Origin: an uncultured Mycoplasmatota bacterium
GTDB taxonomy: Bacteria > Bacillota_I > Bacilli_A > RF39 > UBA660
DNA length: 34,264 bases
Reading direction: 5' to 3'
Assembly (NCBI GenBank): GCA_947643405.1
Contig: CANRVY010000018.1
Span: forward strand, 1-34,264
Shown one piece after another: positions 1 to 34,264 of this stretch (within the stretch, counting starts at the first letter, position 1; each line of letters opens with the position of its first letter). The notes under the pieces are model-generated. The model did not search any database. It was not told where the DNA came from and saw nothing but the letters and a program-made list of their open reading frames with translations. Position numbers and translations under genes: made by a program.

Positions 1-1759
<1,759 letters not shown>

Positions 1760-1761
1760 CT

Positions 1762-1813
1762 AAAAAAAATAAGAGATAAAAGCCCATAGAAACATCTACT
1801 ACCTTTATCTCTT
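1762..1813 (-). terminator. Terminator-like hairpin in the recombinase leader
   Basis: A perfect 10-bp stem (AAGAGATAAA at 1771-1780 with its complement at 1804-1813) encloses a 23-base loop. On the minus strand it is followed by eight U residues. It lies between the promoter and the recombinase start codon, so it should reduce or condition expression. A micro-ORF lies just upstream, which suggests attenuation; that part is inference. Confidence 0.65.
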
Positions 1814-1823
1814 TAACTTTGTA

Positions 1824-1850
1824 TTATTTAATTTTATACTTCCAAATCAT
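1824..1850 (-). CDS. Possible leader micro-ORF MIWKYKIK
   Basis: An eight-codon frame (ATG at 1850, TAA at 1824) with a GGGG stretch five bases upstream lies between the promoter and the leader hairpin of the recombinase gene. Position and ribosome-binding context fit a leader peptide that controls the hairpin. The peptide has no obvious run of one amino acid. It could be chance in AT-rich sequence. Confidence 0.35.
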   Translation of the reverse strand: MIWKYKIK

Positions 1851-1898
1851 AACCCCATTAAAAAGATTTGGTAGGTAAATAACCCCTTATTCGCCATT

Positions 1899-1927
1899 AT
1901 AATAAAGTTTTTAAGAGAAAAAGTCAA
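1899..1927 (-). promoter_or_regulatory. Sigma-A promoter of the recombinase
   Basis: TTGACT (1922-1927), a 17-base spacer and TATTAT (1899-1904) on the minus strand. An overlapping TATAAT (1896-1901) would give a 20-base spacer. Transcription would start near 1891, giving a leader of about 150 bases before the recombinase ATG. Confidence 0.65.
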
Positions 1928-1952
1928 TATCATTTGCTTATTTTACTAGAGT

Positions 1953-2228
1953 TTAAGCCATGTTCTTTATGTAATCTTCTAGTTCTACTAACTTAATCTT
2001 TTTATTAAGACTACCTACATAAATATCAGTAGAGTAGTTAAATGCTAGAAAAGTAACATTATTAACAACTATTTTATGTGGTTCTATGTAGTTCAAGTTT
2101 GTATTACTGATTCTCTTAATACTACCATTGATAATCTTTGGTGTAACGTGGCAAAACTCACATATAAACTCAATACGTTGCCTTAGATTACTTTCCATTT
2201 CTAACTCTTGTGTAGTAAACTTTATCAT
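1953..2228 (-). CDS. Hypothetical protein, 91 aa
   Basis: I do not recognise this protein. It is a small soluble polypeptide without membrane segments. It has a CEFCHV cysteine pair near residues 23-26, too little for a zinc site on its own. A good RBS (AGAAAGGATGGTG) precedes the ATG, which argues that the gene is real. It sits between the tRNA operon terminator and the serine recombinase promoter, on the same strand as both, and I see no strong promoter of its own. Its position suggests cargo or a regulatory gene of the mobile element remnant, but this rests only on neighbourhood. Confidence 0.6.
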   Translation of the reverse strand: MIKFTTQELEMESNLRQRIEFICEFCHVTPKIINGSIKRISNTNLNYIEPHKIVVNNVTFLAFNYSTDIYVGSLNKKIKLVELEDYIKNMA

Positions 2229-2268
2229 AAATGCACCATCCTTTCTTTGGTTTAATTTTTTCTAAAAC

Positions 2269-2293
2269 GAAAAAATCAACCCGAACGGATTGA
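2269..2293 (-). terminator. Terminator of the tRNA operon
   Basis: On the minus strand, ATCAATCC pairs with GGGTTGAT around a GTTC loop (one G-U pair) and is followed by six U residues. It lies about 47 bases beyond tRNA-Gly. Confidence 0.7.
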
Positions 2294-2339
2294 TATGTAT
2301 TTCAAGTTCAAACTATAAAAGTTCGAACAGAAACGTCAC

Positions 2340-2414
2340 TGGAGCAAGTGACCAGAATCGAACTGGCATCCTAGCCTTGGCAAGGCCATATTCTAACCAT
2401 TGAACCACACCTGC
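2340..2414 (-). tRNA. tRNA-Gly (GCC)
   Basis: Cloverleaf read on the minus strand: acceptor arms GCAGGTG and CACTTGC pair over seven bases, the anticodon loop TTGCCAA gives GCC, the T loop is GTTCGATTC, and the 3' end TCCA is encoded. It is 75 bases long. The gene is in tandem after tRNA-Cys and shares its promoter. Confidence 0.95.
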
Positions 2415-2426
2415 AAAAAAAATAAA

Positions 2427-2500
2427 TGGAGGGCCTAGTCGGATTTGAACCAACGATCAGGGAGTTGCAGTCCCACGCCTTACCACTTGGCTATAGACCC
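2427..2500 (-). tRNA. tRNA-Cys (GCA)
   Basis: Cloverleaf read on the minus strand: acceptor arms GGGTCTA and TAGGCCC pair over seven bases with one G-U. The anticodon loop CTGCAAC gives GCA, the T loop is GTTCAAATC, the discriminator is U as usual for tRNA-Cys, and CCA is encoded. It is 74 bases long and first in the two-tRNA operon. Confidence 0.95.
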
Positions 2501-2518
2501 ACTTTTGAGTACATATTT

Positions 2519-2547
2519 ATTGTACCGAATTAAAAGATAATTGTCAA
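2519..2547 (-). promoter_or_regulatory. Sigma-A promoter of the tRNA-Cys/tRNA-Gly operon
   Basis: TTGACA (2542-2547), a 17-base spacer and TACAAT (2519-2524) on the minus strand, immediately before tRNA-Cys. The -35 box is a perfect consensus and the -10 has one mismatch. Confidence 0.85.
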
Positions 2548-2600
2548 TCAAAATTATCACATCTACTCTATTTTATGCAAATACATCAATATATGAAACA

Positions 2601-2624
2601 AAAAAGTTGAAAAATTTCAACTTT
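2601..2624 (-). terminator. Terminator after the ltaS operon
   Basis: AAAGTTGAAA (2603-2612) and TTTCAACTTT (2615-2624) form a hairpin overlapping the stop codon of the preceding gene, followed by a U run on the minus strand. Confidence 0.8.
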
Positions 2625-3255
2625 ATTTTGACATCTTCACAATTTCTAACTTATCTTCATGATGTACTAAATATAATGTAGCAGAATTCTGATATCCCAT
2701 ATCTTCTTTATATGCAATTTTAAGATCTACCCGGTAACCATTTTTATCACTAGTATCTAAATAAACAATTTCCATTTGTTCTACATTTAAAACCGTCACT
2801 TCTGTTACTATAGGCAATTTTTGCTTTCGGTCACTGTACAAATTACTTTCTACATAATGATAAATTCCTTCTTTGGCATATTTTTCTACATCTTCTCGAA
2901 AGTCAGAATATACAAATTGAAGTCCCCCTACATCATTTTTGCTAATCTTATTATCCAAATTGAAGAAGTCAGCTAAAAATAGTTGACTTACTAAAGATGC
3001 ATACTTTTCTTCATTTAGTGATTCTTCATTTAAAACTATTTTCAAATTTTTAAAAAGTTCTTTATAATAATCCGTTTCGTTTTCTGCTAATTCATAACCA
3101 TGGCTCTCAATTTTCTCTTCAATTTTAGCTGCATTCTGTATTTTTTTAGGCTTTGAAGGCTTCAAATACAAATAACCTAAGATTATCAAAACGATAATCA
3201 CTGCTATACTTATAATAATTCTTATTTTCCTATTCACCCTTTTTTTCTTTTTCAT
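2623..3255 (-). CDS. Membrane-anchored extracytoplasmic protein, 210 aa, unknown function
   Basis: I do not recognise a family. The first 13 or so residues are very basic (MKKKKRVNRK). One hydrophobic helix follows (about residues 14-32, IIISIAVIIVLIILGYLYL), and the remaining 175 residues should lie outside the membrane. There is no lipobox. I chose the ATG at 3255 because TAGGAG sits seven to nine bases before it; an in-frame TTG at 3279 has no such site. The gene follows the lipoteichoic acid synthase gene with 10 bases between stop and start and shares its terminator, so a role in the cell envelope with that enzyme is plausible. The mixed alpha/beta C-terminal part could be an NTF2-like fold, but that is a guess. 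Confidence 0.75.
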   Translation of the reverse strand: MKKKKRVNRKIRIIISIAVIIVLIILGYLYLKPSKPKKIQNAAKIEEKIESHGYELAENETDYYKELFKNLKIVLNEESLNEEKYASLVSQLFLADFFNLDNKISKNDVGGLQFVYSDFREDVEKYAKEGIYHYVESNLYSDRKQKLPIVTEVTVLNVEQMEIVYLDTSDKNGYRVDLKIAYKEDMGYQNSATLYLVHHEDKLEIVKMSK

Positions 3256-3265
3256 ACCTATGCTC

Positions 3266-5317
3266 CTATCTATTGCCAATTCTTAATAACTCTTCTTCTA
3301 ATGCTTTTTCTTGTGTCTTCTTGATCAAATCATAAACAATAATAGAATCTGAAATAGAAATCACTTCTTCAGCATGTTCACTATAATGATTCATATATTC
3401 AATACTAACAGGTTCTTCTGGTTTTAAATTATAATAAGCATCTCCTTGAGAATTATAATATATCTTATTCGTTAACCAATTCCCATCAGGGAAAACAACA
3501 ACGTTTTCATCTACACTAAAAATATCATGTCCTAATGCATAAGGGCTATTAAATCCAAACATATTACCTAAAGTTGGTAAAACATCATACATTCCCATTA
3601 CTTCGGTAATCTCTTCTTTATATTTGCTATCTTTTGTCCAAATAATAAATGGAACTTTCCTATTTAATTCTTCTTGATAAAAACCATATTCTTTATAGTT
3701 TGGATCATTTTTACTCAAAGTTGTATGTGTTTCTGGGTCAAAATTATAATAACGCTCAAATTCAGATTTTTTTAATTTCGCATCATGATCACCATAAATT
3801 ACAAGAACTGTATTCTCAAGTAATCCTACCTCATCCATATCTTCTATAAACTGTCCTAATGCTTCATCTGCATAATGTGCAGATTTAATATAATTACCAA
3901 GTTTAGTCCCTTCTAAGAATGGAACACTAGCAATCTCTACTTCTCCTGTTTCTTCATTTACTTGTTCATATTTATAATCAACTTCAAAATCACTATAAGG
4001 TTTTCCTTTATCATTAAAGGGGGTATGATTACTAAGCATAATTAAAACTCCATAGAAATTTTTATTTTCTTCCTTTATTTTTGATATTTTTGGTACTGCT
4101 TGTCTAAAGAATGATTTGTCAGATAAACCAAGACCAATTTTTTCATCAATTTCAAAATCCTTTTTATAATTGAAAAAATAATCGTATCCTAAATTTGGAT
4201 GCACAACATTTCTATTCCACATTGAACCATTGTTTCCATGCATACTAAAAGTATAATATCCTTGTTCTTTTAAAAGTTTTGGAATTGTAATGTACTCACG
4301 ATCAAAATAATTAACAAATACAGTTCCGCTTGTGGTTGGCATTAATGATGTATTAAATGTAAATTCACTGTCACTGCTTGTCCCAACACTATCCTGTGCA
4401 TAAAAATTTGAAAAATATAATCCCTCACTTGATAATTTATTTAATGTCGGAGTAACCTGTTCACCATTAAATTCTGCATTTATCAAAAAGTTTTGCATAC
4501 TCTCTGCATGAATAACGATAACATTTTTTCCTTTAAATACATCTGTATATTTATTTTTAGTAGAAGTAGTATCTTTATTACTATAATATTCTCTAAATGC
4601 TTTTGCTTTTTCATCATATCCAAAAAGTGGACTAATTTGTGGACGAATACTTGCAACCAAATCATTTGCCTGATATGTATATAAACCATAGCGAGTCACG
4701 ATAAATTCTCTATTCCATTGCTTTCCTAAACGACTGATATCAGTACTATTTAACATAGAAATAAAGAAACCAAGTGTAATTAAGCCTGCCACTAAAGTAT
4801 TTAATGCTCTAATTTTTCCTTTTTCTACTTTTGATACCTTTATATAATAGTCCTTCTTTTTCAAAGCTTGATTTACAAAAATCATCGCTACTATTTGCCA
4901 TAAATATGCAAAGTCTTTTAATTCCATGACATTTTGAACAACTGCATCTCCTACAGTTCGAAGTTGTAAAGCTGTAGTAACTAAAGATGCAGATACAAAT
5001 GATATATAATTGGTATAATACATCGAATTGATAATACAAATTAAAGTAAAAAAGATAGACCATGAGAAAAAGTATTTAAACTGATTTTTCGGTTTAAAAA
5101 AATACCCTAATGCCCCAATTAATAATACAACACTTAGATCTGCCAAAACAGGTCTAAAATCAAAATAATTTTTTACAGTTAAAAAACGAAGTAATGTCGC
5201 ATTTAATACAGAAGTGATAATAAATGTACTAAATAATATATTCGTTTTAACATAACTTACAGAGTTATTTCTTGCTTGCTTCAAATAATAAGAAGTTCGT
5301 TCTGCTACTTTCTTCAA
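3266..5317 (-). CDS. ltaS: Lipoteichoic acid synthase-type membrane sulfatase-fold enzyme
   Basis: LtaS enzymes move glycerol phosphate from phosphatidylglycerol onto a glycolipid-anchored chain at the outer face of the membrane. This protein has the same layout: about five N-terminal membrane helices (residues 25-190), a linker, and a sulfatase/alkaline phosphatase domain from about 263. Metal and active-site motifs are visible: Glu272 (VIVIHAES), the nucleophile motif GTSSDSEF (about 312-319), SNHTPF (429-434) and Asp510-His511 (VIYGDHD). In Staphylococcus aureus LtaS the nucleophile is Thr in a KTSD context; here the aligned residue is Ser314. The start is TTG at 5317, with GAGGTG nine bases upstream and no usable ATG nearby. 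It heads a two-gene operon. The exact polyol phosphate made and the primase/polymerase role are not decided by sequence. Confidence 0.85.
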   Translation of the reverse strand: MKKVAERTSYYLKQARNNSVSYVKTNILFSTFIITSVLNATLLRFLTVKNYFDFRPVLADLSVVLLIGALGYFFKPKNQFKYFFSWSIFFTLICIINSMYYTNYISFVSASLVTTALQLRTVGDAVVQNVMELKDFAYLWQIVAMIFVNQALKKKDYYIKVSKVEKGKIRALNTLVAGLITLGFFISMLNSTDISRLGKQWNREFIVTRYGLYTYQANDLVASIRPQISPLFGYDEKAKAFREYYSNKDTTSTKNKYTDVFKGKNVIVIHAESMQNFLINAEFNGEQVTPTLNKLSSEGLYFSNFYAQDSVGTSSDSEFTFNTSLMPTTSGTVFVNYFDREYITIPKLLKEQGYYTFSMHGNNGSMWNRNVVHPNLGYDYFFNYKKDFEIDEKIGLGLSDKSFFRQAVPKISKIKEENKNFYGVLIMLSNHTPFNDKGKPYSDFEVDYKYEQVNEETGEVEIASVPFLEGTKLGNYIKSAHYADEALGQFIEDMDEVGLLENTVLVIYGDHDAKLKKSEFERYYNFDPETHTTLSKNDPNYKEYGFYQEELNRKVPFIIWTKDSKYKEEITEVMGMYDVLPTLGNMFGFNSPYALGHDIFSVDENVVVFPDGNWLTNKIYYNSQGDAYYNLKPEEPVSIEYMNHYSEHAEEVISISDSIIVYDLIKKTQEKALEEELLRIGNR

Positions 5318-5347
5318 TTTATTTTCACCTCACATCAATCACTAAAA

Positions 5348-5376
5348 AGTATACCACGATTCCCTATATTTATCAA
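5348..5376 (-). promoter_or_regulatory. Sigma-A promoter of the ltaS operon
   Basis: TTGATA (5371-5376), a 17-base spacer and TATACT (5348-5353) on the minus strand, about 30 bases before the TTG start. Confidence 0.75.
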
Positions 5377-5409
5377 ACTAACTACATACTTTTTAAAAGC
5401 TGGTTTACA

Positions 5410-5430
5410 AAAAAAGACCTTTCGGTCTAT
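5410..5430 (-). terminator. Intrinsic terminator
   Basis: On the minus strand, AGACC-GAAA-GGTCT is followed by seven T residues just after the stop of the 90-aa gene. It separates that gene pair from ltaS. Confidence 0.85.
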
Positions 5431-5699
5431 CTTGTATAGTTCTCTGCAATTGTAGAGCTATTCGTTAAAGCAGAATTTTTTAACAATTCAAACTCTGCCT
5501 GTACTCTCTCCAACCCCAGATACATAGTTGGATTATCCATCATATTTGGATTTGTTATCAACATACGTTCTATTTGGTCTAATTGCTCTAGAGTTAAATT
5601 TTTACCTGCTAAACTTTTTAAATAAGCACTTTCAATATTTGCCAACTGACTTTTTCCAGTTTCTGTTCTAGAAACATTGTAATTCATTAATCCTATCAT
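5427..5699 (-). CDS. Hypothetical protein, 90 aa
   Basis: I do not recognise this protein. It is a small, mostly helical, soluble polypeptide without membrane segments or cysteines. Its start overlaps the stop of the upstream 179-aa gene by four bases (ATGA), which indicates translational coupling. GGGGAT lies seven bases before the ATG. A strong terminator follows, so the two genes form a self-contained transcription unit. Confidence 0.65.
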   Translation of the reverse strand: MIGLMNYNVSRTETGKSQLANIESAYLKSLAGKNLTLEQLDQIERMLITNPNMMDNPTMYLGLERVQAEFELLKNSALTNSSTIAENYTR

Positions 5700-6235
5700 A
5701 GCTCTATCCCCGCATCTATTAAACTTTTTGTTAATGTCATATAATCATTATTAAAAAAAGCATGTAGTAAAATATCATTTCCAATTGATATAGAAATTAA
5801 ATTAGTAGCAACAATCTCATCAGAATGAACAAATTCCTCGGTTTCATTTCCAACCAAATAATTTGTTAAAATCTCAGTATATCCAATATTTAAAGCTTCA
5901 AATTGATGATTGAAATTAAAACCTGTATAGTTATCTTTAGCAGTAATAATAGATAACAATTCATACATTAAAATATGTCTTGCATCTACATCTTTCCCTA
6001 GTCTTTCTTCATTGATCATCAAAGTATTTAAAAGTGGGTCATATTTGGATACTTCTGATGATACATACTTGTTTAATAATTCAATCTTTAAAGTCTGTAA
6101 TCTATTTTTTAAGTTTTCAAGTGATACTGTAGGAAACTGTTTATGAAAGATTGCAACAAGTTCTAAAAAATTCATCTTTAAGTCTTGTGTCAAATTTTGG
6201 TTTCCATTTAAAACTGCTTCAATTTCTTCTACCAT
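5696..6235 (-). CDS. Hypothetical protein, 179 aa, possibly a degenerate metallopeptidase fold
   Basis: No certain family. Two segments look like a zinc-peptidase scaffold without its ligands. RHILMYELLSIITAKDN (about 86-102) stands where an HExxH helix would be, but only one His remains. ALNIGYTEILTNYLVG (about 113-128) resembles the NEGxTEYLT segment of ImmA-like and related metallopeptidases. This is inference from pattern only. The gene has its own promoter (TTGACA/TATGAT) and RBS (GGTGAT before the ATG) and is coupled to the downstream 90-aa gene. It is divergent from the arginine-leader operon. Confidence 0.6.
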   Translation of the reverse strand: MVEEIEAVLNGNQNLTQDLKMNFLELVAIFHKQFPTVSLENLKNRLQTLKIELLNKYVSSEVSKYDPLLNTLMINEERLGKDVDARHILMYELLSIITAKDNYTGFNFNHQFEALNIGYTEILTNYLVGNETEEFVHSDEIVATNLISISIGNDILLHAFFNNDYMTLTKSLIDAGIEL

Positions 6236-6250
6236 ATTATCACCATTATT

Positions 6251-6278
6251 ATCATATCATAAAAATAATAAATGTCAA
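6251..6278 (-). promoter_or_regulatory. Promoter of the 179-aa/90-aa gene pair
   Basis: TTGACA (6273-6278), a 16-base spacer and TATGAT (6251-6256) on the minus strand. It lies back to back with the plus-strand promoter at 6310-6338. Confidence 0.7.
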
Positions 6279-6309
6279 AGATTTTTCATATACAATTTAA
6301 ATCATAAAT

Positions 6310-6338
6310 TTGACAAGGTATAAAATATATTATATATT
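6310..6338 (+). promoter_or_regulatory. Promoter of the M20/GNAT operon
   Basis: TTGACA (6310-6315), a 17-base spacer and TATATT (6333-6338). Transcription should begin near 6345, about 190 bases before the M20 start codon. Confidence 0.75.
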
Positions 6339-6363
6339 ACTCTCAACAGAAAGGAAGAACTAT

Positions 6364-6405
6364 ATGAAATTATTTTTGCAAAACAATCGCAGACGTTACC
6401 GATGA
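6364..6405 (+). CDS. Arginine-rich leader peptide MKLFLQNNRRRYR
   Basis: A 13-residue frame with a strong SD (AAGGAAG, seven bases before the ATG) begins soon after the promoter and ends at TGA. Residues 9-11 and 13 are Arg, written CGC, AGA, CGT and CGA: four different codons in a genome that mainly uses AGA. Such clustering is the hallmark of a ribosome-mediated attenuation leader that senses charged tRNA-Arg. The codons overlap the 5' arm of stem B. The peptide itself probably has no function. Confidence 0.75.
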   Translation: MKLFLQNNRRRYR

Positions 6406-6489
6406 GTACTTGTAAAACGATTAAAATAAATCGTAGATGCAAGTACTATTTGTGTTGCTTGTATCTGCGATAGGAAAATAATTTCAAGG

Positions 6490-6523
6490 AACCTATGCAT
6501 ATACAAGCATAGGTTTTTATTTT
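6490..6523 (+). terminator. Attenuator terminator before the M20 gene
   Basis: AACCTATGC (6490-6498) pairs perfectly with GCATAGGTT (6507-6515) around an eight-base loop and runs into TTTTTATTTT. It sits directly before the SD of the M20 gene. Confidence 0.85.
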
Positions 6524-6536
6524 GAAAGGAGAATTT

Positions 6537-7601
6537 ATGAAAAAAGAAATAATAAATACATTAGAATGGTTAATTAATTTTAAAAGTGTATCAGAAAATA
6601 AAAAAGAGACAGAAGCTCTACTTAATCAAATTGCTTCTAAAATGAATCCAAATTTAATTATAAAAAAACATTACTTTAATGGTTTTTCTTCACTTGTCAT
6701 AGCTAATACAAAAGAAAAAAATTATGATGTTGTATTTTGTGTTCATATTGATGTGGTTCCATGCGAAAAATATCAATTTCAAAAAAAAGGCAATATTATT
6801 TATGGTAGAGGTGCAATTGACATGAAAGGTGCAGTTAGTGTTTGTATGACTTTATTAAATCATTTAAACACAGAAAAAAAAGTTGCCCTATTTATTACCA
6901 GTGACGAAGAAATCGATGGAAATTGTGCAAAACAGCTTGTAGATTTATACCCAAATATCAAATTAGCAATTGTTCCTGATGGTGGCTCTAACTTTAATTT
7001 AGTTATTGAAGAAAAAGGATTGTTACAACTAAAATTAGAGATTGAAACAATTGCTACTCATGCTTCTACACCATTTTTAGGAGAAAATGCAGTTACATGC
7101 TTATATGAGCTCTATAATAAAATTATAAAACAATATCCACTTCCAAAAAATGAGGATGATTATAGAACCTCTATTACATTAACAAAATTAGAAGGTGGAA
7201 ATGCTTATAATCAAGTTCCTTCTCACGCCTCTATGATATTGGATATTCGGTATACAGTTAATGACAAGCCTGAAAATATTATAAAATTTATAAAAAAAGA
7301 AAATCCAAATACTCAAGTTACAACAATTGCACAAGGGTCTATTTTTACCACCAATACTAATAATGATAATATCATATCCTATATAAACAGTTGTAATGAA
7401 ATTTTAGGATATAAACCTGAATTCAAAAAAATAACATCTACTTCAGATGCAATTTACTTTTGTGCTAAAAAAATTCCTACTATTATTATGAATCCAGTAG
7501 GTGGGTATCCACATTCTGAAAAAGAATATGTCACAGCTGATTCACTAGTTTCGCTATACCAAATATATGAACACTTTTTAAGTAAAGGAGAGATAAAATG
7601 A
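6537..7601 (+). CDS. M20-family metallo-amidohydrolase (ArgE/DapE-like)
   Basis: M20 enzymes use two zinc ions to cleave amide bonds of N-acyl amino acids or small peptides; ArgE, DapE, carboxypeptidase G2 and peptidase T-like enzymes belong here. The metal and catalytic set is visible: His70 and Asp72 (VHIDVVP), Asp95 (GRGAIDMKG), the Glu pair 124-125 (TSDEEIDG), Asp148 (PDGG), His175 of the dimerisation lid (THAS) and the C-terminal His of YPHSEKEY. The 354-aa length is normal. The start is the ATG at 6537, with AAAGGAG 5-11 bases upstream; an in-frame TTG at 6522 falls in the terminator. The arginine-coded leader suggests an arginine-related substrate, such as acetylornithine, acetylcitrulline or Arg-containing peptides. 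The family does not decide this. It overlaps the GNAT gene by four bases. Confidence 0.85.
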   Translation: MKKEIINTLEWLINFKSVSENKKETEALLNQIASKMNPNLIIKKHYFNGFSSLVIANTKEKNYDVVFCVHIDVVPCEKYQFQKKGNIIYGRGAIDMKGAVSVCMTLLNHLNTEKKVALFITSDEEIDGNCAKQLVDLYPNIKLAIVPDGGSNFNLVIEEKGLLQLKLEIETIATHASTPFLGENAVTCLYELYNKIIKQYPLPKNEDDYRTSITLTKLEGGNAYNQVPSHASMILDIRYTVNDKPENIIKFIKKENPNTQVTTIAQGSIFTTNTNNDNIISYINSCNEILGYKPEFKKITSTSDAIYFCAKKIPTIIMNPVGGYPHSEKEYVTADSLVSLYQIYEHFLSKGEIK

Positions 7602-8257
7602 GTAATCAATTATATGATATGAAATTAATTCCCATGCCATATGGATACATTAAGCCAATTGACAAATTTGAAGATTTTGAAAAAGTAATCGATGTTTTTA
7701 AAGAACCACCATTTAGTGAACCATTAAGTTTAAAAGACAAACTAGAAGAATATAATGGATATTTAAAGAACGGACTAGCACTTGGATATTATACTGCTAG
7801 TGGAGAAATTATGGGATATGCAGGTATTATGCAAGAGGTAGAAGATATTCATAAACCATTTTTTAATCCAAATATTGGAATTCTTAACCCCTTTTATATT
7901 TATGGATTAGCAACAAGAAGTGGATATAGAGGGAAATATATGGTTTGTTCTTCATTAGTAAAAGTTATCAATGACCTTGCTATTACAAATAAAATTGATT
8001 TTATCTATTTAAGAATTTCTGCAGCTGGTTCTAAATCAGAACATCTCTGTTTAAGACTTGGATATGACAATTTATATCAAAATGGCAGCATTCCAGTCCA
8101 ATCTTGTAGCTTTGTTAGAATTGATGGAAAAATGGAAACAGACGAAAGAAGATTCTTAATTAAACCAATTAGTCAAAAAGGACACATCTTTCTTTTTGAA
8201 ACTGGTTCTATAAAACAGCCCTATGATAAAATAGCTGTTTATGAAAAAAATGAATAA
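7598..8257 (+). CDS. GNAT-family N-acetyltransferase
   Basis: GNAT enzymes transfer an acyl group from acyl-CoA to an amine. The acetyl-CoA motif A is seen at IYGLATRSGYRGKYMVCSSL (about residues 104-123): a beta strand, then the R-x-x-x-R-G-K pyrophosphate loop and a helix. The later segment FIYLRISAAGSKSEHLCLRL gives the beta5-alpha4 part with the side-by-side SEHLCLRLGY helix. The N-terminal 100 residues carry the substrate side and are not recognisable. The gene overlaps the M20 gene by four bases (ATGA), so the two products are made together and may act on the same metabolite, one adding and one removing an acyl group. The substrate is unknown. A terminator follows. Confidence 0.8.
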   Translation: MSNQLYDMKLIPMPYGYIKPIDKFEDFEKVIDVFKEPPFSEPLSLKDKLEEYNGYLKNGLALGYYTASGEIMGYAGIMQEVEDIHKPFFNPNIGILNPFYIYGLATRSGYRGKYMVCSSLVKVINDLAITNKIDFIYLRISAAGSKSEHLCLRLGYDNLYQNGSIPVQSCSFVRIDGKMETDERRFLIKPISQKGHIFLFETGSIKQPYDKIAVYEKNE

Positions 8258-8261
8258 GTTA

Positions 8262-8292
8262 AAACTGTTGATAAATAATCAACAGTTTCTTT
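8262..8292. terminator. Shared terminator between convergent units
   Basis: AAACTGTTGAT (8262-8272) pairs with ATCAACAGTTT (8278-8288) around AAATA. Short T-rich tracts flank it on both strands, between the plus-strand GNAT gene and the minus-strand pilin gene. Confidence 0.75.
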
Positions 8293-8340
8293 AATATCTT
8301 CATACGTAGAAAATAAAAATTTATTCAAAAATTTGCGAAT

Positions 8341-9750
8341 TTACTTACCAAGCAAATATGGATCACTTTCTGTTCCAATTCCACCTTTTATTTTTACATT
8401 AGAGTCAAGAATTACTACTGGGCGAGCTCCTGGTACAAAAAAATCCGCATTAGAAGTACCTGCTCTGCCATCTTTATTTATACTCCATACTAAATTTGAT
8501 TCTCCACCCCAAAGTGTAAGTGTCCAATCTGACTTAATTGGAAGTAGCCAATTGCTATTCGAACAAACATTATTACTAATATTTAAATTTATATTTTCTG
8601 TACATTCGCCACTTCCTGAACCATAAGCAAAATCAATCATAGTCATCAGTCCAATAGAATCCAAAATTACATATGTACTATTCTTTTCTGCTTTCTCAAA
8701 ATTCGATACTATATAATCACTACTTATACCTGCTAATTTCCATTTATCATTTAGCATCCATTCTTTTTGAACAGTTGAATTTATCCATTCTTCATTATTA
8801 AATACATCATTTTGTAATGCTGTATTTAAACTTGCTGGTCTCGTCCATACTTTTTTATCTGTATTATCCCATGCTATACCAGTACTATAATATTCTGTAC
8901 TAATTAATTTTAAATTCTCATCTATTACTCCTATGATTCTCCATAGTTGCTTTTCACTACATGTCTCTTTATCTGTTCCAAAACATACATAGTTATTTGG
9001 ATTACTTCCTGCATATCTTTTATTTCCACTTGTATCTGTTCTTATTATTCCATTTTCTCCTGCTGTTTCGGGTGTCATTATTTCCTCTGGATTTATCAAT
9101 GCATTTTTTATTTTGAAAGTTCTTGTTAATGATGCGATTTCTTTATTCTCATATATCATACGACATTTTACATCATTTTCGCCTTCTTTTAATTCTTTAG
9201 TATTTGTTACTTCTTTATTTTCATCTGATAAATTAATACATGTTACAATTCCTTTTTGATTTCTAATATTATAATAACTTCCTGGTATCGCACTATCCAA
9301 TCCTGATTCTATATAACTTAGTTTTATTCCCTCTTCTATCATTGGAGACTCAATTTTACATGTTTCTTTATTGTAATATATAATTTCTATACTTTCTTTG
9401 TCTTCTCTTTTTATTGCACACCATTTTTCATTATGAATAGACATTTCTATTTTTCCATTGCTTTTTACAATAATGGTTCCACCTTTTGGTCTAGTACCTT
9501 TATATTTTAATTCATTTTCTTCTTCCTCATATGAAAACACTTTATCTCCTAGTTCTTTATTGTCTATAATATTTTCTACATAATATAATCTTGCACTTTC
9601 CATAATCCCATATGCACTATTTTGAAATGCACTCTTTCTTGCTTTTTCTATAATATTTAGTACAGTTGGTATTGCAATTAAAGCTATCACAGTTAATATT
9701 ACGATTACAGCCAATAATTCAATCAATGTAAATCCTTTCTCCTTGCACAT
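8341..9750 (-). CDS. Type IV pilin-like surface protein with large C-terminal domain
   Basis: The N-terminus is a classic prepilin: a short basic leader ending KEKG, cleavage before Phe, then FTLIELLAVIVILTVIALIA, with Glu5 of the mature form and the hydrophobic assembly helix. Maturation needs a prepilin peptidase, which is not in this window. Residues 60-230 carry charged, cysteine-containing segments. The last 230 or so residues begin YVCFGT, continue LWRIIGVIDENLKLIS and end GARPVVILDSNVKIKGG. Such an end domain is, to my recollection, common in surface proteins of uncultured gut Firmicutes, but I cannot name it. At 469 aa it is two to three times a usual pilin, so a minor or tip pilin or adhesin is likelier than the main subunit. 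It stands alone with its own promoter. Confidence 0.75.
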   Translation of the reverse strand: MCKEKGFTLIELLAVIVILTVIALIAIPTVLNIIEKARKSAFQNSAYGIMESARLYYVENIIDNKELGDKVFSYEEEENELKYKGTRPKGGTIIVKSNGKIEMSIHNEKWCAIKREDKESIEIIYYNKETCKIESPMIEEGIKLSYIESGLDSAIPGSYYNIRNQKGIVTCINLSDENKEVTNTKELKEGENDVKCRMIYENKEIASLTRTFKIKNALINPEEIMTPETAGENGIIRTDTSGNKRYAGSNPNNYVCFGTDKETCSEKQLWRIIGVIDENLKLISTEYYSTGIAWDNTDKKVWTRPASLNTALQNDVFNNEEWINSTVQKEWMLNDKWKLAGISSDYIVSNFEKAEKNSTYVILDSIGLMTMIDFAYGSGSGECTENINLNISNNVCSNSNWLLPIKSDWTLTLWGGESNLVWSINKDGRAGTSNADFFVPGARPVVILDSNVKIKGGIGTESDPYLLGK

Positions 9751-9776
9751 TTTTCATTACCTTCCTATTAGTATTT

Positions 9777-9782
9777 ATTATA
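9777..9782 (-). promoter_or_regulatory. -10 element of the pilin-like gene
   Basis: TATAAT on the minus strand about 30 bases before the start codon. I see no good -35 box at the right distance, so the promoter may be weak or activator-dependent. The RBS is AGGAAGG, nine bases before the ATG. Confidence 0.5.
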
Positions 9783-9851
9783 ACAATTTCTTTTTCTATC
9801 TCCTATTTTGTAACTAAACTACTACACTCATTCAAAAATAATATTTTTATA

Positions 9852-9911
9852 AAAAAAATAAGGATTTTGAGCTTCTAACTTAAAAATTATATGACCCTTC
9901 CTTATTTTTTT
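9852..9911. terminator. Long-loop inverted repeat, possible terminator of the clpC-hsp20 unit
   Basis: AAAAAAATAAGGA (9852-9864) is perfectly complementary to 9899-9911, with a 34-base loop. It lies downstream of the hsp20 stop on the minus strand. The loop is long for an intrinsic terminator and the stem is mostly A-T. The rest of this 223-base gap holds only the pilin promoter. Confidence 0.4.
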
Positions 9912-9973
9912 CACTTTTTTTTAATCTTTAAACGCCAGAATAATACAAATCTATTTTACAACAAATAAATTTT

Positions 9974-10354
9974 CTATTCTATAATAATTTGTTTTTTTGT
10001 TTCCTTCTTTTCTTCCTTTTTGTCTAAAGTAACTGTTAATATTCCATTTTGACAGCTTGCTTTAATAGAATCTTCATTCACATCACCTACATAAAAAGTT
10101 CTTTCTTTCTCACTCATAACTCGTTCTTTTCTAATATATTCATTTGTTTCTTCAAAAATATTTTCTTGTTTAACTGAAACAGTTAAATATCCATTTTCAT
10201 AATCCACTTGAATATTTTCTTTTTCAATTCCTGGAACTTCAATTTTTAGATAATAAGTATTATCGTGCTCATAAATATCTGTTTTTAAATAATTAAATTC
10301 ACCATTATTAAATCCTAATCCATTTCTAAAAAATCCATTTCCTAAATAGTTCAT
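9974..10354 (-). CDS. Small heat shock protein, Hsp20/alpha-crystallin family
   Basis: Small heat shock proteins form oligomers that hold unfolded proteins for refolding or degradation. The alpha-crystallin domain runs from about residue 22 (LKTDIYEHDNTYYLKIEVPG) to 115, with the family's VPGIxKENIxV strand, ENGYLTVSVK, and the closing NGILTVTLDKK. The 126-aa length is on the short side because the N-terminal arm is only about 20 residues. A C-terminal IxI-type tail is approximated by IIIE. It lies 12 bases after clpC with its own SD (AGAAAGGAATAATT), so it is cotranscribed with clpC. I see no CIRCE-type repeat in this region. Confidence 0.93.
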   Translation of the reverse strand: MNYLGNGFFRNGLGFNNGEFNYLKTDIYEHDNTYYLKIEVPGIEKENIQVDYENGYLTVSVKQENIFEETNEYIRKERVMSEKERTFYVGDVNEDSIKASCQNGILTVTLDKKEEKKETKKQIIIE

Positions 10355-10366
10355 AATTATTCCTTT

Positions 10367-12691
10367 CTAACTTTCTACCTGTGTTCTTAAATGTTCAATC
10401 TTTATTTGTTCTTTTCCATCTATTGCTTCTTCAATAATCATTGCCTCAATATCTTCTTTAATAATTTTATCAAGTCTTCTAGCTCCAAATTCTTTAAAGT
10501 TACTCTTTTCTACAATTTCTGAAATCAGGGATTTATCATAAGTAATCTGATATCCTTTCTTTTGATAGCGTGTTTCTAATTTTTGTAATTTTCTCTCTGT
10601 GAGCCTTTCAATATCTTGTTGTTGTAATTTTTGAAATACTACGGTTTCATCTATGCGATTGATAAATGGAATACTAAAATGCTCTTTTAATTTTGAAAAA
10701 ATGACATCCTCTTTTGGAGATTCAAAACCAATATGTATTTCCTCAAATCCAATATTAGAAGTCATAATGATAGTAACATTCCCAAAATGAACTGTGATTC
10801 CCCTAGAATCTTTAATTTTCCCTTCTTCTAACACTTGGAAAAATAAATTTAAAATCGAAGGATGTGCTCTTTCTATTTCATCCAAAATTAGAACAGAATA
10901 TGGTTTATTTCTAATCTCTTCTAAAATATTTTTATGATCATCATAGCCAACATATCCTGGAGGCGCACCCACTAATTTACTAATAGAGTGTGCTTCAGCA
11001 TATTCACTCATATCTAGTTTAATAATATTTTCTTTTCCTACTAATTCTTCTCCGAAAAGCTTAGAAAGAGCAGTTTTTCCTACTCCTGATGGTCCTACAA
11101 ATAAAAGAGAAGTCCCTTTTTCTTCTTCTTTAAATCCTAACTTTAATCGTTTTGAAACTTGAACAATTTTATCCACTGCTTCATTTTGACCAAGAATTTC
11201 ATTTTTAATATGACTTTCCAAATCTTTTATTGCTTTTTTATTTTCTTTTAAAAGCTCATACACTGGCACTTTGGTTTTGATATGAATCACTTCAGCAATA
11301 TCTTCTTTGGTGACAATCTTATTATGTTTTTGTTTTAAAAGATTTAGTTCTAATTTATTCAAGTTATCCATTAAATGATTTTCTTTTTCTTTCCATTTGG
11401 AAGCTTCTTTAAATTCATTATTTAAAATTGCTTCATTCTTTTCTTTGATTGTATTTTGAAGAACTTTATTTAATTCATGATATTTTTTCAATTCCTTGCT
11501 TTCTTTTAAACTCACTTTAGCACAGACTTCATCTAAAATGTCGATTGCTTTATCTGGCTGATTTCGATTATGAATATATTTTTCACTGAATTCAATAATT
11601 AAATCAATCATTGATTCACTTATTTTCACAAAATGATATTGTTCATAGATAGCTTTTAATTTCATTAAAATATTTTTAACTACTTTTGTATCTGGAACTT
11701 CAATATAAATACTCTGAAATCTTCTATCAAGTGCTCCATCTGCTTCAATATACTTTTTATACTCTTCTGTTGTTGTAGCACCAATTAAACGCAACTTTCC
11801 TCTTGCAAGAGCTGGCTTAAAAATATTTGAAGCATCTATAGCTCCTTCTGCACCTCCTGCTCCTACTAATGTATGAATTTCATCAATGAACAAAATGATA
11901 TTATCGCTGTTTTCAATTTCAGCCAACACCTTTCTCATTCTTTCTTCAAATTCACCACGATATTTTGTTCCTGCAACCATAGTAGCCATATCCAGACTAA
12001 TAATACGCTTATTTTTTAAAGATGATGGAACTTCTCCAGAAGCAATTCTTCTACTAAGTTCTTCTACAATCGCAGTCTTACCTACTCCTGCGGATCCAAT
12101 CAATAATGGATTATTTTTTGTTCTTCTAGAAAGTATTTCTAGTACTCTTTTTATTTCCACATCTCTTCCAATAACTGGGTCTAATTCACCATTGGTAGCT
12201 TTAGCTGTTAAATCAGTTCCAAGTTCTTCTAACATCATTTTATGACCTTTTTTATGTTTTGCACCTGTTGTTAATTTATAAGCGAATTCACTATATAAAT
12301 CGTCAATATCAATATTCATTCCAAGTAGAATTCGAATAGCTACCCCTTCTCCTTCTTCTAAAAGACTTGCAAATAAATGCTCAATTGTAACTGTTCCATT
12401 ATTATTTTCCTTGCTATCTATGATTGCGTTCTCCATTACTCGCTTTAAAAGTGGTGTATACAAAAACCAATTGCTTGCTATTTCACCTATTCCAACAATA
12501 TCTATGAGTTCTAGTCGAAATGATTCATAATCTAAATGATATTCTTTTAGTTTTCTAGAAATCGGATTATCAGCTCTTAAAATGGCCAAAAGTAAATGTT
12601 CACTTCCAACATATGGATGCTTTAATTCTTTCATTTCGCTTTTCGCATTTATCAAAATTTGTCTTGCTTCTTCATTAAAGTTTCCAAACAT
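10367..12691 (-). CDS. clpC: AAA+ unfoldase ClpC
   Basis: ClpC unfolds substrates and feeds them to ClpP in the cytoplasm. Two Clp_N repeats (about 1-140) precede AAA1 with Walker A GSAGVGKTAI (199-208) and Walker B ILFIDEIHTL. A short UVR-like coiled segment follows (KEASKWKEKENHLMDNL). AAA2 has Walker A GPSGVGKTAL and Walker B VLILDEIERAH, and ends in the D2 small domain. An IGF tripeptide (HIGFES) after the AAA2 sensor-1 strand matches the ClpP-binding loop, absent from ClpB, and the middle segment is far shorter than in ClpB. At 774 aa it is slightly shorter than B. subtilis ClpC. It is preceded by the cse60-like gene and followed by hsp20. Adaptors (McsB, MecA) and ctsR are not in view. 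Confidence 0.92.
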   Translation of the reverse strand: MFGNFNEEARQILINAKSEMKELKHPYVGSEHLLLAILRADNPISRKLKEYHLDYESFRLELIDIVGIGEIASNWFLYTPLLKRVMENAIIDSKENNNGTVTIEHLFASLLEEGEGVAIRILLGMNIDIDDLYSEFAYKLTTGAKHKKGHKMMLEELGTDLTAKATNGELDPVIGRDVEIKRVLEILSRRTKNNPLLIGSAGVGKTAIVEELSRRIASGEVPSSLKNKRIISLDMATMVAGTKYRGEFEERMRKVLAEIENSDNIILFIDEIHTLVGAGGAEGAIDASNIFKPALARGKLRLIGATTTEEYKKYIEADGALDRRFQSIYIEVPDTKVVKNILMKLKAIYEQYHFVKISESMIDLIIEFSEKYIHNRNQPDKAIDILDEVCAKVSLKESKELKKYHELNKVLQNTIKEKNEAILNNEFKEASKWKEKENHLMDNLNKLELNLLKQKHNKIVTKEDIAEVIHIKTKVPVYELLKENKKAIKDLESHIKNEILGQNEAVDKIVQVSKRLKLGFKEEEKGTSLLFVGPSGVGKTALSKLFGEELVGKENIIKLDMSEYAEAHSISKLVGAPPGYVGYDDHKNILEEIRNKPYSVLILDEIERAHPSILNLFFQVLEEGKIKDSRGITVHFGNVTIIMTSNIGFEEIHIGFESPKEDVIFSKLKEHFSIPFINRIDETVVFQKLQQQDIERLTERKLQKLETRYQKKGYQITYDKSLISEIVEKSNFKEFGARRLDKIIKEDIEAMIIEEAIDGKEQIKIEHLRTQVES

Positions 12692-12737
12692 AAAATCATC
12701 TCTTTTCCTTTCTTATATTGTTTCATTCCTTTCTTTT

Positions 12738-12914
12738 TTAAACATTCTTATATAAAATAAGAGCGGAAAAACAATAAACTTGTTCTTCTCCAAATACACT
12801 TGCTGATACACTAAACTTAATATCAACAATTTCTAATTCTTTTTCTTCTAAAAAATCATTGATTGCTTTTTCTAAATCTGTTTCATGGCTTTCATCAAAT
12901 ACTTTTACTTTCAT
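12738..12914 (-). CDS. Cse60-like small protein, 58 aa
   Basis: Translation from the ATG at 12914 gives 58 residues beginning MKVKVFDESHETDLEKAIND and ending VYCFSALILYKNV. The pattern, with VKVFDE-H-DLEKAINxFL at the start, VDIKFSVSASV in the middle and YCFSALILY at the end, matches the Cse60 family as I remember it. That family is named for a sigma-E-dependent sporulation gene of B. subtilis but is also found in non-sporulating Bacilli. GGTGAT precedes the ATG. The stop is 46 bases before clpC on the same strand, so they may be cotranscribed. The function is not established. A housekeeping role in this organism is as likely as a spore role. Confidence 0.75.
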   Translation of the reverse strand: MKVKVFDESHETDLEKAINDFLEEKELEIVDIKFSVSASVFGEEQVYCFSALILYKNV

Positions 12915-12980
12915 ATCATCACCATACTCATTTTAAAATATAAGAGAAGATAAATTTGTCGGATTACATAAGAGCAATAA

Positions 12981-13003
12981 AAAAATCGTAATTAGTACGA
13001 TTT
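12981..13003 (-). terminator. Terminator after the 192-aa paralog gene
   Basis: AAATCGTA (12983-12990) pairs with TACGATTT (12996-13003), and the minus-strand RNA continues UUUUAUU. It overlaps the stop codon of the upstream gene. Confidence 0.75.
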
Positions 13004-13581
13004 TACTTTTTTACTTTTACAGGAAAACTTTCTTCTTTCTGGACCTCTCCTGTAAATGCTAATGGAACAATTCTAGTAAATGGACCTGTTCCTTCTTTTT
13101 CTATAAACTGATTTAATAATTTAAAATTTCTATCATAATCAAAACTACGCGGTTCAAGACATAATCCATTATTAATGCCACCAAAATTCCAATAAGATTG
13201 ATCAACACCAATTCCCAATGAAGTTCTCATTTGTCTTAAATATTCTAAAACATCTTTTGGAAGATATTGATTAAGACACCAATGGAGACCTATTTTTCTT
13301 CCTTCTAAAATTGCTACTGCTAGCTGTAAATTTCTACAATTCTCTGCTTGACCATAATAATTTTTCCAATTAACCGATTCAAATTTTTTTTGTGCTACAT
13401 ATTTTCTTCCTTCCAATAAAGCTCTTTCATAAGCATCTTGTGGGACCAATAAAATTTCTCTTTCTTGCCAAAAGTGTTCTTGAATTACTTCTATTTTTAT
13501 TTCAGATATTAAAAAATCCCTTACCAAGTCTATTTCACCAATATTTCCAATGAATGCTGATTTTAATTCTAACTTGCTCAT
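13003..13581 (-). CDS. Unknown protein, copy 1 of a three-member local family
   Basis: A 192-aa soluble protein of a family I do not recognise. It starts MSKLELKSAF and ends with EGTGPFTRIVPLAFTGEVQ followed by a basic VKVKK tail, the same frame of motifs as copies 2 (14146-14727) and 3 (14945-15499). Shared inner features are an acidic YERALLEGRK-type helix near 75, an aromatic VxWxNYY segment near 93 and a P-x-DVLxYLR helix near 132. No membrane segment or known catalytic motif is visible. Its start overlaps the stop of the guanylate-kinase-like gene by four bases, so the two are translationally coupled. The GGAGG SD lies inside the upstream gene. Confidence 0.75.
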   Translation of the reverse strand: MSKLELKSAFIGNIGEIDLVRDFLISEIKIEVIQEHFWQEREILLVPQDAYERALLEGRKYVAQKKFESVNWKNYYGQAENCRNLQLAVAILEGRKIGLHWCLNQYLPKDVLEYLRQMRTSLGIGVDQSYWNFGGINNGLCLEPRSFDYDRNFKLLNQFIEKEGTGPFTRIVPLAFTGEVQKEESFPVKVKK

Positions 13582-14126
13582 TTTCTACCTCCTATAATAT
13601 ATCCTAAAACTTTTTGAAACTCTTTTTGATATTCTTCTATGCTAGAATTGTTTGTTACCTCATAATCTGCAACCCTTCTAAATTCTGCTAATTCTTGCTT
13701 AATTTGAGAAAATCTTTCTCTAATCTGTTCAATAGAATCTCCTCTTTTTCTTAATCGCTCTTCTAATATATCTAAAGAAGAATCGATTAAAATGCAAGGC
13801 GCTCTATCTAACTTTTCTTTTAGCTGTAAAATGCCATCATACCCAATATCTTTAATGGCTATTTTACCACTTCTTATTATATCATCATAATCTGTTCTTA
13901 ATATGCCATATTGATCTTGATGAAAATATTGATGTATCAATAATTGATCCTGTTCTTTTAAACAATTAAATTCAGGATGACTTACAAATACATATTCACT
14001 TTTTGGGTCACTTGGTCTAGATAATCTAGTAGTAACACTCCTTGGAAGTGTAAATATATCTGGATTTAAATTTCTAATGAGAGTGGATTTTCCAACACCA
14101 CTTACTCCACAAACTACAATAAACAT
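13578..14126 (-). CDS. Guanylate-kinase-like P-loop protein
   Basis: The 182-aa protein has a P-loop GVSGVGKST (7-15) and the guanylate-kinase GMP-site pattern SVTTRLSRPSD with YVFVSHPEF (about 34-55). Near 73 there is a YGILRTDYDDIIRSGK segment where Gmk has YGT and the ID helix, then a lid-like arginine-rich RLRKRGD-x-RERF region. Guanylate kinases phosphorylate GMP to GDP with ATP. This one diverges from housekeeping Gmk, for example ILR in place of the YGT-T/S motif, so it may act on another nucleotide or bind without turnover. It sits between two paralogs of the unknown family and overlaps copy 1. GGAGG precedes its ATG. Confidence 0.75.
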   Translation of the reverse strand: MFIVVCGVSGVGKSTLIRNLNPDIFTLPRSVTTRLSRPSDPKSEYVFVSHPEFNCLKEQDQLLIHQYFHQDQYGILRTDYDDIIRSGKIAIKDIGYDGILQLKEKLDRAPCILIDSSLDILEERLRKRGDSIEQIRERFSQIKQELAEFRRVADYEVTNNSSIEEYQKEFQKVLGYIIGGRK

Positions 14127-14145
14127 AATATGCCTCCAATATTTA

Positions 14146-14727
14146 TTATTTAATCTTTAAGAATGTAAAACTTTCTTTTTTTTGTACTTCTCCAGTATAA
14201 GATACTGGAATAATTCTTGAAAAAGGACCTGTTCCCTCCTGAAGAATAAACGATTTCATAAGTTCTAATTGCTTTTTATAATCCAAACTTCTTGAAGCAA
14301 AACATAAGGCTCTATCAGTATCATAATAAGATTGTGTAACATTTACACCTAATACTTCTTCCATTTTTCTAGCATATGCATAAACATCTTCTGGAAGATA
14401 TTGATTCGCACACCACAATACATTTCCTTTTCTTTTTCTGCGCAATATAGCATAAGCTAACTGAACATAGCCACATTCCAATGCAACATTATCTTGATTA
14501 ATCCATTTCACATATGGAATATTATTTTCTACTACAAATTTTTGAACTTCTGGTAGTACTCTTTCATAATCATCTTGCGGAACATCAATCACACTATATC
14601 CACAACATTCACAATAAGACCACTCACGAAATATTTTGATATTCATGTCACCTGTTAAAAAGTTTCTGACTAATTTTTTACTATCTATTCCTGTCATAAA
14701 TGCTGACTTTAATTCTAATTTACTCAT
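14146..14727 (-). CDS. Unknown protein, copy 2 of the local family
   Basis: This 193-aa paralog of the genes at 13003 and 14945 starts MSKLELKSAFMTG and ends EGTGPFSRIIPVSYTGEVQ plus a hydrophobic-basic tail. I set the start at the ATG 14727, because the paralogs begin with MSK and GAGGGG lies nine bases upstream; an in-frame GTG at 14736 overlaps that site. It has an extra CECCGYS segment near residue 40 not seen in the other copies. Function is unknown. A strong promoter precedes it, and the guanylate-kinase-like gene follows after 19 bases. Confidence 0.7.
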   Translation of the reverse strand: MSKLELKSAFMTGIDSKKLVRNFLTGDMNIKIFREWSYCECCGYSVIDVPQDDYERVLPEVQKFVVENNIPYVKWINQDNVALECGYVQLAYAILRRKRKGNVLWCANQYLPEDVYAYARKMEEVLGVNVTQSYYDTDRALCFASRSLDYKKQLELMKSFILQEGTGPFSRIIPVSYTGEVQKKESFTFLKIK

Positions 14728-14763
14728 TCCTAACACCCCTCAAAAACCTTTTTTATGAACGCT

Positions 14764-14792
14764 ATTATAACAGAATAAAAGGTCTTTGGCAA
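14764..14792 (-). promoter_or_regulatory. Promoter of copy 2 and the gmk-like operon
   Basis: TTGCCA (14787-14792), a 17-base spacer and TATAAT (14764-14769), with a TG one base before the -10 (extended -10), on the minus strand. I see nothing else in this 217-base gap beyond the terminator of copy 3. Confidence 0.8.
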
Positions 14793-14919
14793 ATCCGCTC
14801 TGACTGACTGATTTGATTAGCAGCGTCCAACTGCACTTACTATTCTTTATATAAAATGATCTCATTATCCTAAAATGATAATTTGCTAGATTCAATAATT
14901 TTTAATTTCCATTAAATGA

Positions 14920-14948
14920 AAAAATCACATCATAATGCAATTTTCTAT
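14920..14948 (-). terminator. Terminator after copy 3
   Basis: On the minus strand, AAATTGCAT pairs with ATGTGATTT (two G-U pairs) around TATG and is followed by UUUC. The stem is mostly A-U, so it is of moderate strength. Confidence 0.5.
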
Positions 14949-15499
14949 TTTTTGATTTTTACAAATGGTTTATCTAATACTTTTCCAGTACTTGAAAGTG
15001 GATACATTTCTTTAAATGGGCCCATTCCTTCAGACTCTACAAACTCTCTTAGTTTTTGAACTTTTTCTTCTTGATCAAGTCCTAGTGTAAATAAGCAAAA
15101 TGCATTTTCACCAAAATGATTGAATTCTTTTTTCCAAAGATTAGGCACATCAATTGCATTTTTCACTCGTTTTAAATACGATAATACATCTTCAGGTCTT
15201 TGTCCAACTTGCATTGTTACACATGCAAGTATTGATTCTAATAATTCTACCGTTTCATCATAGTAATTTACCCACTCTACATCTTTTAATTCTTCTAGAA
15301 GAGCAAATTTTCTCCCTTCTATAATTGCTGTTTCATAATTTTTTTCAAAAACCGCAATAGAATCTCTTGTTAATTCTCCAGAAACATATACACTAGAAAA
15401 AACTGGTATTTTTATAGCTTTCGTAATATAATTCCTCATAAGTTTTAAAGACATTTTCCCATCAAAGACAAATGCATTTCTTAGTTTTATTTTGCTCAT
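14945..15499 (-). CDS. Unknown protein, copy 3 of the local family
   Basis: At 184 aa this is the most diverged paralog. It starts MSKIKLRNAFVFDG and ends EGMGPFKEMYPLSSTGKV with a basic VKIKK tail. It keeps the YETAIIEGRKF helix near residue 55, the VEWVNYYDE segment and the P-x-DVLSYLKR helix near 110. It lacks the middle YW/YY segment of the other two. Having its own promoter and terminator, it is expressed separately from copies 1 and 2. GGAGGGAT precedes the ATG. No function can be assigned. Three tandem copies point to local duplication followed by divergence. Confidence 0.7.
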   Translation of the reverse strand: MSKIKLRNAFVFDGKMSLKLMRNYITKAIKIPVFSSVYVSGELTRDSIAVFEKNYETAIIEGRKFALLEELKDVEWVNYYDETVELLESILACVTMQVGQRPEDVLSYLKRVKNAIDVPNLWKKEFNHFGENAFCLFTLGLDQEEKVQKLREFVESEGMGPFKEMYPLSSTGKVLDKPFVKIKK

Positions 15500-15522
15500 T
15501 TTATCCCTCCTGACATAGCTTT

Positions 15523-15550
15523 ATTATAGCAAAAAAAATATCTATTACAA
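15523..15550 (-). promoter_or_regulatory. Promoter of copy 3
   Basis: TTGTAA (15545-15550), a 16-base spacer and TATAAT (15523-15528) with an upstream TGC (extended -10) on the minus strand. Confidence 0.75.
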
Positions 15551-15578
15551 TAAAAAAACTAATGATTTCTCACTAGTT
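15551..15578 (-). terminator. Terminator of tsf
   Basis: AACTAGTGA-GAAA-TCATTAGTT on the minus strand (15557-15578, one G-U pair) runs into a T tract and overlaps the tsf stop codon. Confidence 0.85.
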
Positions 15579-16448
15579 TTGTCCCATTTGTTTTGCAACT
15601 TCTTCAGCAAAATTTTCTTCTCTTTTTTCCATTCCTTCGCCTACTTCAAAACGTACCATTTTTAAGATTTCTCCACCATTGTTTTTTACATATGTTCCAA
15701 CACTGATATCACCATCTTTAATAAATGGTTGTTCTTCTAAACAAATTTCTTTATAGAATTTCTGAATTCTTCCTGCCACCATTTTTTCTGCGATTTCAGC
15801 TGGCTTTCCTTCATTGATAGCTTGTTCTTTTAAAACTTCTCTTTCTCTATCCAATTCCTCAGATGGTACTTCACTTGTTTTTACATAAGATGGTCTCATA
15901 GCTGCTGCATGCATTGCTACATCTTTTGCTACTTCTTCGTTAGCACCTTTTAAAACTGTTAATACTGCTATTTTGCCACCCATATGAATATAAGCTCCAA
16001 AATATTCTCCATCATTCTTTGTAATATGTTCAAATCTTCTAAAACTTAATTTTTCTCCAATTTTTGCTGTTTTGGCAACAATCAAATCATTAAGAGTTCC
16101 TTCGTTCATATTTAGTTCTAATGCTTCTTCTACTGTTGTAACATTACTTTTAATAACTGTTTTTAACGTCATATCTACTAAATTTTTAAATTCCTCATTT
16201 TTAGCAACAAAATCAGTTTCTGAATTAATTTCTACTACTGCAGCTTCATTTCCTTCTACTAATATTGCAGCAAGTCCTTCAGCAGCAATACGGTCAGCCT
16301 TTTTAGCTGCTTTTGAAATTCCCTTTTCTCTTAACCAATCAATAGAAGCATTTAAATCCCCATTATTGGCTTCTAATGCTTTTTTACAGTCCAGCATTCC
16401 TGCTCCTGTTTTTTCTCTTAGTTCTTTTACTAAACTAGCACTTATCAT
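15573..16448 (-). CDS. tsf: Translation elongation factor Ts
   Basis: EF-Ts releases GDP from EF-Tu. The N-terminal UBA-like domain holds the family signature LREKTGAGMLDCKKALE (about 10-26) and the nearby DLNASIDWLREKGI. The core contains EINSETDFVAKNEEF (about 75-89), the TDFVAKN loop that contacts EF-Tu. The 291-aa length is typical. It lies directly downstream of rpsB, the usual order, with the SD GGAGAGAT before the ATG and a hairpin between the genes. Confidence 0.97.
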   Translation of the reverse strand: MISASLVKELREKTGAGMLDCKKALEANNGDLNASIDWLREKGISKAAKKADRIAAEGLAAILVEGNEAAVVEINSETDFVAKNEEFKNLVDMTLKTVIKSNVTTVEEALELNMNEGTLNDLIVAKTAKIGEKLSFRRFEHITKNDGEYFGAYIHMGGKIAVLTVLKGANEEVAKDVAMHAAAMRPSYVKTSEVPSEELDREREVLKEQAINEGKPAEIAEKMVAGRIQKFYKEICLEEQPFIKDGDISVGTYVKNNGGEILKMVRFEVGEGMEKREENFAEEVAKQMGQN

Positions 16449-16462
16449 AATATCTCTCCTTT

Positions 16463-16502
16463 TTTATTAAAAAAGATAGTTTCTACTATAGAAACCATCT
16501 TT
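16463..16502 (-). terminator. Hairpin between rpsB and tsf, likely partial terminator
   Basis: A 14-bp stem (16472-16485 with 16489-16502, one G-U pair) with a three-base loop is followed on the minus strand by UUUUUU. It probably lowers tsf transcription relative to rpsB or stabilises the rpsB message. Confidence 0.75.
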
Positions 16503-16508
16503 ATAGTT

Positions 16509-17549
16509 TTATTTTAAAGCATCAAGTAATTCTGCTTTTTTCATTGTAGAATAACCTTTAATGTCTTTTGTTTTTGCCATTTCACGAAGTTCTGCTACTG
16601 TAAGAGTTGATAAATCATTTGATTTAACGGCTTTTTCTTCTTTTACTTCTACAGTTTCCTTCTTTTCTTCTTTTTTAGGTTCTACTTTTTCTGATGGTCT
16701 ATGATTATTTTTTTCAAATGATTTACGTCCGTCTTTAAAGTCTTTTGGACGATTATTTTCAAATCTTCTTGGCTCTCTTTTCTTTACTGTTTCTAAAGCT
16801 CTTTGCATAATGTCATTTGCACTATCGTTTTTATGTTTTTCATCAGTTGTTACATAGTCAACTAATTTTCCTCCATTTGCTTCAACAATTGCGTTTGCCA
16901 TTACACCAATAATTAGTTTTACTGCACGAATTGCATCATCATTTCCTGGAATTACATAGTCAACCATATCTGGATCACAGTTTGTATCTACAATACCAAA
17001 CACTGGGATATTTAATTTTCTTGCTTCTCTAATTGCAATATCTTCTTTTGATGGATCTACGATAAACATAGCGCTTGGTAATTTATGCATTTCTCTAATT
17101 CCACATAAAAGTTTATTTAATTTATCATATTCTTTTCTAAGACCAATTACTTCTTTCTTTGGTAGTAAATCAAAAGTACCATCTTTTTCCATTTTCTCAA
17201 TTTCTTCTAATCTTTTAACTCTTCTTCTAATTGTTTTGAAGTTTGTTAATGTACCACCAAGCCATCTTTCTGTTACATAATAAGAATCAGAACGAAGCGC
17301 TTCTTCTTTTGTAGCTTCACTAGCTTGTTTTCTAGTTCCTACAAATAAAACCTTTCCACCATTCTCAGCTATTTTCTTTAAAGCTGCATAAGCTTCTTCA
17401 ATTTTTTTCGCTGTTTTTTGTAAGTCGATAATATAAATATCATCTCTTGAAGTATAAATATACTCTTTCATTTTTGGATTCCATCTCTTTGTTTGATGAC
17501 CGAAATGTACCCCAGCTTCTAATAAATAACTCATTGACACTACTGCCAT
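16509..17549 (-). CDS. rpsB: 30S ribosomal protein S2 with long C-terminal extension
   Basis: Residues 1 to about 237 are a standard S2: [20 protein letters not shown] near the start, the FVGTRKQAS strand, [12 protein letters not shown] and the [25 protein letters not shown] signature. Usual bacterial S2 proteins end here or soon after. This protein continues for about 110 residues: a lysine/glutamate/arginine-rich, probably disordered linker (240-310), then a compact end piece [15 protein letters not shown] plus [15 protein letters not shown] that looks like a Rho-N/SAP-type helix-extended-helix nucleic-acid-binding motif. It has a structured leader with its own promoter and an AAAGGAGG SD. 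Confidence 0.95.
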
Positions 17550-17648
17550 AATATTCCTCCTTTTGTTATTTCCTCCAACGACTCATCTTTTTACACCACC
17601 AATTTGGCACTAGGCATAAAAATCCTCGTTGTGTGTTTTAAAAAGCCA
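17550..17648 (-). promoter_or_regulatory. rpsB leader RNA, probable S2 autoregulatory element
   Basis: The transcribed leader of about 100 bases folds with an outer helix CAACGA/TCGTTG (17576-17581 with 17626-17631) next to the rpsB SD. An inner GC-rich part carries GCCTAGTGCC and GGTGGTG. Opening or closing of this helix near the SD fits translational feedback by S2, as known for rpsB leaders of other bacteria. That it is the same Firmicutes leader class is from memory. Confidence 0.55.
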
Positions 17649-17653
17649 CTATT

Positions 17654-17681
17654 ATTATATCATAATCTTATTCAATTACAA
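17654..17681 (-). promoter_or_regulatory. Promoter of rpsB-tsf
   Basis: TTGTAA (17676-17681), a 16-base spacer and TATAAT (17654-17659) on the minus strand. Transcription starts near 17647. Confidence 0.8.
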
Positions 17682-17753
17682 GTTTTTTTAGTGCTTTATT
17701 TAAAATTTTTTTTGTGCAAATGATATATATTTTTTTATATTAAATATAAACTA

Positions 17754-18671
17754 TTATGCTTTTATTTTTTCTTTTGACTTTTCAAGTGCTTTTGATTCAG
17801 CCATCAATGTATGCTCTGCTACTTCTACAACTCTTTTTATATCTGCTAATAATGTTTTCTTTTTCTTTCGTAAATTTTCCTTACTATCAGTTTTTAATTT
17901 AATCATAGTTCCTAGAAATGTTACTTCAGAACAAAAATAAACGAGTTTTTGCCTATCAATTTCTTTAGGAGCCAAACTAGCTTTCTTTTTTGCTTGATAA
18001 CGAATGTTTAATTTTTCTACTTCATTTTTGTTTCTATATATAACTCCTTCTTTATCTAGAAAAATAGTGATGCAATGATGCTCTCCCATAACTGAAGAAC
18101 TAATATACTCTTTCAAAGGAAATAGCCCATCACAAAAACTATCATCATCAAAAAAGCAATATTGTCCTAACCATTGTTGCTGTCTATTCCCATATATATC
18201 AATTACCATAATTTTTTTATTCCCTACTCTTATAGTTGAAAAGAAAGGAATTTCTACAACTGCTAATCCATCACCAAAATTACAAGCTTTCAGATATTGA
18301 CATGGTATCACTTCTTTTCCTTTTTTGTCAATATATCCATATTGATATTTTCCTTTGGAAACAACTGATCTTCCATCATGAAATGAACCTACTGTTATAT
18401 ATTCTTTTGGGCATACTATATGAATACTTCCATCTGGTTTTATAAATTGATATTGTTTACTGTTAGTTGGCAAAGTAAGGGCTAACCCCTCACTAAAATC
18501 AGCCGCATACTCAAAACTACATGGTATCACTTCTTCTCCGTTTTGATTAATATATCCATAAAGATTATCTTTTGTTCTAACCAGAGCCAAACCATCATAG
18601 ATTTCTCCAATATATGCATATTTATCCTCTTGATGATCCTTTATAATAATGTTTCCTATATTATAACTCAT
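17754..18671 (-). CDS. WG-repeat protein, 305 aa
   Basis: WG repeats are beta-strand units of about 35 residues with a GLA.V…YGYI...G.EVIPC pattern. At least three are visible: around 25-62 (GLALVRTKDNLYGYINQNG, then EVIPCSFEYAADFSEGLAL), 64-100 (degenerate) and 105-145 (KYQYGYIDKKGKEVIPCQYL, CNFGDGLAVVE). A fourth is decayed. The last 70 or so residues form a charged helix (KKKTLLADIKRVVEVAEHTL). There is no signal peptide, so it should be cytoplasmic. The repeats usually serve binding, and no partner is known. ACGAGGAGG precedes the ATG. It is the last gene of the nrtR-like/tdk run, 38 bases after the AAA_28-CYTH gene. Confidence 0.8.
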   Translation of the reverse strand: MSYNIGNIIIKDHQEDKYAYIGEIYDGLALVRTKDNLYGYINQNGEEVIPCSFEYAADFSEGLALTLPTNSKQYQFIKPDGSIHIVCPKEYITVGSFHDGRSVVSKGKYQYGYIDKKGKEVIPCQYLKACNFGDGLAVVEIPFFSTIRVGNKKIMVIDIYGNRQQQWLGQYCFFDDDSFCDGLFPLKEYISSSVMGEHHCITIFLDKEGVIYRNKNEVEKLNIRYQAKKKASLAPKEIDRQKLVYFCSEVTFLGTMIKLKTDSKENLRKKKKTLLADIKRVVEVAEHTLMAESKALEKSKEKIKA

Positions 18672-18709
18672 AATATTCCTCCTCGTATAATACTCTAAAG
18701 TTCTTCCTT

Positions 18710-19831
18710 TTATTTTATAATTTTTCCTTTTCCTTTTTGATTAATTTGTCCAAATAAACTAAAATTACGATAACTTGGATTGTCTGTTACTTCATCTAAT
18801 ACCACTAATCCAGAGGGTAAACTAATTCTATCATTTGCTTCGGTTGGTTCTACTTCTAATAAACAAAGATCTAAGTTTCTAAATACATCTAAAGTGAAAT
18901 ATTGATTGTTATGAACAAAAGAATAACGATCTTTTAAAATTGGTGTTTTAATACTATTAGCTGTTCTTCTTAAATACTCTTTTTCTTTCATATGACGCAT
19001 TGTTTTCACTCTTACTTCTGGATCACTTGTATCTTTTTTATGAATTTCAAAGTACATTGAAGCGTTTTCATCACTCATTTTTCTAAAACAACATTCTTCG
19101 GCATCTTCTGTATATATTTGTTCAATTCTCATTTTTTTCACATTTGCCAAAGTTTCAAGAAATGATTCTACACTAGATGACTTCACTAGAAATTTCCTTT
19201 GTCTTTGAATTGGTACAGGAACGCCTAACTCTCTATGAATGTTCCTAACCACTTGATCCATTTTACTATTAAAGTCCTGATTATTTGCAATTACATGTAA
19301 ATTTGGATGTCCTATCCAACAATTCAATGTTGTATCATCTAAATTACGTGCTTCTTCTACTGATTCACTTCTTGCTTCATTATTCTCCAATGTATAAAAT
19401 TCCTCTGCTCCTTTTGCTGCTGTTACTAAGTGTAAAATAGCTTGATATCTTGTTAACAAATCAATTTCTTTTAACCCATATTCTTTTAATATTTGTTCAA
19501 AACCATCTTTATCAATATATGCCTTATTATCTAATACCCCTCTATCACAAACAAGCAAACATTTTGTATCTTCTGGTAATGTCATTGCAAAACTTTCATA
19601 CATTGCTTCTTTATATAATTGATAGCCAACAATTCCTTTTTGAAATTGATAAGTTGGAATGGATAAAATCCCAAATGGTCGAGCTCCTCCATTTATTAGT
19701 TCAGTAGCGCTTTCTCCTATAATAAAGACTTTATAACCTTTTTCAGTAAACTCTTTTTCAATTCTTTGAAGTGCTGTCGTTTTTCCTGCACAAGGTCCTC
19801 CTGTTAATACAATTTTTGTAATTTGACTCAT
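18710..19831 (-). CDS. AAA_28 P-loop kinase-like domain fused to a CYTH domain (TTD14-like)
   Basis: Residues 1 to about 200 are an AAA_28 (NadR/TTD14-type) P-loop domain: VLTGGPCAGKTT (8-19), the ESATELINGG segment (about 39-48), LLVCDRGVLDNKAYID as Walker B with an Asp-Arg pair, and a C-terminal switch helix. From about 210 a CYTH/TTM-like domain follows: RQRKFLVK, paired strands with alternating basic and acidic residues (EVRVKTMR, DRYSFVHNN), FTLDVFR, LCLLEVEPTE and a C-terminal NPSYRNFSL. The same pairing is known from Drosophila TTD14. CYTH tunnels bind triphosphates and AAA_28 domains bind or phosphorylate nucleotide-like substrates, but the reaction is not known. Its ATG overlaps the stop of the histidine phosphatase gene by one base (TAATG). 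Confidence 0.8.
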   Translation of the reverse strand: MSQITKIVLTGGPCAGKTTALQRIEKEFTEKGYKVFIIGESATELINGGARPFGILSIPTYQFQKGIVGYQLYKEAMYESFAMTLPEDTKCLLVCDRGVLDNKAYIDKDGFEQILKEYGLKEIDLLTRYQAILHLVTAAKGAEEFYTLENNEARSESVEEARNLDDTTLNCWIGHPNLHVIANNQDFNSKMDQVVRNIHRELGVPVPIQRQRKFLVKSSSVESFLETLANVKKMRIEQIYTEDAEECCFRKMSDENASMYFEIHKKDTSDPEVRVKTMRHMKEKEYLRRTANSIKTPILKDRYSFVHNNQYFTLDVFRNLDLCLLEVEPTEANDRISLPSGLVVLDEVTDNPSYRNFSLFGQINQKGKGKIIK

Positions 19832-20409
19832 TATTCTCTACGCTCCTTTGGATCATATATTTTTTTTAAAACTTTCTGTTTTGGGTCTAGTTCATGAAGT
19901 GAAGCATGAGTAACTCCAAAACGCTTTTTGTCATTTGATAACGATTCATGATTTAAATGAAAATAATACATATTAATTGGGCCACGGTGTGTAACAATTA
20001 GGCATTTTTCTAAACCCAGTAACCATTCTAATACCTCTTTTTGTCGTCTGTATAAATCTAACATAGATTCTCCCTTTGGATAGCTTGCATAGATTCCAAC
20101 ATTTTCCATATAATCTGGATATAATTGTTCTGCTTGTTCTTTTGGCATGCCAGTCAAAAGTCCTTTATCTAATTCTCTTAAACAAGGTTGTAACTCAATT
20201 GGAATATGATATGCATCTGATACAAGCCGAGCCGTTTCAACAGCTCTTTTGATATCACTGCTATAAATTCTATCAAATACAATTTGGGACTCTTCCATAA
20301 ATTCTATTGTCCTTTTAACTTGTTCAATTCCCTCTTCTACTAGTTCTACATTACTCCATCCCCCTATAAAACGTTCATCGTCTAAGCCATGTCTTAAAAG
20401 ATAATTCAT
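19831..20409 (-). CDS. Histidine phosphatase superfamily (phosphoglycerate mutase-like)
   Basis: This 192-aa protein has the phosphohistidine motif as LLRHG (4-8), SSDIKRAVETA (about 50-60), the acidic LRELDKGLLTG (about 77-87) and the second catalytic histidine in IVTHRGPINMYYF (about 141-153). It is a small-branch phosphatase of the cobC/gpmB kind and not a glycolytic mutase, since the mutase-specific insert is missing. Substrates of such enzymes range from nucleotides to sugar phosphates. Being between tdk and the AAA_28-CYTH gene, a nucleotide or cofactor substrate is likely. GATAAGGAG precedes its ATG, and its stop is coupled to the next gene. Confidence 0.85.
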   Translation of the reverse strand: MNYLLRHGLDDERFIGGWSNVELVEEGIEQVKRTIEFMEESQIVFDRIYSSDIKRAVETARLVSDAYHIPIELQPCLRELDKGLLTGMPKEQAEQLYPDYMENVGIYASYPKGESMLDLYRRQKEVLEWLLGLEKCLIVTHRGPINMYYFHLNHESLSNDKKRFGVTHASLHELDPKQKVLKKIYDPKERRE

Positions 20410-20469
20410 ATTTTTCTCCTTATCATATGTCTTTTTGACACTTATTTATTTGTTAAAGAAATGCATTTA

Positions 20470-21141
20470 TTATGCACTTTCTACTCGCTTATATTTTGGT
20501 GGCTTTATGACAAATTGTTTTGGCTTTCCCCCAAAATCTAACACTCTATCTTTATCATATACTTCTTTTAAATAATGCTCCCCACAAAGTGGTACATACT
20601 CAATTTTACTATCACTACCATCAATGACAACTTCTGGTCCCTCCAACACAAATTCCCCATTTACCTTTCTCCCTTGAAATTTTGCTTTTGAGCCACATCC
20701 TTTGATTCCACATATATTAATTAATTCTTCAATATGATCTGCCCATCGCATTAATGGATTACTCCCAGTAAAAAATTCGGCTTTAAAAGTGGTTCTCAAA
20801 CTATAACATATTACAGGAATATCATAATATTTGGTAATACGATAAAGATCGATCACTTGCTCTTCATTTAAAAACTCAGCTTCATCTACAAGTACACATG
20901 CAATTCCTCTTTCTTTCCATATTTCTCCATAAGGCAATAATCTTTCACTCTCACCAATTAAAAATTCAACTTTTCTATCTTTACCAAGTCTAGAAACAAC
21001 CGTATCCTCTCCCTTTGTATCTTTTACTGATTTTATTACAATTACTGGTAACCCATTTTCTTCATAGTTGTGCGCTACTTGTAAAAGCGCTGTTGTTTTT
21101 CCGCAATTCATTGCTCCATATCTAAAACTTAAACTTGCCAT
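20470..21141 (-). CDS. tdk: Thymidine kinase, TK1 type
   Basis: Thymidine kinase makes dTMP from thymidine with ATP (salvage). The P-loop GAMNCGKT is at 9-16, the catalytic Glu lies in LVDEAEFL (about 84-91), and the base-binding CYSLRTTFKAEFFTGS loop is near 113-128. Two cysteine pairs of the structural zinc lobe follow (ICGIKGCGSKAKFQGR and a later VPLCGEHY). I start it at the ATG 21141, with AAGGAGGAAGT directly upstream; the in-frame GTG at 21165 would add eight residues covering that SD. At 223 aa it is a little longer than usual. It lies 59 bases after the nrtR-like regulator on the same strand. Confidence 0.93.
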   Translation of the reverse strand: MASLSFRYGAMNCGKTTALLQVAHNYEENGLPVIVIKSVKDTKGEDTVVSRLGKDRKVEFLIGESERLLPYGEIWKERGIACVLVDEAEFLNEEQVIDLYRITKYYDIPVICYSLRTTFKAEFFTGSNPLMRWADHIEELINICGIKGCGSKAKFQGRKVNGEFVLEGPEVVIDGSDSKIEYVPLCGEHYLKEVYDKDRVLDFGGKPKQFVIKPPKYKRVESA

Positions 21142-21200
21142 ACTTCCTCCTTTATATGTGTTCACTTTACACTTTTTAGATGTTTAAAAAAGCATATTCT

Positions 21201-21875
21201 TTAAAATACCTTTTTTTCTTCTATTTTCTTTTTGAAGCGATATTGTTTAGCAGGCTTTTTACCTTCAAATTTTGCTGTTTCTCCTGTATCTTCAATCAAA
21301 TCTAAACTAAGCATTTTTTTTCTAAAATTTCTACGATCTAATTTCATTCCTAATATTGCTTCATATACTTTCTGAAGTTCAGGAAGTGAAAAAACTCCTG
21401 GAAACAAGGATTTTAAAATTGTAGACGAAACTATTTTTTTCTGAAGTTCTTTTAACGCTTCTACCAATATTTCATTATGATCATACCCAAGCGGTGGAAC
21501 TTTATCTATTGGAAACCAATCAGCATTAGATGTCCTAAGTGTTTCTCTTAATACTTCTACTCGTTTACTATCAATTACCCCAATATAGGAAACTGCCACC
21601 ATTCTCATAATTGGAGAACGATCAACACGTCCAAATACTCCAAATTGATAAATTTCAATATTTTTGATTCCCGTTTTTTCTGAGATTTCTCTTTTGGCGC
21701 CTTCCATTAAATCTTCATTGTTATAAAGCGCTCCACCAGTCAAAATCCAGTCTCCCAAGAAAGGTTCGTTTTTTCTTTTGACCAACAATACTTTTGTAAT
21801 TCCCTGCTCAACTGTAAAAATGGCAGTAATAACATGAATTCCTTGATTTTTATAAAGCTTATCTTTTACATTCAT
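21201..21875 (-). CDS. NrtR-like transcriptional regulator (Nudix-like domain plus winged helix)
   Basis: Residues 1-135 are a Nudix fold; the box reads GALYNNEDLMEGAKREISEKTGI in pattern, with Lys where the second Glu of the REUxEE core should be, so hydrolysis is probably lost. Residues 150-224 match the C-terminal winged helix of NrtR regulators: SLPELQKVYEAILGMKLD, then RRNFRKKMLSL and KPAKQYRF. NrtR proteins sense ADP-ribose or related compounds and repress NAD or sugar genes. The start is ATG 21875 with AGGTGG seven bases upstream; an in-frame upstream start at 21920 would cover the promoter. It is first in a run with tdk, a histidine phosphatase and the AAA_28-CYTH gene, which may be its targets, and it may bind its own divergent promoter region. 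Confidence 0.8.
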   Translation of the reverse strand: MNVKDKLYKNQGIHVITAIFTVEQGITKVLLVKRKNEPFLGDWILTGGALYNNEDLMEGAKREISEKTGIKNIEIYQFGVFGRVDRSPIMRMVAVSYIGVIDSKRVEVLRETLRTSNADWFPIDKVPPLGYDHNEILVEALKELQKKIVSSTILKSLFPGVFSLPELQKVYEAILGMKLDRRNFRKKMLSLDLIEDTGETAKFEGKKPAKQYRFKKKIEEKKVF

Positions 21876-21891
21876 TCTACCACCTATTTTC

Positions 21892-21920
21892 ATTATAAGC
21901 GTAATAACAACACTTGTCAA
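21892..21920 (-). promoter_or_regulatory. Promoter of the nrtR-like/tdk operon
   Basis: TTGACA (21915-21920), a 17-base spacer and TATAAT (21892-21897) on the minus strand: a full consensus promoter. The -35 lies inside the palindrome at 21914-21934. Confidence 0.85.
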
Positions 21921-21934
21921 TATGAAGTTGACAA
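21914..21934. promoter_or_regulatory. 21-bp palindrome shared by two divergent promoters (possible operator)
   Basis: TTGTCAA, seven bases, TTGACAA: perfect 7-bp half-sites. Each half is also the -35 box of one of two divergent consensus promoters, which by itself would make a palindrome. A dimeric regulator bound here would block both directions, and the NrtR-like protein next door is the obvious candidate. Confidence 0.45.
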
Positions 21935-21956
21935 TTTTTATAAAATTGTTTACAAT
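21928..21956 (+). promoter_or_regulatory. Promoter of the 142-aa gene
   Basis: TTGACA (21928-21933), a 17-base spacer and TACAAT (21951-21956), 25 bases before the ATG at 21981. Confidence 0.8.
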
Positions 21957-21980
21957 AACCTTCCAAAGGACTGATATTAT

Positions 21981-22409
21981 ATGATGATATATGATTGTTT
22001 TTATGTTAGTTTAGCAACTTTATTAGACCCTGAAAACTATTTTCAAGAATTTAAATATGCAAGAAAAATACTTAAATATTTAAAAGATACATATCCTGAA
22101 TTAGAAGAAAATATATGGAAAGAATATGTTTTAGCAAGTTATGAACTCCATCGTGACCATCTTTCTATTCAAGGAAGATTACACTATATAAAAGGAATCA
22201 TATTTTGCGAAAATTATCCTGAATATATAGAAGATGTTTTAATAGAACAAAGAAGAAGGATTTTAGAATATAGAAGTATTAATGGAAATCCTTCCAAGCA
22301 TGTAAAACTTGCAATCACCGAATTTACCTATCAACAATTTATAGAGCAATTAGAAGAAGATAGCAAACTTTTATTATTTACACCGCCTGCTTCTTTAATT
22401 CCACAATAA
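21981..22409 (+). CDS. Hypothetical protein, 142 aa
   Basis: I do not recognise this protein. It is soluble and strongly helical, rich in Tyr, Glu and Ile, with no membrane segment. A REx-like basic/aromatic middle (SYELHRDHLSIQGRLHYIKG, about 54-73) stands out, but no known motif does. AAAGGA lies 10 bases before the ATG at 21981; a second ATG follows at once. It is one of the few plus-strand genes, transcribed away from the NrtR-like regulator from a promoter that shares its -35 palindrome, so both may be under the same control. It ends in a bidirectional terminator. Confidence 0.65.
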   Translation: MMIYDCFYVSLATLLDPENYFQEFKYARKILKYLKDTYPELEENIWKEYVLASYELHRDHLSIQGRLHYIKGIIFCENYPEYIEDVLIEQRRRILEYRSINGNPSKHVKLAITEFTYQQFIEQLEEDSKLLLFTPPASLIPQ

Positions 22410-22439
22410 AAGAGAAATTAGTGTGTTAGTTTCTCTTTT
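22408..22439. terminator. Bidirectional terminator between convergent genes
   Basis: AAAAGAGAAA (22408-22417) pairs with TTTCTCTTTT (22430-22439), with T-rich flanks on both sides. It serves the plus-strand 142-aa gene and minus-strand yqeY. Confidence 0.85.
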
Positions 22440-22858
22440 ACTTTTTTACTTACTAAACTCATATCAGTTTTTCCTTTTAACTTAGGCGTTAACATTCCCA
22501 TGATTTTTCCCATATCTGATGGAGCCCCTGGATTTATAATACCAAAAACTTCTTCAATAATAGAATCTACTTCTTCTTCACTCAATTGCTCTGGCATATA
22601 ACGTGATAATATATCAATTTCACTTTGGGTTTTCTCAATTAGATCAGTTCTATTTCCTTTTTCAAATTCGGCAATAGATTCTTTTCTCGTTTTTATTTCA
22701 CGACTTAAAATACTAATTACTTCTTCATCCGTCAATGGATGTTTTGCCTTAATTTCTTCTAATTGCATAGCTCCCTTTACCATACGAATTACAGTTAACA
22801 ATTCCTTGTCTTGTTCCTTCATAGCTTGCTTTAAATCTTCTAAAATTCTTTCCCTCAT
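22418..22858 (-). CDS. yqeY: YqeY/GatB-tail domain protein
   Basis: The 146-aa protein is a complete YqeY: the N-terminal helical bundle starts RILEDLKQAMKEQDKELLTVIRMVK, followed by KTRKESIAEFEKGNRTDLIEK (about 57-77), and the C-terminal helix-hairpin domain like the GatB tail has NPGAPSDMGKIMGML (about 109-123). The GatB-like tail binds tRNA in amidotransferases. The role of stand-alone YqeY is not settled. It lies 34 bases after rpsU, the usual rpsU-yqeY order in Firmicutes, with a hairpin between them and the SD AAAGGAG. Confidence 0.92.
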   Translation of the reverse strand: MRERILEDLKQAMKEQDKELLTVIRMVKGAMQLEEIKAKHPLTDEEVISILSREIKTRKESIAEFEKGNRTDLIEKTQSEIDILSRYMPEQLSEEEVDSIIEEVFGIINPGAPSDMGKIMGMLTPKLKGKTDMSLVSKKVKEKLTH

Positions 22859-22874
22859 TATAATTCTCCTTTCG

Positions 22875-22894
22875 AAAAAAAGCCTGACAGGCTT
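22875..22894 (-). terminator. Hairpin between rpsU and yqeY
   Basis: On the minus strand, AAGCCT-GTC-AGGCTT is followed by about five further U residues. It is a compact intrinsic terminator overlapping the space between two cotranscribed genes, so it probably attenuates yqeY. Confidence 0.75.
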
Positions 22895-23087
22895 AATTAT
22901 AATTTCTTTCTCTACGACGGCTATTTCTGATCGCTTCTTTTTTGGCCTTTCTTCTTCTTACGCCTGGTTTCATATACCCTTCTTGTCTTTCACGTAAATT
23001 TTTTAGGAGGCCATCCTTAACGTTTTTTTGTTTCATTGTTCTAATTGCACCATCAACATTTCCGTTTCGAACGATTACTTTTGTCAT
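22893..23087 (-). CDS. rpsU: 30S ribosomal protein S21
   Basis: S21 is a small basic protein of the 30S subunit that helps mRNA base-pairing at initiation. The 64-aa sequence has the full family pattern: VIVRNGNVDGAIRTMKQKN at the start, LRERQEGYMKPGVRRRKAKK in the middle, and an arginine-rich end RRRERNYN. GGGAGGGAATC precedes the ATG. It has its own strong promoter and is followed by yqeY. Confidence 0.96.
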   Translation of the reverse strand: MTKVIVRNGNVDGAIRTMKQKNVKDGLLKNLRERQEGYMKPGVRRRKAKKEAIRNSRRRERNYN

Positions 23088-23116
23088 TTAGATTCCCTCC
23101 CTTCTTGGCTAAGTTC

Positions 23117-23145
23117 ATTATAACACTTAAAGATTAAGATTTCAA
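23117..23145 (-). promoter_or_regulatory. Promoter of rpsU-yqeY
   Basis: TTGAAA (23140-23145), a 17-base spacer and TATAAT (23117-23122) with TG before it (extended -10), on the minus strand. It lies just after the bacteriocin locus terminator. Confidence 0.8.
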
Positions 23146-23195
23146 CTATAAAAGCTAGAAAAAGAAAGCATTTCGACAAAAATCGTTAGAATCAG

Positions 23196-23217
23196 AAAAA
23201 AGCACCAAAGTGCTTTT
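23196..23217 (-). terminator. Terminator of the bacteriocin-type operon
   Basis: AAAAGCAC (23198-23205), CAAA, GTGCTTTT (23210-23217): a perfect 8-bp stem with a U run on the minus strand, overlapping the stop of the third small peptide gene. It closes the operon that begins with the C39 exporter. Confidence 0.85.
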
Positions 23218-23362
23218 AATAAATACGAATAATGGTTCCTATAATTCTACCTGTTTTTAATATCATTTCTACTATATTAGCAAGGAATGGTACTATAAGC
23301 GGTATTCCTGCAATTACTAACACTGGTATAATTACCTTCTCTAACTTTTTTATAGTGGACAT
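23216..23362 (-). CDS. Small hydrophobic peptide, 48 aa (third peptide of the locus)
   Basis: From the ATG at 23362 the frame encodes 48 residues starting MSTIKKLEKVIIPVLVIAGI and ending GRIIGTIIRIY. It is hydrophobic with four Lys/Arg pairs of charge at the ends, two helix-breaking Pro segments (IPVLVIAGIPLIVP) and a GxxxG motif (GRIIG). There is no double-glycine leader and no cysteine. AAGGAAAATATATT precedes the ATG, and the start overlaps the second prepeptide's stop by 13 bases, so it is translationally coupled. It could be the immunity protein, a leaderless bacteriocin or a third membrane-active peptide. Typical immunity proteins of two-peptide systems are larger. The small size means automatic gene finding would easily miss it. 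Confidence 0.7.
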   Translation of the reverse strand: MSTIKKLEKVIIPVLVIAGIPLIVPFLANIVEMILKTGRIIGTIIRIY

Positions 23363-23517
23363 AATATATTTTCCTTAGATCTACGAAATGCAGAGCCTAG
23401 ACTTCTTCCTAAATCTAATAATACATCAATTCCTCTTACTAGCGCATTAATAAATGTTCCTGTAATACTAACGCCTCCCATTATTCCATTCATTTTTTCT
23501 AAGTTTAATTCTTTCAT
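23350..23517 (-). CDS. Double-glycine-leader bacteriocin-like prepeptide B, 55 aa
   Basis: The first 15 residues, MKELNLEKMNGIMGG, are a double-glycine leader with Met at -7, Ile at -4 and Gly-Gly at -2/-1, as required by C39 peptidases. The predicted 40-residue product starts VSITGTFINALVRGIDVLL, is amphipathic and slightly basic, holds a GxxxG motif (GRSLG) and ends with Cys near the C-terminus (ILCPL). AGAGAGGAGAC lies 7-8 bases before the ATG. The gene is 14 bases after prepeptide A and upstream of the 48-aa peptide. Together with A and the exporter this fits a two-peptide (class IIb) bacteriocin, though a signalling peptide pair is possible. No similarity to a named bacteriocin was recognised. 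Confidence 0.8.
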   Translation of the reverse strand: MKELNLEKMNGIMGGVSITGTFINALVRGIDVLLDLGRSLGSAFRRSKENILCPL

Positions 23518-23531
23518 TTTCTGTCTCCTCT

Positions 23532-23678
23532 CTACTTATTGCATTTAAGTGGTCTAAAAAAACCATCAATTACTCCGATAATAAATATTGCTCCTGCAAC
23601 AATAACAAGTCCTACTCCTAAACTAATTCCGCCACCTCCTTGAATTTTATTTAACTTTTCAGTTTGTATTTGCTTCAT
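23532..23678 (-). CDS. Double-glycine-leader bacteriocin-like prepeptide A, 48 aa
   Basis: The leader MKQIQTEKLNKIQGG (Glu at -9, Leu at -7, Ile at -4, Gly-Gly at -2/-1) matches the C39 substrate pattern. Cleavage after residue 15 leaves 33 residues. They begin with glycine-rich GGISLGVGLVIVAGAIF, containing GxxxG (GISLG), and end with a basic, Cys-containing tail FFRPLKCNK. The hydrophobic middle could span a membrane. The start lies 20 bases inside the end of the accessory gene, with AGAAAGGA as SD, so translation is coupled. Order and spacing (exporter, accessory, A, B, third peptide) indicate one transcript. The function as a bacteriocin is inferred from leader, motif and neighbours. Confidence 0.8.
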   Translation of the reverse strand: MKQIQTEKLNKIQGGGGISLGVGLVIVAGAIFIIGVIDGFFRPLKCNK

Positions 23679-24114
23679 TTTTCATTCCTTTCTTCCATTT
23701 CTGGCTAAATTCTTTCCAAATACTCATATCTTTTATTTTCACTCGAATTATCACGATATTATTTTCAACTAATAGTTTTTGAGATATTGATACTTTAATT
23801 TCAGCTTTTATCATTTGATTTCCAGAAATAAACTCAGGATTAGGTTCTACACTGATCAACTTCATATCTTTATTTTTTACAATCGCATTTTCAAATTCCT
23901 CTATTTTAGAAAATGGCACCATCATAGTTACTATATTTTTATTATTTTCATTAACCATACCATAAAAAGTCTCATAAACTGGATAATGATAACAAAATAT
24001 CAAAGATAATAACAAAATAGAACAAATAATCAACACAGAAACGCTTTTCTTAATTCCTTTTGGATATTGGGTTTCTAATATCCAATTTTGATCTTTCCAT
24101 ACACTTTTATTCAT
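23659..24114 (-). CDS. Membrane-anchored accessory protein of the peptide exporter, 151 aa
   Basis: It has one hydrophobic helix at residues 26-48 (SVSVLIICSILLLSLIFCY) after a short cytoplasmic start, then an outer domain of about 100 residues in beta-strand-rich segments: YGMVNENNKNIVTMMVPFSK, NQMIKAEIKVSISQ and IVIIRVKIKDMSIWKEF. This resembles the membrane-proximal part of a HlyD/MesE-type membrane fusion or bacteriocin accessory protein without the coiled-coil and lipoyl hairpin, but similarity is weak. It overlaps the C39 exporter by eight bases and the first prepeptide by 20, so all three are coupled. A role in secretion or self-protection is likely. Confidence 0.65.
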   Translation of the reverse strand: MNKSVWKDQNWILETQYPKGIKKSVSVLIICSILLLSLIFCYHYPVYETFYGMVNENNKNIVTMMVPFSKIEEFENAIVKNKDMKLISVEPNPEFISGNQMIKAEIKVSISQKLLVENNIVIIRVKIKDMSIWKEFSQKWKKGMKNEANTN

Positions 24115-26191
24115 GTTTGCTCACATCCTCTAATACACTGCCATTTTGGATTTCAATTTTTTGATCAAACAAATCTAAATTATCCAATCGGTGAGATACC
24201 ATAATAATTGTTTTGTTTGGATATTTTTTGAAAATTTGTTTTAAAATCCTTCTTTCCATATTACTATCAATTTGGCTTGTTGCTTCATCTAATAATAAAA
24301 CGTTAAATGGCAATAAAAGTGTACGTGCTAAAATAATTCTTTGCCTTTCTCCACCAGAAAGGTTTGCTCCATTTTCTTCTAAAACAAAACGATGTCCTAA
24401 TGGATTTTTAGAAAGAATGGAATCTACTTCTACTATTTTTAAAACTTCTTGATAATTGGAATTTGGTTCTTTTCCGAGTAGAATATTTTCATAAATAGGG
24501 CCTGTCCATAACTGTTCTTTCATAGATATATATAGAATGTTATTTTTTATAACATCTTCTTTATATTCTCTAATATCAATTCCATCTAAAAAAATAGTAT
24601 TTTCTGGGGCTTCATAATATTTCATCAATAATTTTAAAATGGTACTTTTTCCATTTCCACTTTCTCCAATAAGTAGCACTTTACTTCCACTTTTAATCTG
24701 AAAAGAAAGCTTTTTTAAAATAGGATGTTCAAAATAAGAAAATGTTAAATTTTCAATTTTAATATTTCCCTTTAAATCTTCCATATAAATTCCTAGCTCT
24801 TTTGTTTCCAAAAATAAGTTAGAAAGTCGTTTCCACGATACTTTCACTTTTTTAAAATCTTCTCCTAATTTTAGTAAGTTTCTAACTGGTTCTATAAAAT
24901 ACATAAATAATGAATGAAATAATAGCAGCGAGGAAATCGTCATTTCGTCTTTCGCTACTAAATAAATCCCTAAAGCTAAGAATGCTAATACAGAAAATTC
25001 ATATAAAGATTGTCCTAATATTCCAGATTCATTTTGAATACATTCTAATGATTTTACTCCTTCCGTATAGTCCATATATCGTTTCATCATTTCTTTCTTG
25101 GCGTGTCCCTTCAAATGACTACCAAATATCGTTTCATAACCCCCTAAAGTTTCAACCATATAAGAAGTAACAAGCGAATGATTTTCCTCTACTTCTTCCA
25201 CTTTTGAAGCAATTCGCCTTTGATAAATCAGGAATAAAACAATATAGAAGAATAAAGTAAAAAGAGATATCAAAAATAATTTACTACTGATGAAGTATAA
25301 AACAATACCACTCATAAATAAAAGAGGCAAATCCATCAAAGATGATAACGTAAGAGTTGCTAAAAAGGATCTAATTACCCCTATATCTCCTATTCTAGAA
25401 ATAATTTCTCCTGTGGTTCTGTTTTTAAAGTATCGATAAGGAAGATGAAGTATTTCTCCAATAATAAGATGCATAAATTTAAAATCAATTTTCTCATAAA
25501 TATGAAAGAAAACTTTATTTCTAATAAAACTACTTCCATTTTTTAAAATTAAAAAAGATACATAAAGTAAAATAGAGCATAAAAGATAAGTCATTTCATC
25601 ATGTATATTTAAAAGTGATACAAAATGTTCTAACATAAAAGAAAATAAAATAGAAAAAACAGTTATAAAAGCAGATAAACAAATCATAGTTAAAAAAGGC
25701 TTTTTTTCCTTCTTCAGCAAAGTAAAAAATTGTTTTTTTAAAATATGATTGGGATTTTTATATAAAATTGGTACTTTAGGATAAAAGGTTAAGATAACAT
25801 GTTGCCATATTTGTTCAAATTCTTTCAAATTCATTTTCTGAATTCCTTTGGCTGGATCTCCTATGATCAAATATCTCTTTTTCATATTGATTTCATAAAT
25901 GACAATATAATGATAATAACGCTTTTCTAATAAAACGTGTGCAATGCAAGGTAATATAATTGTTTCTCTTTGAAATTCCTCAAAACTCCCTTCAATTCCT
26001 CTTGCTTCAAACCCACATTTTCTCGCAACTTCTATAATCCTAGCAGCACTCACTCCATCTTTGCTCACACCTAAATTATCTTTTAATTCTTCATAAGGAA
26101 CATATCCTTGATAATATTGAATAATCATAGAAAGACAAGCAGCACCACAATCTTTATGATCTTCCTGCAATTCAATTGGATATTTATGCAT
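24107..26191 (-). CDS. Bacteriocin-type ABC exporter with C39 peptidase domain
   Basis: This 694-aa protein cuts double-glycine leaders and exports the product. The C39 peptidase (1-135) has Gln9 and Cys15 (QEDHKDCGAACL), His94 (YYHYIVIYE) and Asp112 (IIGDPAKG): the complete set. Six membrane helices fill about 155-440. The nucleotide-binding domain has Walker A GESGNGKST, signature LSGGERQR, Walker B VLLLDEATSQ and the H-loop SHRLDNL. I start it at the ATG 26191 with GGAGG eight bases upstream; an in-frame TTG at 26224 covers that SD. It is the first gene of the operon with the accessory protein and prepeptides A and B, its likely substrates. I see no clear promoter between it and rsmD, so readthrough from rsmD is possible. 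Confidence 0.93.
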   Translation of the reverse strand: MHKYPIELQEDHKDCGAACLSMIIQYYQGYVPYEELKDNLGVSKDGVSAARIIEVARKCGFEARGIEGSFEEFQRETIILPCIAHVLLEKRYYHYIVIYEINMKKRYLIIGDPAKGIQKMNLKEFEQIWQHVILTFYPKVPILYKNPNHILKKQFFTLLKKEKKPFLTMICLSAFITVFSILFSFMLEHFVSLLNIHDEMTYLLCSILLYVSFLILKNGSSFIRNKVFFHIYEKIDFKFMHLIIGEILHLPYRYFKNRTTGEIISRIGDIGVIRSFLATLTLSSLMDLPLLFMSGIVLYFISSKLFLISLFTLFFYIVLFLIYQRRIASKVEEVEENHSLVTSYMVETLGGYETIFGSHLKGHAKKEMMKRYMDYTEGVKSLECIQNESGILGQSLYEFSVLAFLALGIYLVAKDEMTISSLLLFHSLFMYFIEPVRNLLKLGEDFKKVKVSWKRLSNLFLETKELGIYMEDLKGNIKIENLTFSYFEHPILKKLSFQIKSGSKVLLIGESGNGKSTILKLLMKYYEAPENTIFLDGIDIREYKEDVIKNNILYISMKEQLWTGPIYENILLGKEPNSNYQEVLKIVEVDSILSKNPLGHRFVLEENGANLSGGERQRIILARTLLLPFNVLLLDEATSQIDSNMERRILKQIFKKYPNKTIIMVSHRLDNLDLFDQKIEIQNGSVLEDVSKHE

Positions 26192-26221
26192 AACTTCTAC
26201 CTCCTCACCCATAAGATACAA

Positions 26222-26251
26222 CAAAAAAAAACGAATATCCTAACTCGTTTT
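26222..26251 (-). terminator. Weak terminator between rsmD and the exporter operon
   Basis: On the minus strand, AAAACGA pairs with TCGTTTT around a ten-base loop (stem about seven pairs) and a run of T follows. It lies just after the rsmD stop. Confidence 0.6.
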
Positions 26252-26772
26252 TAAAATTTCAATATTTTTATATTTTTTTTCCCATATGTTCGCATCTTTA
26301 AAAGCGAAAAGTCAGTATCATCAAATTGTTCTTCCTCATATTCACATACAACAATTGCACCTTTTTCTAAAAAGTTGTTCTTTTTTAAATATTGAAGAGT
26401 TGGTCCAATTAGTTGTTTATGATAAGGAGGATCTAGAAAGACCAAGTTAAATTTTTGTTTTATATGATCATGTAACTTAAATGCATCTGCATGAATAATA
26501 GTGATAGACTTCATTCCTTTGGTATTTTCTTTGATTGTATCAATTGCTACTTTACTTTGGTCTACCAATGTAACATGATTTGCGCCATTACTAAGTGCTT
26601 CGATCCCTAAGGATCCACTCCCAGCATACAAATCCAAACAATTTAAACCTTTAATGTCATTTTGAATCATTGCAAATAAAGATTCCTTTACTCGATCCAT
26701 TGTAGGTCTTGTTCCATCAATATCAAATCCTTTTAAATTACGTCCTTTATAAATTCCACTAATAATTCTCAA
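26251..26772 (-). CDS. rsmD: 16S rRNA (guanine(966)-N(2))-methyltransferase RsmD
   Basis: RsmD methylates G966 of 16S rRNA in the assembled 30S. The 173-aa protein has RIISGIYKGRNLKG at the start, TRPTMDRVKESLFAMIQ (about 21-37), the SAM-binding LDLYAGSGSLGIEALSNGA (about 46-64) and the catalytic NLVFLDPPY (about 108-116). The start is TTG at 26772, with GAGGAAG directly before it; no ATG gives the full N-terminus. It follows ylbD-ylbE as in Bacillus subtilis (where it is ylbH). Two hairpins lie in the 103 bases before it. Confidence 0.95.
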   Translation of the reverse strand: MRIISGIYKGRNLKGFDIDGTRPTMDRVKESLFAMIQNDIKGLNCLDLYAGSGSLGIEALSNGANHVTLVDQSKVAIDTIKENTKGMKSITIIHADAFKLHDHIKQKFNLVFLDPPYHKQLIGPTLQYLKKNNFLEKGAIVVCEYEEEQFDDTDFSLLKMRTYGKKNIKILKF

Positions 26773-26856
26773 ACTTCCTCACTTCTTTCGTATACTATTA
26801 CAATTTTTGGGAATGAATAATAACGTGAGCAATCACACATATTATTACTCCCCTTT

Positions 26857-26874
26857 AAGAGCGAATTCGCTCTT
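26857..26874. other. Perfect hairpin after ylbE, T run on the plus strand
   Basis: AAGAGCG-AATT-CGCTCTT is a 7-bp stem. The T tract (TTTTTATTTTA) follows it on the plus strand, where no gene is read toward it. On the minus strand it is followed by AAAGGGG and so should not terminate ylbE transcription well. Further on, 26813-26848 can fold into a second, A-T-rich hairpin. Confidence 0.5.
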
Positions 26875-26875
26875 T

Positions 26876-27097
26876 TTATTTTAAAGTTCCCATAATGGAT
26901 TCAATCATCTCTAATGTTTCTAATGCCTTATTAATTTTATCAGATGGGCGCAATTTATAATTTGCTTTTACTTCCTCTTCAAACGTTCTAATCATTCCTG
27001 GCTCACGATTTAGAATTTTATACCAATTAGAGTTCTCTCTAATATATTTACTAAAATAAGGGTTATTCTTGAGCGCAAATTGTATTTCTAGTGTCAT
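26876..27097 (-). CDS. ylbE: YlbE-like protein, 73 aa
   Basis: The protein shows the YlbE pattern: a helical start QFALKNNPYFSKYIRENSNW, the core WYKILNREPGMIRTFEEEVK (about 25-44) where the family has WYRxLSRxP, and a C-terminal helix ETLEMIESIMGTLK. Function is unknown in all species I know of. Its ATG overlaps the ylbD stop by one base (TAATG), so the two are coupled, the same pair and order as in Bacillus. Assignment by family pattern from memory. Confidence 0.7.
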   Translation of the reverse strand: MTLEIQFALKNNPYFSKYIRENSNWYKILNREPGMIRTFEEEVKANYKLRPSDKINKALETLEMIESIMGTLK

Positions 27098-27459
27098 TAA
27101 TCTTCGAAATGCTTATAAAGCGGCCGAGGCTTATATTCAGTCTTGGTCTCTTCTTTGGTATCTTTACCAGTCAAATCTTGTACAACACTCAAAACCCTTT
27201 GAATACTACTAACTCCATTTTGAACACTATCCAAATCAATATTTTTTAAAAGTCCCATTAAGTCTGTCAAAGATGCCATTCCTGCAACTGGAGCTACTAC
27301 TTCAGCAACTCCCAGATAAGGTTTCCAAGTCGTCTCATCTTCTCCATACAAGTCATAAAGCTCATAGAACTTCTGCCAACTCATCTCACCACTTTTTGTA
27401 TATTTAATTAGTTTTGGATTCTTTTTTACAAATCCTTTAAAATCTTCTATGTTTGCCAT
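27097..27459 (-). CDS. ylbD: YlbD-like protein, 120 aa
   Basis: Residues 1-45 fit the YlbD family: MANIEDFKGFVKKNPKLIKY, then EMSWQKFYELYDLYGEDETTW, which corresponds to the family's tWQelYEdWyLLGEdD segment. The rest is a glycine/valine-rich helical part (VVAPVAGMASLTDLMGLLKN) and a charged end. In Bacillus, YlbD is annotated as a putative coat protein, on thin evidence. I start at ATG 27459, with AGGTGG 6-11 bases upstream; the in-frame GTG at 27468 lies in the SD. It is coupled to ylbE. Confidence 0.75.
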   Translation of the reverse strand: MANIEDFKGFVKKNPKLIKYTKSGEMSWQKFYELYDLYGEDETTWKPYLGVAEVVAPVAGMASLTDLMGLLKNIDLDSVQNGVSSIQRVLSVVQDLTGKDTKEETKTEYKPRPLYKHFED

Positions 27460-27531
27460 GATAACCACCTATAAATAATATATGTGATTATTTTTTTTTA
27501 TTTCCTATTAGACTATTTAAATGAATAAAAC

Positions 27532-28089
27532 TTAAAAATCGGTTCTAATTTCAAATAGAACAACTTGATCATGGTAAATTCCAAGTGGAATATCATATAC
27601 CGCACACTCCAAAATAATATCTAATAAACCATGTTCTACAATATACTTGTATAAAATATCAAATCCAGGAATTTCATTTAAAATCTTATCAAATAAATCT
27701 GTTTTTAAATTAAAGTCTGGAAGATTTTCATCTTCTCTTCCACTATAATCTTCATTTTTGTATGCAATCATCCAAACATCTCCATTTGAAGATATCATAA
27801 TATCACCATTCAATAACAAATGATTTAAAAAATTGCTGGAACTGACATTAATAGAAAAAATATCAAAATTCTTTGAAAATTCAATGACTTCTTCTTTTGG
27901 AACATTGATTTTGCTTTTTATATGACCAACCTTTGATTTGCTTCTAACAGCATAATACTGATAGGGATACCGATCTAAAAATTCTTGAATTCTTACTTCT
28001 TCTCCTTCATGAAACAATTCTTCTTCGAATTGATTAAGCTTTAATTCTTTTATTTTCTGAATACTTTCTAATTTATTTTTAATTTTCAT
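27532..28089 (-). CDS. Hypothetical protein, 185 aa
   Basis: I do not recognise this protein. It is soluble, acidic and mixed alpha/beta. The middle has YYAVRSKSKVGHIKSKINVP (about 44-63) and VSSSNFLNHLLLNGDIMISS (about 81-100), the C-terminus IILECAVYDIPLGIYHDQVVLFEIRTDF in pieces of beta strand. AGAGGAATTAATAT precedes the ATG. It has its own -10 box, lying just past the nagZ terminator, and may be cotranscribed with ylbD, since no terminator is visible between the two. No function can be assigned. Confidence 0.6.
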   Translation of the reverse strand: MKIKNKLESIQKIKELKLNQFEEELFHEGEEVRIQEFLDRYPYQYYAVRSKSKVGHIKSKINVPKEEVIEFSKNFDIFSINVSSSNFLNHLLLNGDIMISSNGDVWMIAYKNEDYSGREDENLPDFNLKTDLFDKILNEIPGFDILYKYIVEHGLLDIILECAVYDIPLGIYHDQVVLFEIRTDF

Positions 28090-28115
28090 ATATTAATTCC
28101 TCTACATTTTTATTT

Positions 28116-28121
28116 ATTATA
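28116..28121 (-). promoter_or_regulatory. -10 element upstream of the 185-aa gene
   Basis: TATAAT on the minus strand, 27 bases before the ATG. The -35 region falls in the T tract of the nagZ terminator and is poor. Confidence 0.45.
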
Positions 28122-28130
28122 TCATGTTAT

Positions 28131-28160
28131 TAAAAAAAAAACAGCTAACAATTGTTAACT
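28131..28160 (-). terminator. Terminator of nagZ
   Basis: On the minus strand, AGTTAAC-AATT-GTTAGCT (one G-U pair) is followed by G and at least ten U residues, directly at the nagZ stop. Confidence 0.85.
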
Positions 28161-29505
28161 ATTTTTGATTTTCATAAAGTAAACCTTTGGCATATTTCCA
28201 AGCTAAAATACGTGTTACTCTATCATTAATAACATCTTCACTAAGTTTATTATTCTCTACTGCACTTTTTACTTCTTTGATACTCTCTTCATAATCTGTC
28301 ACAATTAATAAATCATTTCCAGCAAGAAGTGCTTTTACTACTTTTTTATCAATATCTTTGGTTGCACCCATTGATAAATCATCTGTAATAATGACTCCAG
28401 TAAAATTTAAGTCTTCTCTTAATATATTATGAATTGGAATTGATAACGAGGCTGGATTTGATGAATCGATATTTGTTACTGTATTATGACTAACAAGAAC
28501 TGCTTCTGCTCCTGCTTCGATTCCTGCTCTAAATGGTGGGATATCATTTTTTAAAATACTATCATAAGTTCTTGAATCTGTTACACTGCCTGTATGTGTA
28601 TCTGGATTATTTCCATATCCTGGAAAATGTTTTAATGTATAAGAGACAGTTCCCCCTTTACTAGCTTTAATAACTGTTTCTGCAAATTTAGAAGTAGTTG
28701 ATGTATCTTCCCCTAATGACCTAGAATACATATAATCAGATGGCGTTGTAGAGACATCCACAACAGGCGCTAAATTTAAATTTATGCCTAAATTTGCAAG
28801 TAATAAACTTTTTTCTACAGTATCCTCTTTGATTCTTTCTAATCCACCATCTCCATATAATTCACTAGGAGATAAAAATGGAGTATCTCTTAAATTTTTG
28901 TTGCTACTGACTCTAACAACGCTTCCTCCTTCTTCATCTACTGCTATTAAAAGGGGAATTTTGGAAGCTGCTTGCACTTCTTTAATCATAGAAATTACTT
29001 CATTTTTTGTTTTTCCTTGAAAATCGCGTGCAAATAATACATATCCTCCAAAACCATTTTGTTTTGCGACATTAGCAGCATCTTTATCAGGAAAACGAAC
29101 TAAAAACAACTGTCCTATTTTCTCATCTAATGACATTGTTTCCAATTTTTTTTCTGCAAATGTATAGTAATCTTTAAAAATTCCATCTTTTGATTCTGTT
29201 TTCTTATTTGTTGATGATCTTGCATAATCTTTAATCTCTATATCTTGTATATCTTTGTTTGGATCTAGTAATCCAGTATAACTAATGACTACATCATCCC
29301 CAATTTCTAAAATGAAGTCTTCTAGTTTAAATTTATAGACCACATCATTATCATCTTGTACAATTACATAATCCTCATTTGTCATTAGAACTCTTCCATT
29401 TACTTGCTTTAAAGTTTCTTCTTTATTACTAATACAAAAATATGTAATTGTTCCAATGAGTAAAACAAGTGCTAAAGAAAGTCCTATCCATATTTCTTTT
29501 TTCAC
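28159..29505 (-). CDS. nagZ: Glycoside hydrolase family 3 beta-N-acetylhexosaminidase (NagZ type), membrane-anchored
   Basis: These enzymes remove N-acetylglucosamine from muropeptides. The N-terminal helix (about 5-26, WIGLSLALVLLIGTITYFCI) anchors the protein outside the membrane. A small beta domain follows (about 30-95, NGRVLMTNEDYVIVQDD to the IEIKDYARS end), possibly OB-like. The family 3 barrel runs from about 120: KIGQLFLVRFP, AVDEEGGSVVR, the catalytic dyad in TLKHFPGYGNN with DTH, and the nucleophile Asp in IITDDLSMGA. It lacks the second C-terminal sandwich, as NagZ does. The start is GTG at 29505 with AGAAAGGA upstream. It stands alone with terminators on both sides, so its role is wall turnover and recycling. 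Confidence 0.9.
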   Translation of the reverse strand: MKKEIWIGLSLALVLLIGTITYFCISNKEETLKQVNGRVLMTNEDYVIVQDDNDVVYKFKLEDFILEIGDDVVISYTGLLDPNKDIQDIEIKDYARSSTNKKTESKDGIFKDYYTFAEKKLETMSLDEKIGQLFLVRFPDKDAANVAKQNGFGGYVLFARDFQGKTKNEVISMIKEVQAASKIPLLIAVDEEGGSVVRVSSNKNLRDTPFLSPSELYGDGGLERIKEDTVEKSLLLANLGINLNLAPVVDVSTTPSDYMYSRSLGEDTSTTSKFAETVIKASKGGTVSYTLKHFPGYGNNPDTHTGSVTDSRTYDSILKNDIPPFRAGIEAGAEAVLVSHNTVTNIDSSNPASLSIPIHNILREDLNFTGVIITDDLSMGATKDIDKKVVKALLAGNDLLIVTDYEESIKEVKSAVENNKLSEDVINDRVTRILAWKYAKGLLYENQK

Positions 29506-29573
29506 AAACTCATTCCTTTCTACTCTTTATTAAAAGTATATTCTGAATTTCTTTTTTCATGCAGAGAATAGGA

Positions 29574-29598
29574 AAAAGATATTAGAAACCTAATATCT
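29574..29598 (-). terminator. Terminator of parE-parC
   Basis: AGATATTAG (29577-29585), AAAC, CTAATATCT (29590-29598); a U run follows on the minus strand. Confidence 0.8.
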
Positions 29599-32116
29599 AT
29601 ACTGTAAAGTCATCTAAGAAATCATGAATTGTCATAATCTTTTCGTCTACTTTTTCCAAATCGATTATTTCTTCTTGCTGTTTTTCAATCTCTTTTTCAG
29701 TTAATTTATCTTTTCTCTTCAAACTAGACATGATAAATACTTCTGCTATTTTTTCTCTTGTAATCGTGCTACCTGTAGAATATCGATCTGCAATTGGTAA
29801 TTCTGTTATTTTAAATGGATTAATCTCTGATCTTGTCTTAATTCCCATTATAGTATGTCCTTCTACAATAAACGCATTCATAATTTCATAAGGATTCGTT
29901 TTCACATCACGGATAGCAAGTACTCCCCTCCTTGCTCGAGCTGTTTTTTCAAACTCAGAGATTTTTACTCTTTTTCCTGTATTCTTTGTAGTAAAGATTG
30001 TAATATATGGAATATTATCATCAAATAAAAGCCCAGTTCTCACTTCATCTTCTTTTAAAGTAATTGCTTTTACCCCACTTGATTTAAGCCCAGTTACTGG
30101 AATCTCATCAGTATTATAACGAAGTCCATATCCTCTTTTGGTAATGACAAAAACTTCTCCGCCTTGATGATCAGCTACACTGACAATTCTATCGCTTCCT
30201 TTTAATTTCATTGCAGTCATAGGTTTTGAATAACGCTGTACTTTAAAGTCTGATAATTTTGTTCGTTTTACCATTCCCTCTTTTGAAAACATTGTAATAT
30301 AACTGTTTTCATCAAAGTTATAAACAGGAACACTCGCAACAACAGTTTCACCTGCTTCTATCTTTATAATATTGCTGATATGTTTTCCAAGTTCTTTCCA
30401 TTTCAAATCTGGAAGCTCATGAACTGGGATATATAAATAATTTCCTAAATCTGTAAATACTAAAATGGTATCTAAAGTATTCATTTCATAAATTCCTAGT
30501 GGATAGTCTCCTTCTTTTAAAGCCGTTTCATCTTCACTAGCACTATAACTTCTAGTAGTTACTCGCTTGACATACCCCTCTTTTGTTACAACAACAATAC
30601 AATCTTCTTTTGGTATCATTGACGTTGTATCTATTTTGATTTCAACAAGTTCATCTTCAATCTGCGTTTTTCTAGGAACTGCATACTCTTTTTTTATGGT
30701 CCTAAGTTCTTCTTTCATAACATTTTTTAGTTTATTTTCATCACTCAAAATTGCTTCTAATCCTTTTACAATAAGTTCTAACCGTTTATATTCTTCTTCT
30801 AATTCTGTAACGTCTGTATTGGTTAAACGATATAGTTGTAGCTTTACAATAGCATCTGCCTGAAGTTCACTAAAGCCAAATTTCTTAACCAAATTGATCA
30901 CTGCATCACTTTTATCTTTACTAGAACGAATTGTTGCTATCACTTCATCTAAAATTGACATCATTTTTAAGAAACCTTCTACAATATGCATTCTTGCTTT
31001 CGCTGTTTCTAAATCAAATTTCGTTCTTTTCTCAATAACTTCTTTTAGATGGGCAATATAAGCATCTAATATTTCTAAAATCCCTAAAGTCATTGGCCTT
31101 CTATTTACAATTGCTACCATATTAAAGTTATATGATACTTGTAAATCAGTATTTTTTAATAAATAATTAATAATTAAATCTTGATTTGCGTCTTTCTTTA
31201 AATCAATAACAATGGTTTCTGGATGTTCCAAATCTGATTCATCACGCACTTCTGATATTCCTTCTATTTTTTTATCAATACGAATATCATCAATTTTCTT
31301 AACCAAAGCTGCTTTATTTACTTCATAAGGAATTTCACTGATCACAATTTGATCTTTTCCTTTGTTTTTTACAAATTCATATTTGGACTGTACCATAATA
31401 CGTCCTCTACCAGTTGTATAGGCATCTAATAAACCATTTTTACCTCTTGCAATTCCACCAGTCGGAAAATCTGGTCCTTTTACAATTTCTAAAATTGTTT
31501 CTAAATGACAATTTGGACTATCGATTCTTTTTACTGTTGCATCTATAATTTCTCCTAAGTTGTGAGGAGGTATATTGGTTGCATACCCCGCACTGATTCC
31601 ATTAGAACCGTTGACAAGTAAATTTGGAAATTTTGCGGGTAAAACTGTTGGCTCTTTTAAAGTGTCATCATAATTAGGCGCCCAAACAATGGTTTCTTTA
31701 TCTAAATCCTTTAATAATTCATTACTGATCTTTGCTAGCCTTGCTTCTGTATAACGCATAGCTGCTGCTCCATCTCCATCCATGGAACCATTATTTCCAT
31801 GCATATCAACATAAATTGTATTTTGCTTCCACCACTGGCTCATACGTACAAGTGCTTCGTAAATGCTGGAGTCTCCATGTGGGTGATAAAAACCCATAAC
31901 ATTTCCGACAGTTTTGGCTGATTTTTTATATCCTTTGTCATAGGTGTTGTGGTCTCTATACATCGCGTATAGTATTCTTCTTTGAACTGGTTTTAATCCG
32001 TCTCTTACATCTGGTAAGGCACGGTCTTGAATAATGGCTTTGGCATAACTACCAAAACGTTCTCCCATGATTTCTTCTAAGGAGTAATCATATATTCTCT
32101 TTATTATTTCTTCCAT
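29597..32116 (-). CDS. parC: DNA topoisomerase IV subunit A
   Basis: ParC cuts and rejoins DNA in topoisomerase IV, the decatenase. The 839-aa protein has the winged-helix active site with catalytic Tyr122 (AAAMRYTEARL) and the quinolone-region HPHGDSSIYEAL (78-89). The coiled coil and C-terminal beta-pinwheel follow, with blades such as TKEGYVKRVTTRSYSA and FSKEGMVKRTKLSDFKVQRYS. The GyrA box of gyrase (QRRGGKG) is absent; QRYSKPMTAMKL stands in the place typical of Gram-positive ParC. It begins 11 bases after parE with SD TAGGGGGAAA. No known resistance substitution is evident, as Ser and Glu are both kept in the key region. Confidence 0.95.
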   Translation of the reverse strand: MEEIIKRIYDYSLEEIMGERFGSYAKAIIQDRALPDVRDGLKPVQRRILYAMYRDHNTYDKGYKKSAKTVGNVMGFYHPHGDSSIYEALVRMSQWWKQNTIYVDMHGNNGSMDGDGAAAMRYTEARLAKISNELLKDLDKETIVWAPNYDDTLKEPTVLPAKFPNLLVNGSNGISAGYATNIPPHNLGEIIDATVKRIDSPNCHLETILEIVKGPDFPTGGIARGKNGLLDAYTTGRGRIMVQSKYEFVKNKGKDQIVISEIPYEVNKAALVKKIDDIRIDKKIEGISEVRDESDLEHPETIVIDLKKDANQDLIINYLLKNTDLQVSYNFNMVAIVNRRPMTLGILEILDAYIAHLKEVIEKRTKFDLETAKARMHIVEGFLKMMSILDEVIATIRSSKDKSDAVINLVKKFGFSELQADAIVKLQLYRLTNTDVTELEEEYKRLELIVKGLEAILSDENKLKNVMKEELRTIKKEYAVPRKTQIEDELVEIKIDTTSMIPKEDCIVVVTKEGYVKRVTTRSYSASEDETALKEGDYPLGIYEMNTLDTILVFTDLGNYLYIPVHELPDLKWKELGKHISNIIKIEAGETVVASVPVYNFDENSYITMFSKEGMVKRTKLSDFKVQRYSKPMTAMKLKGSDRIVSVADHQGGEVFVITKRGYGLRYNTDEIPVTGLKSSGVKAITLKEDEVRTGLLFDDNIPYITIFTTKNTGKRVKISEFEKTARARRGVLAIRDVKTNPYEIMNAFIVEGHTIMGIKTRSEINPFKITELPIADRYSTGSTITREKIAEVFIMSSLKRKDKLTEKEIEKQQEEIIDLEKVDEKIMTIHDFLDDFTV

Positions 32117-32127
32117 GGTATTTCCCC

Positions 32128-34032
32128 CTAAATTTGATAGTTATCTTCTAATGAAAATTCTACGTTTTCATTAATCCATTCTTTTCGTGGTTCTACTTTA
32201 TCTCCCATTAAAACACTGACTCTTTTTTCAGCGAGTGCGACATCTGTAATGTTGACTTTGACAAGGCTTCTTGTTTCTGGGTTCATGGTTGTTTCCCATA
32301 GTTGGTCTGCATTCATTTCTCCAAGCCCTTTGTATCTTTGCGTTTCTAATTTTATTTTACTTTTGCTTAAGATTTCGCTTCTTTCTTCATCTGTCCAAGC
32401 ATAGTGAACGGTTTTTCCATTAAAGAGTTTATAAAGTGGTGGCATTGCAATATAAACTTTTCCAGCTTCTATTAATGGTTTCATATAACGATAGAAGAAA
32501 GTTAAAAGTAGTATTTGAATATGTGCTCCATCTACATCAGCATCACTCATGATGATAATTTTATCATAGTTAGAGTCTTCTACTTCAAAGTCACTTCCTA
32601 CTCCAGCTCCAATAGTATGAATCATCGTATTAATTTCTTCATTTTTCCATATTTCTTCTAATCTAGCTTTTTCTGTATTGAGTACTTTTCCTCGGAGAGG
32701 TAAAATTGCTTGAAATTTTCTATCTCTTCCTTGTTTCGCACTTCCTCCCGCAGAATCTCCTTCGACTAAGAAAAGCTCATTTTTCTTAGGATTTTTCACT
32801 TGTGCAGGTGTAAGCTTTCCTGATAAAGCACGTTCTTTTTTGTTTTTATCTTTTCCTGCTCTGGCTTCATCTCTGGCCTTTCTAGCTGCCTCTCTTACCA
32901 TTTTGCTTTTTACCATTTTGTCTAAAATTTTAGTAGCAATAGCCTTGTTTTCTTCTAAGAAAAATTGAAGTTTTTCACTCACTACATTATCGACTGCATT
33001 TCTAGCTTCTGGTGTTCCTAATTTTCCTTTCGTCTGCCCTTCAAATTGTAATAAGTCTTCTGGTATTTTAAGACTTACAATAGCAGTTAATCCTTCTCTT
33101 GTATCTGCTCCCTCTAAATTTTTGTCTTTTGGTTTTAAATATCCGTTTGTCCTAGCGTAATCATTAAAAACTCTGGTTAAAGCAGATTTAAAACCTACTT
33201 CATGAGTTCCTCCATCACTAGTTTTGACATTGTTTACAAAAGAAATAATATTTTCAGAATAGGTGTCTGTGTATTGAAAAGCTACATCTACTTCTATCTT
33301 ATCTTTCATTCCTTCAAAACGAACAGCTTCATGTAAAGGCGATTTGTCTTCATTTACATATTCTACAAACGCTTTCAAACCATTGTCATAATGAAAAATA
33401 TCTCTTTTTTTATCTTCTTCATCGATTACTTCTATGGTAAGCCCTTTCAGCAAAAAGGCACTTTCTTGCATTCTTTCACATACTGTTGTATAAGAAAAAT
33501 TCGTTGTTGAGAAGATTTCGGCATCTGGCATAAAATGAACTTTGGTTCCTGTTTTGCTTGTTTTTTCTAGTTTTTTTAGTGGAACATCCAATTGTCCTCC
33601 GTCTTTAAAACGAATAAAATGCTCATAGCCATCTCTCTTAATGGTTACTTCCATCCATGAAGAAAGCGCATTTACTACACTCGCTCCTACTCCATGTAGT
33701 CCTCCAGATACTTTATATCCACCTTCTTCAAATTTTCCGCCTGCATGTAATACTGTATAGATTACCTCTGGTGTACTTTTCCCACTTGTATGTGTTCCAA
33801 CTGGTACTCCACGACCTTCATCTTCTACACTAACACTATGATCTGCATGTAAGGTAATTTTTATTTTATTTCCATATCCATTGATTACTTCATCTATTCC
33901 ATTATCAACGATTTCCCATACAAGATGATGTAGTCCTCTTTTATCTGTTGAACCAATATACATTCCAGGTCGCTTTCTAACAGCTTCCAGTCCCTCTAAT
34001 ATTTTTATGGAACTTTCATCATATTTCACCAT
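32128..34032 (-). CDS. parE: DNA topoisomerase IV subunit B
   Basis: ParE is the ATPase half of topoisomerase IV. The GHKL ATP site has EIVDNGIDEVING, VEDEGRGVPVG and GGLHGVGASVVNALSS. The transducer domain carries the FEGQTKGKLG region. The Toprim domain has LVEGDSAGGSAKQGRDR, IIIMSDADVDGAHI and the C-terminal QRYKGLGEMNADQLWETTM. IGAGVGSDF and the 634-aa length fit ParE; the gene order with parC supports topoisomerase IV and not gyrase. GGGGG lies eight bases before the ATG. A consensus-like promoter precedes it. Confidence 0.95.
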   Translation of the reverse strand: MVKYDESSIKILEGLEAVRKRPGMYIGSTDKRGLHHLVWEIVDNGIDEVINGYGNKIKITLHADHSVSVEDEGRGVPVGTHTSGKSTPEVIYTVLHAGGKFEEGGYKVSGGLHGVGASVVNALSSWMEVTIKRDGYEHFIRFKDGGQLDVPLKKLEKTSKTGTKVHFMPDAEIFSTTNFSYTTVCERMQESAFLLKGLTIEVIDEEDKKRDIFHYDNGLKAFVEYVNEDKSPLHEAVRFEGMKDKIEVDVAFQYTDTYSENIISFVNNVKTSDGGTHEVGFKSALTRVFNDYARTNGYLKPKDKNLEGADTREGLTAIVSLKIPEDLLQFEGQTKGKLGTPEARNAVDNVVSEKLQFFLEENKAIATKILDKMVKSKMVREAARKARDEARAGKDKNKKERALSGKLTPAQVKNPKKNELFLVEGDSAGGSAKQGRDRKFQAILPLRGKVLNTEKARLEEIWKNEEINTMIHTIGAGVGSDFEVEDSNYDKIIIMSDADVDGAHIQILLLTFFYRYMKPLIEAGKVYIAMPPLYKLFNGKTVHYAWTDEERSEILSKSKIKLETQRYKGLGEMNADQLWETTMNPETRSLVKVNITDVALAEKRVSVLMGDKVEPRKEWINENVEFSLEDNYQI

Positions 34033-34073
34033 AAATCTGCCCCCAACCTATTTTTCTATTATCATTCTTATTC

Positions 34074-34102
34074 ATTATACCAAATTTTTTTATTTGTTGT
34101 AA
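34074..34102 (-). promoter_or_regulatory. Promoter of parE-parC
   Basis: TTACAA (34097-34102), a 17-base spacer and TATAAT (34074-34079) on the minus strand, 42 bases before the parE start. Confidence 0.8.
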
Positions 34103-34183
34103 AGAAATTTTTGAATTTGATATCAATTTTCCCCTTATAAATAAAAGGATTCGTATCATTTAATTTTAATTCAAATTTTATAA

Positions 34184-34214
34184 AACAAAAATATATCAAA
34201 CCCATGATATATTT
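34184..34214 (-). terminator. Terminator of a gene beyond the right edge
   Basis: AAATATATCA (34189-34198), AACCCA, TGATATATTT (34205-34214). The minus-strand RNA continues UUGUUUUA, so it ends a minus-strand transcript that comes from outside the window. Confidence 0.65.
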
Positions 34215-34215
34215 C

Positions 34216-34249
34216 AGACTGTTGACAAATAATTTTTTGTGAACAGTCT
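34216..34249. repeat. Inverted repeat at the right edge
   Basis: AGACTGTT (34216-34223) pairs with AACAGTCT (34242-34249), and ACAAA/TTTGT extends it after one mismatch. It lies next to the previous hairpin; with no gene visible to the right its role is open. Confidence 0.5.
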
Positions 34250-34264
34250 TTTAAAATTATAAAT

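Follow-up and report, generated by a model that had tools for sequence, protein, structure and literature searches.

The stretch of DNA analyzed here (the window, 34,264 nucleotides at the start of a contig from an uncultured Mycoplasmatota bacterium of the GTDB order RF39) carries, in front of an M20 hydrolase/GNAT acetyltransferase operon, an element that is very likely a ribosome-mediated leader-peptide transcription attenuator reading charged tRNA-Arg. An earlier note, made without database searches, had proposed leader-peptide attenuation at this site, and comparison with related genomes supports it: the Arg-Arg-Arg codons are conserved, the alternative pairing covaries, and versions of the scaffold with other codons stand in front of the cognate tRNA synthetase genes. 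Translation of the leader and its response to arginine remain inferred, with no expression data. The element is also larger in scope than that note had it, being one of a family of attenuators; we see it as a member of a family-wide set in which one scaffold would carry interchangeable Arg, His, Trp or Cys sense codons.

Immediately 5′ of the M20/GNAT operon, positions 6310–6530 of the window hold a promoter, a leader ORF, an intrinsic terminator and segments for four alternative pairings; the parts of this element and its operon are on the + strand. The sigma-70-type promoter (TTGACA-17-TATATT, 6310–6338) has 11 of 12 consensus matches; transcription is inferred to start at about 6345 and the leader ORF begins 26 nt 3′ of the promoter. 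The earlier claim of a leader ORF with a Shine-Dalgarno sequence held, as AAAGGAAG (6350–6357), which is kept in relatives, precedes a 13-codon ORF at 6364–6405 (ATG AAA TTA TTT TTG CAA AAC AAT CGC AGA CGT TAC CGA TGA) encoding MKLFLQNNRRRYR, and homologous leaders are found at 19 Arg-class loci. Also correct were the claims that its Arg codons are CGC (6388), AGA (6391), CGT (6394) and CGA (6400) and that the genome favours AGA, which makes up 64.5% of the Arg codons in the window's genes (8,786 codons) with CGC at only 2%. The control codons CGC AGA CGT (6388–6396) lie at −18, −15 and −12 relative to G6406, an offset that is fixed across classes.

The terminator ends 13 nt 5′ of the ATG of an M20-family metallohydrolase gene (6537–7601; Pfam Peptidase_M20, E = 2e-22). 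The protein is DapE/ArgE-like, its nearest solved structures are an M20/M25/M40 peptidase and DapE enzymes, and it falls in the Arg-leader clade of the M20 tree; we predict that it releases arginine, although its substrate is unknown. No Pfam family matched the second gene (7598–8257), but its AlphaFold model (pLDDT 84.8) matches GNAT structures, with GNAT acetyltransferases throughout the top Foldseek matches, so that the acetyltransferase named in the earlier note held. A probable operon-end terminator hairpin follows at 8262–8288. Elsewhere in the window, an IS3-type transposase fragment beside a serine recombinase marks a mobile element at the contig start (7–1741), and three related adjacent genes of unknown family (beginning MSKLELKSAF, MSKLELKSAFM and MSKIKLRNAFV) occupy 13003–15499 with a guanylate-kinase-like gene among them.

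The RNA from 6345 to 6530 has a folding energy of −56.3 kcal/mol, compared with −29.3 on average for shuffled sequences (z = −7.0), and none of 200 shuffles reached the native value. Segment 1, ATCGCAGA (6386–6393), lies inside the leader Arg codons and pairs with TCTGCGAT (6464–6471) within the GCGATAGG region; this helix, together with pairing of the leader start (6364–6377) to the spacer (6473–6486), closes the untranslated (off) fold. Segment 2 (6405–6414), the 5′ arm of a central hairpin, pairs with 6438–6447, and segment 3 (6430–6447) has either segment 2 (through 6438–6447) or segment 4 (through 6430–6443) as its partner. Segment 4, TGCTTGTATCTGCGATAGG (about 6456–6474), is the 5′ arm of the antiterminator and the most conserved stretch of the family. 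Segment 5 (6490–6506) is the 5′ arm and loop of the terminator and, extended to about 6509, also serves as the antiterminator 3′ arm; segment 6 with the U-tract (6507–6523) completes a terminator of −15.3 kcal/mol, AACCTATGC-ATATACAA-GCATAGGTT-TTTATTTT (6490–6523). Pairings 2:3, 3:4 (14 bp, 6430–6443 with 6458–6471), 4:5 (the antiterminator, about 6456–6474 with 6490–6509) and 5:6 (the terminator) are mutually exclusive. The earlier note was right that the Arg codons overlap the 5′ arm of a stem and that the 3′ arm of this stem can pair with the terminator, where the GCGATAGG region does have an alternative partner in the terminator 5′ arm, with an antiterminator segment longer than GCGATAGG. 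The stem it saw was the pairing of the leader with segment 4 and the spacer, and it overlooked both the central hairpin (6405–6447) and the 14-bp competitor.

These pairings are supported across the family. Helix 2:3 covaries in 83 distinct sequences, with 99.3% of cells paired, 17 double-change cells and three pairs changed on both sides. For helix 3:4, segments pair with their own partner at −10.5 kcal/mol as opposed to −7.8 for permuted partners (the best of 2000 permutations gave −8.65), and compensatory changes can be seen in CTTGTATCT/AGGTACAAG, CTTGTTGCCT/AGGCGCAAG and CTTATACCTG/TATAGGTATAAG. Pairing 4:5 scored −11.2 with its own partner, −8.6 when swapped and −4.8 when shuffled. Terminator hairpins were present 3′ of all 88 elements examined, the automatic choice being an overlapping hairpin in a few. 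Mutual exclusion of antiterminator and terminator is therefore supported by covariation. In the Arg class the leader pairs with segment 4 and the spacer at a mean of −19.6 kcal/mol, and 4:5 is blocked without translation in 11 of 14 cases; no such leader fold onto segment 4 or the spacer was found without translation in the His class. We accordingly rejected the default-off leader:spacer pairing as a family-wide feature, and it is restricted to the Arg class.

The leader is near-identical in two other species of the window's genus (L002 and L003), occurs with its operon in a further genus (g102) where the leader ends are altered (RRRCR, RRRLS), and is conserved in the window's genus plus seven further genera. 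In L003 (1501–1980) only remnants of the M20/GNAT operon itself survive, disrupted by stop codons and by a deletion, with the Arg leader, pairings and terminator intact. The earlier note would have been refuted by a lack of conservation of either the Arg codons or the alternative pairing, and neither was the case, as RRR persists in the 19 Arg-class leaders, which come from at least 8 genera, and the pairing covaries.

A blastn search with the leader within the family showed that the core also stands before other genes, for example hisS with an HHH leader (L026) and hisG with an HH leader (L025). Among 385 genomes of the order, 36 had matches to a covariance model built on the RNA core alone (R1), and a scan of 395 genomes from the class with R1 found nothing beyond the window's family. 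A second covariance model (R2) matched in 63 of 386 family genomes, its weakest rows including false ones, and searching 84,980 species with a DNA pattern gave 91 stretches, mostly from gut assemblies labelled 'Bacilli', 'Tenericutes' or 'Erysipelotrichaceae'. Once false matches and duplicates were removed, 114 elements remained (88 His, 19 Arg, 6 Trp and 1 Cys), all in one family of uncultured gut Bacilli in the GTDB order RF39. One carrier (L154) is Candidatus Coprovivens, which was placed in order RF39, family CAG-1000, in GTDB R95 (PMC8035907). Matches of the models R1, R2 and R3 in coding genes without a leader were rejected by eye (L063, L064, L067–L069, L071, L219–L228, L230–L233, L235, L236 and L242); a pattern match in an Omnitrophota genome (L163) was due to chance, L059 was dropped since segment 4 is missing, and opposite-strand model matches, which arise from the near-palindromic 3/4 pair, were excluded. 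No Rfam family matched the window in gathering or evalue mode, with none, including His_leader (RF00514), at its gathering score and the evalue-mode matches weak and far below gathering scores, and the T-box model (RF00230) had no match at the window or at 10 other loci.

In every class the sense codons sit −20 to −10 nt before the hairpin, at −18/−15/−12 or −17/−14/−11 for Arg, −17/−14/−11 for His, −16 for Trp and −17/−14 for Cys. Arg triplets precede argS and the Arg-type M20 genes, His triplets precede hisS and hisG, a single Trp codon precedes trpS, and Cys-Cys precedes cysS. With downstream genes clustered and families named by NCBIfam, the sense codon was cognate to the downstream gene in all 41 diagnostic cases: HisS (32/32) and HisG (5/5) behind His leaders, ArgS behind Arg leaders (2/2; L070 and L244), TrpS behind a Trp leader (1/1; L217) and CysS behind a Cys-Cys leader (1/1; L152), the last gene being truncated at the end of the available sequence. 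The substrates of the window's own M20 and GNAT proteins are unknown and do not enter this count. Label shuffles equalled the observed concordance in 0 of 20,000 trials; this test counts 42 diagnostic genes instead of 41, as locus L119 has two elements. M20 genes stand behind Arg, His and Trp leaders, and the M20 tree divides exactly by leader class, needing 2 changes where shuffling gave 12.1 on average. Trp leaders carry His codons adjoining Trp, and the Cys class is a single locus. One Arg-class leader, RRRRLRRHLRTR (L065), precedes two genes of unknown function and no M20 gene.

This distribution bears on three other explanations, each of which we consider very unlikely. The first is a drug-inducible attenuator, in which macrolide-type arrest at an R-X-R motif (RYR or RRR) would control a resistance operon as in erm and msr leaders. 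The window leader does end in RYR, a +X+ type motif, and motifs of this type are known for macrolide arrest; many drug-responsive leaders occur in Gram-positives (PMC10314930, PMC4191407), and GNAT enzymes can inactivate drugs. However, the RYR end is not conserved, the same scaffold is found with HHH, W or CC before hisS, trpS and cysS, and what lies downstream are amino-acid genes, with neither rRNA methylases nor pumps among them. With no conserved arrest motif and no resistance gene downstream, membership of the erm/msr type was rejected.

The second explanation is an arginine-responsive nascent-peptide arrest, where the peptide itself senses arginine like the fungal arginine attenuator peptides. 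In its favour, the peptide is Arg-rich and one Arg sub-group keeps the peptide start MKLF..NNRRR. Against it, Arg leaders across genera have little in common except RRR (their ends vary from RRRLS and RRRFS to RRRCQ and RRRGM), and in the His, Trp and Cys forms nothing but the placement of the sense codons is retained; the conserved start of the sub-group is accounted for by the leader:spacer RNA pairing. The third is that the element responds to slow translation in general, as a stringent or rare-codon sensor that does not distinguish amino acids, or is a relic without function. CGC is indeed rare, and the decay of the L003 operon behind an intact leader would fit a relic, but the Arg-class control codons mix CGN with AGA, the commonest Arg codon, the codon class matches the downstream gene in every diagnostic case, and 3:4 shows compensatory changes. 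We favour attenuation by a ribosome stalled at cognate sense codons.

Stalling was modelled by removing the ribosome-covered RNA and folding the remainder before the terminator 3′ arm is made, which amounts to equilibrium folding in which the footprint is assumed to resemble that of E. coli. When the first or second Arg codon of the window leader occupies the A site, the model forms 2:3 and 4:5; 4:5 then has 13 pairs and 3:4 next to none. At the Tyr codon, the fourth Arg codon or the stop codon it forms 3:4 (11.4 pairs at the stop) and 4:5 is mostly lost. A stall at the third Arg codon (6394) is borderline and the verdict depends on the footprint. The earlier idea that the Arg codons are the control held only in part, as modelling lets just the first two, perhaps three, act; the fourth, which is Ser or Gln in relatives, is modelled as too near the hairpin. 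Across the family, the model has 4:5 winning at the first control codon in 80 of 82 His, 16 of 18 Arg, 6 of 6 Trp and 1 of 1 Cys elements, and 3:4 winning at the stop codon in 13 of 18 Arg, 6 of 6 Trp, 24 of 82 His and 0 of 1 Cys elements; 4:5 weakens at the stop codon in 71 of the 82 His elements. Switching is thus predicted to be clear for Arg and Trp, weak for His and absent for the single Cys element. The weak His-class switching is probably due to the stop codon lying inside the hairpin loop, where the mask also covers part of segment 3.

We propose that when Arg-tRNA is short the ribosome would stall once its A site reaches the first or second Arg codon, covering segment 1 and leaving segment 2 free to form 2:3. 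Segment 4 could then pair with segment 5 as antiterminator, and RNA polymerase would enter the M20/GNAT genes. With plentiful Arg-tRNA the ribosome would reach the stop codon and cover segment 2, such that 3:4 forms and 5:6 terminates. Without translation the leader would pair with segment 4 and the spacer and transcription would terminate, a feature of the Arg class. In the window's 95.7% complete genome neither argG nor hisD was found, and 14 of 14 and 13 of 14 control genomes have argG and hisD, respectively. Their absence suggests that this bacterium is auxotrophic for arginine and histidine, though this is an inference. By the same kind of inference, the operon would probably help an arginine auxotroph to recover arginine from acylated or peptide-bound forms. 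More generally, we infer that the M20 and GNAT genes behind Arg leaders, together with the M20, GNAT and histidine-racemase-like genes behind His leaders, look like means of recovering amino acids from acylated, peptide-bound or D-forms.

The mechanism as such is not new, as leader-peptide attenuation is established in Firmicutes for branched-chain operons and predicted for histidine. Similar to the enteric his and trp attenuators, the RF39 element combines a leader ORF, tandem sense codons, exclusive hairpins, a stall that leads to the antiterminator, and an intrinsic terminator. It also shares the logic of the his leader, in which A:B, C:D and E:F stand against B:C and D:E. Unlike the enteric elements (Rfam His_leader, RF00514, for his), it has no Rfam match and a different sequence, resides in uncultured RF39 Bacilli, and belongs to one scaffold that serves several amino acids and controls tRNA synthetases and salvage enzymes. 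Ribosome-mediated attenuation of branched-chain amino acid operons has experimental support in Listeria (Rli60; PMC5864092) and S. aureus (ilv; PMC5794164), which are also low-GC Gram-positives. These are single operons, and we found no codon-swapped family scaffold in the sections of those papers that bear on it. His leader peptides have been predicted computationally for B. cereus hisZ and hisS* (PMC2965389), as have candidate his attenuators in the B. cereus group, Peptostreptococcaceae and Erysipelotrichales (PMC9413887). They too have runs of His codons before hisS/hisZ or his operons, but are limited to histidine, and no scaffold shared with them was detected at the sensitivity of R1 (395 class genomes; alignments were not compared directly). 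With these four precedents, the earlier statement that the mechanism is rare in low-GC Gram-positives held in part, as it is uncommon.

The T-box (RF00230) is likewise a modular scaffold with a swappable specifier codon in front of tRNA synthetase and amino-acid genes, but it reads tRNA directly and needs no translation, unlike the RF39 attenuator. As for the earlier remark that such bacteria mostly use T-boxes, they are not absent here: the window's genome has 12, before pheS, gltX, aspS, asnS, glyS and others. Some T-boxes of this genome stand before non-synthetase genes (deoC-like, HD-domain and dUTPase-like; L175, L180 and L183).

Apparently new are the use of arginine, the occurrence of Trp and Cys forms in this lineage and, most of all, an inherited scaffold with exchanged codons. 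A bacterial arginine leader attenuator was not found in the open-access literature searched, which misses most subscription journals, and neither was a shared scaffold with swapped codons in the literature searched. A bolder reading, which we regard as likely, is that the modular scaffold is inherited vertically, with codons exchanged in evolution among Arg, His, Trp and Cys when it was copied before new genes, which would make it the equivalent of a T-box read by the ribosome, and that the codon labels what the downstream enzyme acts on. The leader-peptide attenuators known to date give the impression of having evolved operon by operon; here a single scaffold seems to have served dozens of genera with no change but that of the sense codons, a modular design known until now from T-boxes. 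The amino acids read by leader peptides in Firmicutes would gain arginine and, in these bacteria, Trp and Cys, and the family offers natural codon-swap experiments. Orphan genes of the M20, GNAT, racemase and phosphoribosyltransferase-like kinds, in uncultured gut bacteria that are seemingly amino-acid auxotrophs, also receive a functional label from the leader codon; if the bolder reading is true, this codon would mark M20 hydrolases and racemases as releasing Arg, His or Trp.

Several genes behind these leaders were observed in passing. DapF-like proteins found behind His leaders (L056, L084 and L094) and one Trp leader have the histidine racemase CntK as best match, below the cut-off, which suggests D-amino acid use. 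At five loci (L033, L036, L080, L117 and L155) hisG directly follows a His leader with no adjacent his gene in the visible part. A phosphoribosyltransferase-like gene comes first behind HHH leaders at 22 loci (L034, L101, L087, L149 and others); the gene (product KGIVFSxDIKRILNG..., motif LADDVVFSG) forms a conserved pair, of unknown role in His metabolism, with one for a TIGR00725/LOG-like Rossmann protein. Lastly, a protein of about 494 aa and unknown family is encoded behind His leaders at L047, L049, L051, L062 (in the window's own genome), L092, L132, L203 and L239, followed at some loci by an S66 LD-carboxypeptidase.

Follow-up and report, generated by a model that had tools for sequence, protein, structure and literature searches.

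A near-universal two-peptide secretion operon with a sigma-H-like promoter in a wholly uncultured bacterial order, apparently RF39

Introduction

Among the closest described systems are two from streptococci. CibABC of S. pneumoniae and CabABC of S. mitis consist of a two-peptide bacteriocin and a small immunity protein controlled by ComX/SigX, the competence sigma factor that is the counterpart of SigH in streptococci, and in S. mitis the C39 exporter ComAB recognises Gly-Gly (GG) leaders (PMC5295010, PMC13059744). In the class IIb bacteriocin carnobacteriocin XY, the 42-residue immunity protein CbnZ is encoded directly 3' of cbnXY (PMC6957408). Control by sigma-H has also been described in a non-sporulating relative, Lactobacillus sakei, where it drives comEA; the word bacteriocin is absent from that paper (PMC3364868).

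Here we describe a locus within a window of 34,264 nucleotides from an uncultured Mycoplasmatota bacterium (contig CANRVY010000018.1). The host is a member of a wholly uncultured order of the Bacilli, apparently RF39, made up of small bacteria of gut and sediment. RF39 is a human gut order none of whose species has been isolated so far (PMC9606305), and its genomes are reported to be reduced, with many auxotrophies (PMC12306168). In the open-access literature, we found no paper containing both UBA660 and bacteriocin.

Results

Organization of the operon

The locus lies on the minus strand. Its first gene (24107..26191) encodes a C39-peptidase ABC exporter of 694 residues, with an ATG start and a GAGG ribosome-binding site, and is followed by an accessory protein gene (23659..24114; 151 residues, a single N-terminal membrane helix and a beta-rich domain). 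The next gene, pepA (23532..23678), encodes a 48-residue prepeptide with the leader MKQIQTEKLNKIQGG and a mature part of 33 residues with the end IDGFFRPLKCNK, and pepB (23350..23517) encodes a 55-residue prepeptide with the leader MKELNLEKMNGIMGG and a mature part of 40 residues that carries GRSLGSAFRR and a C-terminal Cys. The first 13 nt of a fifth gene, pepC (23216..23362), lie within the end of pepB; the pepC product is a leaderless membrane peptide of 48 residues with a C-terminal GRIIGTIIR, as in pepB. A terminator scan placed the end of the operon at an intrinsic terminator (23198..23217; AAAAGCAC TTTG GTGCTTTT, then T-rich). At the other end, a promoter-like element of sigma-H-like type (26212..26243) consists of TTAGGATAT (26243-26235), 12 nt and GTTGTATCTTA (26222-26212), and ends 20 nt 5' of the exporter ATG. 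All genes named in a preliminary description of the window, namely the exporter, the accessory protein, pepA and pepB, were found on this strand where it had placed them, while pepC, the terminator and the promoter-like element had been overlooked. Judged from its sequence, the locus is a two-peptide secretion operon with two GG prepeptides, a single C39 exporter and a small membrane accessory protein, of which the leaderless pepB relative is often also a part.

The exporter and its accessory protein

The exporter gave full-length matches to the Pfam families Peptidase_C39 (PF03412), ABC_membrane (PF00664) and ABC_tran (PF00005), which bears out its original assignment, and among solved structures it is closest to a bacteriocin ABC transporter (4RY2) and to pneumococcal ComA (8HF4). 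Its PADLOC matches were confined to the ATPase part. Nearly all examined members of the order have one C39 gene per genome. The accessory protein has no match in Pfam or NCBIfam. Its AlphaFold2 model (mean pLDDT 80) gave no Foldseek match at E <= 0.001, and its top three VIA matches were all to MacA and weak (Z 6.3-6.7 over 79-88 residues). The protein is possibly a minimal membrane-fusion adaptor of the MacA/HlyD-like kind. The gene keeps its position in many relatives despite great divergence.

Conservation of the two prepeptides

The genes for the two prepeptides are neighbours, both in the window and at almost every locus examined. Both have GG at residues 14-15, Ile at -4 and Leu or Met at -7, as originally reported, and the GG pair is kept in 33 of 33 homologs of pepA and 33 of 33 of pepB. 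Across these homologs, the invariant residues are G14, G15, G35, P43 and C46 in pepA (G39 is kept in at least 90%) and G14, G15, G37, G41 and C53 in pepB, in which R45/R46 are nearly invariant. The GxxxG motif claimed for both mature parts is thus conserved, with pepB G37/G41 and pepA G35 invariant, and each peptide has one invariant C-terminal Cys, a feature that class IIb bacteriocins do not usually show. The coding constraint in 23350-23678 is strong (pooled pN/pS 0.14 for pepA and 0.09 for pepB), and purifying selection is stronger on the mature parts than on the leaders. Both refuting conditions named in the preliminary description, a lack of conserved GG leaders and a lack of coding constraint, are thus contradicted. 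The preliminary description had recognised neither peptide, and no library named either of them above its cut-off: pepA scored 17.9 bits against Bacteriocin_IIc (PF10439; gathering cut-off 27.1) and 14.4 bits against the bacteriocin-type leader model TIGR01847, just under the curated cut-off of 15.7, while pepB matched neither. A PDB profile search with pepB returned only the CtA peptide, matched marginally in the leader (E 0.33). Export of two cleaved peptides is very likely, and mature A and B probably form a membrane-active pair.

pepC is related to pepB

We found pepC at 21 of 33 loci, overlapping the pepB stop every time, and did not find it at the other 12. The pattern GxxxGxxxR occurs in 21 of 21 pepC sequences versus 0.11 expected, and hhalign aligned pepC with pepB (91%, E 1.2e-6) and not with pepA. 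From these comparisons, pepC is a leaderless relative of the C-terminal half of pepB. That it serves as the immunity peptide of the producer is a tentative reading, to which we give slightly less than even odds.

A sigma-H-like promoter motif before the operon, also enriched before comEA

The promoter-like element is conserved at about -50, 5' of most exporter homologs, and in a scan of 720 gene upstreams with a trained motif, exporter upstreams made up 23 of the 28 best. The published sigma-H consensus, scored independently of that motif and by sequence match alone (RNAGGAWWW - spacer - RNNGAAT), was reached at 11/13 or better by 20 of 33 exporter upstreams and 8 of 14 comEA upstreams, compared with 12.2% of background genes. 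The trained motif, from whose training the comEA upstreams had been left out, reached at least 10 bits at 7 of 14 comEA upstreams, 3 of the 7 coming from one genus, versus 1.1% of 657 genes (p 2e-7). In the genome to which the window belongs, the -10 at the comEA site is poor. The operon promoter thus resembles a sigma-H promoter in sequence, with a motif that is also enriched before comEA-comEC.

A SigH-family match is present in every searched genome of the order; these matches are mostly full length and score under the cut-off that NCBIfam sets for spore SigH. At the loci read, the SigH-like gene adjoins genes reading as mrnC, rlmB and, at one locus, nusG, the arrangement found around sigH in B. 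subtilis. Taken together, these data argue for sigma-H control of the operon, which we regard as likely.

Most genomes of the order encode ComEC and a PilB-type ATPase, and ComEA adjoins ComEC at the loci read. We also considered PilB/T4P operons as co-regulated and rejected them: pilB lacks a sigma-H-like motif, and a conserved sigma-A-like TATTATATAATA (at plus-strand loci) is found there instead. DprA, another candidate co-regulated gene, was found in 1 of 17 genomes of the order tested and was rejected because it is absent from the other 16. The rarity of DprA makes transformation doubtful, and any link would be with DNA uptake more than with transformation.

A kinase/regulator pair elsewhere in the genome

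The remark in the preliminary description that no kinase/regulator pair is in view is correct for the locus and does not extend to the whole genome, as such a pair is encoded elsewhere. A LytTR regulator occurs in 21 of 23 genomes of the order, usually exactly one. In one genome (G000) it is adjoined by an AgrC-like kinase, similar kinases are present at 12 of 18 loci fetched, and the ORFs listed beside the G000 pair, read by eye, include no agrB/agrD-like gene. These observations, together with a strong conservation of the mature peptides that suits a receptor ligand, favour the main rival explanation: that A and/or B are pheromones sensed by the order's unlinked AgrC/ComD-like kinase and LytTR regulator, as ComC is sensed by ComDE, with pepC and membrane activity being secondary. 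However, two equally conserved peptides, their membrane-helix composition, GxxxG and a pepB-like membrane peptide would be atypical of a pheromone pair, and the receptor is unlinked to the GG peptides, unlike in ComCDE/Blp-type peptide quorum sensing. A search for LytTR-type direct repeats 5' of the exporter gave nothing above shuffles. We consider a pheromone pair rather improbable.

Distribution and inheritance

Matches to pepA were found in 178 of 193 sampled genomes of the family, and matches to pepB in 272 of 288 sampled genomes of the order. Overall, the peptides occur in 92-94% of the genomes, several hundred in all, and in about 93-95% of the genera. No full-length match was found beyond the order, and a search for plasmid, phage or viral-contig copies found none. 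Bacteriocins are not usually this widespread, and the distribution would fit a signal too. In many genera, the operon sits at one fixed syntenic place, and the between-genus distances of the exporter follow those of ComEC (Mantel r 0.67, p 0.001), an agreement that fits vertical inheritance. The operon is apparently vertically inherited.

The original claim of a bacteriocin locus is partly supported: its anatomy agrees with a class IIb-like two-peptide system, but the locus is no stray accessory cluster. An ordinary class IIb bacteriocin, unlinked to sigma-H or DNA uptake and conserved for its own reasons, is the explanation to which we give the least credence: it would draw support from the leaders, the exporter and the GxxxG motifs taken by themselves, but the distribution, the lack of plasmid or phage copies and the sigma-H-like promoter motif disfavour it.

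A near-universal, slow-evolving and vertically inherited operon would also suit a constitutive housekeeping role directed at the producer itself, in which A, B and C assemble within its own envelope as a small channel or surface complex; A and B, each with an invariant C-terminal Cys, may be covalent partners, and the helix of pepB is common to pepC. Such a role is at odds with a dedicated, non-sigma-A-like promoter bearing a sigma-H signature, with GG/C39 export, which is typical of released peptides, and with some high-completeness genomes that have no match to pepA or pepB. We consider it quite unlikely.

Discussion

Our main reading, by analogy with CibABC and with a probability of roughly 0.5, is that the operon encodes a class IIb-like killing system of two peptides that is core to the order and under sigma-H control, with pepC as a candidate for immunity by mimicry. 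RNA polymerase with the SigH homolog would turn on the operon together with comEA-comEC. The exporter would cut both leaders and export mature A and B, whose GxxxG faces and paired C-terminal cysteines would join them in the target membrane and permeabilise it. The pepC peptide would remain in the producer membrane and block or mispair A through its pepB-like helix, conferring immunity for as long as the operon is switched on. Through the common switch, the killing or leaking of neighbours that do not express the operon would be coupled to DNA uptake, as for CibABC in pneumococcus; this coupling is possible, at just under an even chance. With DprA mostly missing, it would perhaps pay less through recombination than through nutrients or nucleotides. 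The fullest version of this proposal, in which an order-wide, sigma-H-programmed membrane-opening pair, tied to DNA-uptake genes and guarded by a leaderless toxin mimic acting through mispairing, serves a reduced-genome lineage in feeding on the DNA or nutrients of its neighbours, is rather doubtful.

A secreted peptide pair present in nearly all members would count among the defining traits of the order. If our reading is true, a GG two-peptide system has become fixed across a whole order, sigma-H-type control of killing extends beyond streptococci, and immunity could rest on a simple idea, a leaderless copy of the helix of one partner.

The proposed system shares several features with known ones. 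As described, CibABC resembles this locus in having two peptides and a small immunity peptide, here a candidate, and in its control, matched here by a sigma-H-like promoter. In contrast to CibABC, this operon also includes the exporter and accessory protein genes, its peptides belong to the core of an order of > 100 genera rather than of one species group, pepC resembles pepB, and DprA is mostly absent. The adjacent, leader-bearing pair with GxxxG in the mature parts is shared with class IIb bacteriocins such as lactococcin G, plantaricin EF and carnobacteriocin XY, and in the last of these the short membrane immunity peptide CbnZ, encoded right downstream (PMC6957408), is comparable to pepC, a candidate for such a role. 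The locus departs from this class in its invariant single C-terminal Cys per peptide, its leaderless pepB relative and its near-universal vertical distribution. The exporter is a full-length sequence relative of C39 exporters of the PCAT1/ComA type (4RY2, 8HF4), but it is accompanied by an accessory protein of 120-150 residues and not by a ComB/LcnD-type adaptor, which is long. Finally, the competence regulon of Lactobacillus sakei, a non-sporulating member of the Bacilli, places comEA and other com genes under sigma-H (PMC3364868); in the order described here, the motif is not found at pilB, and most genomes tested have no DprA.

Organization of the operon

The locus lies on the minus strand between rsmD (26772-26251) and rpsU-yqeY (23087-22893 and 22858-22418), neighbors that we named by eye, and the same placement was found in many genera. 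A promoter-like element (26243-26212) precedes the C39 ABC exporter (26191-24107), an accessory membrane protein (24114-23659), pepA (23678-23532), pepB (23517-23350), pepC (23362-23216) and a terminator (23217-23198). Because these genes overlap or nearly touch and all lie on one strand, they are likely to share a single transcript. The preliminary description of a two-peptide bacteriocin locus was correct for the genes that it named but overlooked pepC, the promoter and the terminator. In the sampled genome G010, a PilB gene adjoins the pepA-pepB locus.

The exporter gave full-length matches to Peptidase_C39, ABC_membrane and ABC_tran. Its top NCBIfam model was TIGR01193, with a score under the curated cut-off, and the closest solved structures were 4RY2, an ABC-type bacteriocin transporter, and pneumococcal ComA. 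The presence of a single C39 gene in nearly all members of the order (apparently RF39) that we examined suggests that the exporter is probably dedicated to these peptides. An AlphaFold2 model of the accessory protein, built from 12 divergent homologs (mean pLDDT 80), combines a membrane helix with a beta-rich domain. No significant match to this model came from Foldseek, and the top three rows from VIA-align were all MacA at Z 6.3-6.7, which is below the level trustworthy alone; a minimal membrane-fusion adaptor is a plausible role.

Distribution and inheritance of the peptides

When pepA was used as a query, almost every genome of the window's family (apparently UBA660) yielded a homolog, and hardly any turned up elsewhere. 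Profile searches recovered pepA from 178 of the 193 genomes sampled in the family, representing 137 of 148 genera. The corresponding figures for pepB across the sampled order were 272 of 288 genomes and 97 of 102 genera. Matches beyond the order in a 395-genome class sample were weak and mostly confined to the leader region. In family f4 (G039, G051, G445, G515, G510 and others, all small complete genomes), such matches span about residues 1-30 of the pepB profile and fall in ORFs of 67-141 aa, possibly GG-leader proteins; a C39 domain is also present in G039 and G051, the two genomes checked.

We aligned 33 homologs of each peptide, drawing the rows from the first 34 relatives; start codons were placed by the ribosome-binding site where one was found. 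Both peptides have an invariant GG leader and a single invariant C-terminal Cys. G37 and G41 of pepB and G35 and P43 of pepA are likewise invariant, and G39 of pepA is nearly so. Within the window's genus, pooled pN/pS was 0.14 for pepA, 0.09 for pepB and 0.49 for pepC. The mature parts had lower pN than the leaders (0.040 versus 0.102 in pepA, 0.023 versus 0.066 in pepB), which is the reverse of the pattern expected from an arms race. Across genera, exporter distances track those of ComEC (Mantel r 0.67, p 0.001) and correlate more weakly with those of PilB (r 0.36, p 0.03), and pepA distances track pepB (r 0.65). Vertical inheritance of the operon is the simplest reading.

A third peptide, pepC

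An ORF of the pepC type, chosen by position, ribosome-binding site and hydrophobicity, was found in 21 of 33 loci. These ORFs are leaderless and hydrophobic, encode 44-62 aa and start 7-16 nt ahead of the pepB end; the same rule offered ORFs in loci L039 and L054, which were left out for lack of overlap with pepB. All 21 carry GxxxGxxxR at pepB's spacing, compared with 0.11 per set in shuffled copies. In profile comparison, the final 32 columns of pepC align with pepB (91%, E 1.2e-6), no match was obtained with pepA, and in several loci lacking pepC the best match of its profile was pepB itself. By analogy with CbnZ, a 42-aa one-helix immunity protein encoded immediately downstream of a two-peptide bacteriocin (PMC6957408), we infer that pepC may confer immunity, an assignment weakened by the 12 of 33 loci without it.

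A sigma-H-like promoter and DNA uptake

A two-block motif, AAAGGAAAT-N11/12-GTnG(T/A)ATnTTA, lies about 50 nt upstream of the exporter start. Exporter upstream regions scored a median of 15.2 bits with the trained motif, versus 13.2 at the 99th percentile of shuffles, on the same sequences used for training. Two independent checks were made. At least 11 of 13 positions of the published sigma-H consensus, RNAGGAWWW/RNNGAATWW (PMC8510167), were present in 20 of 33 exporter upstreams, 8 of 14 comEA upstreams and 12.2% of other genes. The comEA sequences, absent from training, carried the motif at 10 bits or more and correctly placed in 7 of 14 cases, versus 1.1% of 657 other genes (p 2e-7; the 14 genomes are non-independent, five being from one genus). 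The window's own genome has a poor -10 at its comEA site. The motif also lies about 51 nt upstream of dnaG in the window's genus (L204, L206, L213; start seen in L206 and L213). Two ORFs that by eye look like Rpn/PD-(D/E)XK nucleases are also preceded by strong copies, both on the minus strand: one in L144 at about 2859, the other in L049 ahead of ORF 667-1482.

Every order genome searched had a SigH-family match. In the loci read, the gene adjoins mrnC- and rlmB-like genes, with a nusG-like gene also in one, the gene surroundings of sigH in B. subtilis. The main doubt about a killing role is that the peptides could be the signal of a LytTR regulator that the order keeps (one in most genomes), accompanied by an AgrC-like kinase in most of the LytTR loci read (such kinases lie in 12 of the 18 retrieved). 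At one such locus, G000:C16 (L143:231-2257), with both kinase and regulator, no agrB/agrD-like gene was among the ORFs listed. However, regulator and kinase are located away from the peptide operon, and no LytTR repeat was detected upstream of the exporter.

Most order genomes encode ComEC and a PilB-type ATPase, with ComEA adjoining ComEC in the loci read. A DprA (PF02481) match came from just 1 of 17 genomes (among G000-G022), so any DNA taken up is as likely to serve as food or building material as to be recombined. Prepilin-like N-termini (e.g. LIELLAVIVILTVIALIA) occur at 8341-9750 of the window and beside PilB genes (L167, L172, L173, L180). The PilB operons (L165-L183) have a common TATTATATAATA box, then a conserved AATAAAnnCTAGTC-like stretch ahead of the start codon, a possible leader element.

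Comparison with known systems

For a bacteriocin operon under sigma-H-type control, immunity would be limited to cells with the operon on, which could explain how a bacteriocin encoded in the core genome together with its immunity gene remains of use. CibABC, a two-peptide bacteriocin under the competence sigma factor, lyses cells that lack the immunity protein CibC or do not express it (PMC5295010, PMC13059744), and L. sakei comEA is switched on by sigma-H (PMC3364868). The operon described here is built from the same types of component, with an exporter of its own in addition.
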